Shown here piece after piece: positions 1 to 64,000 of a DNA stretch of 64,000 nt. Source of the stretch: Paludibacteraceae bacterium (GTDB lineage: Bacteria > Bacteroidota > Bacteroidia > Bacteroidales > Paludibacteraceae); assembly GCA_017630395.1 (NCBI GenBank), contig JAGBVI010000034.1, forward strand, positions 33,172 through 97,171, read 5' to 3'. Under the pieces are notes generated by a model that worked only from the letters and a program-made list of their open reading frames with translations, had not been told where the DNA came from and made no database searches. The stretch's first letter is position 1, and every line of letters starts with the position of its first letter. A program made the position numbers and the translations under genes.

Positions 1-149
1 AAACTATTATTAACTACATCCTTTGTTCCTCCACCACCGCTCCAATCAAGAATTATATCATTCACATATAAACCTATATCATCTGTAGAGGCAAAAGACG
101 TTATAGCTATACATTGCCAAAGCATAAATAATGACAATATCTTTTTCAT
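1..149 (-). CDS. Secreted protein, N-terminal part only
   Basis: The gene starts with ATG at 149 and runs off the left edge, so only 49 codons are visible. The first 20 or so residues form a typical signal peptide (MKKILSL start, hydrophobic core, then SFAS), so the product is exported. The mature part begins STDDIGLYVND and contains a glycine-rich WSGGGGTK stretch. Nothing identifies the family. It may be another cell-surface or T9SS-exported protein like several neighbours, but that is a guess from context. Confidence 0.6.
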   Translation of the reverse strand, partial: MKKILSLFMLWQCIAITSFASTDDIGLYVNDIILDWSGGGGTKDVVNNS

Positions 150-348
150 TTTAAATTCTATCTATTGCGATTACTATTCTTAAAAATTTGTATCATTTAG
201 AAGTCAATCTACAAATTAAAAAAATAAAGTTTAATTTAGCAAGCATAAAGAAAAAAATCAAAACTGAGTCATTACCAAAGATTGTAGAGAGAGAACCAAC
301 AAATGTGAAATTAATTTAGGTACGCTCTATAAATTCATTTTGCAAAAT

Positions 349-897
349 TTATAAAATCCTCCTAAAAAAACATTCACATTTCTGAACCCCATTTAACCAC
401 TCTTGATAATCTCCATCAATCAAGGATACATTTTCACCTGCACTGCAGAATCCTTCTCTATAAAATTTATTTTCGCGCTGGAGAAATTCAACAGAACAAT
501 CATTATCATCTAACCGAGATTCAATAATAGAGGCATTCTTAATAATTTCAGAGTAATGATTTTTAATATAGTTTTCACTCATGGTAATACAAATAAATCG
601 GATATTCTTTTGGTACTCAACTTCAAACGACTGTCTCCAATCAAAGGGAATATAACAACCTTCAACGATCAAATTTTGGTGATTTTCTATTACCGTTTTA
701 ATCATTTCTCGCAGTATTGGCCATAGATAAAGAGTCAATTCTTCATCATCCAAGGGTGTAAGACAAGTATTTCCACTACGAATCAGTCCCATTTTTAAGT
801 GATCTACCGATAAATAGGGATAATTATATTTCTCAAGCAACCTTTGGGCTAGAAACGTTTTCCCAGTATGCGTAGCACCTGTAATTAAAATAACCAT
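349..897 (-). CDS. Small P-loop NTPase, kinase-like (182 aa)
   Basis: A Walker A motif lies right at the N terminus (GATHTGKT, residues 7-14), preceded by the hydrophobic beta strand MVILIT. This layout is usual for adenylate-kinase-like or zeta-toxin-like P-loop phosphotransferases. A second conserved-looking strand, NLIVEGCYIP (about residues 74-83), is in the place where such kinases carry the Walker B/substrate acid. The protein is cytoplasmic, with no signal peptide or membrane segment. The substrate is unknown; phosphotransfer to a small molecule is the best guess. It stands alone, with no operon partner: the gene to the left is also on the minus strand but 200 nt away. A Bacteroidota-like -7 box lies just upstream at 926-933. 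Confidence 0.6.
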   Translation of the reverse strand: MVILITGATHTGKTFLAQRLLEKYNYPYLSVDHLKMGLIRSGNTCLTPLDDEELTLYLWPILREMIKTVIENHQNLIVEGCYIPFDWRQSFEVEYQKNIRFICITMSENYIKNHYSEIIKNASIIESRLDDNDCSVEFLQRENKFYREGFCSAGENVSLIDGDYQEWLNGVQKCECFFRRIL

Positions 898-925
898 AAT
901 CTTTTTTCAGTAAGAATAAATCGAC

Positions 926-933
926 CAAACATA
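926..933 (-). promoter_or_regulatory. Candidate -7 box (TATGTTTG) for the P-loop NTPase gene
   Basis: Read on the minus strand, TATGTTTG matches the Bacteroidota -7 consensus TAnnTTTG and lies about 29 nt upstream of the ATG at 897. I do not see a good TTTG at the usual 19-nt distance, so this is a weaker call than the promoters at 27112 or 45163. Apart from this box I see no feature in the 898-1228 intergenic stretch. Confidence 0.35.
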
Positions 934-1228
934 CAAAATTTTCACTCAAAATTTTTAGAAAAGGAAAAAAAAGATTAATATTGCGTATATAAAGGTAGGT
1001 TCTATAAGTTAGGTCGATATAATTTTGAAGATTGTATTACTTGGTTGAACGAATTATAATAACGCGTAACTAAGTGATTAGGAGCACACAACAAGCAATA
1101 TAAATTCAAAATTATCAAAAAAAATAATCCATAAAAAAACGTAATTTATAGAAGTAGAAACGCAACAGATGTCTTGATTTAAAACAAGACAAGGAGATAA
1201 AATAAGTTTAACGCTTAGAACTACAATT

Positions 1229-3124
1229 ATGGAAACAAATCAAATTTTCAAAGTAACAACCGTTGCTATAGGATTGGTAATTGGTTGTTTTGCCACAAGA
1301 GCGACATCTGTCACACTGACAATTGATGGAAAGGGCGAAGTACATAAAGTATCACCCTATATCTATGGAAAAAACAATTCGACAAGTGACGACTCTAGCA
1401 AAGCAACAACAGAAGCAGAGTGGACACAAATCATCGAATCTGGAGTAACATTCTTAAGAGAAAACAGCGGAAACAACTCTACAAAATACAATTACAGTCG
1501 TCACCTATCAAGTCATCCGGATTGGTACAACAATGTTGAACCACACGATTGGGACTACGAATTACAAAGTATTCAAGAGAGACTACCCAATGTACAAGCT
1601 ATGTACGGATTTCAACTTTTAGGGTATGTAGCATCAACCGAAGAGAACAATTTTGATGATTGGGGCTGGTACATCGACCATAACAAACAATGGTTAAATA
1701 GGGCTCAAAACGTGGCAGGAATCGGAGGTGTAGCCAATCCGGACAACGGAAAGACGGCGTTAGTGGAAGGAGATCCCAACTCCTACTTGATGCCATGGCC
1801 TGCAGATTCTACTGTTGGGATACTCGACCATTGGTTCGGAGAGACCGGATTAGGGTTTGACCGTTCTAAAGTACTCTACTGGGCAATGGACAATGAGCCC
1901 GAAATATGGAGTGGAACCCATGATGACGTACAGAAAGAACCGGTTTCAGCAGACGAGTTTATCGACAAATATATCGCAGTTGCCAAAGCAGCCAAAAACA
2001 AATGGCCGGATATAAAATTGGTAGGACCAATCACCTGCAATGAGTGGCAATGGTATGCAGGCTCTGATTACGGGGTTACTGTTGGCGAAGAATTTTATCC
2101 GTGGATTGAGTATTTTATCAAAAGGATTGGAGAAGAAGAGGCGCGTTGCGGTGTAAAACTATTAGATGTTTTTGCTATACACTACTACCCAAGTAAACTA
2201 AAGGATGCAGAAGTGATTCAATGTCACAGACTATTTTTTGACGAGACATACAACTATCCTCAAGCCAACGGAATAAAGATGATTACAGGAAAATGGAATA
2301 ATAATAACACCAAAGAGTATGTATTCAAACGTTGCCAAGAATGGATGATGAAATACATGGGAGAGACAAGAGGTTTTGGAATGACAGAATGTGGCATAGA
2401 ATCTTCCGATGCAAATATTTGTAGTATTTGGTATGGTTCTACTATAGGTGAATTCATGAAAGAGAAAGTAGAAATTTTTTCACCTTGGACCTGGAAAAAC
2501 GGAATGTGGGAAACATTGCACTTATTTGCTCGCTACAACCAACCCTACTATCTCTCATCCCAATCCTCCAACGATTCATTGGTGTCAATTCATACCACGA
2601 TAAACGAAACGAAAGATTCATTGACAGTATTACTTATCAATCGTTCCATATCAGAAGCAACAGAAATTGAGATCAATTTGAGCAATTTTGAATTAAGAGA
2701 TGGAGATTACATGACCTTGGAATTGTCTGACTTACCGGATGAGGAGACATTTGTATCCCACACAGATAATGCACTAAAAACAAAGGCTACATCTTTCAAC
2801 AACAGAACAGCAAAGTTAAGTTTACCTCCTCTATCAACAACAACTATATTGCTGAATGCAGGAAAAGGAACCAACATTTCTCCGGAGAGAGCTATCAGTG
2901 AGGTTAAAGTGTTCCCTACTTCAACCCAAAACCGATTGCACCTATCCGGATTAGGTAATGGCGGTACCATCCAAATCATTTCGATGGAAGGTAAATCTCT
3001 AATAACCCAAGAATGCACACAAGATAAAGCTACGTTGAACATCGAGCAACTTCCTAATGGTTATTATCTTTGCGCTATTACGCTTTCCAATATAACAAAA
3101 ACGATTCCTATAATTAAGTATTAG
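1229..3124 (+). CDS. Secreted GH44-type glycoside hydrolase with T9SS sorting domain (copy A, 631 aa)
   Basis: Likely an endo-beta-1,4-glucanase/xyloglucanase-type enzyme of glycoside hydrolase family 44. A signal peptide covers about residues 1-27. The GH44 fold follows: the opening VSPYIYGKNN (41-50), the acid/base motif MDNEPEIW (E223), the strand LLDVFAIHYYP, and a candidate nucleophile in GMTECG (E387). Residues about 400-560 look like the usual small beta-sandwich. The last 75 or so residues (VKVFPTS... to TIPIIKY) are a type IX secretion sorting domain, so the enzyme is expected on the cell surface or outside the cell. It is followed after 12 nt by a paralogue of exactly the same length, so the two are co-transcribed. 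Family assignment rests on motif memory, not a search; exact substrate is unknown. Confidence 0.75.
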   Translation: METNQIFKVTTVAIGLVIGCFATRATSVTLTIDGKGEVHKVSPYIYGKNNSTSDDSSKATTEAEWTQIIESGVTFLRENSGNNSTKYNYSRHLSSHPDWYNNVEPHDWDYELQSIQERLPNVQAMYGFQLLGYVASTEENNFDDWGWYIDHNKQWLNRAQNVAGIGGVANPDNGKTALVEGDPNSYLMPWPADSTVGILDHWFGETGLGFDRSKVLYWAMDNEPEIWSGTHDDVQKEPVSADEFIDKYIAVAKAAKNKWPDIKLVGPITCNEWQWYAGSDYGVTVGEEFYPWIEYFIKRIGEEEARCGVKLLDVFAIHYYPSKLKDAEVIQCHRLFFDETYNYPQANGIKMITGKWNNNNTKEYVFKRCQEWMMKYMGETRGFGMTECGIESSDANICSIWYGSTIGEFMKEKVEIFSPWTWKNGMWETLHLFARYNQPYYLSSQSSNDSLVSIHTTINETKDSLTVLLINRSISEATEIEINLSNFELRDGDYMTLELSDLPDEETFVSHTDNALKTKATSFNNRTAKLSLPPLSTTTILLNAGKGTNISPERAISEVKVFPTSTQNRLHLSGLGNGGTIQIISMEGKSLITQECTQDKATLNIEQLPNGYYLCAITLSNITKTIPIIKY

Positions 3125-3136
3125 GGAGGTGGAATA

Positions 3137-5032
3137 ATGAAGACAAAACGCATAATTGCAACTATCGTCATCGGCATGGTAGGGACTACGTTCCTATCCA
3201 ATGCCGAAACGGTAGTGATATCCATCGATGGGAATGCGACGCCCCACAAAATATCACGTTACATTTATGGTAAAAACAATTCTACAAACGATGATTCTAC
3301 AAAAGCTACAACAGACTCTATGTGGACTTTAATCAACGAGTCGGGGATTGGTATTCTTCGCGAGAATAGTGGCAACAATTCAACCAAATACAATTTTCAT
3401 CGTCGCGTTGCCAGTCATCCCGATTGGTATAACCGAGTTCACAGTCAAAATTGGGATTATGAAATCCGAACCATCCAAGAAAATGCACCACAAGTGCAAG
3501 TAATGTATGGATTACCCATATTAGGATGGGTTGGAGCTGATACGGAATACAATTTTAAAGATTGGGATTGGTATGTTTCGCATGGAAATAAATGGTTAAA
3601 CACAGCCCAAAATGTAACCGGGAAAGGAGCAATACCTAATGAGGATAATGGGAAAAACGCTTTGGTTGATGGAGATATTAATACCTACTTAAAGGAATGG
3701 CCCACTGACTCATGCGTAGGAATATTAGATCATTGGTTTGGAGAAAACGGATTAGGAATCGACCGTTCCAAGACGTTATATTGGGCATTAGACAATGAGC
3801 CTGAGATATGGCATTTGACCCATGACGATGTTCAAAAAGAACCCGTAAAACCGGAAGAGTACATTGAAAAATATGTACGAATTGCCAAAGCAGCACGCAC
3901 CAAATATCCCGATTTAAAACTAATTGGACCGATATGCGCCAACGAATGGCAATGGTTTGCCGGACCAGACAGAAAGGATCTAACCACAGATGGAAGATAT
4001 TGGCCTTGGTTAGAATACATTATTAAACGAATAGCCGAAGAAGAGAAAAAATGTGGAATGAAACTGTTAGATGTGTTTGCATTGCACTACTACCCTATCA
4101 ATTTTTCTGACGAAGAGATATTACAAACGCATCGAATATATTTTGATGAAAACTATATCTATCCCCAAGCTAATGGTGTAAAATTGATAAATGGAGGTTG
4201 GGATGAAACCCAAAGCAAGGTTTACATCTTTAAACGCTGCCAGGAGTGGATGAAAGAGTATATGGGAGAAGATGACATCAGAGCATTGGGAATAACCGAG
4301 ACAGGAATTGAATCGAACGATCCGGACTTCAATAGTGTTTGGTATGGTTCGATGATGGGAGAATTCATGAAACACAACCTAGAATTCTTTATTCCATGGT
4401 CTTGGAAAACCGGCATGTGGGAAACACTCCATCTATTTGCTCGCTACAACAAAGAGTATTACTTACCTTCGACTTCCGGGAATGACTCAATTGTATCTGT
4501 ACACACATCCATAAGCGCTGACAAAGATTCCATGAGCATCTTACTCATCAATCGCTCGATAAAGGATGAAATAGAAACAGAGATTCAATTGAAAAATTAT
4601 GAAGTGTCTGACGGAGAATATCGTCTCAGTCAATTATCCGACCTACCGGAAGAAGAAACATTTATCTCCCACGCAATCAACGCATTAAAAGAAAAGAGTG
4701 TTATGGTACAAAATGGGAAAGCAACCATTACTCTACCTCCACTATCTACCTCCACCTTGCAACTATGCAAAACAGAACAAACAGAGCTACATGAACAAAA
4801 AAATCCTATATTGCGAGTTTACCCGACCTACACAATGAGTTGTTTATATGTAGAAGGATTAAATGAAAAGGCAACCATTCAATTAATATCTACAGATGGA
4901 AAAGTTGTTCTAAAAAAAGAGACACAACAAACAGACGAGAAGATAGATATAAGCAATTTACCATCAGGCCACTACCTTTGTGCAGTAACAATGAATGATG
5001 TAACAAAAACAGTTCAAATAGTAAAAAAGTAA
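3137..5032 (+). CDS. Secreted GH44-type glycoside hydrolase with T9SS sorting domain (copy B, 631 aa)
   Basis: Paralogue of the gene 12 nt upstream, with the same length and domain order: signal peptide (about 1-23), GH44-like catalytic domain (ISRYIYGKNN at 39-48, ALDNEPEIW with acid/base E221, GITETG with candidate nucleophile E388, LLDVFALHYYP), a beta-sandwich, and a C-terminal T9SS sorting domain ending TVQIVKK. A purine-rich AGGGAGG lies shortly before its ATG. The two copies differ throughout (for example SGTHDDV versus HLTHDDV after the catalytic motif), so the duplication is not recent. Catalytic residues are intact in both. A strong terminator follows the stop codon at 5062-5112. 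Role inferred: extracellular attack on beta-glucan or xyloglucan. Confidence 0.75.
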   Translation: MKTKRIIATIVIGMVGTTFLSNAETVVISIDGNATPHKISRYIYGKNNSTNDDSTKATTDSMWTLINESGIGILRENSGNNSTKYNFHRRVASHPDWYNRVHSQNWDYEIRTIQENAPQVQVMYGLPILGWVGADTEYNFKDWDWYVSHGNKWLNTAQNVTGKGAIPNEDNGKNALVDGDINTYLKEWPTDSCVGILDHWFGENGLGIDRSKTLYWALDNEPEIWHLTHDDVQKEPVKPEEYIEKYVRIAKAARTKYPDLKLIGPICANEWQWFAGPDRKDLTTDGRYWPWLEYIIKRIAEEEKKCGMKLLDVFALHYYPINFSDEEILQTHRIYFDENYIYPQANGVKLINGGWDETQSKVYIFKRCQEWMKEYMGEDDIRALGITETGIESNDPDFNSVWYGSMMGEFMKHNLEFFIPWSWKTGMWETLHLFARYNKEYYLPSTSGNDSIVSVHTSISADKDSMSILLINRSIKDEIETEIQLKNYEVSDGEYRLSQLSDLPEEETFISHAINALKEKSVMVQNGKATITLPPLSTSTLQLCKTEQTELHEQKNPILRVYPTYTMSCLYVEGLNEKATIQLISTDGKVVLKKETQQTDEKIDISNLPSGHYLCAVTMNDVTKTVQIVKK

Positions 5033-5061
5033 AGAATTTTTGAATGGTAGAATTTTAAGAA

Positions 5062-5112
5062 TAAACAAATGGGCTGACACCTTGAATAAGAAATGTCAGC
5101 CCTTTTGTTTAT
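5062..5112 (+). terminator. Rho-independent terminator of the GH44 pair
   Basis: A nine-base GC-containing stem (GGGCTGACA paired with TGTCAGCCC) is extended at its base by an A-rich arm (AAACAAA) pairing with TTTTGTTT, which also supplies the U tract. It begins 29 nt after the stop codon of copy B. Confidence 0.85.
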
Positions 5113-5370
5113 CTTTGCTTCTGCTAGATTTATTAAACTCTAAGTAGAACTTTCTGTTCTCTAACATCTTTCCTACATTGTTATTTGCACCAACGCCATC
5201 ATTAGCAAAAACCATAGCAACCCAAGCGGGAAAAATATCAAAAAATTTCTTATATTATCCTCTTAAAGATGAGTTCCTAAACGATTAAATCACTCACTCT
5301 ATAAATTACTATTTTAGAAATAGTTTAATAGGTATAGGACTGGCTTATTGGAAATAAGAATTATTCTCAT
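5113..5370. other. Intergenic stretch between terminator and BspA-like gene
   Basis: This is AT-rich sequence at the 3' ends of two convergent units. I see no convincing gene. A 52-codon open frame exists on the minus strand (ending inside the terminator, at 5096) but it has no start codon and no recognisable motif. Confidence 0.4.
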
Positions 5371-7767
5371 TTATAAAGCCACTTTTCTTTTTTTATTACC
5401 AATTTGCACAATGTAGATTCCATTCTCTTTCATTGGTATTTTTGTAACTGTTTCATTTTTAGGTAGAATGCATTTTAGAAGCATCCCGGATAGGTTATAA
5501 ACATTAATGATTGCTTTTGTTTTAGTAACGAAAATTGTTTTAGAATTTTTGTCTGTCCATACGTTGGCAGCTTCTTCTAATTTTTCATTTATTAGATCGA
5601 CACCAGTTATCTCTTCTATATACTTAATTGTCCATCCTTCGGGGATTTTTGATTTATCATGAAACTCTATCGGCAAATCTTTTGGACAAACAAATGTACC
5701 ACTATCTGCAACGTTATAAACCCAGTGACTAGTTGTTTCAAAAGGCAAATTCCAATCTTTAAAATGCACTTTAATACAATTAAGGTTCAAACAATCTCTA
5801 AACATACTATTATAGCATCCTTCTTTTAGTTCTGCAGCCGGTAATTCCGGAACTTCTATTAAATTTGTACAACCAAAAAACATACTATTATAACAGTTGC
5901 TCGCCAAGGTTATAGCCGGTAATTTAGGTGCTTTTGTCAAACTTCGACATCCTTTAAACATAGAATAATAACAATGGCTCGCTAATGTTGTAGCCGGTAA
6001 TTTAGGTGCTACTGTTAAATTTGTACATTCATAAAACATAAGGTAATAACAATGGCTCGCTAATGTTGTAGCCGGTAATTCCGGCGCTTCTGATAAATTT
6101 GTACATTCAAGAAACATTCCTTCATAACAGTTGCTCGCCAATGTTGTAGCCGGTAATTTAGGTGCTACTGTTAAATTTGTACATCCATCAAACATACGGT
6201 AATAACAGTGGCTTGCTAATGTTGTAGCCGGTAATTCTGGAGCTTCGATTAAATTTGTACATCCATCAAACATATTATCATAACAGCGGCTCGCTAATGT
6301 TGTAGCTGGTAATTTAGGTGCTTTTGTCAAACTTCGACATTCTGAAAACATATATCGATAACAAGCTTCTCTAAGTTCTATAGCTGGTAATTCCGGAGCT
6401 TCTATCAAATTTGTACATTTATAAAACATAACATTATAACAGCAGCTTGCCAATGTTGTAGCTGGTAATTTAGGTGCTTTTGTCAAACTTCGACATCCTT
6501 TAAACATACCAAAATAGCAATTTTCAGCCAATTCGGTCGCCGGTAAATCCTCGATTTCTTTTAGGTTAATACAATAATTATCATCTCCATGACAATGGGA
6601 AAACATATATGCATAACACCCTTTAGCCAACTTTATAGCCGGTAATTGGGGCATTTTGGTAAGATTTGTACAACCTGCAAACATACAAATATAGCATGAA
6701 TCTGCCAACTCGGTCGCGGGCAATTCCGGAGCTTCTATTAAGTTACTACAACCAAAAAACATCTCACTATAACAATGATTTGCTAACTTCATTGCAGGTA
6801 ATTTAGAAATTTTGGTTAAACTTTTACAATTTGCAAACATCATAGAATAGCACCGTTCTGCTAGTTCTGTGGCAGGAAGTTCTTCAACTTCTGTTATATT
6901 TTCGCAAGCATTAAACATTGAAAAATAACACAGAGGTGCTAATTTTGTTGCCGGCAATTTAGGCGTTTTTTTTAATTCTGTGCAACCGTCAAACATATTT
7001 CCATAACATTCTTCAGCTAATTCGGTCGCCGGCAATTCCGGAACTTCTGTTAAACTACTACAACCCTTGAACATACAGTTGTAACATTTTTTCGCTAAAC
7101 TTGTTGCCGGTAGTTTGGGGACTTTTGTTAAACCGATACAGCCCGTAAACATCGATCTATAACATTCTTCAGCCAATTCGGTCGCTGGCAATTCCGGAGC
7201 TTCTGTTAAACTACTACAATTCCCGAACATATATGCATAACAGTTTTTTGCTAATGTTGTTGCCGGTAAATTCGGACCTTTTTTCAATTTTATACATTTA
7301 TAAAACATTCCTTTGCATGCATCTTCTGAAAGTTTGTCCGGGATAATTAAAGCAGAGGCATCAGTCAAATTTTTTAAACTACTGAAAATAGACGTATAGT
7401 TACCATTTTTGCATATACTTGTAATTGGACCGACTACTGAAAATTCAACATCGTTGCCATACACTTTTGTTACATCTCCTCTATGAGTCCTTAATAAAAT
7501 TTCTGTCCCACTAAGTGCAAGATCATTTTTTTTGTCTGTAAAGGAGAATTTTTCCCAATCATTACCATCTACTGAGTATTCACCCTCTACATAAAACTCA
7601 TCTACTGCCTCTTCTGTAACATCTTCAATTCTAAATCTTAGTTCCAAAATCTCATTTTTGTTATCTGCAACAAATTTTAAATAATCTTGTGCATTTGTTT
7701 CCCCTACTATAAAAATTAGTAGTAAACTAAAACTAAATTTTAATAACCGGTTCATTATATCAATCAT
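5371..7767 (-). CDS. BspA-like leucine-rich-repeat surface protein with T9SS sorting domain (798 aa)
   Basis: A signal peptide (MNRLLKFSFSLLLIF, ending near TNAQD) is followed by a unique region of about 125 residues and then 20 repeats of about 26 residues, each built as CYxxMFxxCxxLTxAPxLPATxLAxx. This is the BspA/LRR_5 type of solenoid, used by other Bacteroidota for adhesion to host or plant surfaces. Two repeat flavours alternate (KLPATTLAS and ELPATELAE). One repeat in the middle (near nt 6590) carries an insert, HGDDNYCIN. The C terminus (about 725-798, ending KRKVAL) looks like a T9SS type A sorting domain. The start could equally be the ATG at 7755, four codons in. No enzyme motif is present. 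An adhesin role is inferred from the family only. Confidence 0.8.
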   Translation of the reverse strand: MIDIMNRLLKFSFSLLLIFIVGETNAQDYLKFVADNKNEILELRFRIEDVTEEAVDEFYVEGEYSVDGNDWEKFSFTDKKNDLALSGTEILLRTHRGDVTKVYGNDVEFSVVGPITSICKNGNYTSIFSSLKNLTDASALIIPDKLSEDACKGMFYKCIKLKKGPNLPATTLAKNCYAYMFGNCSSLTEAPELPATELAEECYRSMFTGCIGLTKVPKLPATSLAKKCYNCMFKGCSSLTEVPELPATELAEECYGNMFDGCTELKKTPKLPATKLAPLCYFSMFNACENITEVEELPATELAERCYSMMFANCKSLTKISKLPAMKLANHCYSEMFFGCSNLIEAPELPATELADSCYICMFAGCTNLTKMPQLPAIKLAKGCYAYMFSHCHGDDNYCINLKEIEDLPATELAENCYFGMFKGCRSLTKAPKLPATTLASCCYNVMFYKCTNLIEAPELPAIELREACYRYMFSECRSLTKAPKLPATTLASRCYDNMFDGCTNLIEAPELPATTLASHCYYRMFDGCTNLTVAPKLPATTLASNCYEGMFLECTNLSEAPELPATTLASHCYYLMFYECTNLTVAPKLPATTLASHCYYSMFKGCRSLTKAPKLPAITLASNCYNSMFFGCTNLIEVPELPAAELKEGCYNSMFRDCLNLNCIKVHFKDWNLPFETTSHWVYNVADSGTFVCPKDLPIEFHDKSKIPEGWTIKYIEEITGVDLINEKLEEAANVWTDKNSKTIFVTKTKAIINVYNLSGMLLKCILPKNETVTKIPMKENGIYIVQIGNKKRKVAL

Positions 7768-7879
7768 ATTTTATTACTTATCGCAAATCCAACAAAATCA
7801 ACTCTATAATTATTAGATAATTAGAATTATTCTCCCATATTTTAAATAAAAAACAATAAAACAAAAAGAAAAACAACTC

Positions 7880-8017
7880 ATGATTATCGAAAACAAAATT
7901 ATAAATATTTTCTGTATAACAGACAAATCATGCAATCTTTTTGATGTAGAGTCCATTTCCTTTGTAGACCAAGATAAATTCCATATCTTTGTGCCTCGAT
8001 TAGTTGTTTTGACATAA
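7880..8017 (+). pseudogene. Possible N-terminal remnant of an IS982-family transposase
   Basis: A 45-codon frame opens with MIIENKIINIFCITDKSCN and continues LFDVE. This resembles, from memory, the first residues of IS982-family transposases, in which a short helix is followed by an IFCxxDxFCxxF motif. The similarity then stops, so this would be a fragment. A hairpin with a long T run follows at 8043-8066. The sequence CTGTATAACAGA inside it recurs at about 10118-10130, suggesting a second scrap of the same element. The alternative is a small gene or RNA driven by the promoter-like sequence at 7961-7991. Confidence 0.3.
7961..7991 (+). promoter_or_regulatory. Consensus-like promoter with no obvious gene
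   Basis: TTTG at 7961-7964, a 19-nt spacer and TATCTTTG at 7984-7991 match the Bacteroidota -33/-7 arrangement exactly. A start near 7998 and the terminator at 8043-8066 would give an RNA of roughly 65-70 nt. It overlaps the transposase-like frame 7880-8017, so it may be chance. Confidence 0.3.
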
Positions 8018-8042
8018 CAATACATAATTAATTAATCGTCAG

Positions 8043-8066
8043 GAGACTTCAGTCTCTTTTTTTTTT
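8043..8066 (+). terminator. Short hairpin followed by a ten-T run
   Basis: GAGAC, loop TTCA, GTCTC, then ten T residues: a terminator shape on the plus strand. No intact plus-strand gene lies upstream, so it ends either the remnant at 7880-8017 or a small RNA. The rest of 8067-8283 holds only the -7 box at 8191 and the 5' leader of the next gene. Confidence 0.55.
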
Positions 8067-8190
8067 GTAATGCTATCGAACGCTCTTGGGGGCTTTGCGC
8101 CCTCGCCACATGGCTTCTCCCGCAGTGTTTTTCATAATATCTTATAAAAAAATCTTGCGTTTCTAAATGGAATCTTTAAAAAAAACAACC

Positions 8191-8198
8191 TAACTTTG
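8191..8198 (+). promoter_or_regulatory. Candidate -7 box (TAACTTTG) for the 8284-10035 pair
   Basis: TAACTTTG fits TAnnTTTG and lies 86 nt upstream of the ATG at 8284, implying a leader of roughly 80 nt. No clear TTTG is seen at the usual 19-nt distance. Confidence 0.4.
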
Positions 8199-8283
8199 CA
8201 CGAATGTTTAACCTAAAATTATATTACACGATTTAACTAATTCAGGTCGAATTAGAATAAAGGGTACAAAAAGAAAAATTCAA

Positions 8284-9021
8284 ATGAAAAAGGTATTATT
8301 GTTATGTCTTATGACATGGGGGGTGTTTTGCTACGGCAAAGATTTAAAAGAGGCAACCGAAGATAGCAGAACACTAAGCACAGCACAAAGAACAGAGGAA
8401 AAGAGGTTTCAACCCAAGTATGAACATGGTCCGGAATTAAATTTAGCATGGGGACTTTGGTACAAAGGAGATGGTTTCCGGGGAATCAATGCAGACTACA
8501 TCGGAGGCTGTCGATTCAACGAACACTTCTTTTTAGGAGCTGGTGTTGGTTTACTTGCAAGAGAGTATGACACGAGCAAGTATTATGATTATATCGATGA
8601 AATTTACTATGATTTTCACTTCAACAATCTTGATTTTATATCTTCGTCCATAGATGCAGAGACGTTCTTGTATTTCAAGTATTACATTATAAAAATGCCG
8701 GTAACACCGGTTTTGGATTTTTCGTACGGACTTTCCAAACGTCTTAGTCACCAATTAAAAGAGATTAGAGACCCATATACAGATGACGATTATCTAAGTG
8801 ATGAACTTTCTCTTGAAGATGTATTTAAGTCGCCCTCATTTTTCGCTAAATTTAGTGTCGGTATCAACATCCGACTATCAGAAAAAGCAAAGATGTACAT
8901 CGCCATAGGAGGTAAATGGCATAGAGAAGAACGAGGTGGGGCGGACGGTCCGTACCAAACTAATTTTTACCAAGCAATCGTACATAGTCTTAATACAAAA
9001 ATAGCCGTAACATTTAATTAA
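8284..9021 (+). CDS. Outer-membrane beta-barrel protein, family not identified (245 aa)
   Basis: The signal peptide covers about residues 1-18 (MKKVLLLCLMTWGVFCYG). The mature protein alternates polar and hydrophobic residues in short strands rich in aromatic and glycine residues (for example FFLGAGVGLLAREY, FLYFKYYIIKMPVTPVLDFSYGL, FFAKFSVGINIRL, MYIAIGGKWH) and ends in the strand TKIAVTFN with a final asparagine. This is the look of a small outer-membrane barrel of about eight strands. It is followed after only 6 nt by an LRR lipoprotein gene, so the two form an operon ending at the terminator 10063-10095. The function is unknown; a structural or adhesin-presenting role next to the lipoprotein is conjecture. 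Confidence 0.6.
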   Translation: MKKVLLLCLMTWGVFCYGKDLKEATEDSRTLSTAQRTEEKRFQPKYEHGPELNLAWGLWYKGDGFRGINADYIGGCRFNEHFFLGAGVGLLAREYDTSKYYDYIDEIYYDFHFNNLDFISSSIDAETFLYFKYYIIKMPVTPVLDFSYGLSKRLSHQLKEIRDPYTDDDYLSDELSLEDVFKSPSFFAKFSVGINIRLSEKAKMYIAIGGKWHREERGGADGPYQTNFYQAIVHSLNTKIAVTFN

Positions 9022-9027
9022 ATAGAT

Positions 9028-10035
9028 ATGAGAAAGTATATATTCACCCTGATTATAGGTTTATCTTGTCTTGCATCATTTAACTCTTGCCAGTACAATG
9101 AAACAATTGAAATCGACCGAGTAAATTCAGATTTGATTCTCTTAAAATCCCTCACTCTGTTAAAAACCGAATATAGTGATTATAAGGAATGGTATTACGA
9201 TTATAGAGATGAAAATAAATTACCATTTGCCAAAATTAAAGAGATTCGGTTTGCATCCAGAACAAAACCAACCTACTCCGGAGGAGAAGAGTGGGCAAAG
9301 TGTGATTCTTTTAGTTTAGACTATAATAATTGCCACTATATGAAGATAAACATCTCTGCCAATATAACAGAGAAAGCGAGGAACACTCAGTTTATAATCA
9401 AAAACAAAACTGAAGATTTAATCATCGATATAAAACAAATGGCATCCAACGCATTTCTGTATGAAACGATTGACACGTTGCCACTAAAATTCGATCAGAA
9501 ACAATTAATTCTGACACAAATTGAGAAAGATAAAATGTATGCTATCAAACCTTACACATCTGTACTGGGCGACTCAATTTTTAAAGCACAAACAAGTTTG
9601 ACAAAGATTAATGTCTCTCCAAGTCTTAAAACAATTGGAGAAGAGGCTTTTTCCAACTGCGTAAACTTAAAGGAAGTCACTACGTCAGACTCACTTACAT
9701 CAATCGAGGGGAAGGCCTTCTACAACTGCACTGCACTAACAAAAATAGAATTGGGCAAATTTGTTTCTACCATTGGGGCAAATGCCTTCAAAAATTGCAT
9801 TACATTGTCAAGCATTACCCTCACAGAATCATTGAAACAGATTGAACGCAACGCTTTTTACGATTGTATAAAACTAAAAACCGTCTATTGCTATGCAACC
9901 ACACCGCCTCTATTCACGGGAGAAAGCGATAATATCTTCAATGAGGATGTAACGATTTACGTTCATAGTTCTTCCTTAGATGAATACAAAGCAAATCCAG
10001 ACTGGGGGAAATTTACCCTTGTTGCAATGGAGTAA
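9028..10035 (+). CDS. Surface lipoprotein with BspA-type leucine-rich repeats (335 aa)
   Basis: The N terminus MRKYIFTLIIGLSCLASFNSC ends in a lipobox with the acylated cysteine at residue 21, so the protein is membrane anchored. Residues about 95-150 (INISANIT... to DIKQMASN) resemble the end of a BACON-type beta-sandwich. Residues about 190-300 carry four to five BspA/LRR_5 repeats (SLKTIGEEAFSNC, SLTSIEGKAFYNC, FVSTIGANAFKNC, SLKQIERNAFYDC). The final piece (VTIYVHSSSLDEYKANPDWGKF) is the usual cap of such proteins. It is the second gene of an operon with the barrel protein. Its LRR sequence differs from the CYxxMF type at 5371-7767, so these are not recent copies of each other. Likely a binding or adhesion protein. 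Confidence 0.75.
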   Translation: MRKYIFTLIIGLSCLASFNSCQYNETIEIDRVNSDLILLKSLTLLKTEYSDYKEWYYDYRDENKLPFAKIKEIRFASRTKPTYSGGEEWAKCDSFSLDYNNCHYMKINISANITEKARNTQFIIKNKTEDLIIDIKQMASNAFLYETIDTLPLKFDQKQLILTQIEKDKMYAIKPYTSVLGDSIFKAQTSLTKINVSPSLKTIGEEAFSNCVNLKEVTTSDSLTSIEGKAFYNCTALTKIELGKFVSTIGANAFKNCITLSSITLTESLKQIERNAFYDCIKLKTVYCYATTPPLFTGESDNIFNEDVTIYVHSSSLDEYKANPDWGKFTLVAME

Positions 10036-10062
10036 ATCAAACAAAAACAATAAAAACAAATG

Positions 10063-10095
10063 GAGGGTGCCTCAATACGAAGCATCCTCTTTTCT
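10063..10095 (+). terminator. Terminator of the barrel-lipoprotein operon
   Basis: GAGGGTGC pairs with GCATCCTC (eight pairs including one G-U) around an 11-nt loop and is followed by TTTTCTTT. It begins 28 nt after the stop codon at 10035. Confidence 0.7.
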
Positions 10096-10126
10096 TTCGT
10101 AAATTATGTAGCTTTTTCCTGTATAA

Positions 10127-10308
10127 CAGATAAGAAGATTTTACTTTACACATTTGTTCGCAGTAATTGGCGGATTCAGGATTGCCATGCAAAACATGGG
10201 AGGAATTTGCATAGAAAATCTTCATAAAAACACTAGTGAAGAAGAACCTCTTTACAGATTGTCTTTCTCAAATACAGAAATGAGTTTCGATGAGTTTATG
10301 AGAACTTA
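10127..10308 (+). pseudogene. Remnant of a C5 cytosine DNA methyltransferase N terminus
   Basis: A 60-codon frame without a start codon includes FTHLFAVIGGFRIAMQNMGG (about 10141-10203). This closely resembles motif I of cytosine-C5 methyltransferases, usually F(I/V)DLFAGIGGFRLA, which binds S-adenosylmethionine. Two key positions are altered (D to H and G to V) and the similarity fades after ICIEN, so this is debris, not a working enzyme. It stops at the TAA 10306-10308. The bases just before it (CTGTATAACAGA) match part of the transposase-like scrap at about 7913, hinting that mobile DNA once joined the two. The identification is from memory of the motif. Confidence 0.45.
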
Positions 10309-10348
10309 AGAAAGAATTGGTTTATGAAGAATCTTCTCTCCTTAAAAA

Positions 10349-12796
10349 CTACTTAACTAACATAATCTCTTGAACAATACAACCGTTTCCATTCATCGTC
10401 AAAATGTAAGCCCCCTTTTTGAGACCTTCATTTTTTATTACAAACAAAGAATTATTACCGGACAAATTCCAAGAACCTTTACTCAAAACTCTACCTTCCA
10501 AAGAAGATATTTCCCAATCAACCACACCACTCACTCCATTAAATAACACATTAAATTCACCGTCAGTAGGATTCGGAGCAATCAAAACATTAACCCCCGA
10601 AGAGCTATTCAATGTAACGCCGGTTTCTTCTCCATTCAATTCGGCAGGAAGAATTATAATTGTACCCGACTTAACTGCATTTTTATCGTTTCCTACAGTT
10701 GTAACCATAAATTTATACTCTCCCGAAACATCATTCGCCCACCCTGAAAAATAAACATTCCGAGAAGATTGATCGACCGTATAATTAATCCCGTTGGGAA
10801 GTCCGGTTACTGTAACGGTTTCTGCATTCTCCCAAGTGTAGTAAAAATCCACTATCGCACTATCTTTTTTCACCTCTTGATTACTGCTACCGGCACCATG
10901 CTTAGTGAGAGTAGCCTCTTCAATCACATACGATAGTTTATCATAATAATCAATAGGGCTATACCCTAAGTGCGGAGGTTGATTATAACCACAATTTTGC
11001 CAAGTAATTGCCATATCATACGTATGATCATCTCTCAACCATGGCAATTTATACTGACTTTCCACAGTAGAAGTAAAAATAGTCAAATAAGTATTACCAC
11101 TATTTTGAGCCCAGAAAACAGCCTCTTCTCTCCAATCGCCTACAAGATCGCACACCAAATTAGGATTGTACTTGGTAGAATTAATGTCGTTTGCCCCAAA
11201 TCCATGCGAATAAAGCGTAAGAGTACGATCCCAACTATTTGTTTGAGAATTCCACTTGTCAATATGACCTCTATCTAAATATTCTTCATATAAGTCTCCA
11301 TCCCAGAAGAGACGAAAATTAATAGAACTATTCTTTATCGTACCAACATGCCAAGGAGCAATCACATCACCTTTGCAAGTAAATAAATTGGCATCACTCC
11401 ACTCCATAAATTCAGACCCCGGATAACGATCGTCACAATCCAAAATCAATCCTCTTCCGGTGTCACCTCCCGTTTGAGCCTTAGAGACCAAAACCCGACC
11501 GGTTTTTGCATCAAACATAGCACAATCATACTTAGCAGTAGGCTCCTCTGTCACCATAAGATACTCCAACCCATCATTTTCAGGGTCAAACTCACCCAAA
11601 TGAGTAGCATCGCCGTGACCTAAACCGGTTGACCATAAAAAAGAGCCATCATGGTCAAGAGCAGCTCCACCCACAATAATCTCATCAAAACCATCATTAT
11701 CAACATCTCCACACGTAACACTATGAGCCCCCTGTCCGTAGATGCCCTGTCCAGCCCTATCAGAAGTGTGTTTCCAAAGGACTTTTAAATCTTTTCCATC
11801 CCAATGGTAAGCAGCAGCATAAGAATAGGTATAAATACCACGAGTAGTAACAGCGCAAGGAGTAGGTTCACCATTTACATCTAAAAATGCCACACAACCT
11901 TTAAACCAATTTCCACGGTGGCCATAAGAAGAACCATCAGTAGCATTGGCTCTATCATCCCAATCACTTTGGATGTTAAAATAAGGCCAATAATCAATAG
12001 TTTGTAACTCTTTACCTGTGACACCGTCAAAACAAGTAATCCACTCACGACCACCATCAGTGATTACACCACTTGAATTAACAGAAGAGGCATAGTGATT
12101 GGCACCTTGAGCTGCACCTTTTTGCAAGAAAGCACCTGTGGCATCTTTTGAACCTTGAGCAGTTTTCCCAATTAATTCACCGATACCATCTCCATCAAAG
12201 TCATAACAAAGGAAAGTAAAACGGCACCCAGCCAAGACATTCGGACCAAAATTAATACGCCACAAGCGAGTACCATCCAACTTATAACAATCCAAGATAG
12301 GAGGAGCAGTAGCAGTACAAGTAGCACCGGCATTTGACGGAGCCCAAGAAAGGATAATTTCTTGCTCACCATCACCATCCATATCGTATGCCGAACAATC
12401 ATTCGGGGAATAAGTAACCTCTGAGTTATTCATAGAATATGCAGCAGGAACATCCAACTTTATATGCGTAAAAAAGTCGGGGTTACACTTCACATCTGAT
12501 TGAGAGTCAAGCAAATTACCATTTCGATCATACACCTCTAACGAGAAGATGGAATTCGCATATTCCGAAGAGAGAGAAACATTAGTTTTATCAGTTAAAG
12601 AAGCCACTTCTATCCCATCTGCAAATAATTTATAAACTGTAGACTTGGGAGCATCAGAAGCACGCATCCGCCAACTCACGTAAACACGATTTCCATATTT
12701 ACATGGCCACAAAGCCCTTGATTTATCTGCTGCAAAAGAAAAAATGAAGTTAAAAGCAGAAAACAATAAAACCAATAAAAAATAATTTTTTTTCAT
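10349..12796 (-). CDS. Secreted rhamnogalacturonan lyase, PL11 family, with T9SS sorting domain (815 aa)
   Basis: Cleaves the rhamnose-galacturonate backbone of pectin (rhamnogalacturonan I) by beta-elimination. A signal peptide (about 1-22) leads into the PL11 start (ALWPCKYGNRVYVSWRMRA, an N-terminal beta-sandwich that aligns in style with YesW-type lyases). The eight-bladed propeller follows, with calcium-binding turns such as YDMDGDGEQEI, YDFDGDGIGEL and GDVDNDGFDEI. Near residue 640 a serine-rich linker (AGSSNQEVKKDS) leads to an Ig-like module, and the last 80 or so residues (VLIAPNPTDGEF... to VQEIMLVK) form a T9SS type A sorting domain. It is monocistronic. It is shorter than the second PL11 enzyme at 48520-51558 and its N-terminal region is divergent (MRASDAPKS in place of LGTDDPS), so the two may differ in endo/exo action. 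Confidence 0.85.
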   Translation of the reverse strand: MKKNYFLLVLLFSAFNFIFSFAADKSRALWPCKYGNRVYVSWRMRASDAPKSTVYKLFADGIEVASLTDKTNVSLSSEYANSIFSLEVYDRNGNLLDSQSDVKCNPDFFTHIKLDVPAAYSMNNSEVTYSPNDCSAYDMDGDGEQEIILSWAPSNAGATCTATAPPILDCYKLDGTRLWRINFGPNVLAGCRFTFLCYDFDGDGIGELIGKTAQGSKDATGAFLQKGAAQGANHYASSVNSSGVITDGGREWITCFDGVTGKELQTIDYWPYFNIQSDWDDRANATDGSSYGHRGNWFKGCVAFLDVNGEPTPCAVTTRGIYTYSYAAAYHWDGKDLKVLWKHTSDRAGQGIYGQGAHSVTCGDVDNDGFDEIIVGGAALDHDGSFLWSTGLGHGDATHLGEFDPENDGLEYLMVTEEPTAKYDCAMFDAKTGRVLVSKAQTGGDTGRGLILDCDDRYPGSEFMEWSDANLFTCKGDVIAPWHVGTIKNSSINFRLFWDGDLYEEYLDRGHIDKWNSQTNSWDRTLTLYSHGFGANDINSTKYNPNLVCDLVGDWREEAVFWAQNSGNTYLTIFTSTVESQYKLPWLRDDHTYDMAITWQNCGYNQPPHLGYSPIDYYDKLSYVIEEATLTKHGAGSSNQEVKKDSAIVDFYYTWENAETVTVTGLPNGINYTVDQSSRNVYFSGWANDVSGEYKFMVTTVGNDKNAVKSGTIIILPAELNGEETGVTLNSSSGVNVLIAPNPTDGEFNVLFNGVSGVVDWEISSLEGRVLSKGSWNLSGNNSLFVIKNEGLKKGAYILTMNGNGCIVQEIMLVK

Positions 12797-12823
12797 TTGT
12801 AATAATAGCTATAAATAATCGTC

Positions 12824-12831
12824 CAAAAATA
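12824..12831 (-). promoter_or_regulatory. Candidate -7 box (TATTTTTG) for the PL11 lyase gene
   Basis: TATTTTTG on the minus strand fits TAnnTTTG and lies about 28 nt upstream of the ATG. A CTTG is found 17 nt further upstream. The rest of 12832-13121 is AT-rich and I see no gene or RNA in it. Confidence 0.4.
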
Positions 12832-13121
12832 AAGGCATTATTAGGAAGCAAGTCAATCTACATTTAAACGAGCAACCTCATTATAAAGGAATTAAGCCAT
12901 CTCAAGCAAAGAAAAGAATTGATAGAAACAATTCTAAAACACACAATACTTGAAATTGAAATACCGAATACACTCAGTTAAATATAGTTGTTGCTTAAAA
13001 CAAAATCTACCTCAAACAATCTCAACAGCACGAAGATAGATAGATTTTTGTTACTAATAAAAAAACAGAGGCAAATTTTAATGCATTTGATTATGGGTAA
13101 TCATTACAATTACCAAAAAAG

Positions 13122-13148
13122 AAAAAAAGGTGTACAAAACTGTACACC
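13122..13148 (-). terminator. Terminator after the DUF4377 gene
   Basis: On the minus strand GGTGTACA, loop GTTT, TGTACACC and seven T residues, beginning 19 nt after the stop codon of the gene at 13167-13529. Confidence 0.85.
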
Positions 13149-13166
13149 CTAAATCTTAGAAGAAAG

Positions 13167-13529
13167 TTAATCTGCAGACTCTTCACTTGCTTTCTCAGCA
13201 CCTTTTTTTCTTAACTCCAACTGTTTCATATAAGCTGCACTATTATCACGAGCAATCGCTTTAATAACACGGATAGTATCAGCTTGAGGGTCATATTTTT
13301 CTACGTGCATAGTATATTCATACCCTGGCTCATAGTAAAAATTAGTAAACTCACCGCAGAAAGGTTCCCAAGGAGTTTTATCACGACGTGCATAACCACG
13401 TTTAATTTGATAACAACGCTTAGACCCTTCAATAATTTGGTCTGCAGAAACCTTCATATAAATTTCATTTTGAGGATATGCCGAAAAAGCAATAGAACCT
13501 AAAATGATAGCAAAAACTAATCTCTTCAT
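13167..13529 (-). CDS. Secreted DUF4377-like protein (120 aa)
   Basis: A signal peptide (MKRLVFAIILGSIAFSAYPQ) is followed by a single small domain: CYQIKRGYARRDKTPWEPF, then CGEFTNFYYEPGYEYTMHVEKY. The pattern of a cysteine strand, a tryptophan-containing loop and the phrase FxYEPGYEYxLxV is that of DUF4377, a small domain otherwise found in secreted or HslJ-type proteins. Molecular function is unknown. The C terminus is charged and probably disordered (KKGAEKASEESAD). The gene is alone, with its own terminator directly behind it. Confidence 0.65.
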   Translation of the reverse strand: MKRLVFAIILGSIAFSAYPQNEIYMKVSADQIIEGSKRCYQIKRGYARRDKTPWEPFCGEFTNFYYEPGYEYTMHVEKYDPQADTIRVIKAIARDNSAAYMKQLELRKKGAEKASEESAD

Positions 13530-13759
13530 ATCTATAAAGCATTTTAAGACGTTACTAAAACAATTCTTACAAATATAGAAAATTTTTCACTTAAAAAATA
13601 CTTTTATAAAAAAATTATTCAAAATTTAGAAAAAGAGAACCATAAGACGATTAGAAAACTATTTATAACCGGATTCTAAAGGTATATTTTATAGTTTGAT
13701 TCCGCAAGAATTATTTTGAAAACTAATATAAAAACATTTTTTGAAAAAAAAAATCACCA

Positions 13760-14086
13760 CTAAGCCTCACCAGAATTACCAAAATTCATAGGGAACGGAG
13801 GAGTAAATCCACCCTCTTCATCCCCGCCTTCAATCTTGCCGTAACGAGACTCATACTTTGTTATATTATCCTTCAATGCTCTAAGCAGGCGTTTAGCATT
13901 TTCAGGAGTTATAATCACTCTTGATTTAACCTTAGCTTTTGGCGTATTGGGTACAATACGAATAAAATCCAAAACAAAATCTGTAGAAGAATGTGAAATA
14001 ATTGCCAAATTAGAATAAATACCTTCAGCAATTTCATCACTCAACTCAATACTCAACTGATTTTTAGGTTTATTATCGTTATCCAT
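13760..14086 (-). CDS. DUF3467 protein (108 aa)
   Basis: The sequence NQLSIELSDEIAEGIYSNLAIISH followed by STDFVLDFIRIVPNTPKAKVKSRVIITPENAKRLLRAL is a full match, by eye, to the DUF3467 family, which lies directly behind rpoC in many Bacteroidales. I start it at the ATG 14086 (MDNDNKPKNQ) rather than at an upstream alternative codon, because family members begin with this short charged lead. The upstream extension would run back into the rpoC terminator. The product is small and cytoplasmic, with an acidic C-terminal tail ending in GNSGEA. The function is unknown; linkage to RNA polymerase genes is conserved but not explained. Confidence 0.8.
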   Translation of the reverse strand: MDNDNKPKNQLSIELSDEIAEGIYSNLAIISHSSTDFVLDFIRIVPNTPKAKVKSRVIITPENAKRLLRALKDNITKYESRYGKIEGGDEEGGFTPPFPMNFGNSGEA

Positions 14087-14100
14087 AGTATAAAATTGAT

Positions 14101-14136
14101 AAAAAACAAAGGAAACCACCCAAGCGATTTCCTTTG
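14101..14136 (-). terminator. Terminator or attenuator between rpoC and the DUF3467 gene
   Basis: On the minus strand CAAAGGAAA pairs perfectly with TTTCCTTTG around a 12-nt loop, followed by TTTTTT. It starts 30 nt after the rpoC stop and ends only 15 nt before the DUF3467 ATG, so any read-through transcript would feed that gene. Confidence 0.85.
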
Positions 14137-14166
14137 CTTATAATTAATATTCAATTTGAACACACA

Positions 14167-17100
14167 TTAACGGATTTCAATTTCATCCAAAACATTACGT
14201 TTTGCCTCCATTATACGCTCCATATCCTCTTTAGAAGATACAATCAAACGATCGAAATCACGTTGACCTGTACCGGCCGGAATCAAGTGTCCGCAAATTA
14301 CGTTCTCTTTCATTCCTTCCAAATAGTCAACTTTACCTCTGATAGCAGCATCATTCAAGACTTTAGTAGTCTCTTGGAAAGAGGCTGCAGACATAAAGCT
14401 GGTAGTTTGAAGAGCTGCACGAGTGATACCTTGCAAAACTTGAGAAGAGACAGCCGGAACTGCATCCCTCGTTTCAACCAATTTCAAATCCTTACGTTTC
14501 AATGAGCTATTTTCATCTCTCAATTTACGAACAGTAACAATTTGACCCGGTTTTAAGTTTTCAGAATCACCAGCATCAACAACAACTTTCTTACCAAAGA
14601 TACGGTCATTTTCCTCCATGAATTCCAACTTATCCACCACTTCCTTCTCTAAGAAACGAGTGTCTCCTGCATCTGCGATTTCAACCTTACGCATCATTTG
14701 ACGCACGATTACCTCAAAGTGTTTATCATTGATCTTCACACCTTGCAAACGATACACATCTTGCACCTCGTTTACGATATACTCTTGAACAGCGGTAGGA
14801 CCTTTAATTGCCAAGATATCAGAAGGAGTGATAGCACCATCAGACAAAGGAGTACCGGCACGAACATAGTCGTTTTCTTGCACCAAAATTTGTTTTGACA
14901 ACGGAACAAGATATTTCTTTACATCACCAGCTTTAGAGGTGATAGAAATTTCACGATTACCACGTTTAACTTTACCGAATGAAACCTCACCATCAATTTC
15001 AGAAACAACAGCAGGGTTAGAAGGATTACGTGCCTCAAATAACTCAGTCACACGAGGAAGACCTCCGGTGATATCTCCCGCCTTACCAACAGCACGAGGA
15101 ATCTTCACCAACAACTGACCGCTCTTAACTGATTCATTATCGTCAACAATAACGTGAGCACCTACCGGCAAACTATACGTTTTAATCAAGTTACCCTTCT
15201 TATCCAAGACATGAGCTTCCGGTACATTTGCTTTATCTTTAGACTCGATGATAATCTTCTCTTTCAAACCTGTAGTTTCGTCCGACTCAGTCTTATAAGT
15301 AACGTTTTCAATAACGTTCTCGAACTTAATTTTACCGGCAACCTCAGTAATGATTACAGCGTTGAATGGGTCCCATTCACAAATTCTATCTCCCTTCTTA
15401 ACAGTTTGACCATTCTTAATGAATAGCTTAGCACCATAAGGAATATTTGCGTTAGTCAATACAATCTTAGTATTAGGATCGATAATCTTCAACTCTGCCA
15501 AACGTCCCACTACGATTTGAGTAGTAGAACCATCCTCATTTTCAGCATCTACAGTTCTCAATTCATCGATTTCAACGATACCATCATAACGAGAAGTAAT
15601 ACCAGATTCAGCAGCAATGTTACCTGCGATACCTCCCACGTGGAAAGTACGCAATGTCAACTGAGTACCCGGCTCACCAATAGATTGAGCAGCGATAACA
15701 CCCACAGCCTCACCTTTTTGAACCAAGCGTCCTGTTGCCAAGTTACGTCCGTAACATTTTGCACAAACACCTCTCTTAGATTCGCAAGTCAATACAGAAC
15801 GAATCTCAACACGTTCAATTGGAGATTCTTGAATAATTTGAGCCTGATCTTCACGAATTTCCTCACCAGCTTGAACAATAATTTCACCAGTCAATGGGTG
15901 TTGAATATCATGAACAGAAACACGACCCAAGATTCTTTCATACAAAGAGGCAACAACCTCTTCATTATTTTTAAGTTCAGTACAAACCAAACCTCTCAAA
16001 GTACCACAATCCTCTTCATTGATAATCACATCGTGTGAAACATCCACAAGACGACGAGTCAAATAACCCGCATCGGCAGTTTTCAACGCAGTATCCGCCA
16101 AACCTTTACGAGCACCGTGAGTAGAGATAAAGTACTCTAACACAGACAATCCCTCTTTAAAGTTAGACAAGATTGGATTTTCAATAATCTGACCACCTTC
16201 AGCACCAGCCTTTTGCGGTTTCGCCATCAATCCACGCATACCGGAAAGCTGACGAATCTGCTCTTTAGAACCACGGGCACCGGAATCCAACATCATGTAA
16301 ACAGAGTTAAATCCTTGGTCGTCAGAAGAGATAGTCTTCATCAAGATATTAGAAAGATTAGAGTTGACGTGCGTCCAAATATCAATAATCTGATTGTAAC
16401 GTTCGTTATAAGTAATGAATCCCATGTTATAGTTATTCATCACCTCTTCTACCTCTTTATAACCTTGTTCAACCAATTCTTCTTTTTCCTTAGGGATAAT
16501 AACGTTTTCCAAGTTAAATGACAAGCATCCACGGAACGCCATATAGTAACCTAAGTCTTTGATATCATCCAAGAATTGAGCAGTACGAGCTACTCCACAA
16601 ACTTTAATGACATCACCAATAATATCACGAAGAGATTTTTTAGTAACCAATGTATTAACAAACCCAACCTCATCAGGAACATTTTGATTAAAAATCAAAC
16701 GACCAACAGTAGTTTCCAACATTGTATCTACCAACTCTCCATTTTCATTTAGGTCCTTAACAATAACGGAAATAGGAGCATGAAGAGCTACTTTTTTCTC
16801 GTTATAAGCAATCAAAGCCTCTTCTACACCATAGAATTTCAAGCCATCACCCAAAGCACCTTTACGAGGTTTAGTAATATAATACAAACCAAGCACCATA
16901 TCTTGAGAAGGCACTGTAATAGGGGAACCATTAGCAGGGTTAAGGATATTATGCGAAGCCAACATCAACATTTGAGCCTCCAAAATAGCCTCATTACCAA
17001 GCGGTAAGTGAACAGCCATCTGGTCACCATCAAAGTCGGCATTGAACGCAGTACATGCCAATGGGTGCAACTGAATAGCTTTACCCTCAATCATCTTAGG

Positions 17101-18453
17101 TTGGAATGCTTGAATACCCAAACGGTGCAAAGTAGGAGCACGGTTAAGAAGTACCGGATGACCCTTCATTACATATTCCAAGATATCCCAAACAACAGCA
17201 TCCTTACGACTATCAACTATTCTCTTAGCAGATTTAACAGTCTTTACAATACCACGCTCAATCAATTTTCTGATGATAAATGGTTTGTACAACTCAGCAG
17301 CCATATCCTTAGGGATACCACACTCATGCATTTTCAATTCCGGACCAACAACAATAACCGAACGAGCAGAGTAGTCAACACGTTTACCCAATAAGTTTTG
17401 ACGGAAACGTCCTTGTTTACCTTTCAAACTATCAGATAAAGACTTCAAAGGTCGGTTAGCATCTGTTTTAACCGCACTTGACTTTCTAGAGTTATCGAAT
17501 AGAGAGTCCACAGCCTCTTGCAACATACGCTTTTCATTACGCAAGATAACCTCAGGAGCTTTAATTTCGATTAATCTCTTCAAACGATTATTACGAATAA
17601 TCACACGACGATACAAATCATTCAAGTCGGAAGTTGCAAAACGTCCACCATCCAATGGAACCAAAGGACGTAATTCAGGAGGAATAACCGGAACGATTTT
17701 AACGATCATCCATTCAGGTTTATTTCTACCATTAGAAGCACGGAACGCCTCCACAACTTGCAAACGTTTCAAAGCTTCGCTCTTACGTTGTTGAGAAGAC
17801 TCTTGTCCCGCCTTATTTCTCAAATCATAAGACAAGCTATCCAAATCCAAGCGTTGCAACATATCATAGATAGCCTCAGCACCCATCTTTGCAATAAACT
17901 TGTTCGGATCTGTATCTTCCAACAATTGATTATCTTTAGGAAGAGTATCAAGAATATCCAAGTACTCCTCTTCTGTCAATAAATCTTGTTCAGAAATACC
18001 ATCCTCTCCTTTGATACCAGGTTGGATAACCACGTAACGCTCATAATAGATAACAGCATCCAACTTTTTCGTAGGCATTCCCAATAGATAACCAATTTTG
18101 TTTGGCAAAGAACGGAAATACCAAATATGAGCAACAGGAACCACCAATTGGATATGTCCCATACGTTCACGACGAACTTTTTTCTCTGTTACTTCAACAC
18201 CACAACGGTCACAAACAATACCCTTGTAACGAATACGACGGTATTTACCGCAATGACACTCATAATCTTTAACAGGACCAAAGATACGCTCACAGAACAA
18301 ACCTTCGCGCTCAGGCTTATAAGTTCTATAATTGATTGTTTCAGGTTTCAAAACCTCTCCGCTTGAAGCCTCCAAAATCTCTTCCGGAGAAGCCAAACCG
18401 ATTGAAATCTTATTAAATGCGCTCTTTACCTTATTTTCTTTTCTAAAAGCCAT
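14167..18453 (-). CDS. rpoC: RNA polymerase beta' subunit (1428 aa)
   Basis: Catalytic subunit of bacterial RNA polymerase. The N-terminal zinc ribbon ([22 protein letters not shown]) is present, as is the active-site magnesium motif [12 protein letters not shown] at about residue 471, the bridge-helix/trigger-loop region, and a second zinc-binding site ([16 protein letters not shown]). Length and order are normal for Bacteroidota. It is the last gene of the tuf-secE-nusG-rplKAJL-rpoBC operon, 24 nt after rpoB. Transcripts probably end at the hairpin 14101-14136. Its antisense strand contains several long open frames that are codon-bias shadows. Confidence 0.99.
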
Positions 18454-18477
18454 GTTGATATTATTATAAGATTACAA

Positions 18478-21400
18478 TTAATCGAGTGTTATACTCAATC
18501 CCAAACCTCTCAACTCATGCAACAATACGTTCAAAGACTCCGGAATACCAGCAACCGGCATCGGTTCACCCTTAACGATAGATTCGTAAGCACGAGCACG
18601 ACCCAAGACGTCATCCGACTTGATAGTCAAAATCTCTTGAAGGATATGAGAAGCACCAAATGCCTCCAATGCCCAAACCTCCATCTCTCCGAAACGTTGA
18701 CCTCCGAATTGCGCCTTACCTCCTAACGGTTGTTGAGTAATCAATGAGTAAGGACCAATAGAACGAGCATGCATTTTGTCATCAACCATGTGACCCAACT
18801 TCAACATATAGATAACTCCGACAGTAGCAGGTTGGTCAAAACGCTCACCTGTACCACCATCACACAAATAAGTTTTACCATATCTTGGAATTCCGGCCTT
18901 TTCTGTCCACTCATTCAAGTCATCCAAAGTTGCACCATCAAAGATTGGAGTAGCGAACTTAACATTCAATTTTAATCCTGCCCAACCTAAAACAGTTTCA
19001 AAGATTTGTCCCAAGTTCATACGAGAAGGCACACCCAACGGATTCAAAACGATATCTACCGGAGTTCCATCCTCTAAGAACGGCATATCCTCTTGACGAA
19101 CGATACGAGAAACAATACCCTTGTTACCATGACGACCTGCCATCTTATCACCTACACGGATCTTACGTTTTTTAGCAATATAAACTTTAACCAATTGAAC
19201 GATTCCTGCAGGCAACTCATCACCAATTGTCAAATTAAACTTCTTTCGTTTAGTAACTGCATCCAACTCTTTATACTTCTTCAAATAATTCATGATCAAA
19301 TCACGAATCATATCATTCTTATAAGAATCAGAAGTCCACTTACTCAACTGGATAGTTGTATAATCAATTTCTTCTAAAGCCTTCTTTGTGAATTTAGCTC
19401 CCTTAGCAATAACATCAACACCTAAGAAATCTTTCACTCCTTGAGATGTTTTTCCATTTGTCAAAACCAAAAGTTTTTCAACTAAGATTGCCTTTAATTC
19501 AACTGCTTTCTCATCAAATTCTTCGTCGATCTTTGGCAACAACGCCTTATCAGACAAACGAGATTTTCTTGTTTTTACAACACGAGAGAACAACTTCTTA
19601 TCAACAACTACACCACGCAAAGAAGGATGAGCTTTCAATGAAGCATCTTTTACATCACCCGCCTTATCACCGAAGATGGCACGAAGCAATTTTTCTTCCG
19701 GAGAAGGATCGGTTTCTCCCTTAGGAGTAATCTTACCAATCAAAATATCTCCCGGCTCAACAAATGCACCTACACGAATAATACCATTCTCATCCAAGTT
19801 GCGAGTAGCCTCTTCACTAACATTCGGAATGTCAGCAGTCAACTCTTCCATACCGCGCTTCGTCTCACGCACCTCTAATTGGTACTCATCAACATGAACA
19901 GAAGTGAATATATCGTACTTACAAACTTTTTCATTGATAACGATAGCATCCTCATAGTTATATCCCTTCCAAGGCATGAAGGCAACCAAAAGGTTCTTAC
20001 CGATAGCCAACTCACCATTTTGAGTAGAATATCCCTCCGTAAGGATTTGTCCCTTAGAAACTCGTTGTCCCACTTGTACAATTGGGCGCAAGTCGATTGT
20101 TGTACTTTGGTTAGTTTTACGGAATTTCGGGATAATATAATCTTTAACAGCGGACTCAAAGCTAACAAACTCTTCATCTTCTGTTCTATCATAGCGAATT
20201 TTGATAACACTAGCATCCACAAACTCAACCACACCATCACCTTCAGCCGTAATTTGAGTACGAGAGTCACGAATCAATTGACCTTCGATACCTGTACCCA
20301 CAATAGGCGACTCACAACGCAACAAAGGCACAGCCTGGCGCATCATGTTAGATCCCATCAAAGCACGGTTCGCATCATCATGCTCCAAGAACGGAATCAA
20401 GGAAGCAGCAATAGAAGCGATTTGTTGTGGAGCAACATCCATCAAATCCAACTCTTGAGGAGAAACAACTGGGAAGTCAGCATCTTGACGAGCCTTAACT
20501 TTGCTATCAACCAAAGCACCATTTTCATCAACAACAGCATTTCCTTGAGCAATAATTTTTCCTTCTTCCTCTTCTGCAGTCAGATATTTAATACCATTGA
20601 CAGACATATCCACCTTACCATCTTTAACAATACGATAAGGAGTTTCTATAAATCCAAGATCATTAATTTTCGCATATACACACAAAGAAGAAATCAAACC
20701 GATGTTTGGACCTTCCGGTGTTTCAATAGGACACAAACGTCCGTAGTGAGTATAGTGTACGTCACGCACCTCGAAACCGGCACGTTCACGAGACAAACCA
20801 CCAGGACCCAATGCAGAAAGACGACGTTTATGAGTAATCTCAGCAAGCGGGTTAGTTTGATCCATAAATTGCGACAAAGCATTAGTACCAAAGAATGAGT
20901 TAATAACAGAAGAAATGGTCTTCGCATTAATCAATTCAACCGGACTAAACACCTCATTATCACGAACATTCATACGTTCGCGAATAGTGCGCGCCATACG
21001 AGCCAAACCAACACCAAATTGATTATAAAGTTGTTCACCGACAGTACGCACACGACGATTACTCAAGTGGTCAATATCATCAACATCCGCCTTTGAGTTA
21101 ATCAACTCTATCAAATACTTAATAATCTCAATAATGTCTTCTTTCGTAAGAACACGTACATCCATATCAGTCGTCAAGTTCAACTTTTTGTTGATACGAT
21201 AACGACCAACTTCGCCTAAATCGTAGCGTTTTTCTGAGAAAAACAAGCCAGAAATAACCTCACGAGCAGCATTTTCATCAGCAGGGTCAGCACTACGCAA
21301 TTGACGATATATATAATAGACAGCCTCTTTTTCAGAGTTACTAGTATCTTTTTGCAAGGTATTATAGATAATACCATAATCAGAAAGATTTTGATCCTCC

Positions 21401-22290
21401 TTATGAAGCAAAATAGTTTGAACGCCAGAATCTAAAATTGTTTGGATGTGGTCTTTATCCAAGATAGTTTCACGATCAATGATAACCTCGTTACGCTCGA
21501 TAGAAACCACCTCTCCAGTATCTTCATCAACGAAATCTTCGATCCAAGTTTTCAAGACACGAGCAGCCAATTTTCTACCCTCTGCCTTTTTCAAACCAGC
21601 TTTAGAGACTTTCACCTCTTCAGCCAAGCCGAAAATTTCAAGAATATCCTTATCACTTTCAAATCCGATAGCACGCAACAACGTAGTTACCGGTAATTTT
21701 TTCTTACGGTCGATGTAAGCATACATAACATTGTTAATATCCGTAGCAAACTCGATCCATGACCCTTTAAAAGGGATAATACGAGCGGAATACAATTTTG
21801 TTCCATTAGCATGCATACTCTGTCCGAAGAAAACACCCGGAGATCTATGCAACTGAGAAACAACTACACGCTCAGCTCCATTAATGATAAAAGTACCCTT
21901 ATCAGTCATATAAGGGATTGTACCCAAATATACATCTTGAATGATTGTCTCAAAATCCTCATGGTCAGGATCCGTACAATACAACTTAAGTTTAGCTTTT
22001 AGCGGAACACAATAAGTCAACCCTCTCTCAATACACTCTTCAATAGTATATCTAGAAGGATCGATATAATAATCCAAAAACTCAAGGACGAAATTGTTCC
22101 TTGTATCCGCAATTGGAAAATTTTCAGAGAAAACCTCATACATCCCGTCGTTCTTTCTCAATTCAGGAGGTGTATCAAGTTGAAAAAAATCTTTAAAAGA
22201 TTTCAATTGCACTTCAAGGAAGTCTGGATACTCAAGTTGTTCCTTGATAGATGCAAAACTTATTCTTTGGTTTTTATCAAAAGAAGTCAT
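18478..22290 (-). CDS. rpoB: RNA polymerase beta subunit (1270 aa)
   Basis: Second large subunit of RNA polymerase. The rifampicin-pocket region reads [20 protein letters not shown] then [19 protein letters not shown], that is, wild type at the aspartate, histidine and serine positions most often mutated in resistant strains. The C-terminal clamp contact region ([24 protein letters not shown]) is intact. It lies 109 nt downstream of rplL, with a strong hairpin in that gap (22331-22369), and 24 nt upstream of rpoC. Confidence 0.99.
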
Positions 22291-22330
22291 TTAATTAAGA
22301 TTTAAGTGAACTTAAAAATAAAAATAGACG

Positions 22331-22369
22331 TAAAAAGGTTTAGAACCCCCTTATCAAAGGTTCTAAACC
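22331..22369 (-). terminator. Attenuator hairpin between rplL and rpoB
   Basis: GGTTTAGAACC pairs over 11 perfect bases with GGTTCTAAACC. On the minus (sense) strand the stem is followed by TTTTTACG. This is the position where enterobacteria have an attenuator that lowers polymerase-subunit expression relative to ribosomal proteins. A similar role is likely here, by analogy. Confidence 0.75.
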
Positions 22370-22399
22370 AAAGTTCCTGATAATCAGAACCGTGCAGTA

Positions 22400-22774
22400 C
22401 TATTTAAGTTCAACTTCAGCTCCGCCTTCTTCAAGTTGTTTCTTAAGACCTTCAGCGTCAGCCTTAGCAAGACCTTCTTTAATTACGCTAGGAGCACCGT
22501 CAACCATATCTTTAGCCTCTTTCAAGCCAAGACCAGTTAATTCTTTAACTAACTTAACGATAGCCAACTTATTAGCACCTGCTGATTTCAAAACTACATC
22601 GAAAGATGATTTTTCTTCTTCAGCAGCAGCACCACCAGCTGCAGGAGCAGCTACAGCAACAGCTGCAGCAGCAGGTTCGATACCATACTCGTTTTTCAAA
22701 ATTTCAGCTAGTTCGTTAACTTCTTTTACTGTTAAATTAACTAATTGTTCTGCAAAAGCTTTCAAATCTGCCAT
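22400..22774 (-). CDS. rplL: 50S ribosomal protein L7/L12 (124 aa)
   Basis: Stalk protein of the large ribosomal subunit that recruits translation GTPases. The N-terminal dimerisation domain ([22 protein letters not shown]), the alanine-rich hinge ([20 protein letters not shown]) and the C-terminal domain ([36 protein letters not shown]) are all present at normal length. It is 50 nt downstream of rplJ and upstream of the rplL-rpoB hairpin. Confidence 0.98.
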
Positions 22775-22824
22775 TGTTATATGTATTAAAAATGTTTATA
22801 ATTCAATTATTACTATACTAAATT

Positions 22825-23343
22825 TTATTTTTCAGAAAGTGTTTTCAACACTCCATGGAGAGTAGTACCTCCGGATTGAAGAGCAGAAATAACATTCTTC
22901 GCTGGAGATTGCAACAAAGTAACGATATCTCCGATAAGTTCGTTCTTACTCTTGATGCTAACTAAAGCATCTAATTGATCTGCACCAACATAGAAACTTT
23001 CTTCAACAAAAGCACCCTTAAGAACCGGCTTGCCAACTTTATTACCCTTAGCAAACTCTTTAAGCAACTTTGCAGGAGCATTACCTGTATTAGACAACAT
23101 CAAAGCAGTAGGACCTTCCAAAAGTGAATACAATTGAGAGAAGTCACCTTTTTGCTCTAAAGCTCTTTTAAGCAAAGTATTCTTAACTACAACGAATTTA
23201 ATCTCATTCTTAAAACAAGCTCTTCTCAAATCACTAGTCAAATCAGCTGTTAAACCAGCAGCATCTGTAAGATAAAAATGAGAATACTCATTAAGACTAT
23301 TAACTATCTGCTCTATGATAAGATTTTTATCTTCCTTTTTCAT
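22825..23343 (-). CDS. rplJ: 50S ribosomal protein L10 (172 aa)
   Basis: Base of the ribosomal stalk, binding L7/L12 dimers through its C-terminal helix. Recognised by VKNTLLKRALEQKGDF and LLEGPTALMLSNTGNAPAKLLKEF and by its place between rplA (11 nt upstream) and rplL. The length is usual. Confidence 0.97.
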   Translation of the reverse strand: MKKEDKNLIIEQIVNSLNEYSHFYLTDAAGLTADLTSDLRRACFKNEIKFVVVKNTLLKRALEQKGDFSQLYSLLEGPTALMLSNTGNAPAKLLKEFAKGNKVGKPVLKGAFVEESFYVGADQLDALVSIKSKNELIGDIVTLLQSPAKNVISALQSGGTTLHGVLKTLSEK

Positions 23344-23354
23344 GTTTCTAAATA

Positions 23355-24053
23355 TTAAATTTCATCAACTGATTTAGGGTCAATTTTAATACCCGGACTC
23401 ATAGTACTTGAAAGATAAATACTCTTAACATACACACCCTTAGAAGAAGCAGGTTTTAATTTGATCAAAGTTTCAACAAAAACCTTAGCATTCTCCATAA
23501 TTTGTTGAGGAGTGAATGATACCTTTCCTACTGAAGTATGAACAATACCGAACTTATCAACCTTAAAGTCGATTTTTCCTTGTTTAACTTCCTTAACAGC
23601 TTTCCCTACTTCATTTGTAACAGTACCACTTTTAGGGTTTGGCATTAAACCACGAGGACCCAACACACGACCCAAAGCACCAATTTTACCCATGATAGAA
23701 GGCATAGTTATAATAACATCAACGTCAGTCCAACCTCCTTTGATCTTCTCGATATATTCGTCCAAACCAACATAGTCTGCACCTGCAGCCTTAGCTTCAG
23801 CTTCAGCATCAGGAGTACACAAAGCCAAAACACGCACCTCTTTACCGGTACCGTTTGGCAAAGATACAACGCCACGAACCATTTGGTTTGCCTTACGAGG
23901 ATCAACACCTAAGCGAACATCAATATCAACCGAAGCATCAAACTTTGTAGTAGTAATTTCTTTCACCAACTCAGATGCTTCCTTTAAAGAGTAAGATTTC
24001 CCTGCTTCAATCTTCTCTAAAGCTAACTTTTGATTTTTTGTAAGTTTACCCAT
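23355..24053 (-). CDS. rplA: 50S ribosomal protein L1 (232 aa)
   Basis: Forms the L1 stalk that controls exit of deacylated tRNA. The signature [20 protein letters not shown] followed by [15 protein letters not shown] is intact and the length is normal. In other bacteria L1 also represses its own operon by binding the rplK leader; whether that holds here cannot be seen. It is 17 nt from rplK and 11 nt from rplJ. Confidence 0.98.
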
Positions 24054-24070
24054 TTCAATTGAAGTGTTAA

Positions 24071-24514
24071 TTATTTATTACCAGGGAATTCTCCTTTAAC
24101 GGTGATACCCATACTTCTTGCTGTACCAGCAACCATAGTCATAGCAGACTCGATAGTAAAGCAATTCAAATCTTGCATTTTATCCTCTGCAATAGCTCTA
24201 ACTTGGTCCCAAGTAATTTCAGCAACTTTCTTACGATTAGGCTCAGCAGAACCACTTTTTTGTTTAGTAATTTCCAAAAGTTGAACTGCTACTGGAGGAG
24301 TCTTAACGACAAAATCAAAAGACTTATCAGCATAATAAGAGATGACAACAGGCAACACTTTTCCAGCTTTGTCTTGTGTCCTTGCATTAAACTGCTTGCA
24401 GAAGTCCATGATATTAATACCTTTAGAACCCAATGCAGGTCCTACTGGCGGTGATGGATTCGCAGCGCCTCCCTTTATCTGCAATTTGATAAATCCAGCA
24501 ACTTCTTTAGCCAT
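24071..24514 (-). CDS. rplK: 50S ribosomal protein L11 (147 aa)
   Basis: Binds the GTPase-associated region of 23S rRNA. The N terminus [20 protein letters not shown] and the proline-rich [21 protein letters not shown] are diagnostic, as is the C-terminal GTARSMGI. It is 58 nt downstream of nusG in the same operon. Confidence 0.98.
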
Positions 24515-24572
24515 TTTAAAATCTATATTAAAATTAAAAAAATAATACGAACTATGTAGAATCAGAACAAGA

Positions 24573-25127
24573 CTATTCCTTTTCCACTTGAGTAAAGTTC
24601 AACTCCAAAGGAGTCTTACGACCGAAGATTTTAACCATAACTTTGAGTTTTTTACGCTCATTGTTAACTTCCTCAATTATACCGCTAAAACCGCTGAATG
24701 GACCAAAGGTAACCTTAACCGATTCACCTTCAAAATAAGGCACAACGATTTCCTCTTCAGACTCTTTCAACTCATCAACTTTACCTAAAATGCGATTAAC
24801 TTCACTTTGACGCAAAGGCACAGGAGCATTTGTTCTCTTAGAACCATCACCCAAGAAACCAATAACATTAGGAATTTCTGTCAAGCGATGAGCTACTTCT
24901 CCAACAAGATTAGCTTGAACTAAAACATAACCAGGAAGATAAGTTCTCTCTTTCGAAATTTTCTTTCCGTTTTTAATTTGAAACACACGTTCTGTCGGAA
25001 TCAAAACAGACGAAACAAAATTACCAAGATCCGTATTAGCAATCTCATTTTCGAGATACTCACGCACCTTGCTCTCTTTACCGCTAATAGCACGAAGAAC
25101 GTACCATTTCATACCAGTCTCAGACAT
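24573..25127 (-). CDS. nusG: Transcription elongation/antitermination factor NusG (184 aa)
   Basis: Binds RNA polymerase and couples it to the ribosome or Rho. The NGN domain begins [20 protein letters not shown] and includes [20 protein letters not shown]. The C-terminal KOW domain reads [20 protein letters not shown]. The length is normal. It lies 13 nt downstream of secE, the conserved partner arrangement. Confidence 0.97.
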
Positions 25128-25140
25128 TTTAATCCCTCCC

Positions 25141-25332
25141 TTATGATAACAAATTGTAGATGAACTTCATTAATTCTTCGATCGCCTTGTCCATACCAAA
25201 AATAACTAGAGCAATAAGAAGGGAAGCTACTAGAACAACTACTGCACTATTAGACAATTCTTTTGACGAAGGCCAAGAAACTTTATTAACTAGTTCGTCG
25301 TATGAATCTTTGATATAAGTTAATACTTTCAT
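25141..25332 (-). CDS. secE: Preprotein translocase subunit SecE (63 aa)
   Basis: Small essential subunit of the SecYEG channel. It starts with MKVLTYIKDSYDELVNKVSW (cytosolic amphipathic helix with the conserved KVSWPS) and then has one membrane segment (SAVVVLVASLLIALVIFGMD). The start is the ATG at 25332; a longer frame would run into tRNA-Trp at 25348. The gene sits between tRNA-Trp and nusG. Confidence 0.93.
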   Translation of the reverse strand: MKVLTYIKDSYDELVNKVSWPSSKELSNSAVVVLVASLLIALVIFGMDKAIEELMKFIYNLLS

Positions 25333-25347
25333 CATAATAATATTTAG

Positions 25348-25420
25348 CACGGAAGGAGAGGCTCGAACTCCCGACACCCGGTTTTGGAGACCGGTGCTCT
25401 ACCAACTGAGCTACTCCCGT
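25348..25420 (-). tRNA. trnW: tRNA-Trp (anticodon CCA)
   Basis: The minus strand folds as a 73-nt cloverleaf: acceptor ACGGGAG with CTTCCGT, D arm with AGCTCAGTTGGTAGAGC, anticodon loop CTCCAAA (CCA), T arm with GTTCGAGCC, discriminator G. CCA is not encoded. It is embedded between tuf and secE in the operon. Confidence 0.95.
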
Positions 25421-25424
25421 AGAT

Positions 25425-25447
25425 TATCCTCCGGAAACCGGAGGATA
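25425..25447 (-). other. Intercistronic hairpin between tuf and tRNA-Trp
   Basis: TATCCTCCGG and CCGGAGGATA form a perfect ten-base palindrome around a three-base loop. There is no T run on the sense side, so it is better explained as an RNA processing or 3'-end stabilising hairpin separating the tuf message from the tRNA than as a terminator. Confidence 0.6.
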
Positions 25448-25462
25448 AATTATAAATAGTTA

Positions 25463-26650
25463 TTAGTCAATAATTGCAGTAATTTGACCAGAACCAACTG
25501 TTCTACCACCTTCACGGATAGCGAAACGAAGACCTTCGTTGCAAGCTACCGGATAGATTAATTTAACAGTAATCTCCAAGTTGTCACCTGGCATAACCAT
25601 CTCTGTTCCTTCTGGCAAAGTAATCTCACCAGTAACGTCCAAAGTACGGATGTAGAATTGAGGACGATATTTGTTATGGAATGGAGTGTGACGACCACCT
25701 TCTTCTTTCTTCAAGATATAAACAGAAGCTTTGAATTCAGTGTGAGGAGTAACTTGACCTGGTTTACAAAGTACCATACCTCTCTTGATTTGATCCTTAT
25801 CGATACCACGAAGCAACAAACCTACGTTATCACCAGCTTGACCTTCGTCCAACAATTTACGGAACATCTCAACACCAGTTACAGTTGATTTCAATTTTTC
25901 AGCACCAAGACCGATAATTTCGATTTCTTCACCTACTTTGATGATACCAGTTTCGATACGACCAGTAGCAACAGTACCACGACCAGTAATAGAGAACACG
26001 TCCTCAACAGGCATCAAGAAAGGTTTATCGATATCACGTGGAGGAAGTTCAATCCATGTATCAACAGCAGCCATCAATTCCATGATTTTATCTTCCCACT
26101 CAGCTTCACCATTCAAAGCACCTAGAGCAGAACCACGAACGATAGGAGTGTTATCAGCATCGAACTCATAGAAATCCAACAATTCGCGCATTTCCATCTC
26201 TACCAAGTCCAACATTTCAGCGTCATCAACCATATCACACTTGTTCATAAATACAACCAAGCGAGGTACGTTTACCTGACGAGCCAAAAGGATGTGCTCA
26301 CGAGTTTGAGGCATTGGACCATCAGTTGCAGCAACTACGATGATTGCACCGTCCATTTGAGCAGCACCAGTTACCATGTTCTTAACGTAATCGGCGTGAC
26401 CTGGACAGTCAACGTGTGCATAGTGACGAGTTTCTGTTTGGTACTCTACGTGTGAAGTATTAATTGTAATACCACGCTCTTTCTCTTCAGGAGCATTATC
26501 AATAGAATCAAATGAGCGCAATTCAGAAAGACCTTTCTTTGCCAATACTGTAGTAATAGCAGCAGTCAAAGTAGTCTTACCATGGTCAACGTGTCCAATT
26601 GTACCAATGTTAACGTGCGCTTTCGAACGGTCGAATTGTTCTTTTGCCAT
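25463..26650 (-). CDS. tuf: Elongation factor Tu (395 aa)
   Basis: GTPase that brings aminoacyl-tRNA to the ribosome. All GTP-binding motifs are intact: [10 protein letters not shown] (P loop), RGITI (switch I), [12 protein letters not shown] (switch II), NKCD, and the SAL motif as GSALGAL. Domains 2 and 3 are normal ([18 protein letters not shown], the C-terminal [12 protein letters not shown]). It is flanked by four tRNA genes upstream and tRNA-Trp downstream, the typical Bacteroidales arrangement. It is probably the only tuf gene, but that cannot be checked here. Confidence 0.99.
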
Positions 26651-26707
26651 AACTTCTTAAATATTTTTAATTAATTAATAATTTTTTATTTCCAACCTTA
26701 GCAACAG

Positions 26708-26779
<72 letters not shown>

Positions 26780-26785
26780 GATTAG

Positions 26786-26858
26786 AGCGGAAGACGGGGT
26801 TCGAACCCGCGACCCTCAGCTTGGAAGGCTGATGCTCTACCAACTGAGCTACTTCCGC
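26786..26858 (-). tRNA. trnG: tRNA-Gly (anticodon TCC)
   Basis: 73-nt cloverleaf on the minus strand with acceptor GCGGAAG/CTTCCGC, anticodon stem TCAGC/GCTGA with loop CTTCCAA (TCC), and T arm GGTTCGAACCC. CCA is not encoded. It lies 6 nt upstream of tRNA-Thr(GGT). Confidence 0.95.
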
Positions 26859-26873
26859 GAATTTCATTAGTTG

Positions 26874-26956
26874 TGGGCGAAGATGGATTCGAACCACCGA
26901 AGGCATAAGCCAGCAGATTTACAGTCTGCCCCATTTGGCCACTCTGGTATTCGCCC
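26874..26956 (-). tRNA. trnY: tRNA-Tyr (anticodon GTA)
   Basis: 83-nt class II cloverleaf on the minus strand: acceptor GGGCGAA/TTCGCCC, anticodon stem CAGA/TCTG with loop CTGTAAA (GTA), a long variable arm (GGCTTATGCC) and T arm GGTTCGAATCC. Discriminator A. CCA is not encoded. Confidence 0.95.
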
Positions 26957-26990
26957 TACACAACTTATATTTTAAAGATCTCTTCTTTTG

Positions 26991-27064
26991 AGCCTCTTGT
27001 CGGATTCGAACCAACGACCCCGAGATTACAAATCACGTGCTCTGGCCAACTGAGCTAAAGAGGC
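26991..27064 (-). tRNA. trnT: tRNA-Thr (anticodon TGT)
   Basis: 74-nt cloverleaf on the minus strand: acceptor GCCTCTT/AAGAGGC, D arm AGCTCAGTTGGCCAGAGC, anticodon loop TTTGTAA (TGT), T arm GGTTCGAATCC. The anticodon stem CGTGA/TCTCG has one T-T mismatch in the middle. It is the first gene of the tRNA-tuf-rpoBC operon. Confidence 0.93.
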
Positions 27065-27111
27065 GGTCAAATTTCACGCCGCTTCATCGTGCGTAACTTT
27101 GAAACGGCGTG

Positions 27112-27142
27112 CAAATGTAGGCATTTTTTTTTACCCTGCAAA
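27112..27142 (-). promoter_or_regulatory. Promoter of the tRNA-tuf-secE-nusG-rpl-rpoBC operon
   Basis: On the minus strand TTTG (27142-27139), 19 nt, then TACATTTG (27119-27112): an exact match to the Bacteroidota -33/-7 consensus. The start would fall near 27105, about 40 nt before tRNA-Thr. It lies immediately behind the hpf stop codon. Confidence 0.85.
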
Positions 27143-27153
27143 TTTTTTTTGAA

Positions 27154-27459
27154 TTATTTTTTCAATTCATTCGCTTTTTCTTTCGCTTTCTTAATAGAAC
27201 GTATCATCGCGTCCATGGAATTATCAAACGCTTCCTCGAATGAATCTGCGGTTTTATTCACTACTAATTCACTTCCCGGCATCAACACCTTCAACATCAC
27301 TTTCTTATTATCAGACGTCTCTGGCTTTACAACCTCCAACACAACATCAACCGCCGTAATCTTATCTGAATACTGCTCCAATTTGGCGATTTTCTTATTG
27401 ATAAACTCTTCTAACTTAACCGTTGCATCAAAATGCACTGTCTGAACTGTCACCTTCAT
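27154..27459 (-). CDS. hpf: Ribosome hibernation-promoting factor, short HPF/YfiA type (101 aa)
   Basis: Binds the 30S A/P sites in stationary phase and blocks translation. The sequence VTVQTVHFDATVKLEEFINKK then IAKLEQYSDKITAVDVVLEV is the HPF/YfiA beta-alpha fold. The product has only the N-terminal domain, so it is the short form without the dimerisation domain. Its start lies 32 nt inside the end of the xerC gene, so the two are translationally linked, and the promoter of the tRNA-tuf operon follows directly. Confidence 0.92.
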   Translation of the reverse strand: MKVTVQTVHFDATVKLEEFINKKIAKLEQYSDKITAVDVVLEVVKPETSDNKKVMLKVLMPGSELVVNKTADSFEEAFDNSMDAMIRSIKKAKEKANELKK

Positions 27460-28396
27460 AATCTGTCCCTCCTAATTTTAAGTTTTTTTTATCTGCCCTT
27501 GGATGGGCTCGTTCATAAATCTCTCGCAACTGCTCAAACGTGGTATGGGTATATACCTCCGTGGCAGCCAAATTCGCATGTCCAAGCAATTCCTTTACCG
27601 CATTCAATTCCGCTCCATTATTCAACATTAGCGTAGCAAACGTATGTCGCAACACGTGCGGACTTCGCTGCGTCAACGAACTCACTTCAGACAAATACTT
27701 CCTTACTACTCGATAAACCAACATCGGATATAGCGGACTACCATCTTTTCGTACAAAAAATGTTGAAACATCTCCCAACTGCAATTTCTTCCTTGCTTCT
27801 AAATACGATAAAAATGCCTCTTTCATCTTTCGCCCGAAAGGAATCAGACGCTGTTTAGACCCTTTACCTATTACAGATACATAACATTTGGAAAAATCAA
27901 TGTCAGAATCTTTTATCCCTATTAATTCCGACTCTCGAATTCCTAACGTATAGAAAGCCTCTATAATGGTTGAATCTCGGACTCCCTCAAAATCATCTGA
28001 AAATAACTCTCGTCCATCCGTAAAAAGCATCTCCATTTCCGACTCTTTCACAAACTTAGGTAGCCGCACCTCTCTTTTAAGCGAAACTACTTGCTGCATC
28101 GGATTATGCTTTATCAAATCCTTCTGTTTTAAGTAGCGAAAAAAAGATTTCAAAGTGGATAATCTTCTATTAACAGAAGAGGCACTATTTTTACCTTTTT
28201 TTCTGAGAGAAACAATCCATTCCCTAATCAACATCGAATCTATCGAATCCAACTTAAACTCTTTTAAGTTGCGCGACTTCACGTAATTCTGAAACAAATG
28301 CAAATCTGCTCTGTAAGAAGCAATGGTATGAGAAGAAAATCCCTTTTCATACTCTATATATTGCAAATATTTCTCAATTAACGAAGAAATCATCAT
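27428..28396 (-). CDS. xerC: Tyrosine recombinase XerC/XerD type (322 aa)
   Basis: Site-specific recombinase that resolves chromosome dimers at dif. The N-terminal SAM-like domain covers about residues 1-100. The catalytic set is complete: R154 (GIRES), K178 (IGKGSKQR), H247 and R250 (HVLRH), H273 (LGHAN) and the nucleophile Y282 (VYTHTT). The position between rpsU and hpf is the conserved housekeeping location in Bacteroidales, so it is not an element-borne integrase. The C-terminal tail (about residues 300-322) is longer than usual and overlaps the start of hpf by 32 nt. XerC versus XerD cannot be settled by eye. Confidence 0.9.
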   Translation of the reverse strand: MMISSLIEKYLQYIEYEKGFSSHTIASYRADLHLFQNYVKSRNLKEFKLDSIDSMLIREWIVSLRKKGKNSASSVNRRLSTLKSFFRYLKQKDLIKHNPMQQVVSLKREVRLPKFVKESEMEMLFTDGRELFSDDFEGVRDSTIIEAFYTLGIRESELIGIKDSDIDFSKCYVSVIGKGSKQRLIPFGRKMKEAFLSYLEARKKLQLGDVSTFFVRKDGSPLYPMLVYRVVRKYLSEVSSLTQRSPHVLRHTFATLMLNNGAELNAVKELLGHANLAATEVYTHTTFEQLREIYERAHPRADKKNLKLGGTDYEGDSSDSAF

Positions 28397-28673
28397 CGTA
28401 AGTATAGAGACGAATATAGCGATATTTTTTTATTTAACAATAGAATTTTCAAAAAAAATGAAATTATCAGATGATTTTTTATATTTTTTAGAAATTCATA
28501 CTCCATATAAAGAAGAAAAAAATCTCAATTTCTCCATACTCTCTCCTATTCGAATGTTCAAATAACACCTGGCGTAATATAGTATCACAATTGAGGATAA
28601 TATTGAAGATATAAAATAGGGCAAATGCAATTTGTCCCAACTGCTAGAATTTAAAACATTACACCCTATAAAC
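28397..28673. other. Intergenic stretch between rpsU terminator and xerC
   Basis: About 280 nt of AT-rich sequence that must hold the xerC-hpf promoter. TATATTCG near 28417 on the minus strand is a near match to the -7 box. I see no gene or RNA fold here. Confidence 0.3.
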
Positions 28674-28702
28674 AAAAAAAGGACATACCCAAAAGCATGT
28701 CC
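28674..28702 (-). terminator. Terminator after rpsU
   Basis: GGACATGC and GTATGTCC pair over eight positions on the minus strand and are followed by seven T residues, 26 nt behind the rpsU stop. Confidence 0.85.
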
Positions 28703-28728
28703 CTATCTCATAAAGAAAACAGATTTTA

Positions 28729-28920
28729 TTATTCTTCAGATCTCTTAAGTTGTTGAACGTAGATTGCGTGAATCTTTTGTTGACGTTTAACAACAGAAGG
28801 TTTTTCAAATTGTTGTCTGCTACGCAATTCTTTAATAACACCTGTTTTTTCAAACTTTCTTTTAAATTTCTTCAAGGCTTTTTCTATATTTTCGCCTTCT
28901 TTTACCGGTACTACGATCAT
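28729..28920 (-). CDS. rpsU: 30S ribosomal protein S21 (63 aa)
   Basis: Small basic ribosomal protein. The sequence MIVVPVKEGENIEKALKKFK then RKFEKTGVIKELRSRQ is typical of S21, including the lysine/arginine-rich helix. It has its own promoter (28972-29002) and terminator. The leader between promoter and start is extremely A-rich on the sense strand, which may substitute for a Shine-Dalgarno sequence as is common for ribosomal genes in this phylum. Confidence 0.95.
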   Translation of the reverse strand: MIVVPVKEGENIEKALKKFKRKFEKTGVIKELRSRQQFEKPSVVKRQQKIHAIYVQQLKRSEE

Positions 28921-28971
28921 AATTTTTTTCTATTTTATTTTTTTTTTTTTATTTTATTTTAAAAGCGACTG

Positions 28972-29002
28972 CAAAAATAGACAATATTTTTTGATTCACA
29001 AA
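28972..29002 (-). promoter_or_regulatory. Promoter of rpsU
   Basis: Minus strand TTTG (29002-28999), 19 nt, TATTTTTG (28979-28972): exact -33/-7 match. The start is expected near 28965, giving a leader of about 45 nt of almost pure A with scattered T. Confidence 0.8.
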
Positions 29003-29038
29003 AAGTTTTTTCACATCTTTTTTATAAAATTCTACAAA

Positions 29039-29773
29039 TTAACATTTTTCCTTCTTTTTCTCTAATCGTCCTGCCGTGGTTGCTCCGGCTCTTTCTGCTC
29101 CTTGATAGAATCGCTCCCCCTCTTGGGTTGCCGTCTGAAAGGCTTCTGCCAACTCTTCTGCAGAGATGCCTCCCGCACTCATTCTCTCTTTCAATTGAGC
29201 AATGCTTTCTCCCGTCTTTCTGCTGATGACCTCCAACGGGTTGAACCCTGCATTAATCATCTGCATCAGATCCTGTCCCATCAATTTTCCGGATGCAGTG
29301 GCTTGCGAAAATGCCAATGCCAACGATTTCATCGTCTCTTTGTCTCCCAAGGCTATATCTCCGATGTTCTTCAACTTTTGAAAAGCAAAGTCGGCATCCA
29401 ACCCAAACGACATCATTGTTTTTTGTGCTTCCAAAAGAGAAGTACGGTCGTATGGGGTGGCAGAACCGTAGCGGGTTATGCTTTCGGAAAGGCGTTCTGC
29501 CGCCTCTGCATTGCCATTGAGCAAGGTAAGCAAATTGGTTTGCTGCTTCTCAAACTCCAATCCAGCTCCTGCCAAGCTCTGAAATACAGAGGAGACATTG
29601 CCAGCAAGTTCAAAGGATTGATTGACCAATATTAATCTTTCTGATATACGACTTATAAGACTTTCTGTTTTTTTTGCTTCTCCTCTGACCTCTTCAAATT
29701 GATTGGCTATGTTTGTTAAGGAGACAATAGCATTCCCTCCTATATTAATTTGAAAATCTACATCATTATTCAT
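29039..29773 (-). pseudogene. Phage tail tape measure protein, N-terminal fragment (244 aa)
   Basis: The sequence VDFQINIGGNAIVSLTNIAN, LEFEKQQTNLLTLLNGNAEAA, TPYDRTSLLEAQKTMMSFGL and SGKLMGQDLMQMINAGFNPL is that of the conserved N-terminal domain of phage tape measure proteins, which set tail length and are usually around 1000 residues or more. Here the frame ends after GRLEKKKEKC, so at least three quarters is missing. The start is the ATG 29773; the longer frame would use TTG. No tail, capsid, portal or integrase gene is nearby. This is a relic of a prophage tail operon that ran right to left. Confidence 0.8.
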
Positions 29774-29840
29774 AACCAAATATTTGCATTTTAAATTTTA
29801 ATTTTATACCTTGCTTTCGTTAACTTAAAGAATTACAATT

Positions 29841-30029
29841 ATGGAAACGCTGATTAATATATTTTTCCTGTTTATGGATTTTTTAACATGGTTGCTTCAT
29901 CAAGGAACTTGGGGAGTGATTGCATCCTTGGTGATAATGCTTTCACTATTTTGCCTTGGTGTTTATTTTTGGTATTGTATTGCCAAGTGGAGTTCCACCG
30001 GAAGATCATTGTGGTGGTTTAAAGATTAG
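29841..30029 (+). CDS. Small membrane protein, function unknown (62 aa)
   Basis: The sequence METLINIFFLFMDFLTWLLHQ, then GTWGVIASLVIMLSLFCLGV and YFWYCIAKWSS, gives two hydrophobic segments and a short basic, tryptophan-rich tail ending WWFKD. It is read against the direction of the phage fragments on either side, with 67 nt to the tape-measure start. No promoter or ribosome-binding site stands out. It could be a small phage-associated membrane protein or a later arrival. It could also be a chance frame, although the composition is convincingly protein-like. Confidence 0.4.
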   Translation: METLINIFFLFMDFLTWLLHQGTWGVIASLVIMLSLFCLGVYFWYCIAKWSSTGRSLWWFKD

Positions 30030-30036
30030 ATTCTTC

Positions 30037-30270
30037 CTATCCTTTCCCAGCCTCCATTTTCCTGATATGCTTCAATTGGGCAAATTTCTCTGCCCACTCT
30101 TCATCTGTAAGTTTTGCAGGGTCCAAGTGGAGGTAGTATTCCAAAAGGGTATTGATAAACCCTACCCAATTGGAATGCACATCACCCTCCGCCCTGCTTA
30201 CAAGTTTTTTACTTCCACCTGTTTTACCTTCACCAGTTGTTCCACCACACCTGCCGCTCCCAATAGATAG
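30037..30270 (-). pseudogene. Second prophage gene remnant upstream of the tape measure fragment
   Basis: A 77-codon open frame without ATG. It has a glycine-rich beginning (TTGEGKTGGSKKLVSRAEG) and a well-formed protein-like end: HSNWVGFINTLLEYYLHLD, then PAKLTDEEWAEKFAQLKHIR. An overlapping frame carries GRNRNYLLGAAGVVEQLVK with no stops, which suggests that a frameshift joined two parts of one gene. Genes of this size just upstream of the tape measure gene are often tail assembly chaperones, so that is the likeliest origin, unproven. Read in the same direction as the tape measure fragment. Confidence 0.5.
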
Positions 30271-30357
30271 TTACGATTACGACCTCTGCCCTATCTTACA
30301 AACAAAGATATTTACAAAGATATATTTACAACTGAGTCACAGCACAGCCGGAAATAC

Positions 30358-30456
30358 AAAAAAAATGGTCGGAATAAATCCAACCATTTCCTCGGTGCGA
30401 ACGCCCAAAGTGCTATGCTAAGGGAAAGTTGCGCCGACAGCCCATTTAAGGGACAC
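30358..30456 (-). ncRNA. Putative small RNA, copy B (about 99 nt)
   Basis: On the minus strand an exact promoter match (TTTG at 30493-30490, 19 nt, TATATTTG at 30470-30463) predicts a start near 30456. A strong terminator closes the unit: AATGGTTGGA pairs with TCCGACCATT at 30364-30388 and is followed by eight T residues. Between them lie a small 5' hairpin (CCC, loop TTAAAT, GGG) and a GC-rich core (GGCGCAAC, CCCTTAGC, GGGCGTTCGCACCG). There is no open frame with a start codon. A second copy lies 131 nt upstream with the same parts. Family not recognised. Confidence 0.6.
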
Positions 30457-30462
30457 GCTTAA

Positions 30463-30493
30463 CAAATATACAACAAATAATTGAAGTAACAAA
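30463..30493 (-). promoter_or_regulatory. Promoter of small RNA copy B
   Basis: TTTG, 19 nt, TATATTTG on the minus strand. The TTTG is formed by the end of the T run of copy A's terminator, so the two units are packed head to tail with no spare sequence. Confidence 0.65.
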
Positions 30494-30585
30494 AAATGGT
30501 CGGAACAAATCCAACCATTTCCTCGGTGCGAACGCCCAAAGTGCTACGCTAAGGGAAGTTGCGCCGATCCGCTCATTTAAGAGAC
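30491..30585 (-). ncRNA. Putative small RNA, copy A (about 95 nt)
   Basis: Same organisation as copy B: a -7 box (TACTTTTG, 30599-30592) with TTGC 19 nt upstream, a 5' hairpin (CTC, loop TTAAAT, GAG), the same GC-rich core with only a few differences, and the same terminator (stem at 30495-30519 followed by six T residues). The 5' hairpin differs from copy B by a compensatory change: the middle pair is U-A here and C-G in copy B. This supports selection on RNA structure rather than on protein or DNA sequence. The target or function is unknown. Confidence 0.6.
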
Positions 30586-30591
30586 TTATTG

Positions 30592-30622
30592 CAAAAGTAT
30601 AGGAAATAATTGAAATAAGCAA
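30592..30622 (-). promoter_or_regulatory. Promoter of small RNA copy A
   Basis: TTGC (30622-30619), 19 nt, TACTTTTG (30599-30592). The sequence between the boxes (TTATTTCAATTATTT) is nearly the same as in copy B (TTACTTCAATTATTT), so the promoter was duplicated with the RNA. Confidence 0.6.
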
Positions 30623-31000
30623 TTATCAAGTGTTTAAAACAAAAAAATAAAAATTCCGGAATACAGTTAGTTGGGGGTGCTTAAACCTTGTTAATGTTCT
30701 ATATTTGCAGGTGTGTAAATAGTACCAAATTCATTTAAATTAACACACTGAAAAACTAGCCCTTGTTAACATAGGCATCGAAGAGACATCCCTATTTATG
30801 TGCGTAAAGAACCAAAAGGGAATGCGAATGGGTTGGAAATGTATCATTCCTGATCGGAGAAGGCGGGAGCGAGTTTGCGGATAAAATCAAAGCGATAGAG
30901 AAATGAGAGAGAGAGAAAAGTTTCAGAGTAATAAAGGTATAATTCAAGCAGGATGAAAGATATAGATTTATCCGAAACATATCAAATTAACACGAAAATA
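30623..31000. other. Gene-free stretch between the small RNAs and the PorP terminator
   Basis: No intact gene. A short frame on the plus strand (VSFLIGEGGSEFADKIKAIEK, ending near 30905) looks protein-like but is only about 30 codons after an in-frame stop, possibly more prophage debris. An isolated -7-like TATATTTG lies at 30700-30707 on the plus strand. Confidence 0.3.
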
Positions 31001-31037
31001 AAAAAAATAGTAAAGACGGTACTCTGACCGTCTTTAC
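31001..31037 (-). terminator. Terminator of the PorP-OmpA-SprB-like operon
   Basis: On the minus strand GTAAAGACGGT and ACCGTCTTTAC form an 11-bp perfect stem with a 6-nt loop, followed by TATTTTTTT, 28 nt after the last stop codon of the operon. Confidence 0.9.
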
Positions 31038-31064
31038 CCAAATAACTTTAAAAATTTATGAATA

Positions 31065-31970
31065 CTAGAACTGCATAGACAACAAGATGTCATGCGTATT
31101 AGACGGCAAATTATTGCATCTACCTAAATTCATATTATAAGTATAACCAATTCTATATTTGTTCCACTCAAAACCTGCAGTGATAGCCAACAATGACATC
31201 TTAGCAGGGTTAGATAAATCGGGTTTCCATGTTACGCCACCCCAAATAAATTTATTGTAAAACAACATTGCGTTAACCTCGATATTATTGATTTTCCCCT
31301 TATGCATATAAGAGAGAGCCGGCGCAATATCGAAATGAGACGAAATAGGAAGTAAAGCACGACCATACAAATAGAAGTGACGACCCGACTTAAAAGTCGT
31401 AGAAGAGTCGTTCAACAAGTGTGTACAAGAGATACCAACCATCCAAATTTTGGAAGTAAGCTCAAAACCCAAATTAATATCCGGGGTAATCTCGGTTGTT
31501 TTATCTTGAACATAAGTTTCCATTCCATACTCAACCTCATCACGCATAGTATTGTTGGAAGGATTGAAATAGCCAAAATTCACACCTCCGGAAATACCCA
31601 TAGACAAAATATACTTTTCGCTCAAATCCAAGTGATAAGAATAGACAATTTGCGCATTGGTTGTGCTATGTCCTATACCTAAATGGTCATGAAAAACAGA
31701 TAAACCGAGACTCGACTTCAACTTTTCGCTATAACCGGAAAAGTTCAGCAAACCGGTTTTAGGTCCATTATCAACCCCAACCCATTGGAAACGCCCCAAG
31801 ACAAAGAGGTCGAATTTATCATTATTACCCGTACCAGCAGGGTTAACATTAATACGAGAAAACAGTTGTTGAGACATCATCAAATCTTGTTGAGCACTCA
31901 ACGTACAACAAAACAACAAGGACGATATAGAGAATATAACTGTTATAATATATCTATTTAATCTATTCAT
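31065..31970 (-). CDS. PorP/SprF family type IX secretion membrane protein (301 aa)
   Basis: Outer-membrane barrel of the kind that works with the T9SS to anchor or present type-B-sorted proteins such as SprB. A signal peptide ends near LSAQQ, followed by the family's opening DLMMSQQLFSRINVNPAGTG. It continues with FVLGRFQWVGVDNGPKTGLL, GLSVFHDHLGIGHSTTNAQI and the end NTHDILLSMQF, all typical of PorP/SprF. It is the last of three genes, 24 nt behind the OmpA-family gene. Family members are many per genome and each usually pairs with one giant adhesin, here the gene at 33424-38046. Which substrate it serves is inferred from that pairing. Confidence 0.88.
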   Translation of the reverse strand: MNRLNRYIITVIFSISSLLFCCTLSAQQDLMMSQQLFSRINVNPAGTGNNDKFDLFVLGRFQWVGVDNGPKTGLLNFSGYSEKLKSSLGLSVFHDHLGIGHSTTNAQIVYSYHLDLSEKYILSMGISGGVNFGYFNPSNNTMRDEVEYGMETYVQDKTTEITPDINLGFELTSKIWMVGISCTHLLNDSSTTFKSGRHFYLYGRALLPISSHFDIAPALSYMHKGKINNIEVNAMLFYNKFIWGGVTWKPDLSNPAKMSLLAITAGFEWNKYRIGYTYNMNLGRCNNLPSNTHDILLSMQF

Positions 31971-31994
31971 TTTAATTTCTCCTTATAATTGATG

Positions 31995-33401
31995 TTAGTT
32001 CAACTTTAAAATTTCCACACGACGATTCTTTTGATGCTCAGCTTCGGTTTTAGCATCCTTTACGATAGGCATTAATTCACCTTCTCCCTTAACTTTCAAA
32101 CGATAAGGAGAAACATCTTTCATCAACAATTGGAACATAACCCATTGAGCACGTCTTAACGAAAGAGCTTCATTGTACTCCAAAGACCCACGTTCATCGG
32201 TATGACCCACAATTAAGAAATCACTATTAGGGAAAGCATTTATAAAGTCAAGAACGATTAAAATATCACGTTCAAAAGTACCATTAGCCATTTGTTGGTC
32301 ATAATCAAAATAGAAAATACGTTTATCCAAAGTACCATAAACGTTATCAGAAATTTTAACAACAGTATTCGGATTTGATTTTGCAGCAGCAATTACAGAA
32401 TCTACAGAAGCAATAGAAACCTCAGGACGATCAGAGGGCGTATTTTTCTTAACATTCGGTACGGAAGTCGCAGTATCTGCCATTGCTACCGAAGAGTCAC
32501 CCATCAACGTACCGGAGGAATCCACCTTCCCGTTGGTCAAACCGGCAATAAGAATCGAATCTGCCAAACGCTTTTCCTCTGCCAATCTCTGTTCTTCTAA
32601 TATACGTTGTTGCATCTCGATAGAATCACGCTTCAAAGCCGCTAACAGTCTCTCCTCTTGAACCTTGTTGTATTGTTCATAATCGACAGGTTCACTTTTG
32701 GAGAACAACCTATAAGTAGAATCCGATTGAGAAGTATTTCCTCTATTAGAAGCAAACACCAACATACCTTCATCATTCACAAATGGAAAATCTTCGTCAG
32801 CATCCACTGTATTTACACTCGCATCCATACGAACCGGATTACCCCACTCTCCATTTTGTCCCTTAGCCATTTCCCAAATATCTCTACTCTTTGCATTATT
32901 CATATTAGAAGAGAAGTAAAGAACGTCACCTTGACTATTGATTGTTGGATTTACAATAACGATAGAATCTTTCGGCAAATACCTCCAATTGGCATAAGCC
33001 AAAACAGAACCCGGATATTTATCACGTTTAACTTCGGAACCTTTCACTTCGATATAAGCACTATTCACCCACTTACCTCTTTTGCGTTGTTTCGCTTTAA
33101 ACAACTTTCCGCCGTTAACATAATAAAGCTCACCACTCTTTTCTGAATATGCAAACTGACCTTCAGGTTGAATCCGATCAAAATCAGTAGTGTAAGCAGC
33201 ATTTACGATTTTACCACGACTATCCAACTCAGCAATAAAGAAGCTATCATTTCTTAAAAAGACAACACTATTATTCTTGTAACGAGATAAAACCTGATTA
33301 GATTTAACATTTTCGTCATTCTCGAAATTTGCCACTTGTGCTCCCAAAATTGGTAACACCCAGACGGCAACATAAAATAAGGATATTAACCTTCTCATCA
33401 T
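31995..33401 (-). CDS. OmpA-family protein with PD40-like repeats (468 aa)
   Basis: A signal peptide (about 1-20) is followed by a beta-propeller-like region with PD40-type motifs (INSQGDVLYFSSNMNNAKSR and DIWEMAKG, then MLVFASNRGNTSQSDS). A charged helical stretch (LLAALKRDSIEMQQRILEEQ) follows, and then a C-terminal OmpA peptidoglycan-binding domain (FDYDQQ at its start, FLIVGHTDERGSLEYNEALS, RRAQWVMFQL, KNRRVEIL). The domain anchors the protein to peptidoglycan. This PorE-like architecture in the middle of an SprB-like/PorP pair fits a periplasmic linker between the outer-membrane complex and the cell wall. It is 22 nt from the gene before and 24 nt from the gene after. Confidence 0.85.
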   Translation of the reverse strand: MMRRLISLFYVAVWVLPILGAQVANFENDENVKSNQVLSRYKNNSVVFLRNDSFFIAELDSRGKIVNAAYTTDFDRIQPEGQFAYSEKSGELYYVNGGKLFKAKQRKRGKWVNSAYIEVKGSEVKRDKYPGSVLAYANWRYLPKDSIVIVNPTINSQGDVLYFSSNMNNAKSRDIWEMAKGQNGEWGNPVRMDASVNTVDADEDFPFVNDEGMLVFASNRGNTSQSDSTYRLFSKSEPVDYEQYNKVQEERLLAALKRDSIEMQQRILEEQRLAEEKRLADSILIAGLTNGKVDSSGTLMGDSSVAMADTATSVPNVKKNTPSDRPEVSIASVDSVIAAAKSNPNTVVKISDNVYGTLDKRIFYFDYDQQMANGTFERDILIVLDFINAFPNSDFLIVGHTDERGSLEYNEALSLRRAQWVMFQLLMKDVSPYRLKVKGEGELMPIVKDAKTEAEHQKNRRVEILKLN

Positions 33402-33423
33402 TATCTATTCTAATTATTGTCAA

Positions 33424-36400
33424 TTATTTCTTAAACACTTCAATTGTTCCTTTCACCTCTCTGCCATCTTTTAAGATTAAAGAGTAGATATAAACACCCG
33501 GATCAGCCAATTCTCCACGGAACATACCATCCCAACCATTATCAGAGTCGCTAACAACATCTCCATAACGATTATAAATGATTGTTCGATACCCCGGCAT
33601 AAAGTCATCATTAATTCCATCTGCAGTATGAGGAGTTATGACGGTTGGAATCTCAATATTATCAACCAAATTAGCAACAAGCGAGCCACTCGTAATGATC
33701 GGACAAGCACCATTGTCGGCCTTTACAAAATAAGTAACACTTGACGAAGGCATATCAGAAAATTGCAACTCATCAGTTATCGAAAGGATTTGTTCATTAC
33801 CCTGTTCATCGACAGAAATCCAGGAGAATGGACCAAAAACAAATGAAGATGTATCTACACTTAAATCAATATCCGCGCCATATTCAAAAATCTTATTCGA
33901 TGTACTCAATTCGATTTCAGCCGGTTTAGCCACCTGAACAAAGAACGAATCAGCCTCGGAATCTTGACATACACCATTTTTAGCAATAGCCCAAAGATTG
34001 GTTGAAGCATCCAATTTTACTTTTCGGACAGAATCTTTAGTTTCTACACCATCAAACCAAACATACAATTCAGGTCGACCCGATATAGGAGTAGCAGAAA
34101 GTGTGATGCTATCATTGCCCGTTTGGCAAATAGCCGACTTATCAGCATTTATAGAAATCGACATCAACTCTTTCACATCAACGGAAATTTCTTTTTTTAC
34201 AGACGGGCATTTATTGTATTTAGAAAGAGCAGTCAATGAATATTCGGATGATATAGTTGGCAAAACCTTTATTGTATCGGTAGTTGAGCCATCACTCCAC
34301 ATCAAAGAAGAAATCGACACATCTTTTGAATCAATATACAACGAAACTTCATTGGTTTCGTTTTCACAAATCACTGATTTAGAAGATTGGAGAGTAATAT
34401 CAATTGGGGAATCTATAACCAAACGAATAGTATCCGATTGAGCCGGACAACGACCGTACTTAGAAGTAGCCTTTAAAATATAATCAATAGAATCAGCCTC
34501 TACAATGTATACAGGAGAAGAATCCGTATTATTCCACAAGAAAGAACCAATAGCACCGGAAAGAACTTCAGCAGAGAATTGAACATCATCTCCGAAACAC
34601 AGCGTATCCTTATCTGACTTCAATGCAAAAGAAAGAGCCGGTTCAACAAAAATAGATTGTTTAAATTCGCTAACAACAACCGATTCATTTTCGATTGCCA
34701 TACGAATCACAGAGGTTTCATCTAATTTCAACACAAGAGTATCTTTGTTCTCGAACTCAGGAATCGCTTCAAACTCAGTTGCACTCTCTTTCTTAACAAA
34801 CCATCTCAAAGCATATCCTTCAGCAATTGTTCCAACACTCTCTTTATCGGCAATCAACGTTATAGCATCATCCAATGCACAGATAGAATCGGGCCAATTA
34901 ACAGGACGTAATGAATTCAATCTCAAAGCAACAATATTAGAAATTTGATTGCTTCCACAACCGGACTCTTGATTTTTCAAAAATTCAGCCAAATCCGCTT
35001 CTGAAACAGACGAAAGAACTCTGAAGTAAGACTCTTTCTTAAAATTAAGAGCAAAAATATTCTTTGACAATTCTGTTGTTGAAGGGACAATGGTTTCCCA
35101 ATTTATAGTATCCGAAGATACCTGATAAGCGAAGAATCTATCAAATTTATCGTCTGACGGAAGAGTAACGGTCAATAGAACGCTATCCGTTGTCAACGGG
35201 ATTTCGGTTAGTCCATCCACTCCGATTGTCAATTGAGGAGCGACACCACACTCTTCACCACCCACATAGAAGAATTTTTCGGCAACAACTCCACTACCAT
35301 CTTGAGTTGTCGCAGTCACTTTAACGAATCCTTCCGTAACGACCTTATTAGCGATTAAAACGCCATCGCTGGAAACTCTCGCCAATATCTCGTTATCAAT
35401 TGACCAAACCAAATCTTTAACAGTAGAATTTTGCGGATAAAAATCCGGAGTCAAGGTTAAACTATCCCCATGAGAGATGCAAGCACACCCCAAAATATTT
35501 AAATTCTCTATCAAGACAGGATCTTCCAAATAGATATAGATTGTGGTATCGTTTGAAATCACAAAAGTATCTCTATTATTTTCACCGTAGTGCAAGTAAT
35601 ATGAATAATTACCAGACTCACAGAACAACTCTACGACACCATTATCATCCGTATAATTAGTACTATAGAACGCACTATCTTTATTTACATCCAACAAAAT
35701 ATTTACTCCCGGATTTTTACTCTTTTCATACATTACGACATACTTAACATCATAAAGTTTAGTACCGGAAATAATATCAAAATTAAGATCGTAATCCTTC
35801 ACAATAAAGTCGCGCACAATATCCAAGATTCTAATTTGATAACGCCCCGGAACCAAATAATCCCTAATCTCTCCGGAAGAGTTTGTACGCAAAGAAGAGT
35901 GAGAAGCATCATCATAATCAGTTGTAGGCAATAAATTTCCATCCTCACCATACTTATAAATATTACCAAACACACCATTAACAAGATCCAAATTAGCATC
36001 TTTAATAGTAATGGTCACGCAACGCTTAACCGGCACCACAATGTATATTGTTGTATCGGGATTGAGAGGAGTTTTAATCGTAAACTTATTAGAATAGGTT
36101 CCATTATACTCATAATCCTTCAGGACATACTCAATAGTATAATCGTCCGGCACACAAATTGTCGGCTCAGAGAAGACCCAAGCCTCACCACTTGCTTGAT
36201 AATTTTCATAATGAGTAGAAACCGTTTTAGAATAAAGTTTACCATCCTTATCATACAGATTCATGCTCATAATTTGAGGATAAACCAACTTTCCATCATG
36301 CAAAAACTGAAATAAAACTTTCTGAGAAACAGAAGCCTTTGCTCTAAAAGTCAACGTTGTATCCGATCTCAATTCCACCCGTTGAGTGTCTCCCAAAACA

Positions 36401-38046
36401 GAAAACACATAGTCATCTTGCAAGAAACTACCGGAATATTTTCCTAAACTATCCGTAGTGATATCAGACATAAACAAAGCTGATTCAACATGCACATATT
36501 GACGAGATTCAAAAATCATTCCATTTATATCCAAAACGTTAATTTTGACGTTGTAATAAGGGGTTAACGTTATAGGGACACGCACCACCGAATCAGTTTC
36601 TGCCACTCTAAAAAAACCGCGATATCTCTGATTATAACCTTTTTCTGAAACATAGAAGGTAAAATTAAAAATACCACGAGGGCACAATACAGGTTTTTCA
36701 AATGAGAAAGTTCCATCAGGCATTGGTATTGGGAAATAAGACCAATTTCTTGTAACATCTTTATTGTTCCACAATACAACTTCAGAAATTGAAATTGGTT
36801 CAAATTTCTCTTCTCCGTAAAAGAAATCAAAATAAACCTCTGTAAAATCACTTCCATCCAAATAGAAATAGAGTGTTGTATCAGAGGTAACAGAGACCCC
36901 ATAAACCGTATCATTAAGAACGGCAACATCGTAAGCATAATCGGGTGTAACAAACCAACCTGCCCAACCACTGCCATCAGTCAAATTATACTTAGACTCC
37001 AACCCCTTCATCGGGTCCAACAAACTACATAGCACGTTCGGGATAGGAGTTATGCTATCCGATTTCATAAAAACTATTACATTAATCGAATAAGGAGTAC
37101 CGGGAGTCTCCTCTTCCGCAATACCCATCTCTTCTTCGACATCTTCTTCCTCTGTTTCTTCTTGAGAGCCGTCTACCGCAGGCAAATCAGGCAAAACAAT
37201 GTTGACAATATTTTTCACCAAGGCATCATTATCATCAACAATAAACGTATCAACAATTGTTCCATAATCCTTAGTTTCGACCGTACACGAGTATGTGCCG
37301 GCAGGACAAGAAACATAGTTATCTGTTGTATTATACAAGTAGTAACCATGAGCAACTACATTACTATGAGCATCAACAGCACCAAACAGATATAAACTAT
37401 CCGGTGCAATATGCGTCACCAAAATATCCTTCGCATATACATCAACCTTCTCTCCACTCTTCTTAACGAAAGAGAAGTGAGTCTGGTGAGTAATTTCTCC
37501 ACTCGTAACAATTACTGAAGAATTAATATTCTCATCATTCACCTCTATGGTCTCTGTTCCTCTAAACGTTGTATAGGTGTATCTACCCTTTGGCAAAACG
37601 AAGGTTGCTACTCCATTGACATCCGAAAACTTTTCACCGACATATGTCTTTTCCCCATCATCAGATAGTTTATGAATAGTAGCTTTTTTACCCTCAAGAA
37701 GAGTATTTGCATCATCTTTGAACGTAATAGTAACCGTTCGATAATCTAAATCAATCCAAACCCAATCGGACTTATGTATCGTAAAAGAACCGGTATTACA
37801 ATCACCGTAGTCAAATGAATAGGTATAATCTCCCTCCGGTATGGACATATCTACCAAACGCCCACTTGCATCCGTCTGATAATTTTTATACAATACTCCA
37901 TCCTTCTTGACATCAACAGACAAACCTGAAACAGGTTTATTCTTTACATCTGAAATTTCAAATATTAAAATACCCTGAGAATTCACACTGCTGATTTTAG
38001 CACAAAACAATAAAACCAGTACAAGAGTCTTAAAAAAGAACTTCAT
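33424..38046 (-). CDS. Giant surface protein with T9SS type B sorting domain, SprB-like (1540 aa)
   Basis: A signal peptide (MKFFFKTLVLVLLFCAKISS) is followed by about ten carboxypeptidase-regulatory-like/SpaA-type beta-sandwich repeats (for example KPVSGLSVDVKKDGVLYKNY, then DASGRL, recurring as DSSGE-type turns). Next is an acidic linker near residue 300 (QEETEEEDVEEEMG), a Big_2-like domain near residue 860, and several repeats with Cys pairs (ICENETNEVSLYI, CQTGNDSITLSATP). The C terminus, PTVITPHTADGINDDFMPGY to GTIEVFKK, is the gliding-motility-associated/T9SS type B sorting domain. It is therefore exported and probably held at the surface by the PorP-like partner. An adhesion or biofilm role is inferred; the window shows no gliding machinery beyond this triplet. 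Confidence 0.85.
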   Translation of the reverse strand: MKFFFKTLVLVLLFCAKISSVNSQGILIFEISDVKNKPVSGLSVDVKKDGVLYKNYQTDASGRLVDMSIPEGDYTYSFDYGDCNTGSFTIHKSDWVWIDLDYRTVTITFKDDANTLLEGKKATIHKLSDDGEKTYVGEKFSDVNGVATFVLPKGRYTYTTFRGTETIEVNDENINSSVIVTSGEITHQTHFSFVKKSGEKVDVYAKDILVTHIAPDSLYLFGAVDAHSNVVAHGYYLYNTTDNYVSCPAGTYSCTVETKDYGTIVDTFIVDDNDALVKNIVNIVLPDLPAVDGSQEETEEEDVEEEMGIAEEETPGTPYSINVIVFMKSDSITPIPNVLCSLLDPMKGLESKYNLTDGSGWAGWFVTPDYAYDVAVLNDTVYGVSVTSDTTLYFYLDGSDFTEVYFDFFYGEEKFEPISISEVVLWNNKDVTRNWSYFPIPMPDGTFSFEKPVLCPRGIFNFTFYVSEKGYNQRYRGFFRVAETDSVVRVPITLTPYYNVKINVLDINGMIFESRQYVHVESALFMSDITTDSLGKYSGSFLQDDYVFSVLGDTQRVELRSDTTLTFRAKASVSQKVLFQFLHDGKLVYPQIMSMNLYDKDGKLYSKTVSTHYENYQASGEAWVFSEPTICVPDDYTIEYVLKDYEYNGTYSNKFTIKTPLNPDTTIYIVVPVKRCVTITIKDANLDLVNGVFGNIYKYGEDGNLLPTTDYDDASHSSLRTNSSGEIRDYLVPGRYQIRILDIVRDFIVKDYDLNFDIISGTKLYDVKYVVMYEKSKNPGVNILLDVNKDSAFYSTNYTDDNGVVELFCESGNYSYYLHYGENNRDTFVISNDTTIYIYLEDPVLIENLNILGCACISHGDSLTLTPDFYPQNSTVKDLVWSIDNEILARVSSDGVLIANKVVTEGFVKVTATTQDGSGVVAEKFFYVGGEECGVAPQLTIGVDGLTEIPLTTDSVLLTVTLPSDDKFDRFFAYQVSSDTINWETIVPSTTELSKNIFALNFKKESYFRVLSSVSEADLAEFLKNQESGCGSNQISNIVALRLNSLRPVNWPDSICALDDAITLIADKESVGTIAEGYALRWFVKKESATEFEAIPEFENKDTLVLKLDETSVIRMAIENESVVVSEFKQSIFVEPALSFALKSDKDTLCFGDDVQFSAEVLSGAIGSFLWNNTDSSPVYIVEADSIDYILKATSKYGRCPAQSDTIRLVIDSPIDITLQSSKSVICENETNEVSLYIDSKDVSISSLMWSDGSTTDTIKVLPTISSEYSLTALSKYNKCPSVKKEISVDVKELMSISINADKSAICQTGNDSITLSATPISGRPELYVWFDGVETKDSVRKVKLDASTNLWAIAKNGVCQDSEADSFFVQVAKPAEIELSTSNKIFEYGADIDLSVDTSSFVFGPFSWISVDEQGNEQILSITDELQFSDMPSSSVTYFVKADNGACPIITSGSLVANLVDNIEIPTVITPHTADGINDDFMPGYRTIIYNRYGDVVSDSDNGWDGMFRGELADPGVYIYSLILKDGREVKGTIEVFKK

Positions 38047-38124
38047 TTCGCTTTCTAATATAAAAATTTATAAAATTACCCTTTCCACAATCACACAGAT
38101 TACTAAATAATTGGAAAAACGCTG

Positions 38125-38155
38125 CAAAATTACAGATAATAATTAAATTTATCAA
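38125..38155 (-). promoter_or_regulatory. Promoter of the SprB-like operon
   Basis: Minus strand TTGA (38155-38152), 19 nt, TAATTTTG (38132-38125). The start would be near 38118, about 70 nt before the ATG at 38046. Confidence 0.6.
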
Positions 38156-38227
38156 GTCTTATAGAACTATATTTTAGAAGTTTCTCACCGTTGCTTAACA
38201 AGTAGAGACAATTAACAAGTAGAGGAA

Positions 38228-38386
38228 TTAATTAAAAGGTTCAAAGAACTCATCTTTAGGAGCGAAAAAAATCAAATTTTCTCTCGGTCTTAAATTATTC
38301 TTTTTCTGCACCATCTTAATAAAGCCATCAGATAGGTCTTTGAAATTAGATTTTTTCGGTATGTATTACTTGATAAGTCTGTTCAA
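38228..38386 (-). pseudogene. IS30-family transposase, C-terminal remnant
   Basis: The frame reads LNRLIK, stop (TAA at 38368-38366), YIPKKSNFKDLSDGFIKMVQ, KKNNLRPRENLIFFAPKDEF, FEPFN, stop. IS30 transposases end with NGLIRQYIPKxxxF, a spacer, then NNRPRKxLxFxTPxEVFF, so both landmarks are here in the right order. The glutamine codon of the usual RQYIP has become a stop, and everything before NRLI is gone. It is clearly dead. It lies between the SprB-like operon promoter and the efflux operon end. Confidence 0.6.
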
Positions 38387-38476
38387 ATAAAATATAAAGA
38401 CTAAATCGTTGGCGGAAATTCTTATAATTCCAAGTTATTTTTTGAAAGGGTTACCTCTATTTTAGAAAAAAGTTCA

Positions 38477-39580
38477 TTAGCTTCTCTTTTTGTAAGTCAC
38501 TATCGCCAAGAAATTAAAAAAGAGAGCGAAAAGAAGCAAAGCACAGTATGAACTCCTCAAATCGATAAATCCGGCCCCTTTTAAATAGACAGCACGCAGG
38601 ATATCCACGAAATAACGAGGAGGAAGAAACAATGTGATATTTTGCGCCCAAAGAGGCATAGAATCAACCGGAGTAAGCAAACCGCTAAGCAACATAAAAT
38701 TCATGATAAAAAAGAACATTACAAACATGGTTTGTTGCATTGTCTCAGACAAGTTTGCGATAGTAAGGCTAAAACCAGAGATAACCAAAATAAATAGAGC
38801 AGCCCCTAAATAGATGAGTCCGACATTTCCAACGGGAGATAATCCATAAACAAGTTTGGCCACAATCATCGCAATAGTAAGGACAAACATTCCGATTATC
38901 CAGTACGGGATAAGTTTTGAGAGCGTAAAAACCAATCGAGAGACAGGAGTTACATTAATCTGCTCAATTGTACCCTTCTCCTTTTCTCCAACAATACTAA
39001 GAGCAGGAAGGAATCCGCATATCAAGATAAAGAGGATAATCATCAATGCCGGAATCATATAATGTCTATAGTTGAGAGTTGGATTAAAGCGATTTTCGAT
39101 GGATATTAGTTCCGACACATTGGTTCTGCCGGCCTCTTCTGTCAGTTCCGACAAGGAGAAAGCAATCGTCTGCACAACATATTGCATACCCAATGCCCCT
39201 TTTGTAGCATTAACAGCATTAGCTGTTATACCAATTTTCACAGGGGAATCCAACATCAGAGATTGTTCAAACCGATTAGGCACTTGCACAATCACATCCA
39301 CCTCTCCCCTTTCTAAGGCAAACATCGCCTCTGGATATTCAGTTGTAGCGATAGATAAACAGAGATAGTCTGAAGCATTGATATGAGAAGCGATACGGGC
39401 AGATGTGGAAGATTGATCCTGATCGACCAAAGCCACATTAACATTACGCACATCCATGGTCATGATAAGCGGCATAAGGAGCATTACCATAATCGGGAAT
39501 ACAATTATCAGTTTCGGAAGGAAAGAATTTCGCCGAATTTGCAAAAACTCTTTTTGAAGTAAAACAATAAAAGCTCTCAT
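38477..39580 (-). CDS. ABC-2 type transporter permease, second of two (367 aa)
   Basis: YbhR/YhhJ-type permease: one membrane segment near the N terminus (LIIVFPIMVMLLMPLIMTMD), a large extracytoplasmic domain, then five C-terminal segments with the ABC-2 signature (SIVGEKEKGTIEQINVTPVS). I start at the ATG 39580, which falls 4 nt after the previous stop. The longer frame begins with TTG and would overlap the upstream gene by 41 nt. It pairs with the permease at 39585-40682 to form the membrane part of a heterodimeric exporter fed by the two ATPases upstream. It is the last gene of the seven-gene operon. Confidence 0.88.
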   Translation of the reverse strand: MRAFIVLLQKEFLQIRRNSFLPKLIIVFPIMVMLLMPLIMTMDVRNVNVALVDQDQSSTSARIASHINASDYLCLSIATTEYPEAMFALERGEVDVIVQVPNRFEQSLMLDSPVKIGITANAVNATKGALGMQYVVQTIAFSLSELTEEAGRTNVSELISIENRFNPTLNYRHYMIPALMIILFILICGFLPALSIVGEKEKGTIEQINVTPVSRLVFTLSKLIPYWIIGMFVLTIAMIVAKLVYGLSPVGNVGLIYLGAALFILVISGFSLTIANLSETMQQTMFVMFFFIMNFMLLSGLLTPVDSMPLWAQNITLFLPPRYFVDILRAVYLKGAGFIDLRSSYCALLLFALFFNFLAIVTYKKRS

Positions 39581-39584
39581 ACTA

Positions 39585-40682
39585 TTATTCCAGTTTATCG
39601 TTAAACTTTTTGAGCGATACGACAATCAACATGAGAGTCATACCCGCCAATATCAAACAATTTTTCCACACGTCAAGGAGCGACAGTCCTTGGATCATCA
39701 TTTTACGAATAGCATCTATGTACCAACGTGCAGGGACGATATTTGAGACTACCTGAAAGAAAGTTGGCAAATTTTCAATCGGGAACAACATTCCGGACAA
39801 CATCAAAATAGGCATCATCATCACCATGGCAGAAATAAGTAGAGCTGCTACCTGCGTTTCTGCAATCGTAGAGATAAGCAGTCCTAAAGAGAGGGATAGC
39901 ACCAAATATAGCAGCGAGAGGAGAAAAATTCCCCCAACTCCACCAGACATAGGTACATCAAGCAAATAACGCGCCAACAAGAGGATCAATATCAAGACAA
40001 TGCAAGATATCAAAAAGTAGGGAATCATTTTAGCAAAAATGATTTTAAAGGGTCTGACAGGCGAGACCAACAAGACCTCCATTGTCCCAACCTCTTTTTC
40101 TCTGACAATAGAGACTGAAGTCATCATTGCACACACCAAAATAAAGACAAGTCCCATAATTCCCGGTACAAAATTGTAGGCCGATTTCATTTGCGGATTA
40201 AACAACAACCTTGTCTCAAACAACATTTGTTGCGAAGCCTTATCTAACAAAACATTTTGCAAATAGAGTGTAGCAGAGCCGGCCGTATTTACATTGGAGG
40301 CATCAACAATGATTTGAATGATAGGTTTCACCGGAATTCCATTCAAGGAATGCGCCAGATATCGATCAAAATCTTTATCGAAGACAACCACTGCCCCCAC
40401 TTTACCGGAACGCAAATATTTATCTATCTCCGAATTGTCGATATAGCCAATGAAAGAAAAATAGTTATTACGAGCCATCTTATCGACAGCCTCCTCTACT
40501 CCATCGGTTCTATTAGGCGCCACCACAGCAACATTAACGTTGTTTACTTCGGTTGAAATAGCAAATCCAAATAAAACCATTAACAAAATGGGAATACACA
40601 TAACAATAAGCATTGTTCTCGTATCCCTTATAATATGTAATGACTCCTTCTTAACGAAGGCAAAAAAATTACTAAATCCCAT
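39585..40682 (-). CDS. ABC-2 type transporter permease, first of two (365 aa)
   Basis: YbhS-like permease with the same plan as its neighbour: N-terminal segment (MLIVMCIPILLMVLFGFAIS), extracytoplasmic domain, five C-terminal segments and the ABC-2 motif SIVREKEVGTMEVLLVSPVR. The ATG 40682 directly follows the ATPase stop codon by one nucleotide; the longer frame would start with GTG inside the ATPase gene. With its partner, the two ATPases, the HlyD-type adaptor and the TolC-type channel it forms a complete envelope-spanning exporter. The substrate is unknown; relatives export drugs, cations or cholate-like compounds. Confidence 0.88.
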   Translation of the reverse strand: MGFSNFFAFVKKESLHIIRDTRTMLIVMCIPILLMVLFGFAISTEVNNVNVAVVAPNRTDGVEEAVDKMARNNYFSFIGYIDNSEIDKYLRSGKVGAVVVFDKDFDRYLAHSLNGIPVKPIIQIIVDASNVNTAGSATLYLQNVLLDKASQQMLFETRLLFNPQMKSAYNFVPGIMGLVFILVCAMMTSVSIVREKEVGTMEVLLVSPVRPFKIIFAKMIPYFLISCIVLILILLLARYLLDVPMSGGVGGIFLLSLLYLVLSLSLGLLISTIAETQVAALLISAMVMMMPILMLSGMLFPIENLPTFFQVVSNIVPARWYIDAIRKMMIQGLSLLDVWKNCLILAGMTLMLIVVSLKKFNDKLE

Positions 40683-40683
40683 A

Positions 40684-41424
40684 CTAATCGCACCGTTTTG
40701 CACCACGAGCTATGACCCGAAATACTTCGTCCATAGATTCTGCGGCAAATTCTCTTTTTAAATTCCGAGGTGTATCAAGAGCTCTCACCTCACCATCAAC
40801 CATTATCGATACACGCGAACAATACTCAGCCTCGTCCATATAATGAGTGGTAACAAAAATCGTGGTTCCCTTTTCAGCCGTCTCGTAGATTAACTCCCAA
40901 AATTGACGTCTTGTCAAAGGATCTACACCACCGGTGGGTTCATCCAGAAAAACCACCTTAGGCTCATGAATATTGGCGATAGCAAACGAAAGTTTTTGTT
41001 TCCACCCAAGAGGCAAAGCCCCCACAAGCGTATTACGTTCAGAAGAGAAATTCAACCGTTCTAAAAGTTGGCAAGAACGCTGTTCCGTCTGTGCTTTAGA
41101 CAAGTTATATATTCCAGCAAAAAGTTGAATATTCTCTCCAACCGTTAGGTCATTATAGAGCGAAAAACGCTGACTCATATACCCAATATGTTGCTTTATC
41201 TGCTCCCCCTCTTTCATCACATCAAAGCCTGCCACGCTCCCACTTCCTGAGGTAGGAAAACTCAATCCACACAACATACGCATTGCAGTGGTTTTTCCGG
41301 CACCATTTGCGCCCAAGAATCCAAATATCTCTCCCCGCAACACATCAAACGATATATTATTAACCGCTGTAAAGTTGCCAAAGCACTTTGTTAGATTTCT
41401 GACTGATATAACAACCTCATTCAT
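40684..41424 (-). CDS. ABC transporter ATPase, second of two (246 aa)
   Basis: Nucleotide-binding subunit with Walker A GANGAGKTT, Walker B KVVFLDEPTGGVD and switch histidine in FVTTHYMDEAE. The signature motif reads LPLGWKQKL instead of LSGGQ. The same substitution is seen, from memory, in the second half of YbhF-like fused ATPases, so this gene corresponds to that half. It overlaps the first ATPase gene by 4 nt (ATGA-type) and is followed after 1 nt by the permease gene. Confidence 0.9.
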   Translation of the reverse strand: MNEVVISVRNLTKCFGNFTAVNNISFDVLRGEIFGFLGANGAGKTTAMRMLCGLSFPTSGSGSVAGFDVMKEGEQIKQHIGYMSQRFSLYNDLTVGENIQLFAGIYNLSKAQTEQRSCQLLERLNFSSERNTLVGALPLGWKQKLSFAIANIHEPKVVFLDEPTGGVDPLTRRQFWELIYETAEKGTTIFVTTHYMDEAEYCSRVSIMVDGEVRALDTPRNLKREFAAESMDEVFRVIARGAKRCD

Positions 41425-42320
41425 CGTTTCATTAATTTAATAAAGAGATCCTCAATGGTAGGATGAGCCTCACACATTACAAAATCGTCGCAACGATTCA
41501 TTTGCCGAGCAAACTTCTCTGCGTCAAAAGCATCAGTCACTACCAAATGATGAAATTCACCAAAAGGATAACACTCCGTTACGCCCTCGAATCTGCGAGC
41601 CACTTCGAGCAAAGCATACATATTTTTGGCACGAATAGCCCAAAGAGGCGATTGAAATGAAGCCACCAATTGATGCGGAGAATCTAACCCCAGCAGACGC
41701 CCCTCATTGCACAATGCAATACGATCGCAAAGGGAAGCTTCATCCATATAGGGTGTAGAGACCAAAATGGTGATTCCTCGCTGTTTTAAATCCGCCAACA
41801 TAGACCAAAACTCGCTACGAGAGACCGCATCGACACCGGTTGTAGGTTCGTCCAAAAACAAAACTTTAGGACGATGTATCAAAGCACATGAAAGAGCCAA
41901 TTTCTGCTTCATACCACCCGACAATTTACCGGCACGACGATTTTTGAAGGGTTCAATCTGCTTATAAATAGGCTCTACTAACTCGTATGAATCCCTGACA
42001 GAGGCACCAAAAAGAGCGGCAAAGAAATTCAAATTCTCTTCTACCGTCAAATCTTGATAAAGAGAAAAAGTTCCCGGCATATATCCCACGCATGAGCGAA
42101 TAGCAAGATAATCATCAACAACATCCCAACCAGCCACCTTGGCACTACCAGAATCGGGCGTCAGTAAAGTTGTCAGCAACCTAAACAAAGTCGTTTTCCC
42201 GGCTCCATCCGGACCAATCAGTCCGAATAGTTCTCCATTACGCACCGAAAACGAGACGTTGTCAAGAGCCTTAACCTTGCCATAACTCTTTGATAAATTA
42301 TCTATTACTATAGCCTCCAT
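41421..42320 (-). CDS. ABC transporter ATPase, first of two (299 aa)
   Basis: Nucleotide-binding subunit with a canonical set: Walker A GPDGAGKTT, signature LSGGMKQKL, Walker B KVLFLDEPTTGVD, and switch STPYMDEA. It has a C-terminal extension of about 70 residues typical of this subfamily. Corresponds to the N-terminal half of YbhF-type ATPases, where both halves are fused; here they are separate genes with a 4-nt overlap. It follows the adaptor gene by one nucleotide. Confidence 0.9.
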   Translation of the reverse strand: MEAIVIDNLSKSYGKVKALDNVSFSVRNGELFGLIGPDGAGKTTLFRLLTTLLTPDSGSAKVAGWDVVDDYLAIRSCVGYMPGTFSLYQDLTVEENLNFFAALFGASVRDSYELVEPIYKQIEPFKNRRAGKLSGGMKQKLALSCALIHRPKVLFLDEPTTGVDAVSRSEFWSMLADLKQRGITILVSTPYMDEASLCDRIALCNEGRLLGLDSPHQLVASFQSPLWAIRAKNMYALLEVARRFEGVTECYPFGEFHHLVVTDAFDAEKFARQMNRCDDFVMCEAHPTIEDLFIKLMKR

Positions 42321-42321
42321 A

Positions 42322-43206
42322 CTACAATTTTACTTCGCCGGAAAGACCTATTTTTAACCGTCCGTCATTCTGAACCTTAATTTTCACAGCATAAACCAAA
42401 TTGGCACGAGAATCTTGCGTCTGTATCGTTTTCGGTGTAAATTCGCTCTCGTCCGAGATCCACGAGATTTCACCCTTATAATCAAACCGAGCCTCGCCTC
42501 CAAAATTAGCAACTACTGTCACGGTATCCCCTAACTTAAGATTAGCCAACTGAGCGGAAGTAAAATAGGCACGCAGAAAAATATTATTAAGGTCTGCCAC
42601 TTTCATAAGCGGTTTACCAACAGTTGCCAATTCTCCTGCCTCCATATACTTCACCAACACAACACCATTGATTGGAGATGCGATACGGCATTTAGCCAAG
42701 CGATCGTCCAATATCTCTATCTGAGCCTCCAATGCAGAGACATTGCTATTGATGGATGAGGTATTCTTGTCTAACGAAGAGAGCGTAGCAGACAACTGAC
42801 TCTCTAACACCCTGATTTTCGCCTGCAAATCATCTTTCTGTTTAGGCGTTGCAGCCCCATCACGAAGCATATTTTCAACTCTCCGCAACTCTACGTTTTG
42901 AGTAGCGATCTGCTCCTTCAAAGAAGCCACCTGTTTTTCTACATCCGGACGAGACTTCAACAAAGCCGACTGTTGTGCCAGAAGTTGTTTACGTTGAAGA
43001 AAGATAGGGAGCGTATCTATCACCCCCACCATCTCACCGGCGGAGACACTCGCACCCTCTTCCACCTCAAAATTAAGAATGCGTCCTGTAGCCTCAGAAG
43101 AAACAACAATCTCTGTGGCATCAAATGTTCCTTGCGCATCAAACGTTTTTTCTTCACCACACGATAGCACAAAAAACGGAATGAAAAGATAGAAAATTCG
43201 TTTCAT
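42322..43206 (-). CDS. HlyD/YbhG-type periplasmic adaptor lipoprotein (294 aa)
   Basis: The N terminus MKRIFYLFIPFFVLSCGEEK has a lipobox with cysteine 16, so the protein is anchored to the inner membrane by lipid. A lipoyl/barrel-sandwich half (ATGRILNFEVEEGASVSAGE), a long coiled-coil hairpin (about residues 75-170), the second lipoyl half (CRIASPINGVVLVKYMEAGE) and a beta-barrel domain follow. It connects the ABC permeases to the TolC-type channel encoded just upstream (4-nt gap). Confidence 0.9.
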   Translation of the reverse strand: MKRIFYLFIPFFVLSCGEEKTFDAQGTFDATEIVVSSEATGRILNFEVEEGASVSAGEMVGVIDTLPIFLQRKQLLAQQSALLKSRPDVEKQVASLKEQIATQNVELRRVENMLRDGAATPKQKDDLQAKIRVLESQLSATLSSLDKNTSSINSNVSALEAQIEILDDRLAKCRIASPINGVVLVKYMEAGELATVGKPLMKVADLNNIFLRAYFTSAQLANLKLGDTVTVVANFGGEARFDYKGEISWISDESEFTPKTIQTQDSRANLVYAVKIKVQNDGRLKIGLSGEVKL

Positions 43207-43210
43207 AAAT

Positions 43211-44485
43211 CTATTGATTTAATATTGTTTTAAGCTTATAAACAGCCTGTAATAATTCAATTTCATGCGTTGATTTATTCAACATTGCCTCAGTCTCTTT
43301 CGAAATAGTCTTCAACAAATCGGTGGCATCAATGACACCATTGGCCAATTTAGACTCCTCTGCCAAACGAACCGAACGACGTAATTCAACAATACGATTA
43401 TCATCCTCCAAAGCCTTTTGTAAACGCATCACTTCACCATCTTGCTGTACAATCTGCAAGTGAGAATTAAAAAGGAAAACCTCCTCTTGAAGTGCAATTT
43501 TCTGTTTTGCAATTTCCAACGTTTCAAAATTGTTTTGTTTCAGGTAAAACGCTCCGATATTCCAATTCATTCTTATGCCGACAATTGCATTAAAGGTCCA
43601 ATCATTAGAGATCATACTCTTAAACATATCCAATCCGGGATAACCATAATAACCTTGGGCAAAGGCATAGAAACAAGGGACCACAGATGAGTTGAGAGCC
43701 TTTTGCTGAGCCTCCAGCCTCCGCTTTTGAGCTGCAAACATCGACAATTCCGGACGCTCCACATTACGAGCAGCAATCTCAGGCATCTGAGGACGCTCCA
43801 AGGTATCAGCAAGCAACGACTTGCCGATAAACAACTCCAACATCGTACGGTAATTCATACGCATCGCAGTCACTTGCCCCAAAGTCTGCTTGGCACACAA
43901 CAACTCAGCCTCAACAAGATCAACATCAGCTTGCCTTACCACTCCATTCTTGCAATAGGTGCGCATTCTGTTTAGATTGCTCTCCAACACCTCTATCAAC
44001 GTTTTTGTTTGCGAAACACGCTCATCAAGGAGAAGAATACTGAAAAAAAAATTATCCACTCGAGACTGCAAATCATAGAGAGCAACATCAGCTTGACTCC
44101 TCTGTTCAGTTGCATCAGCCTCAGCTACAGCACGATTAGCCTTTGACTTTCCCCCATCCCAAATATTTTGAGTCACATCAACAGCCAACTTATACTGATC
44201 ATTTCTAATGCCGGACATATCCATACCGTTTGCCGTCAAGATGGATTTAAACGCCTCCGGATAAGTGGGTGTGGCACTTTGGTAGGTAGCCTGTCCGGAC
44301 AAAACCACTTGCGGCAACCACGAACGTGTTGCATTGGATAAAGTATATTGTTCAGAAGCATCGATAAGGTTATACTTCCTAATCTCCGGATAGTGGTCGC
44401 GCGCCAATTGCCTGCATTCCTCAAGAGACTGAGCCTGAATCACAGCACAGGAAACGACAAAAAATAGGGTAAAAAAAGTTCTCAT
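43211..44485 (-). CDS. TolC-family outer-membrane efflux channel (424 aa)
   Basis: A signal peptide (about 1-18) leads into the family opening SLEECRQLARDHYPEIRKYN. The two-fold repeated helix/strand pattern of TolC/OEP proteins follows, with the barrel strand QYKLAVDVTQNIWDGGKSKA and later WTFNAIVGIRMNWNIGAFYL. It forms the trimeric exit duct for the exporter encoded by the same operon. It starts 5 nt after the regulator gene. Confidence 0.88.
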   Translation of the reverse strand: MRTFFTLFFVVSCAVIQAQSLEECRQLARDHYPEIRKYNLIDASEQYTLSNATRSWLPQVVLSGQATYQSATPTYPEAFKSILTANGMDMSGIRNDQYKLAVDVTQNIWDGGKSKANRAVAEADATEQRSQADVALYDLQSRVDNFFFSILLLDERVSQTKTLIEVLESNLNRMRTYCKNGVVRQADVDLVEAELLCAKQTLGQVTAMRMNYRTMLELFIGKSLLADTLERPQMPEIAARNVERPELSMFAAQKRRLEAQQKALNSSVVPCFYAFAQGYYGYPGLDMFKSMISNDWTFNAIVGIRMNWNIGAFYLKQNNFETLEIAKQKIALQEEVFLFNSHLQIVQQDGEVMRLQKALEDDNRIVELRRSVRLAEESKLANGVIDATDLLKTISKETEAMLNKSTHEIELLQAVYKLKTILNQ

Positions 44486-44490
44486 ATCAC

Positions 44491-45117
44491 TTATCTTTTC
44501 AAAATTCTACTCATAATAACTTCGATATTCTCCGCCTTGCGGATAGCCAAAAAACGCTCTCTATCAGCCATCAAATCGCCCATCGCAGTTTCCAATAACG
44601 GATAGGCAATAAAGGTAAAAACATTGAGAGACATAACATTGATGAACAACATTTTACCATCGACAGGAAGAATCTCACCTTTCTCTACCGACTTAGTAAT
44701 TTCAGTTTGCAAATTATCAAAAACAGCTCCGGCATATTGACTTATACGACTTTGTAACAATTCGTACCGCTCCGGTCTCGACAAAATTTCGTTAATTAAA
44801 AACCTTGGCAATAACGGATTTTCCACCAAAAAATCAAAATGAGCAGAAATAATCATCGTAAGACGATTTAAAAATGGCAGATTAGGATCACCCCAAGCAG
44901 GGAAGAGTACCTTAGACATAACACTGACCTTTTCATCCAAAATCCGCTCAAAAAGTTGCTCTTTTGTACGAAAATAGTAATGCAACATTGCATGCGTCAC
45001 CCCTGCCGCTTTCGCGATAGAAGTGGTGCGCGCACCATCAAAACCTTTGGTCAAAAATTCTTGCTCAGCCGCCACCAATATCTTCTGCTCATTACTCTGT
45101 TTCTCGAACTCGCTCAT
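44491..45117 (-). CDS. TetR-family repressor of the efflux operon (208 aa)
   Basis: The N-terminal helix-turn-helix (KILVAAEQEFLTKGFDGART then TSIAKAAGVTHAMLHYYFRT KEQLF) is a standard TetR DNA-binding domain. The C-terminal ligand-binding half is divergent, as usual. I use the ATG 45117 (MSEFEKQS); the longer frame begins with TTG. It is the first gene of the operon and a perfect 10-bp palindrome lies between its start and the promoter, so it very probably represses itself and the six transporter genes. This is the same layout as enterobacterial cecR-ybhGFSR, with a TolC gene added. Confidence 0.88.
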   Translation of the reverse strand: MSEFEKQSNEQKILVAAEQEFLTKGFDGARTTSIAKAAGVTHAMLHYYFRTKEQLFERILDEKVSVMSKVLFPAWGDPNLPFLNRLTMIISAHFDFLVENPLLPRFLINEILSRPERYELLQSRISQYAGAVFDNLQTEITKSVEKGEILPVDGKMLFINVMSLNVFTFIAYPLLETAMGDLMADRERFLAIRKAENIEVIMSRILKR

Positions 45118-45130
45118 ACTCTTCAATATT

Positions 45131-45154
45131 TTGTTTAACAGTCTTGTTAAACAA
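45131..45154. promoter_or_regulatory. Palindromic operator for the TetR-family repressor
   Basis: TTGTTTAACA, 4 nt, TGTTAAACAA: a perfect inverted repeat with 10-bp arms. It lies 13 nt upstream of the repressor start and just behind the predicted transcription start, where a bound TetR-family dimer would block RNA polymerase. Confidence 0.8.
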
Positions 45155-45162
45155 TTCTGTTA

Positions 45163-45193
45163 CAAATGTAGCAATAAAAATTAATTATCCAAA
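45163..45193 (-). promoter_or_regulatory. Promoter of the seven-gene efflux operon
   Basis: Minus strand TTTG (45193-45190), 19 nt, TACATTTG (45170-45163): exact -33/-7 consensus. The start is expected near 45156, at the edge of the palindrome 45131-45154. Confidence 0.85.
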
Positions 45194-45209
45194 TTTTCGC
45201 ACCCCAATT

Positions 45210-45246
45210 CAAAAATGAAACGAGACTAATTTCTCAATCAGTCTCG
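45210..45246 (-). terminator. Terminator of the rhamnogalacturonan operon
   Basis: CGAGACT pairs with AGTCTCG on the minus strand around a 13-nt loop and is followed by TTTCATTTTT. It is 83 nt behind the stop of the esterase gene and ends before the efflux promoter. Confidence 0.65.
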
Positions 45247-45328
45247 CTCTGTAAGCTATTATAGGCAACATCTATAAAATAACATTTATAAAATGACCCT
45301 ATTACATATAGCAAAAATAGGATAGAAA

Positions 45329-48300
45329 TTATTTGAAGATTGTTATTCTTTTAAAGATAATATTATTCTTTTCAACAAACATTAGCAAGTAAGTTCCTCC
45401 ACACATATTATTAAATTGTTCTCTGTCGAAAACGGTAGTTCCGATGCTTAATTCAACCTTAGAACTATGAATCAACATTCCAGAAAGGTCAAACAACAAC
45501 ATATCTCCCTCTATCGCTCTATCAGAAAGATTTTGCACAAACAAAAGGTCCTCTACAGGATTAGGATAACAAGCGATATCAGAAGAGGAAGAAACCATGG
45601 TAAGAAGTCCTGTAGGAGAACCGGTTCCGACAGGTAAATCCAGCAAATAGTAACAAGCATTTTTAATGATAGAATTTCCAACCTCAGTTATATTAGCATA
45701 CGAACTACTATTCAAACCGATTTGAATCATTGTAGCATTTAACTTAGAACCGGCAATCGATGTTCCTGCAGGGATTTCGAAGATATTGCACTGCTCTTCC
45801 CCTGCAATAGTTGCCAATTCAACAATTTCACCACCACTTACAGCAGTAAAATCAGCAGGATTCATAAAGGTCAAGGCTTTATTATTCACTTCAGAAACGA
45901 TTTGAAGTTCAGAAGCAGAGTTCAAGTCCACACCTGTGAAAATCGGGTGATTTTTACCCTGTTCAGTTACTTCGATAGAGGTAGCCTCATAATTATCACC
46001 GAATCCATTTTTAGCCCATCCCCACGCACCGTTTGCCTCTTTATAAGCATGCACCTTCATTGTGAGTGTAGGTTTGTCTATAGACTTCAACGAAGCTATT
46101 CTGGTAGCAGTAGATGCAGCCACTTCACTGATAACAATCAAATCAAAATCTGCTAAATCCACATTCGTTTTAGTTGCATCCACTTCATAAACGAAGAGTA
46201 GTTCACAGGACTTCAACATAGGTAAAATTTTTGTATCATTTGCGTAGTTAGCCCCATTAGGGTCGGTTATATATGCTACTCTCTTTTTACCTTCCGGGAA
46301 GTTGATTTTTACAATTGTGTCCACAGCATCACCTCCCTCAAAAACAGCTGTTAACTCTGTATTCTTAGCACCCATGGTAAAACGATGAAGCGTTTTCGTG
46401 CTTACATTCTTACTATCTTGATTCCAATTCAAGAATTTTGCACCGGAAGATGGCAATACTTTCACCGTAATCGGCGTACCTTCCGGGAAAGAATTAGAGA
46501 GTGTAATATCACCCGAATTAGCTTTATTCGCCTTTACTGTAAGAGAGTACAGAGGTTTCAAATAATTAACAAGCGACTCAATATAAGGGTCGTCAGACTT
46601 CCGTAACTCATCAGTAATCAACTTACATAACGTCAAAGCACCCATCTCTTGGAAATGCGTTCCATCAGAACTTCCATTAGGATAGTTTGGATACTCGCCT
46701 GCAGGATATGAATGATAGAAAAAGCGAGAGCAATAGGAAGAAGAAGTAGTTTTGAATAGGTTATGAGACTGGATATTTAAATCGACAAATGGGCAATCCA
46801 TCTCTTTCGCAACCTCAGCCATTGCACCACGATAGTTGTTACCATTCTCCGTAAAAACATTTCTCATTCCTGCGTTGTTCCATGCATTCATCACCATCGG
46901 AGAGACAAGAACAGGAATAGCCCCTTTACCTCTTGCATCTTTAATAAACATTTGCATATTCTTCTTATAGTCAGCCACACTGGTATAACGTTCCGGTTTT
47001 GTATCCCTATCGTTATGTCCAAATTGGATAAAAACGAAATCTCCGGGTTGCAATGCATCTAAAACAGTTTTCCAACGACCCTGTTCGATGAAACTACGTG
47101 AACTTCGGCCTCCAATGGCGTGATTATTGATTTGAATATCAGAGTTGAAGAAATATTTAAGCACTTGTCCCCATCCTGTCATTGGGTATTGACTGTCTTT
47201 ATAGTTACAAACTGTTGAATCTCCGATAAGATAGATTTTACGAATTACCCCATCTTTACCGATAGCCACCGAGATACTTAATTTTTTAGTCGAACCATCA
47301 TTCAACACCATCTCAACAGTGTATGTTCCATTTTGATTGATGGTAAGCGTAGATTTAGTTTCGGAAGAAATAAGCTTGTTATTAAAGTACCACTTATATG
47401 ATTTTGCTTCTGAAGCCACCAAAGATTTGGTAGAATTATTGATGGTCAAAGTTGGTTCAATAGTTTCCACAATATTTGACTCATAAACTGCCTTGTAGGT
47501 AACATCTGCAGAACCCATCTTCAACACATGCAAAGATTTGGTAGAGATAGATTTTCCGGAAGCATCTTCCCAACGAAGGAATTTTGCTCCATTTTGAGGT
47601 ATAGTCTTTAGTGTAACATTGATACCTGCAGGAAATTCTGCAGTACGAGAAATTGTTTTTGCTTTAGAAGGATCGTTAATCTTGAAAGTCACTTTGTAGC
47701 GAGGCAACGTACAAGCAGCCAATTTTTTCAAATCAGCGTCATTACTATTCTCAATAGACTCAACAACAAACCTTGCATTTTCTGTAGCCCCTGTTTCTTG
47801 ATAATGAACCTGATCGGAAGCTCCATTTTTGTAATTCGCATACTCACCTGCTTGCAAATGCATGGTAAGATAACGTTGAGCATACAATTCACCCTGAGCA
47901 ACAAAAAGGTCATAACAGAATTTATCCAAATCGATCAAAGGTGTGGACAATTCTTTTGCCACATCTCGCATCAACTGTGGGTGCTCATGATAAGAGTCAT
48001 AAGGTTTACCATTCGTCCATGCACATCTTCTTACGGTAGAAACTAAAACCGGGATAGCTCCTTTAGCACGAACATCAGCAACAAATTTCTTTATATATCC
48101 TTCAAACACGCCTTTAGGAGCATAGCGATTGGCATCAGAACTATTTCGGTCATTGATACCAAACTGAATAAAAACATAATCGCCTTTTTTCAATTGGTTT
48201 TTAACATCAGCCCAATGTTTTTCGTAAAAACTCTTGGAACTTGTTCCTCCAATAGCCTTGTTATAGACAACAGCTTTGGATTTATCGAAAAAGAATGATA

Positions 48301-48448
48301 ACATCTGTCCCCATCCTTTTCGGGGTGCATATCCATCATTATAATCTTGAACCGTCGAGTCTCCAATGGTAAAGACCCTCAATTGTTGAGTATACGAAGG
48401 GCTCATCAGCAGCATAAATGCCACCAACAACGAAACTATTTTTTTCAT
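45329..48448 (-). CDS. Secreted double-domain rhamnogalacturonan acetylesterase, CE12/SGNH type, with T9SS domain (1039 aa)
   Basis: Removes acetyl groups from rhamnogalacturonan. The signal peptide is MKKIVSLLVAFMLLMSPSYT; an upstream in-frame start is ignored because the residues before it are not signal-like. Two complete esterase domains follow. Domain 1 has GDST with nucleophile S31, QFGINDRN, and DQVH with D213 and H216. Domain 2 has GDST with S412, QFGHNDRD, and DGTH with D596 and H599. Each is followed by a small YKVTF/YSLTV module with the phrase KFLxWxxxxGKxxSTKxLH. About 215 residues (near nt 45640-46290) then match the C-terminal half of the PL11 lyase upstream. The T9SS sorting domain ends with FKRITIFK. 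Second gene of a two-gene operon. Confidence 0.85.
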   Translation of the reverse strand: MKKIVSLLVAFMLLMSPSYTQQLRVFTIGDSTVQDYNDGYAPRKGWGQMLSFFFDKSKAVVYNKAIGGTSSKSFYEKHWADVKNQLKKGDYVFIQFGINDRNSSDANRYAPKGVFEGYIKKFVADVRAKGAIPVLVSTVRRCAWTNGKPYDSYHEHPQLMRDVAKELSTPLIDLDKFCYDLFVAQGELYAQRYLTMHLQAGEYANYKNGASDQVHYQETGATENARFVVESIENSNDADLKKLAACTLPRYKVTFKINDPSKAKTISRTAEFPAGINVTLKTIPQNGAKFLRWEDASGKSISTKSLHVLKMGSADVTYKAVYESNIVETIEPTLTINNSTKSLVASEAKSYKWYFNNKLISSETKSTLTINQNGTYTVEMVLNDGSTKKLSISVAIGKDGVIRKIYLIGDSTVCNYKDSQYPMTGWGQVLKYFFNSDIQINNHAIGGRSSRSFIEQGRWKTVLDALQPGDFVFIQFGHNDRDTKPERYTSVADYKKNMQMFIKDARGKGAIPVLVSPMVMNAWNNAGMRNVFTENGNNYRGAMAEVAKEMDCPFVDLNIQSHNLFKTTSSSYCSRFFYHSYPAGEYPNYPNGSSDGTHFQEMGALTLCKLITDELRKSDDPYIESLVNYLKPLYSLTVKANKANSGDITLSNSFPEGTPITVKVLPSSGAKFLNWNQDSKNVSTKTLHRFTMGAKNTELTAVFEGGDAVDTIVKINFPEGKKRVAYITDPNGANYANDTKILPMLKSCELLFVYEVDATKTNVDLADFDLIVISEVAASTATRIASLKSIDKPTLTMKVHAYKEANGAWGWAKNGFGDNYEATSIEVTEQGKNHPIFTGVDLNSASELQIVSEVNNKALTFMNPADFTAVSGGEIVELATIAGEEQCNIFEIPAGTSIAGSKLNATMIQIGLNSSSYANITEVGNSIIKNACYYLLDLPVGTGSPTGLLTMVSSSSDIACYPNPVEDLLFVQNLSDRAIEGDMLLFDLSGMLIHSSKVELSIGTTVFDREQFNNMCGGTYLLMFVEKNNIIFKRITIFK

Positions 48449-48474
48449 GTAAATATTTATTTTGTGATTTATAA

Positions 48475-48508
48475 TTGAGAGGTCATGCATTGTTGCACAA
48501 CCTCTCAA
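48475..48508 (-). other. Intercistronic hairpin between lyase and esterase genes
   Basis: TTGAGAGGT pairs with ACCTCTCAA over nine bases around a loop that can itself pair (TGCA with TGCA). There is no T run, so it is probably an RNA-stability or processing element between the two cistrons, 71 nt apart. Confidence 0.5.
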
Positions 48509-48519
48509 CATAGATGGAA

Positions 48520-51500
48520 TTACCTAACAATCATAAATTTATTTAATAAATCACTACCATTTTCATCCACAATCTTAACAACGTATGAACCGGAAGAAAT
48601 ATTCAACTCCGAACGTATCAGACTATTTACGCCCTCATTCAAAGAGATGTTGAACGAAGCAACCATAGCGCCATCGATAGAGAAGATTTGTAGTTCGACA
48701 ACCTTTTCATCGCCAATATTTTGGATATACAACAGCTCTTCAACAGGATTTGGATAGATGTTCAATGTAGCAGACTCTGCGTTCGTCAACAAAATATCAG
48801 TGCCTTCCCCACCTTGCTCAGGTTTCAATTCTCCCAACAAATACAAACAAGCATTTTCCACTACCGAAAGACCATCTTTTGTGATATTCGCATAAGAACT
48901 GCTATTCAATCCGATTTGGATATAATTTTGCGGGATAGATGTACCTGCCACAACAGCTCCGGCCGCAATTTCCAAGATAGAAACCGCCTCTTCTCCTTTG
49001 ATATTAGCAATTGGTTCGATAGTACCTTCAGCCTCTGTAAATGATTCAGGGTTCATAAAGGTAAGAGCTTTTGTATTGACTTCCGACACCATATTAACTT
49101 CGTTACCATTTACAAAATTGACATCTTTAAACATAGGGTGAGAAAGATATTTTTCAGCCACCACCAAATTGGTTTCAGTAGTGTTATCACCATACCCATC
49201 AGCAGCCCAATTCCAGGCACCTGCTGCATTCTTATAGGCATGAACTTTCAATGTCAACACAGGTTTATCAATACCTTCCAACTCAGCCACGATTGGAGCA
49301 GTAGAAGGAGTCACCTCACTGATAACTATCAAATCAAAGAGAGAGTAATCGAACTTAGATGATTGAGCATCAAATTCGCGAACATACCAACCCTCTAAAC
49401 CTTTCAGGTGAGATAGAATTTTATCTTTCTTATAGTTGTCATTTGTTGCGTCTGTCACGTAGGCAACATTTCTAAGACCACCTTCAACCAAAGCAATCTC
49501 AACGTCCAAAGAAACCACATTATCTCCTCCTTTGGTTTTCACTGTAATTGTTGCATTTTCGGCAGGCTGACCGGACAAGATCAAGTTGTTACCCTCTGAT
49601 TTTGCAGAAATACCTTCGGGCAATTCAGTTGTTTCAATACCTGTAGCAGTACCTCCAAAAGTGAAGGTGATAGGAGCAATAGATTCGCCCGGCAAAAGTT
49701 CTTGCACAAGTTTTCCAGAATAAGACATGGTTGCAATAGTTGGAACCACCTCTTTCCCAGCAGTATAGATATCAGGTTGCTTCAAATTTTCCACGCCATC
49801 ACCTATGTAAATTCCCAAATGAGGAGGTTGGTTATAGGCAGTATTTTGCCAAGCTACGGCACAACGGTAAACGGCATCATGCATCAAGGTGTACATACGA
49901 TGTTTAGACTCGATGGTAGTGGTATAGATATACAAGTTGGCACCATCGTGAAGAATAACCTCTTCGCGCCAATCTCCGATGATATCTGCAGACAAGTTGG
50001 GAGTGTTTTTAGAACCATTACAAGCACTACCGGTAAAGGTAATCAAACGAGTTGTACCATTTCCATTCCACTTATCACACTTATTACCATCCAACAATTC
50101 GTCTTGCAGGTCGCCGTCCCAATATACACGGAAATTCACACTTGGTTTCTTGGTAGAAATACTCTTCCCGTTGCAATCGAAAACATCGCTTCCGTACGAA
50201 CTCCACATCTCAAATCCCTTGTGACTTGCATCAATATCTGCCGCCATACCACGACCGTTGTCCGTATTTGTTTTTAGTCCGAAAATTACCTTTCCTGTTT
50301 TTAGATTTCTTAATTCATAACCATAAGCAGAACCTTTGTCTTCATGAACAAACCAGCCCTCTAAGACTCCATTACCCGGAATCATATCAGAGACGTGCAT
50401 AGCATCTCCATGTCCATGACCGGTTCTATACATTAATTTACCATTATCATCAATACATGCCGAACCATAGATAATTTCATCCTTTCCATCACCATCCACA
50501 TCGGCTACAGAGAGGTTGTGATTTCCCTCGCCGTATGCACCTTGCCCCCTTGTAGGAGAGTCGTGAAACCAACGTTCCACCAACTTGCCATCTTTAAAAT
50601 CATAGGCTGCCAAAGTAGAACGAGTATAATAGCCTCGACACATCACAACACTTGGATGCTCTCCATCTAAATAAGCTGTACATGCGAGAAATCTATCCAC
50701 ACGGTTACCATAACCATCTCCCCAAGAATTTACATTTCCTCGAGCCGGTTTATAGGCAACAGTATGAATCTCTGCACCTGTAGCTCCTTCAAAAATTGTC
50801 AGATATTCCGGACCTGTCAAGATATAGCCGGAGCCATTTCTGTAATCTGCATTAGGATTATCATTACCCATGATTACATTTTTCCCCTTTCCATCTTTCG
50901 TTCCGGGAGCTGTCTTACAAACTAATTCACACTTACCATCTCCGTCATAATCAAACACTTGATATTGAGTATAGTGAGCACCTGCTCTGATATTGACTCC
51001 CAAATCTATTCTCCACAAGAACTTTCCTTCCAAAGAGTAGCAATCAATATATACCTTGTCAGTATTTCCATCTTGCGAGTTATCTTTCGCATTGCTTGGA
51101 TCCCACTTCAAAAACAACTCATACTGCCCATCTCCATCTACATCACCAACACTCATGTCATTGGCATTGTAATTGGTTCCCGGACGATTCAACTTAATCG
51201 TTCTTTGTTGTGACCCCCATGGAGAAACTGCTTTCGATTCGGAAATCTCCTTGCCACCGACAACAGCCTTAACAACATACTTGGAATTGGTTCCTCCTTG
51301 TCCATCCACATAATTTGTTTTTGTGGTGATTGGAGAGGCATTAACTTTGGTTCCATCTCTATAGATATTGAATCCGATAGAGGGGTCATCTGTTCCTAAG
51401 TAACGCCAACTGATAAATACCCCATTATTAACTTTTACGGCAACAACTCCGCGATCCAAATACTCCATTTGTCTGGATGCAGAAAAAAGTGTGCCAATAC

Positions 51501-51558
51501 ACATCCATGATGCGAATAATAAAAATAAAATACGTTTTGAAAAAATTTGTGTTTTCAT
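48520..51558 (-). CDS. Secreted rhamnogalacturonan lyase, PL11 family, with extra C-terminal module and T9SS domain (1012 aa)
   Basis: Pectin (rhamnogalacturonan I) lyase. The signal peptide begins MKTQIFSKRILFLLF and ends near FSAS; the start ATG 51558 fits the promoter box at 51582-51589, which lies after the upstream alternative ATG. The PL11 domain begins RQMEYLDRGVVAVKVNNGVF then ISWRYLGTD, and carries propeller calcium turns GDVDGDGQYEL, FDYDGDGKCEL and ADVDGDGKDEI. From about residue 625 comes an Ig-like region, then about 215 residues (near nt 48830-49475) shared with the esterase downstream, then a T9SS sorting domain (LNIYPNPVEELLYIQNIGDE to NKFMIVR). First gene of the operon. It is closer to canonical YesW-type sequences than the lyase at 10349-12796. 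Confidence 0.88.
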   Translation of the reverse strand: MKTQIFSKRILFLLFASWMCIGTLFSASRQMEYLDRGVVAVKVNNGVFISWRYLGTDDPSIGFNIYRDGTKVNASPITTKTNYVDGQGGTNSKYVVKAVVGGKEISESKAVSPWGSQQRTIKLNRPGTNYNANDMSVGDVDGDGQYELFLKWDPSNAKDNSQDGNTDKVYIDCYSLEGKFLWRIDLGVNIRAGAHYTQYQVFDYDGDGKCELVCKTAPGTKDGKGKNVIMGNDNPNADYRNGSGYILTGPEYLTIFEGATGAEIHTVAYKPARGNVNSWGDGYGNRVDRFLACTAYLDGEHPSVVMCRGYYTRSTLAAYDFKDGKLVERWFHDSPTRGQGAYGEGNHNLSVADVDGDGKDEIIYGSACIDDNGKLMYRTGHGHGDAMHVSDMIPGNGVLEGWFVHEDKGSAYGYELRNLKTGKVIFGLKTNTDNGRGMAADIDASHKGFEMWSSYGSDVFDCNGKSISTKKPSVNFRVYWDGDLQDELLDGNKCDKWNGNGTTRLITFTGSACNGSKNTPNLSADIIGDWREEVILHDGANLYIYTTTIESKHRMYTLMHDAVYRCAVAWQNTAYNQPPHLGIYIGDGVENLKQPDIYTAGKEVVPTIATMSYSGKLVQELLPGESIAPITFTFGGTATGIETTELPEGISAKSEGNNLILSGQPAENATITVKTKGGDNVVSLDVEIALVEGGLRNVAYVTDATNDNYKKDKILSHLKGLEGWYVREFDAQSSKFDYSLFDLIVISEVTPSTAPIVAELEGIDKPVLTLKVHAYKNAAGAWNWAADGYGDNTTETNLVVAEKYLSHPMFKDVNFVNGNEVNMVSEVNTKALTFMNPESFTEAEGTIEPIANIKGEEAVSILEIAAGAVVAGTSIPQNYIQIGLNSSSYANITKDGLSVVENACLYLLGELKPEQGGEGTDILLTNAESATLNIYPNPVEELLYIQNIGDEKVVELQIFSIDGAMVASFNISLNEGVNSLIRSELNISSGSYVVKIVDENGSDLLNKFMIVR

Positions 51559-51581
51559 GTTCTGTAAAATTGGTTCGGTCG

Positions 51582-51589
51582 CAAAAGTA
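51582..51589 (-). promoter_or_regulatory. Candidate -7 box (TACTTTTG) for the lyase-esterase operon
   Basis: TACTTTTG fits TAnnTTTG, 24 nt upstream of the ATG at 51558. No clear TTTG is found 19 nt upstream, which is common for genes that need an activator such as a hybrid two-component regulator. The following 51590-51915 contains the divergent upstream region of the plus-strand module and no gene that I can see. Confidence 0.5.
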
Positions 51590-51915
51590 GAGCGAACCTC
51601 CATCATAAATATTCAAAATTAATTCAGTTGCATGTAAAATTAATTCATGATTATAGATTTTTTTGATTATCCCAACAAATTTCCAACGATGAAATGGGAT
51701 ATTCTTTATCAATTCACGATTCAATTTTTCAAAAAATTCCGCATCAAAAATAGTAATATTCTGGATTATTACAGTCAGAAAACAGAGAAAATACAATCTA
51801 AAAAGATAAATCTACTGATATTTTTTTAGGAATCTATCTGCAGATTTGGTATTTAAATATTTATTTTGCAAATTTGGTTGAAGTTATGATTTGTCTAACA
51901 TTTTAATGAATTGCC

Positions 51916-54033
51916 ATGGAACAGATTAAGTTTTATGAAGTGATAAAAAAGCATGCAGACGAGTTAGCCGGACAGAAAAGCACTCTTACAAGAGCTGATT
52001 TGGCATACGATTTAAATTCTCAAGGATGCCAATGTACAGACGATATGCACCTTTCGGAAATGGTTTATCGTGCCTATATTCACTATAATCGAGACAACAA
52101 CATTTATAAATCCTTCCTATCCAATGAAGGGGCAATCAGCCTCGTCGAACAATATAAACTTAATGCTCACCTGGATGATAATCAGTTAAACGATGCTCTG
52201 ACCCTCTTAGAAAAAGATTTATCAGTAGCCAAAGCGGAGCTGAATGAAGCAGAAAAGAGCATAGATACGGTTCTACAATTGGAAATCCTTAAAGCGGCAG
52301 GAGGAGTTCTGAAGGAGTTGGAGGGAACACAACAATTAAATGAAATAAAAGAAAAAGGAGCTGCCTTAATGCAAAATTATGGTAAGATGATTAATTCTTA
52401 CCAATCGGCAGAAATGCAAGTAAAAACAGATATTAAAGATTTTGTCGATTTAAGAGGGAATATCAATTTCACCCTACGAAAATATGCCGGAGCATTGATT
52501 GATATCTTTGGAGATTCTATAAAAATGGTGGATCCGAACCTCTTTGATTTTGACCGAGTTAAATGGTTGGATGTAAAAGCAATGCAAAGTCAGACAGAAC
52601 TACAATTCAATCAACTGGATCAAAATTGCACATTGCTTGTAAATGAAGTTGCAGACCATTTTAACAAAACCCTCAATCAACTTCCGGTGTGGATGAATTC
52701 GAGCAAGGTTTTGGGGCCTAAAAATGGCATCTATGGCACATTAGTGGTAGGCGCAATCTCCTACCTAAACCATTTTATGCAAGCTCAGGATAAAAGCATT
52801 CGTATGGAACGCGAATTACTTAAATTGAAAGAGAGTATAATAAAAGACCGCACTCAAGTTAAATCGGATCTGTATCGTTTGGCCAAGATTCATAAAACAC
52901 TCAACGACCTATACATTCCGAAAGCGAGTGCCTACCTAAGACTTAGTGAAGAGGTTCTTTCTGCGGATTTAAATGAATTGATGAATAGTTTCTACAATGG
53001 CGAGTGTGAACAACTTAAGCGAGAGAGAGACGAAATCCTAAACCGCATGAAAGAGTTGGAAAGAAGCATCAACGACCACAATGACAACTTAGCTCTATTC
53101 AACGGACAAATGAAAGATTGGAGCGGTCTATTGGATTCTCAAAAAAGCAACTACGAAGAGGCTAAGAGTAAAAAACCGGAAGAACCGAACTTCATCTCCA
53201 AAATATTTACCGGAGAGAAGTATAAGAGAAAATTACACGAGTGGATGGTTACCAACGGTGAATTGGTGGGAGCTTACGAAGAGATGTTAGTGGATGTTGA
53301 GCTGACAAAAGAGAACATTGCTACGCATAAAGATCAGATAGAGAAAGAGAAAGTTGAATATGAAAGTTTAAGCAAAAAATTAAAAGAGTTGAATGCTAAA
53401 ATTGCTCAAAAACTTTCTGCAACTCCGGAACAAAAATTGGCAGTACTGAAAAAATTAAAGGATCTTCTCTCTCTTCTTCATGCCGGAAAAAATGTGGTAG
53501 AGAGTCGTTTGGATGATTCGCTTTTGGAGGTTGCACAAATTCCAAATCCGGAACAAGCCAACAAACTTCCGCAAGAGATTCTTGCAAAATATGAAGGTTT
53601 CTGCAATAAGATTGTAAACGAAATAAGAGCAGGAGGCACAGAGGTGGCAGACGACCTTCTGAAAGAGTTTGGAATAGAAAAAGAGAGCGAAACAGCTCAA
53701 AAAGTGACAGAAACTTCGCAACAGGTGATGAGTAAAGTGGCAGACTTGCTCCAAAATGCAAGTTACCTACAAAGCGAGCAAATGAGATCTCAACTTACGG
53801 AAGAGGTTTATCGTAAAGAGTTGGAGAAATTACAAGAGGAGTTCAAAAAGAGCATGGACTGTATTTCCGACCAATCAAAGGTTTTGTTGGAGGCATTGCA
53901 AAAAGCCAATACCGCAACCAATAAATCGGATTTAAGGCAGGCGTTAATAGAAATATCCGGTCAGAGCGAATTTCAACTCTCAGAAAGCGATTTTGATGCC
54001 ATGTTACGAGGAGAAAAAACCATCGAAATATAA
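51916..54033 (+). CDS. Large coiled-coil protein of unknown function (705 aa)
   Basis: Not recognised. The first 85 residues (MEQIKFYEVIKKHADELAGQ, KSTLTRADLAYDLNSQGCQC, then MVYRAYIHYNRDNNIYKSFL) form a compact, mostly helical domain that reads like a small helix-turn-helix or dimerisation domain. Most of the rest is predicted coiled coil from the heptad pattern, with two long stretches (about 95-160 and 330-520) and a weakly hydrophobic turn near residue 285 (GIYGTLVVGAISYLNHF). A basic patch (EKYKRKLHEW) and a glutamate-rich end follow. No Walker motif, nuclease motif or signal peptide is visible, so it is a cytoplasmic scaffold-like protein. It is followed by two membrane protein genes on the same strand. 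Confidence 0.7.
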   Translation: MEQIKFYEVIKKHADELAGQKSTLTRADLAYDLNSQGCQCTDDMHLSEMVYRAYIHYNRDNNIYKSFLSNEGAISLVEQYKLNAHLDDNQLNDALTLLEKDLSVAKAELNEAEKSIDTVLQLEILKAAGGVLKELEGTQQLNEIKEKGAALMQNYGKMINSYQSAEMQVKTDIKDFVDLRGNINFTLRKYAGALIDIFGDSIKMVDPNLFDFDRVKWLDVKAMQSQTELQFNQLDQNCTLLVNEVADHFNKTLNQLPVWMNSSKVLGPKNGIYGTLVVGAISYLNHFMQAQDKSIRMERELLKLKESIIKDRTQVKSDLYRLAKIHKTLNDLYIPKASAYLRLSEEVLSADLNELMNSFYNGECEQLKRERDEILNRMKELERSINDHNDNLALFNGQMKDWSGLLDSQKSNYEEAKSKKPEEPNFISKIFTGEKYKRKLHEWMVTNGELVGAYEEMLVDVELTKENIATHKDQIEKEKVEYESLSKKLKELNAKIAQKLSATPEQKLAVLKKLKDLLSLLHAGKNVVESRLDDSLLEVAQIPNPEQANKLPQEILAKYEGFCNKIVNEIRAGGTEVADDLLKEFGIEKESETAQKVTETSQQVMSKVADLLQNASYLQSEQMRSQLTEEVYRKELEKLQEEFKKSMDCISDQSKVLLEALQKANTATNKSDLRQALIEISGQSEFQLSESDFDAMLRGEKTIEI

Positions 54034-54076
54034 GAAAGCTATATGCTCAAAATAAAATTTAAACAGCTCCAAAGTT

Positions 54077-54607
54077 ATGGTAAACCAAAGAAGAGAAGAT
54101 AAACGAAAAGACTTGGGCTTAGCCTCAGAAAAGGAGCGAAAGAAAATTGAAAAAGATGTTCTGTCTGCTCAGAAAGAGGTGGATCGTCATGCCAAACGAA
54201 GAGGCGAAATCGAGTCGCACTCCCTTTATCGTTTTGTGATTAAGGGAGCCTTCTTCTTTGACATCCTTGATGGTTTCTCTGGATTGGTAGAATTTGTTGG
54301 AGACGCTTTTTCCAGTGTTTTTCACCTGATCAATCTTTACCTTTCTATATTTGTCGTAAAGTCTGTTCGCCTCTCCTTTGCAGTGTTGATTATATCAGCT
54401 ATCGACCTCTTGATAGGGTTGATTCCATTTGCCGGAAGCATACTAGATTTTGTATTTTGCAGTAGCATTATAAATAGGCAATTGATTCGCGGATGGGTAG
54501 AAAATGACCCTACGGCACACTCAAGAGTCAATAAAATTGCAGCCATAGGTACATTTGTTGTTGCAGGACTACTGGGTATTGTTTGGTATTTAATTTCGCG
54601 CACATGA
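54077..54607 (+). CDS. Membrane protein of unknown function (176 aa)
   Basis: A charged N-terminal coil (about residues 1-45, KERKKIEKDVLSAQKEVDRH) is followed by three or four membrane segments (near residues 55-72, 78-98, 98-122 and 153-172). The segment IDLLIGLIPFAGSILDFVFC contains a GLIPxxG(S)xxDxxF phrase similar to the one found in small DUF4112-type membrane proteins, but I cannot confirm that family. It begins 43 nt after the coiled-coil gene. Its stop codon overlaps the next start (ATGA), so the two membrane proteins are translated together. Confidence 0.65.
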   Translation: MVNQRREDKRKDLGLASEKERKKIEKDVLSAQKEVDRHAKRRGEIESHSLYRFVIKGAFFFDILDGFSGLVEFVGDAFSSVFHLINLYLSIFVVKSVRLSFAVLIISAIDLLIGLIPFAGSILDFVFCSSIINRQLIRGWVENDPTAHSRVNKIAAIGTFVVAGLLGIVWYLISRT

Positions 54608-55347
54608 AAAATAAAGCCTCACACGTAATAGATTTTTTTTCCAATAGTTATAACAACATTTTGAAAAGTTCTTTTATGTTACCGATGGCGCGGGTAAACA
54701 GAGAGAAATTCATTCAACGTTTATCCACAAGGGAGTTGAAAGGAATGAATGTTCAAGTTGCATTGGAAAAATCCCCTAACAGTGCTTATTCACAGCAAGC
54801 GATAAATAAAGCTGCAAAGAAAATCATTGCCAAACACGCACTTTGGGTAACCCTCATCTCCGCAATATCAGCTATCCCAACAGGCTGGATGATGATTCCG
54901 TTTTTTATCATAGACATCATTCAATTTCAAATTCATGTTTTTGCAGTCTCACAAAAGCTACTATATCTCTACGAAGATGAAGAGAAGTTAACAGAATATA
55001 GTTCGGACACTGCCACCCAACTAATGATTTTGATGACAACCATTATGATTGGGAAACAACAATTTACGCGTATGTTAAAATCTGCCACAGGGGTAGTCAC
55101 CAAACAAGTGATACAACGTTTCACAATCAAAGCCCTCACACAATTTTCGATTCTCAACATAGTAAGACAAGTGGCCAAATGGTTTGGTATAGTCCTAACC
55201 AAAGAGACCTTATTGGAAGGGATTGATGTTGCCATCATCATAATTTGTGCAATCATATCGGGACTAATATCCTTGTGGCTCTTCAAACCAATGGCAAATA
55301 ATTTGATGAAATATCTAAAGGAAGAGACCAAGAATCAAGGGAATTAA
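54604..55347 (+). CDS. Membrane protein, possibly EcsC-like (247 aa)
   Basis: Starts at the ATG 54604, which overlaps the preceding TGA. The middle part, WVTLISAISAIPTGWMMIPF followed by FIIDIIQFQIHVFAVSQKLLYLYEDEE, has the EcsC-family arrangement: a hydrophobic run, an (I)PxDIxQFxxHxxxxxQKLxYLYxxEE phrase, then a long helical region and another hydrophobic pair (VAIIIICAIISGLISLWLFK). EcsC-like proteins are membrane associated and of unknown biochemical role; several occur beside phage-defence or stress genes. It is the third and last gene of the module and ends 23 nt before the stop of the convergent McrC gene. The family call is tentative. Confidence 0.55.
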   Translation: MKNKASHVIDFFSNSYNNILKSSFMLPMARVNREKFIQRLSTRELKGMNVQVALEKSPNSAYSQQAINKAAKKIIAKHALWVTLISAISAIPTGWMMIPFFIIDIIQFQIHVFAVSQKLLYLYEDEEKLTEYSSDTATQLMILMTTIMIGKQQFTRMLKSATGVVTKQVIQRFTIKALTQFSILNIVRQVAKWFGIVLTKETLLEGIDVAIIIICAIISGLISLWLFKPMANNLMKYLKEETKNQGN

Positions 55348-55370
55348 CGATAGAAATATGCGACAAAGCC

Positions 55371-56777
55371 TTACACGATTTTTAGAGATAATTCTTCAAC
55401 CACCGCCTTTAAGTGGAGTTCCACCCCATTCATAAACTTTGAAAACGCTATAAAATCAGCCTCTCGAGGAATTGGAACACCCATTCCAAAAATATCTCCA
55501 CCTAACCCGAATAACACCTTCTTATCCACTTTTATCTCCACATTATCTACATCCTTAAAGGGGTAAAGCAACGCGGCCTTTTGGGCTGGGAGAACGTGCA
55601 TATAGCTAATCATCTGAAAGAGGTCTTCACGCTGAATGGAAAATCCACTTTTGACATTTTCTTCCAACTCACCACTATTTAAACCACGAGACAATCGCTT
55701 GTACTTAGCATCCAAAACAAATGAGTCAATACCATCAAGGGCAGTTCCTTTTCGGTAAAAATCTGGAAAAAAGGATTGCCCACCTTTGTAAATTTGAATA
55801 CCATCTTGTCGCTTTCTATTTTTTGGATGAACCATCCTATCCACATCTTTTAAGATCGTTGCCAGATACTCTTCCCAGAGCCATGCACCATCAAAAAGGA
55901 CTCCATAAACCTTATTTTTTTCATATCCAAACTTTATGGATTCATGCCGAAGAATTTGCAAACAAAGTTGTTGTAAGTCTGTATAGGCCGAATAATAGGG
56001 ATGTTGCAACCTTTTGAGATTTTTAGAGATAATTTGCATCCGTTCTCGCCTATTAAAAGATGGAGTAGCTTGTAAGATTTGAGAAACAGACTCTTTGGTC
56101 TCCCTATCGTTATTAAGAATATAACCACCCTGAGGTTTCACCTTTATATATTCTATCGTATGACGTACCAGTTGCGTAATTTCATTATCAAAGCTATATT
56201 CTCTATTACTATACGAAACTCGACCTCTAAAAGGAACATTTTCTTTAATATGACGATTGACATCAATAACACCTTTCACGTTAGAATCATTGTGTTCAAA
56301 TCTTCGGTACTTCTTAAAAAGACCTTGTCTCAGAGCCTTTTTAAGAAAATGAGGAAACAAATAGAGCAAAAAATCAAATACAGATTCTCTGTTCATGGCA
56401 TGTTTCATGTCAAACAGATTGATTGAAAACACCTTTTGCAACATATAATGCAAAAAATAGTCATTTTCATCTTCTTTAGCAAAACGAGATTTGATTTTCA
56501 GTTGAGTATCGTTAATTCCGATAAAACCCATAACATTACCCGTAGAGAGTTCTTTTCCTTGCAATGAGAGGATACGATTTTCACTTATCTCATCATCACA
56601 CAGAGCCCAATCTCTTGGAAAAATCAAAAGATTTGGATTCTCTGCAAGAGTAACTTCCCTGATATTCACATTGGCTATTTTTTGAAGATTGTTGATGTGC
56701 ATTTCAATCTTCTCTTCCGATGTAAGATTAGAGATGGGCGTCCAATCGCAATTATCAGTTATCTGAATCAGACTCAT
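55371..56777 (-). CDS. mcrC: McrC-type nuclease subunit of a modification-dependent restriction system (468 aa)
   Basis: Partner of the AAA+ protein encoded just upstream. The N-terminal beta-barrel contains IFPRDWALCDDEISENRIL and LSTGNVMGFIGINDTQLKIK. The C-terminal half has a PD-(D/E)xK nuclease core: PDFYRKGTALDGI followed by FVLDAKYKRL (about residues 336-358), with the catalytic aspartate and lysine present. The middle part (KKYRRFEHNDSNVKGVIDVN) is typical of McrC. I use the ATG 56777; the longer frame starts with TTG. The coding regions overlap by 23 nt, so McrB and McrC are coupled. It is read towards the unknown module on the other strand. Confidence 0.85.
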   Translation of the reverse strand: MSLIQITDNCDWTPISNLTSEEKIEMHINNLQKIANVNIREVTLAENPNLLIFPRDWALCDDEISENRILSLQGKELSTGNVMGFIGINDTQLKIKSRFAKEDENDYFLHYMLQKVFSINLFDMKHAMNRESVFDFLLYLFPHFLKKALRQGLFKKYRRFEHNDSNVKGVIDVNRHIKENVPFRGRVSYSNREYSFDNEITQLVRHTIEYIKVKPQGGYILNNDRETKESVSQILQATPSFNRRERMQIISKNLKRLQHPYYSAYTDLQQLCLQILRHESIKFGYEKNKVYGVLFDGAWLWEEYLATILKDVDRMVHPKNRKRQDGIQIYKGGQSFFPDFYRKGTALDGIDSFVLDAKYKRLSRGLNSGELEENVKSGFSIQREDLFQMISYMHVLPAQKAALLYPFKDVDNVEIKVDKKVLFGLGGDIFGMGVPIPREADFIAFSKFMNGVELHLKAVVEELSLKIV

Positions 56778-59112
56778 CTCTCCAATATGCGTTTTCAAGT
56801 TTTTCCATCAATTCGTCCATATTTGGCATTCCGCGCAGATACTCACGCAAAAGACCTTCAAGGTGATAGTTCCAAAGAGCCTCCCAACAATCATCCCCAT
56901 AATCTTTCAGTTTCAAGAAATAACTTGCCCCAATATGGTAAGCAGAAGAGAGACCTTCAATTTTAGAGATAGCCGAATTTAAGCGATTCATTCTGTTTAT
57001 TGCATCATCTTTCAAACCCAACTCCTCCAAGGCATCGAGCATACCCACATTATCTTCTGCCTTAACCTCCGCAAAGGCGAAGCGGCGACGGAATGCGAAG
57101 TCCATGCTCTCCACACTGCGGTCTATATCGTTCATTGTTCCGATGATATAGACATTTTCAGGGACAAAGAAACCATCGCTAAACAAATCCCCCTGTTCCA
57201 GCAAATTTTGATACTGCGTCTTCACGCGCCCTTTTTCTCCACGATAGCCCGGGTCGATGGAGAAGAAAAGTTCTCCGAAAATTTTGGATATTTCACCCCT
57301 GTTGATTTCGTCTATGATAAAGACGAATGGTTTTGTTACTTCATTTATTTCAACTTCATCAGAATCTATTGGGTCATCTACAACAATCTCTTTATTCCCT
57401 TTATTTAAAAATTCTTTAGCTCGATTTAATAATTGTTGTAGAGTCCAACCATATTCTACATAATCTAACCTGTTAGTTTTCCCTTCTGTCAGTTGTGATA
57501 TTAATTTTTCAAAATCTCCCTTTTCATATTCTGACAAATCCCAAATTTGATTTTTAACATAATAATCATACATTAATTTCATGTTAGACTCAGATTCTGT
57601 TTTGTCATTTTCATAACGAATCCTACCACCATCATAAGATAACTTACCTGGTTTAGATTTTCTATAATAAGTAGTTATTGCACCTCTTTTCACATCATGC
57701 AATAAACTTTCATACACAACTTCAAAAGAAGTCCCATTAGCAGGAGTCAAAGGTATATTTTTTTGCTTTTTGTTTTTAACTCCTATTGTTTTCTTACAAA
57801 ACTCCTTAAACACCCCATCTTTTCTTTCAAAGCCGATGTTATCGCAATTATCTTTCGACACGGGTCTCAACCCTTCAACAAAATCGGTATAATCGTAAGA
57901 TGGATGGAACTGCACAAAGCCTATTTCATCTTTTGTGCAACCCATAGCCGTCGCAATTTGTTTGGCAAGGTATGTTTTTCCCGTTCCAGGTGCGCCGGTG
58001 AGGATAAGGTTTTTAGTTTTTTCTAATAATCGTTTTGTATCAACTACAAGGTTACTTTGATTGACTTTCATTTTTAAATTCCCATTAACATAGTTTCCAA
58101 AAATTGCGTTTATAGCTTCTTCACCTTCTACTTGAAATAATGTTCCAAACCACCCTCCTCTACTCATTTTAGGAGCTTTACCATGATATAGAATATCATC
58201 ATCCCTGTTCAGTTTCTCAAAATCTATAGTACCAAACTCTATATTTTTGCCTACCACACGGGAAATTTGATAAATTTTCAAATCATTTTGACCTCCATAT
58301 CCATGGAACGCAAGAAAATCTCCAATATTGATTTCTTTAATATTTTGCCAAGCTTGTTTTGCACCTTTTGTGTCAGATGTTTTATCCCATCCAATTCGCC
58401 AACAATTATCTTCGGAAAAATCCTCCAATTTATTTAGACCAGACCAAATAATTCCACCTGACCAATATTTTACATTACCGCTCTCTTCACCCTTATATTC
58501 AAGCCATTCATTCCAAATCTTTGCCGAATATTCAAAAATATCTTCCTCTTCGCCTTTTTGTTCTAGTAAGTACTTATACATTTGAGAGAACTTCGCTTTT
58601 TCAGAGTCCATCATCCCAAATTTTTTAGAAAGATACCTAATACTGTCTTCCGAAAATACATTAAGTAATTTATAATCAGAGTATAAAAAAGCAATTTTCC
58701 ATTTAAACATATTGCTCATATCTATGCTGTCAATAGCTTCAAAATCGCCTACTTGCGCACACTCTGCAATTTTTACCAAATTAGACAAAATTGTCTCGTA
58801 TGCAGACTTTGAATCGCTTCCGTATTTTGAAAGCCACGCATATTTTTCATCATGACTATATCCGGAGCCTTCTCTTGGCTCTTTATTAAATTCATATATC
58901 CCAAACTTATAAGAAGTTGAACCTTGAATAGAACCGAGTTTTCGTAGTTTTGTTTCTACCCAATAACAGAAAGAGTCACTTTTATTCAAGTTTGTATATT
59001 CCTCTATTGCGAGATTCTTCAATCTTTCCAAAGGAAATTCAATCAAAAAAGATTCATATAATTTTTTTGATTCGATTATATTGGGATTCCAAACGTTCTC
59101 TATGTTTTCCAT
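56755..59112 (-). CDS. mcrB: McrB-type AAA+ GTPase with N-terminal recognition domain (785 aa)
   Basis: Motor and recognition subunit of a McrBC-like restriction system. The AAA+ domain has Walker A GAPGTGKT (373-380) followed by the McrB phrase VQFHPSYDYTDFVEGLRPV, Walker B with IIDEINRGEISKIFGELFF and the sensor region MNDIDRSVESMDFAFRRRFA. Residues about 200-340 (WRIGWDKTSDTKGAKQAW, GDFLAFHGYGG, YQISRVVG, GWFGTLFQVEG) look like a PUA/EVE-like small-ligand or modified-base-binding domain rather than the E. coli McrB N-terminus. The first 190 residues are helical and unassigned. The gene has no partner methyltransferase nearby, as expected for an enzyme that cuts modified DNA. Confidence 0.88.
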   Translation of the reverse strand: MENIENVWNPNIIESKKLYESFLIEFPLERLKNLAIEEYTNLNKSDSFCYWVETKLRKLGSIQGSTSYKFGIYEFNKEPREGSGYSHDEKYAWLSKYGSDSKSAYETILSNLVKIAECAQVGDFEAIDSIDMSNMFKWKIAFLYSDYKLLNVFSEDSIRYLSKKFGMMDSEKAKFSQMYKYLLEQKGEEEDIFEYSAKIWNEWLEYKGEESGNVKYWSGGIIWSGLNKLEDFSEDNCWRIGWDKTSDTKGAKQAWQNIKEINIGDFLAFHGYGGQNDLKIYQISRVVGKNIEFGTIDFEKLNRDDDILYHGKAPKMSRGGWFGTLFQVEGEEAINAIFGNYVNGNLKMKVNQSNLVVDTKRLLEKTKNLILTGAPGTGKTYLAKQIATAMGCTKDEIGFVQFHPSYDYTDFVEGLRPVSKDNCDNIGFERKDGVFKEFCKKTIGVKNKKQKNIPLTPANGTSFEVVYESLLHDVKRGAITTYYRKSKPGKLSYDGGRIRYENDKTESESNMKLMYDYYVKNQIWDLSEYEKGDFEKLISQLTEGKTNRLDYVEYGWTLQQLLNRAKEFLNKGNKEIVVDDPIDSDEVEINEVTKPFVFIIDEINRGEISKIFGELFFSIDPGYRGEKGRVKTQYQNLLEQGDLFSDGFFVPENVYIIGTMNDIDRSVESMDFAFRRRFAFAEVKAEDNVGMLDALEELGLKDDAINRMNRLNSAISKIEGLSSAYHIGASYFLKLKDYGDDCWEALWNYHLEGLLREYLRGMPNMDELMEKLENAYWRDESDSDN

Positions 59113-59284
59113 GATTTAAGCGATTAACTCTTCCAAAAATACAAATATTATCGTAAAAAAAATGAAATTACTAACTGAAAATGCAGAATAAAACAAACAC
59201 TTCCACTTTTCAGCCTTGCAACAATTAGTTTTTAATTAACATCACCTATTCAAAAAAAGGAGACTAACAAAAGCCTCCTAAAAA
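59113..59284. other. Intergenic stretch upstream of mcrB
   Basis: AT-rich, presumably with the mcrB promoter. I see no strong consensus box and no gene. Confidence 0.3.
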
Positions 59285-59359
59285 AATCTCAAAGATGCCG
59301 AAAATAAGAGAGTGAAACTCTAAAGTATTTTTTTTCAATAAAATTTAAACAGCTTCTTA
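59285..59359 (+). repeat. Left copy of a 72-75 bp inverted repeat
   Basis: Begins ATCTCAAAGATGCCG, continues AAAATAAGAGAGTGAAACTC and TAAAGTATTTT, and ends AATTTAAACAGCTTCTTA. The reverse complement of 63838-63909 is the same sequence except for a 3-nt indel in the T run and about one mismatch. Inside each copy AGAGT, GAA, ACTCT can form a small hairpin followed by a T run. The two copies enclose the hybrid two-component regulator. Confidence 0.85.
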
Positions 59360-59455
59360 ATGTTTCAAACATCCTATCGGAACAATATAAATGCCATCTT
59401 CCGGGCGACGATAAGCATACTCTCCTATTGCGGTTAATATCATCTTAATTGCCAT
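59357..59455 (-). CDS. Very small protein of unknown function (32 aa)
   Basis: A short frame reading MAIKMILTAIGEYAYRRPED then GIYIVPIGCLKH. The composition is protein-like and the phrase YRRPEDGIYIVPIG looks like a conserved C-terminal motif, so this may be either a real microprotein or the tail of a deleted gene. Its stop codon lies in the left inverted repeat. Upstream in frame are the three direct repeats 59515-59577. I cannot assign a family. Confidence 0.3.
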   Translation of the reverse strand: MAIKMILTAIGEYAYRRPEDGIYIVPIGCLKH

Positions 59456-59514
59456 ATGTAATATCCTATAAATCAAATCTTTAATACCACAAAAGTAATA
59501 AATTTTTTCAATTT

Positions 59515-59577
59515 TCGGCAATTTGGCACGAATTTTTTCGGTAATTTGGCACGATTTTATTCGGTAATTTGGCAAAA
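59515..59577. repeat. Three direct repeats with 23-bp period
   Basis: Three copies of TCGG(C/T)AATTTGGCA, the first two continuing CGAATTTT or CGATTTTA, start at 59515, 59538 and 59561. The spacing of 23 bp, roughly two helical turns, is what one sees for tandem binding sites on one DNA face. No protein gene explains them. Confidence 0.7.
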
Positions 59578-59705
59578 TTGAAGTTTCCTCGACAAATTTA
59601 TTCTCAAAAATGCCGAGGTGGAATCTAAGATTTAATGACTTTTTCTAATATCAAAACAAAATTACTATGATTTTCAATATAAAATTACTATTATTTTCAA
59701 TTTGT

Positions 59706-59748
59706 AAAAAAAAAAATGAGTTAACCGAATTGTAAATTCATCTAACTC
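59706..59748 (-). terminator. Terminator of the hybrid two-component regulator gene
   Basis: GAGTTA pairs with TAACTC on the minus strand with further pairing inside (GAATT with AATTC), followed by eleven T residues. It starts 68 nt after the stop codon at 59816. Confidence 0.8.
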
Positions 59749-59815
59749 GCAATAAGAATTTCACAATGGTTTAGAAACACTGCAACTCTGAAAAATCATC
59801 AACATTCAAAAAGTT

Positions 59816-62800
59816 CTAGACTTTACCATTGACCTTTGAAGGGGAAATTCCAAAGGCTTCTTTGAACTTCCGACTAAAATAGAGTGGATCGTTAAATCCT
59901 ACTTGATAGGCAACTTCACTGACACTCTCTGAACTATTTTCTAATCGTTTTTTTGCTTTGTTCAATCGGTATTCAGAAAGAATCTCCACCGGACTCTTAT
60001 CCGTCAAACTCTTTAAACGGCGTATAAGCGTGGACTTGCTCATTCCTAACGATTGGGCTATATCATCAAAAGAGAAATTTGGATTCGTATAATGGGTCTC
60101 GACAACCTGCATCAATTGTTCCAGCAGAGGATTTACTTTCTCTGAATTTTGCTCTTTCTCATCGTTCATTTTATTGATAAGAACTTGCATCTGCGTATTC
60201 TTCAGCCATAAAATAATGTTACAGATTTTAGCCAACAACTCGGTATCGTCAAATGGCTTATTGATAAAATCTATTGCTCCTCCGGAGAGGGCGGTAAGTC
60301 TGCTATCCAAATCGGAATGAGCAGACAAGAATATCAGCGGAATATTGGAGGTATGCAAATTGTCTTTCATCTTTTGATACATCTCAAATCCATTCATTCC
60401 CGGCATATCTATGTCACTTATCACCAAATCGGGAATTTGCTGCTTGGCTACCAATATTCCCTCTTCGCCATTGGCAGCAGTGAAGACTTGGACGTAAGGT
60501 GCCAACAGGTTCTTTAAATGAAGCAATATCAGCGGGTCATCATCAATAATCAATATAGACTTATCTTCCAACAGTTTCTTGTCAATAACAATCTGTGCAT
60601 GGGCAGTTGGCAAAACAGTTTTCTTCTTGTTCTCTGTCTTCACATCGGACGTTTTTAACACCACGGTCACAGTGGTTCCTCGCTCTTGCTTGCTCTCGAT
60701 GAATAATTGCCCATCACTTTTCTCTACGTAGTCTTTGATAATTCTAAAACCTAATCCATGTCCCATTTCATTGTTGGTTCCTAACGAGGATTTTGCCGTT
60801 CCATTCATGATTGCTTCTAACTTATCTGGTTCTATACCTGCACCGGAATCGGTTGTCTTGATAGAAATCATCCCATTTTCTTCTAAAATCTCTATCTCTA
60901 TCGAACCATTAACGGGAGAGAATTTTATTGCATTAGTAATGATATTGCGCAAGATGGTAGAAAGTATCTTTTCATCTGCAAATAGATGATGTTCTGCATG
61001 ATTTACTACTTTTGTTTTAATATTTTTCTCTCGCAACAATCCTCCCAAAAGTGCCAACACCTCTTTTATCAACTTTTGAGCATCCACATTCTGTGGGCGA
61101 ACAGCAAATTCATATTGTCCCTCTGTTGCCCAATCTAACAATTGGAGCATCTCGCTTTGCAAGGTGGTGGCGGAATGATAAATATCCCTTGTCGTCTCTG
61201 AATTTATTGTTTCACCCTGTTTCAGCATATGTTCCAATCCGCATACAATAGAAAACATCGGGTTTTTCAAATCGTGCGCTATAATGGAAATCAACTGGTT
61301 TTTATCCTTTAACGCACTCAACAAAGAGGAGTTTTGTTTCTCTATTTTATCCTTTTGAGAAAGTAATACTTCGTGTGCTTCATTCAGTTTTTGCGTACGT
61401 TCTGCCACAGTCTCCTCCAACTCATGTTTCTGTCTTTCTATACGACGAGTTCTAAACTTGAATATTGCAAACACAATAACAACTATCAACAAAAACATCA
61501 ATAACTGGAACCATGGAGTTGCCCACCATGCCGGCAAAATCTCAATATCAAGTCTTAAAGTTTCATTTTCAATCATTTTATCTCCTTGAAAAAAGCGTGC
61601 TTCCAAACAGAATTCTCCATGAGGAAGATGACTAAAAGAGATAGTCTGATTATTTTGCACCTTCATCCACACAGAGTCCAATCCCAACACTCGATATTCG
61701 GCATAAATCTCCTGATAATCAGAAAAGTCTATCATATCAAATCGGATATCCAACTTGGTTTTATCGTATGGTAGGATCAGTTTTTCATCCTTATTGAATT
61801 TTGTTTTTTCATTGTTTACATACATTTCAGCCCACTCTACAAAGAAACTATCATCATCTTGGTTACTTGATGGGTTGAAAAGGTAAAAACCATTCTCACA
61901 ACCAAATAGGATTTCTTCGTTGTTTTTTTGGTATATCGCGCGTTCCACAAAAAAGTCATGTTTTTCGCCTTCATAGAAAATATTTTCTGTACGTTCTGTT
62001 TGGGGGTCAAATTTTATGATTCCATTAGAACCGCAATTCCAGATTTGTCCGTTTTTGTCCAACAGAAGTGACTTGTAAGTCCCTTTAGGAAGGAAGGTTA
62101 CCGGCTCGAATTTATAGTTTTGTTCCGCAGTAATTTTATACATTCCGTTATTGGATGCCACCCATAAATTTCCTTCGTTGTCTTCCAACGCTTGGTAGAA
62201 AATCATCGGGTTGTGCGATGGATTCTGGTCCATGTCCGGTAATAAAGCTACCATACTATCAATAGTTCCATGCCAGATAGTCCGAGAGGTAAGTATCCAT
62301 ATTTTCCCATCTTTCGTTTCTAAGGCGGAGTGTGTCCAACGGTCAGGAATTCCGTTTAAGGTAAGATCGAGCACCCTCCATTCTCCATTTTCATACAAAT
62401 AGACGCCATCACCGGATGTGCAAGCCAAAAGTTTATCATTCCCAATCACTTCAATATATTTCACAGAAAGAGTTGGAGAGGGTATACCATAAAAAGGGAC
62501 TTTTGTGAATTTTAGGGAGTTACCATTAGTCCGTACAATCTCTCCACCCCACGACGCAAAGTAGAGTTGCAACCCCAAGGAGGTAATTGACAACACATTG
62601 CTACTCGTCAAACCATTGTTATCAGAGAGATGATATTTTAGGGAAAAAACACTATCAGTCAAAAAGAGTCCTTGCCCATCTGTCCCAATCCATATATCGC
62701 CGTTATCACATTCAAAAAAAGAGGTACAGTAAAGGTTGTTTAATCCAATGTCTGAAGAGTGGTATAACGAAGTTTGACTTGCTAATCTACACTTCCACAA

Positions 62801-63766
62801 GCCTGAGTTTTGCGTTCCAATCCATATATTTCCGAAACGGTCTTCGTAAAGAGCTGAGATTTTCTTCATACTCTCCTTATCAGCATTGGAGGGCTGGATT
62901 TTTTGATAAGTAAAACCATCTTTCTTGGTGGTCATCCGCCACAAACCATTCCCTGCCGTACCAATCCAAACTGAGCCATCACGAGAGACCACTAATTCTG
63001 CAATGTTTTTGAATGGGGTGACAAGGTTCTCAACTTTTACATTTTCAAACGAATCGTTGAACTTCACATGATAAAAATCTCCGGAAGAAGAGGATAGCAA
63101 CAGCTCTTTTTCTGATAATGGCAAGATGTTATTAATTCTTTTCAGTTGAGCGATGGTTGTTGGTGTGGCAACTTTATCTCCATTCAAGGCATAGAGCTGA
63201 ATACCATCGTCTGTACATTTCCAAAATCTCTCTTTTGCATCAATAAACGCCTTGTAGGTTGGTTCAGTAGCATAGGGAAGTCGCTCGAATTGATGTGTAC
63301 CTCTATTTTGGCGAAACGTCCCTAATGCAGTAGAAAGATAGCAATGGCCATCTTTTGAAGAGTACAATCCGGTGATATTACCATAAAAATTTCCTTCTCC
63401 CACACGACTTGAGTAGTCGATAAAAGTATCTTGCTTTTTGTCATAAACAACAATCGAGCCATTCGAACCTGCGAATGCAATCTCGCCATTACCTTTGTTG
63501 AAGGCATGGTAAACATCGTTTCTAAGCATTCTCGGATAGTCTGCAACATGAAAATTCTTGAAGTGAAGGCCATCGAACCGACTAATTCCGAAGTGAGTGG
63601 CAATCCATATAAATCCATCATCGTCTTGCGTGATATCATGCAAATAATTATCGCACAATCCCTCCTCTTCAGTATACTGAGTGAAGATAAATTTACTATC
63701 CCCGGCACCCTGCAACTGAACACAGAAAAGCAAAAACACAATAAATAACAACAACTGTTTTAACAT
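59816..63766 (-). CDS. Hybrid two-component system sensor-regulator, HTCS type (1316 aa)
   Basis: Single-chain sensor, kinase and transcription factor typical of Bacteroidota glycan loci. The signal peptide or anchor is MLKQLLLFIVFLLFCVQLQG; the ATG 63766 is used because the longer frame begins with TTG. The periplasmic part has two seven-bladed Reg_prop propellers (for example DDDGFIWIATHFGISRFDGL, EDRFGNIWIGTQNSGLWK) and a Y_Y_Y domain (about 640-740). A membrane segment lies at about 750-775. Then HisKA (AHDLKNP, H831), HATPase, a receiver with phospho-acceptor D1118 in ISDIDMPGMNG, and an AraC-type HTH (FNDPLYFSRKFKEAFGISPS). All catalytic residues are intact. The target genes are not in the window next to it on either side with certainty. 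Confidence 0.93.
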   Translation of the reverse strand: MLKQLLLFIVFLLFCVQLQGAGDSKFIFTQYTEEEGLCDNYLHDITQDDDGFIWIATHFGISRFDGLHFKNFHVADYPRMLRNDVYHAFNKGNGEIAFAGSNGSIVVYDKKQDTFIDYSSRVGEGNFYGNITGLYSSKDGHCYLSTALGTFRQNRGTHQFERLPYATEPTYKAFIDAKERFWKCTDDGIQLYALNGDKVATPTTIAQLKRINNILPLSEKELLLSSSSGDFYHVKFNDSFENVKVENLVTPFKNIAELVVSRDGSVWIGTAGNGLWRMTTKKDGFTYQKIQPSNADKESMKKISALYEDRFGNIWIGTQNSGLWKCRLASQTSLYHSSDIGLNNLYCTSFFECDNGDIWIGTDGQGLFLTDSVFSLKYHLSDNNGLTSSNVLSITSLGLQLYFASWGGEIVRTNGNSLKFTKVPFYGIPSPTLSVKYIEVIGNDKLLACTSGDGVYLYENGEWRVLDLTLNGIPDRWTHSALETKDGKIWILTSRTIWHGTIDSMVALLPDMDQNPSHNPMIFYQALEDNEGNLWVASNNGMYKITAEQNYKFEPVTFLPKGTYKSLLLDKNGQIWNCGSNGIIKFDPQTERTENIFYEGEKHDFFVERAIYQKNNEEILFGCENGFYLFNPSSNQDDDSFFVEWAEMYVNNEKTKFNKDEKLILPYDKTKLDIRFDMIDFSDYQEIYAEYRVLGLDSVWMKVQNNQTISFSHLPHGEFCLEARFFQGDKMIENETLRLDIEILPAWWATPWFQLLMFLLIVVIVFAIFKFRTRRIERQKHELEETVAERTQKLNEAHEVLLSQKDKIEKQNSSLLSALKDKNQLISIIAHDLKNPMFSIVCGLEHMLKQGETINSETTRDIYHSATTLQSEMLQLLDWATEGQYEFAVRPQNVDAQKLIKEVLALLGGLLREKNIKTKVVNHAEHHLFADEKILSTILRNIITNAIKFSPVNGSIEIEILEENGMISIKTTDSGAGIEPDKLEAIMNGTAKSSLGTNNEMGHGLGFRIIKDYVEKSDGQLFIESKQERGTTVTVVLKTSDVKTENKKKTVLPTAHAQIVIDKKLLEDKSILIIDDDPLILLHLKNLLAPYVQVFTAANGEEGILVAKQQIPDLVISDIDMPGMNGFEMYQKMKDNLHTSNIPLIFLSAHSDLDSRLTALSGGAIDFINKPFDDTELLAKICNIILWLKNTQMQVLINKMNDEKEQNSEKVNPLLEQLMQVVETHYTNPNFSFDDIAQSLGMSKSTLIRRLKSLTDKSPVEILSEYRLNKAKKRLENSSESVSEVAYQVGFNDPLYFSRKFKEAFGISPSKVNGKV

Positions 63767-63837
63767 GGTACAGAACAAATTCAAAAAACTTCTACAAATT
63801 AGAGCTAAAAAAAATTCTGAAATAAATTATGTAATAA

Positions 63838-63909
63838 TAAGAAGCTGTTTAAATTTTATAAAAAAATACTTTAGAGTTTCACTCTCTTATTTTCGGCATC
63901 TTTGAGATT
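63838..63909 (-). repeat. Right copy of the 72-75 bp inverted repeat
   Basis: Reverse complement of 59285-59359 (TAAGAAGCTGTTTAAATTTT, then TTAGAGTTTCACTCTC, ending TCTTTGAGATT). It lies 72 nt upstream of the regulator's start, where its promoter should be. The remaining 63910-64000 is AT-rich and I see no gene in it. Confidence 0.85.
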
Positions 63910-64000
63910 CTTTTTAATCTATTTTTATTATTCTTTTTTTGATAATAGTCCACTATTAACGGCAAAAAAATAATAAAAATAACCTTAAAAATCTCTCTCA

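Follow-up and report, generated by a model that had tools for sequence, protein, structure and literature searches.

Whether the short stretch of DNA that lies between phage-tail debris and the gene of a PorP membrane protein in a Paludibacteraceae bacterium encodes small RNAs (sRNAs), and how such RNAs could act, is the question raised by the locus described here. The junction, in which rpsU, the phage debris, the RNA pair and PorP follow each other (28700-31100), belongs to a window of 64,000 nt, i.e. the whole stretch of DNA that was analysed, taken from contig JAGBVI010000034.1 of assembly GCA_017630395.1; all positions given in the following are those of the window. The source genome is indicated as G000, and a genome of the same genus, that of Bacteroidales MAG SIG111, as G120. 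To our knowledge, few trans-acting RNAs have been worked out in Bacteroidota outside Bacteroides.

The reading that is preferred, with about as much belief as doubt, is that of two paralogous intergenic sRNA genes, the products of which would likely act by base pairing with mRNAs. Each unit would have a Bacteroidota-type promoter of its own and yield an RNA of approximately 95-100 nt, in which a short 5' hairpin with UUAAAU in its loop is followed by a core stem-loop and an intrinsic terminator; pairing with mRNAs would involve the pyrimidine stretch UUCCCUUAGC and the 5' part, which varies between the copies. From the sequence and the comparison of two genomes we infer the gene pair and its limits; transcription, targets and mode of action are predictions. 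Base pairing is taken, with moderate confidence, as the likeliest mode, the main rival being a core that would bind a protein.

Layout, promoters and short frames

The two units lie on the minus strand, where unit A (approximately 30588-30489) comes first in the 5' to 3' direction and is followed, head to tail and with a spacing of 131 nt, by unit B (approximately 30458-30358). These are the two direct copies of the sequence-only reading, found at the place it had given: their 3' 67 nt are 97% identical and a 27-nt part of their promoters is 78% identical. Tandem Repeats Finder reported no repeat at 29000-31500. The predicted transcript of unit A (30489-30588, minus strand) would start at approximately 30585-30588, and its 3' end would lie within the T run, close to 30490; that of unit B (30358-30458, minus strand) would start at approximately 30456-30458. 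Judged by sequence, each unit has its own promoter and intrinsic terminator and holds no conserved protein frame, as found in intergenic sRNA genes, and the two paralogous copies are each a complete predicted transcription unit, as found in sibling sRNAs.

The promoter consensus TAnnTTTG, preceded by TTG, is of the Bacteroidota type. In promoter A (30592-30622, minus strand), read from the sequence and from a motif scan, the -33 TTG is found at 30622-30620 and the -7 element TACTTTTG at 30599-30592, with the spacing TTG-N20-TACTTTTG. In promoter B (30463-30492, minus strand), read from the sequence and from the scans, the -33 TTG (30492-30490) overlaps the T run of terminator A, and the -7 element TATATTTG is at 30470-30463 (TTG-N19-TATATTTG). 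Across the 64-kb window, TTG-N18-21-TAnnTTTG occurs 14 times on the minus strand and four times on the other, the expectation derived from ten first-order Markov runs being 6.5; the motif is by itself not rare. A sigma-70-type scan of the region returned two promoter-like sites versus 2.8 expected, one of which is promoter B; promoter A is absent from its results. An additional promoter-like TTG-N18-21-TAnnTTTG is present at 30310-30331, just downstream of unit B, and is directed into the phage debris.

It had been stated that neither unit contains a frame with a start codon. This proved wrong: the ATG within the conserved TTAAATG opens a 10-codon frame in both, encoding MSGSAQLPLA in unit A (30544-30576, minus strand, from 30576) and MGCRRNFPLA in unit B (30413-30445, minus strand, from 30445). 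Because the peptides differ between the units, the frames do not resemble genes, and each is probably not a gene. A leader or dual-function RNA, in which translation of a 10-codon peptide from the ATG of the UUAAAU loop would set the fold of the core and terminator, is the least credible of the readings considered. Both copies do retain the loop ATG and a TAG after ten codons, in spite of two indels that shift the middle of the frame; however, besides the difference between MGCRRNFPLA and MSGSAQLPLA, the middle of the frame is conserved as nucleotides rather than as codons, and the overlap of terminator A with promoter B leaves no room for a gene in between.

Predicted fold and terminators

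In the predicted fold of each unit, a small hairpin at the 5' end precedes a core stem-loop with interruptions and a terminator of 13 pairs. On the minus strand, the 5' hairpin of unit A (30571-30585; stem CUC/GAG, loop UUAAAU) is followed by its core stem-loop (30524-30566) and by the terminator hairpin (30492-30522), which leads into a T run; in unit B, the predicted 5' hairpin (30440-30454; stem CCC/GGG, loop UUAAAU) precedes the core stem-loop (30393-30436), which contains the pyrimidine stretch CUUUCCCUUAGC, and the terminator hairpin (30361-30391), again leading into a T run. The fold energies are -35.9 kcal/mol for unit B (z -3.2) and -33.4 kcal/mol for unit A (z -2.5), each being matched by 1 of 200 shuffles; minus its terminator, unit B has an unremarkable fold (z -1.3; 23 of 200 shuffles as good). 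Terminator B is found in both the fold and the terminator scan of the region, being one of the two terminator-like sites returned by the latter (0.9 expected), and terminator A is found in the fold only and is not among the consensus-scan sites. Predicted terminators are present in both units, as the sequence-only reading had it, but not with the 10-bp stem it described, the stem having 13 pairs in the fold and, for B, 15 in the scan.

The same reading had pointed to a compensatory change in the 5' hairpin, which is indeed found where it was placed (C30451-G30442 in B, U30582-A30573 in A). The change is one event only, in a stem of three base pairs; the energy of the hairpin is -1.7 kcal/mol in A and -3.8 kcal/mol in B, and either change alone would weaken it, to -0.8 and 0.0 kcal/mol. 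A chance estimate made by hand for two random differences in a 15-nt hairpin falling on the partners of one of four pairs is approximately 4/105. Outside the tail, variation in the core is confined to four columns of alignment A4 (11, 12, 22 and 63), each of which is predicted to be unpaired, in a loop; under random placement such an arrangement would have a probability of approximately 1%, by hand, the structure being predicted from the same sequences. No further covarying pair appears among the three distinct sequences, in which all 26 core and terminator pairs are invariant; invariant pairs neither support nor oppose the structure. The proposed selection on RNA structure is weakly favoured, by the one covarying pair and by the core changes that fall in predicted loops.

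Since it is the core and the terminator, and not the 5' end, that are conserved between the paralogs, an RNA that binds a protein through its core stem-loop, as a sponge or in a 6S-like manner, with two copies raising the dose, would fit equally, and it is regarded as a tentative possibility. The degree of identity between core and terminator of the two units, as compared with that of the promoter part, is in keeping with it, as is the retention of all the pairs, but high paralog identity may also stem from gene conversion, and the length of approximately 100 nt and the lack of a match to 6S or to any other Rfam family speak against it.

Conservation between two genomes

The limits of the two units are best seen in the comparison of G000 with G120. 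From promoter A to terminator B (30358-30622), only two substitutions are found in 265 positions, both in unit A, with one more T in each T run of G120. Promoter A is identical at 34 of 34 positions (30589-30622) and promoter B at 31 of 31 (30458-30488); unit A is identical at 98 of 100 aligned positions, with one extra T, and unit B at 100 of 100 (30358-30457), also with one extra T. The intergenic DNA upstream (30623-31008) carries 44 substitutions in 325 positions, in addition to 61 gapped positions (Fisher test versus the pair, 3.5e-10), and fourfold sites of three adjacent genes differ at 111 of 906 (Fisher test versus the pair, 6e-11). Downstream (29800-30357), only 47 positions can be aligned, 42 of which are identical, with 511 gapped columns. 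As the edges of the conserved stretch coincide with promoter A and terminator B and both flanks are diverged, constraint on the predicted transcription units is suggested.

Low divergence alone is not rare in the alignment of these genomes: 68 of 378 windows of 265 nt, including those over the pair, are no more diverged than the RNA pair. Among them is a patch of the adhesin-like gene (33424-38046), in which the stretch 35518-35922 shows no difference between G000 and G120, unlike its surroundings; such a patch makes local recombination likely, and this stretch is perhaps the result of a recent event. That recombination can erase differences, as this nearby unchanged coding stretch indicates, is in line with a neutral, functionless tandem duplication or mobile repeat, as is the presence of the pair in few genomes of the genus (2 of 16). 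This reading is nevertheless very unlikely, because BLAST gives one locus per carrier genome and because conservation starts and stops at promoter A and terminator B, between diverged flanks.

Distribution of the RNA pair

The covariance search against Rfam that had been proposed places neither unit in a family: at the gathering score (4227 families), only tRNAs were matched in the window and in the G120 locus, the RNA pair remaining unmatched, and at E up to 5 there were five matches, all far below their own gathering scores. Together with the conservation edges between the two genomes, this supports the idea of a tandem small RNA gene outside known families, in which each copy has a promoter and a terminator.

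Within the genus, 2 of 16 genomes, namely G000 and G120, carry the RNA pair, at the same locus and, by BLAST, at one locus in each. A pattern of the exact core, run on a genome collection (84,980 species by its own description), matched one contig only, of Bacteroidales isolate SIG111. BLAST against 150 genomes of the family matched 10, two of which carry the RNA; the matches in the other eight (11 loci, four of them in one genome; four loci read) span 24-38 nt and cover promoter or terminator only. Against 393 genomes of the order and 395 of the class, two overlapping samples to which G120 does not belong, BLAST returned the source genome only.

A covariance model of the RNA, R1, was built from four near-identical copies, so that a diverged homologue could be missed by sequence searches. 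In the 16 genomes of the genus it gave 21 matches at E up to 1, four of which are the units themselves. Among the other 17, 15 loci were re-searched, with 10 alignments shown, and 11 loci were read: four were the 3' ends of tRNA-Asp followed by a terminator (according to ARAGORN), and most others were terminators. Two loci, L062 (30.6 bits) and L072 (24.9 bits), match part of the core with broken pairs and were not taken as homologues. With stricter filters, R1 gave 14 matches at E up to 0.005 in 358 genomes of the family, i.e. the four units, two loci already seen in the genus, with L062 among the matches other than the units, and eight new ones, of which L118, L120, L122 and L124 are tRNA ends with a terminator and L119, L121, L123 and L125 are terminators. 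The matches to tRNA ends led to the consideration of a tRNA relic as the origin of the RNA, which was dropped because the terminator supplies much of the R1 score.

Going by these searches, the pair looks real and appears to be narrowly distributed and lineage-specific. No description of it came up in the literature searches made, papers not being searchable by sequence. The case indicates that two close genomes can be enough to mark out an sRNA gene that is absent from the Rfam library.

The phage neighbourhood

From the position of the pair next to prophage debris, it had been suggested that it may have arrived with the phage or may control it, or that a defence RNA is a possible role. The debris (30263-29061) is 92% identical to positions 1194-2396 of a viral contig, L083, and corresponds to a 1.2-kb internal fragment of a tail module, in which the end of a small frame and the beginning of a tape measure gene are found. 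It lies on the same strand as the RNA pair, and its outer end is 95 nt from terminator B. Near 30210, at the end of the small frame, it contains A AAA AAC, which resembles a -1 frameshift site. Arrival with the phage, control of it and a role in defence are not supported, given an internal tail-gene fragment that ends at such a distance from terminator B and the lack of a convincing match to the RNA in the viral, phage or plasmid sequences described below.

The surroundings of the junction were compared across the genus. In 13 other genomes of the genus (14 loci, 420 nt displayed), the DNA upstream of rpsU looks different by eye, so that, among the genomes seen, the junction is particular to G000 and G120. 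R1 found nothing upstream of rpsU in 15 loci, one being that of G000 itself, which stops short of the units. Downstream of PorP, no gene family is common to more than three of the loci examined (15 of 16, that of G000 being left aside), and, at the limit set, G152 gave no match to XerD. The RNA may have come with the rearrangement that produced the junction, with no tie to the phage being seen.

A regulatory or defence RNA borne by a phage, and left behind as a remnant of the prophage, is unlikely. It would account for the pair lying on the same strand as the tail-gene debris it adjoins and for a junction that is unlike the DNA upstream of rpsU in the other genomes of the genus, and a Bacteroides FopS sequence has been seen in a phage (PMC11697453). 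However, the debris derives from the middle of the tail module, and at the point where it ends L083 has an open frame (960-1259, without a Pfam match) and gives no match to R1. R1 gave nothing convincing in 35 viral loci whose tape measure genes are related, the best match being L116 with 18.7 bits and an E of 0.11; exact-pattern scans of the viral collection gave zero matches, and the phage and plasmid collections contain no match to the RNA. Furthermore, G120 is devoid of approximately 780 bp of the debris of G000, its copy extending from 29532 to the same inner end, yet its RNA is nearly unchanged. The link of the RNA pair to the phage is, overall, weak.

Candidate targets and protein partners

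Sibling sRNAs usually pair with mRNAs, and base pairing remains the mode of action favoured here. The parts of the RNAs that are candidates for pairing are the pyrimidine stretch UUCCCUUAGC, predicted to be single-stranded in part, and the UCYCUUAAAU of the 5' hairpin, both of which could base-pair with start regions rich in purines. In this lineage few genes have a Shine-Dalgarno-like sequence: among genes of at least 120 codons, 3 of 36 in the window and 9 of 94 in loci L044-L058. Bacteroidia ribosomes are reported to fail to recognise Shine-Dalgarno sequences (PMC9976891).

A search for duplexes between the 38 start regions of the window and the two RNAs (76 duplexes, restricted to the window and scored without a shuffle control) gave the top scores to hpf with unit B (-33.5) and to nusG with unit A (-29.8), followed by a gene at 40682 that has no Shine-Dalgarno-like sequence (-29.6), over a background with a mean of -17.9 and a standard deviation of 5.6; hpf with unit A reached -23.3. 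The start regions of the neighbouring genes are unremarkable (PorP, -16.4/-14.2; OmpA, -11.7/-11.2; the adhesin-like gene, -18.8/-18.7). The net gain on cofolding is -16.5 for the combination of hpf and B and -15.7 for that of nusG and A, as compared with -6.8 to -10.9 for two further genes. The start regions of nusG (25127) and hpf (27459; S30AE family of Pfam) hold Shine-Dalgarno-like sequences of the kind that is rare in the lineage.

The exact 10-mer complement, GCTAAGGGAA, is not enriched: outside the locus it occurs once in G000 and twice in G120, as compared with seven and eight occurrences of the reversed control. It falls inside an open frame in G000 and, in G120, inside the matching open frame and in an apparent CRISPR spacer. 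The latter belongs to an apparent CRISPR array on the minus strand of locus L132 (C20 of G120), approximately at its position 437, one spacer of which holds GCTAAGGGAA, probably by chance. Among the start regions of the window and the exact complements, there is no convincing target.

As to helper proteins, Hfq (PF17209) was found in neither of the two carrier genomes, with five of 14 controls being positive, and RRM_1 (PF00076) was likewise found in neither, with two of 14 controls positive, including Bacteroides ihuae. No known partner is, therefore, on hand in G000 or G120 for an RNA that would act by binding a protein. A more specific proposal, according to which the units would be twin regulators that act independently of Hfq and RRM proteins and use the repeated UCYCUUA motif to pick the few mRNAs bearing a Shine-Dalgarno sequence (e.g. 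nusG and the ribosome-hibernation-type gene hpf, a few kilobases away), is a long shot. A sharply conserved pair of siblings in genomes in which Hfq and RRM_1 are not detected would be a clean system in which to study sRNA action without known helpers.

Comparison with known systems

The LhrC sibling sRNAs of Listeria reportedly exist in several near-identical copies, with pyrimidine-rich stretches able to mask ribosome-binding sites. The present pair differs in that it belongs to another phylum, to a lineage in which Shine-Dalgarno-like sequences are rare, and in that no target was found for it.

The FopS RNAs of B. thetaiotaomicron are described in PMC11697453, in which the promoters are named sigma-ABfr; the likeness consists of paralogous sRNAs, canonical promoters of this type and an intrinsic terminator. 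According to the same source, FopS has 14 members of approximately 65-70 nt, which share a single-stranded 5' seed and are bound by the RNA-binding protein RbpB, whereas the present pair comprises two tandem copies of approximately 100 nt, with variable 5' ends, a shared structured core and no RRM_1 protein found. FopS is not among the five Rfam matches obtained up to E 5; the authors report that its consensus has been deposited, and the copy of the library used may lack the model. Given that the searches for Hfq and RRM_1 gave no hit in either carrier genome, the arrangement of FopS and RbpB is not transferable as it stands.

A further likeness in kind is with the strain-specific sRNAs of B. 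thetaiotaomicron (PMC7366714), which are likewise intergenic, with their own promoter, an intrinsic terminator and a narrow distribution, and which account for 27 of the 49 high-confidence intergenic sRNAs reported there. Those sRNAs were found by RNA-seq, whereas the pair is known from its DNA alone and is likened to them by kind. Seen in this light, the two units, which fall in no Rfam family, look like real members of an ordinary, narrowly distributed kind of sRNA that is common in the transcriptome of B. thetaiotaomicron (PMC7366714).
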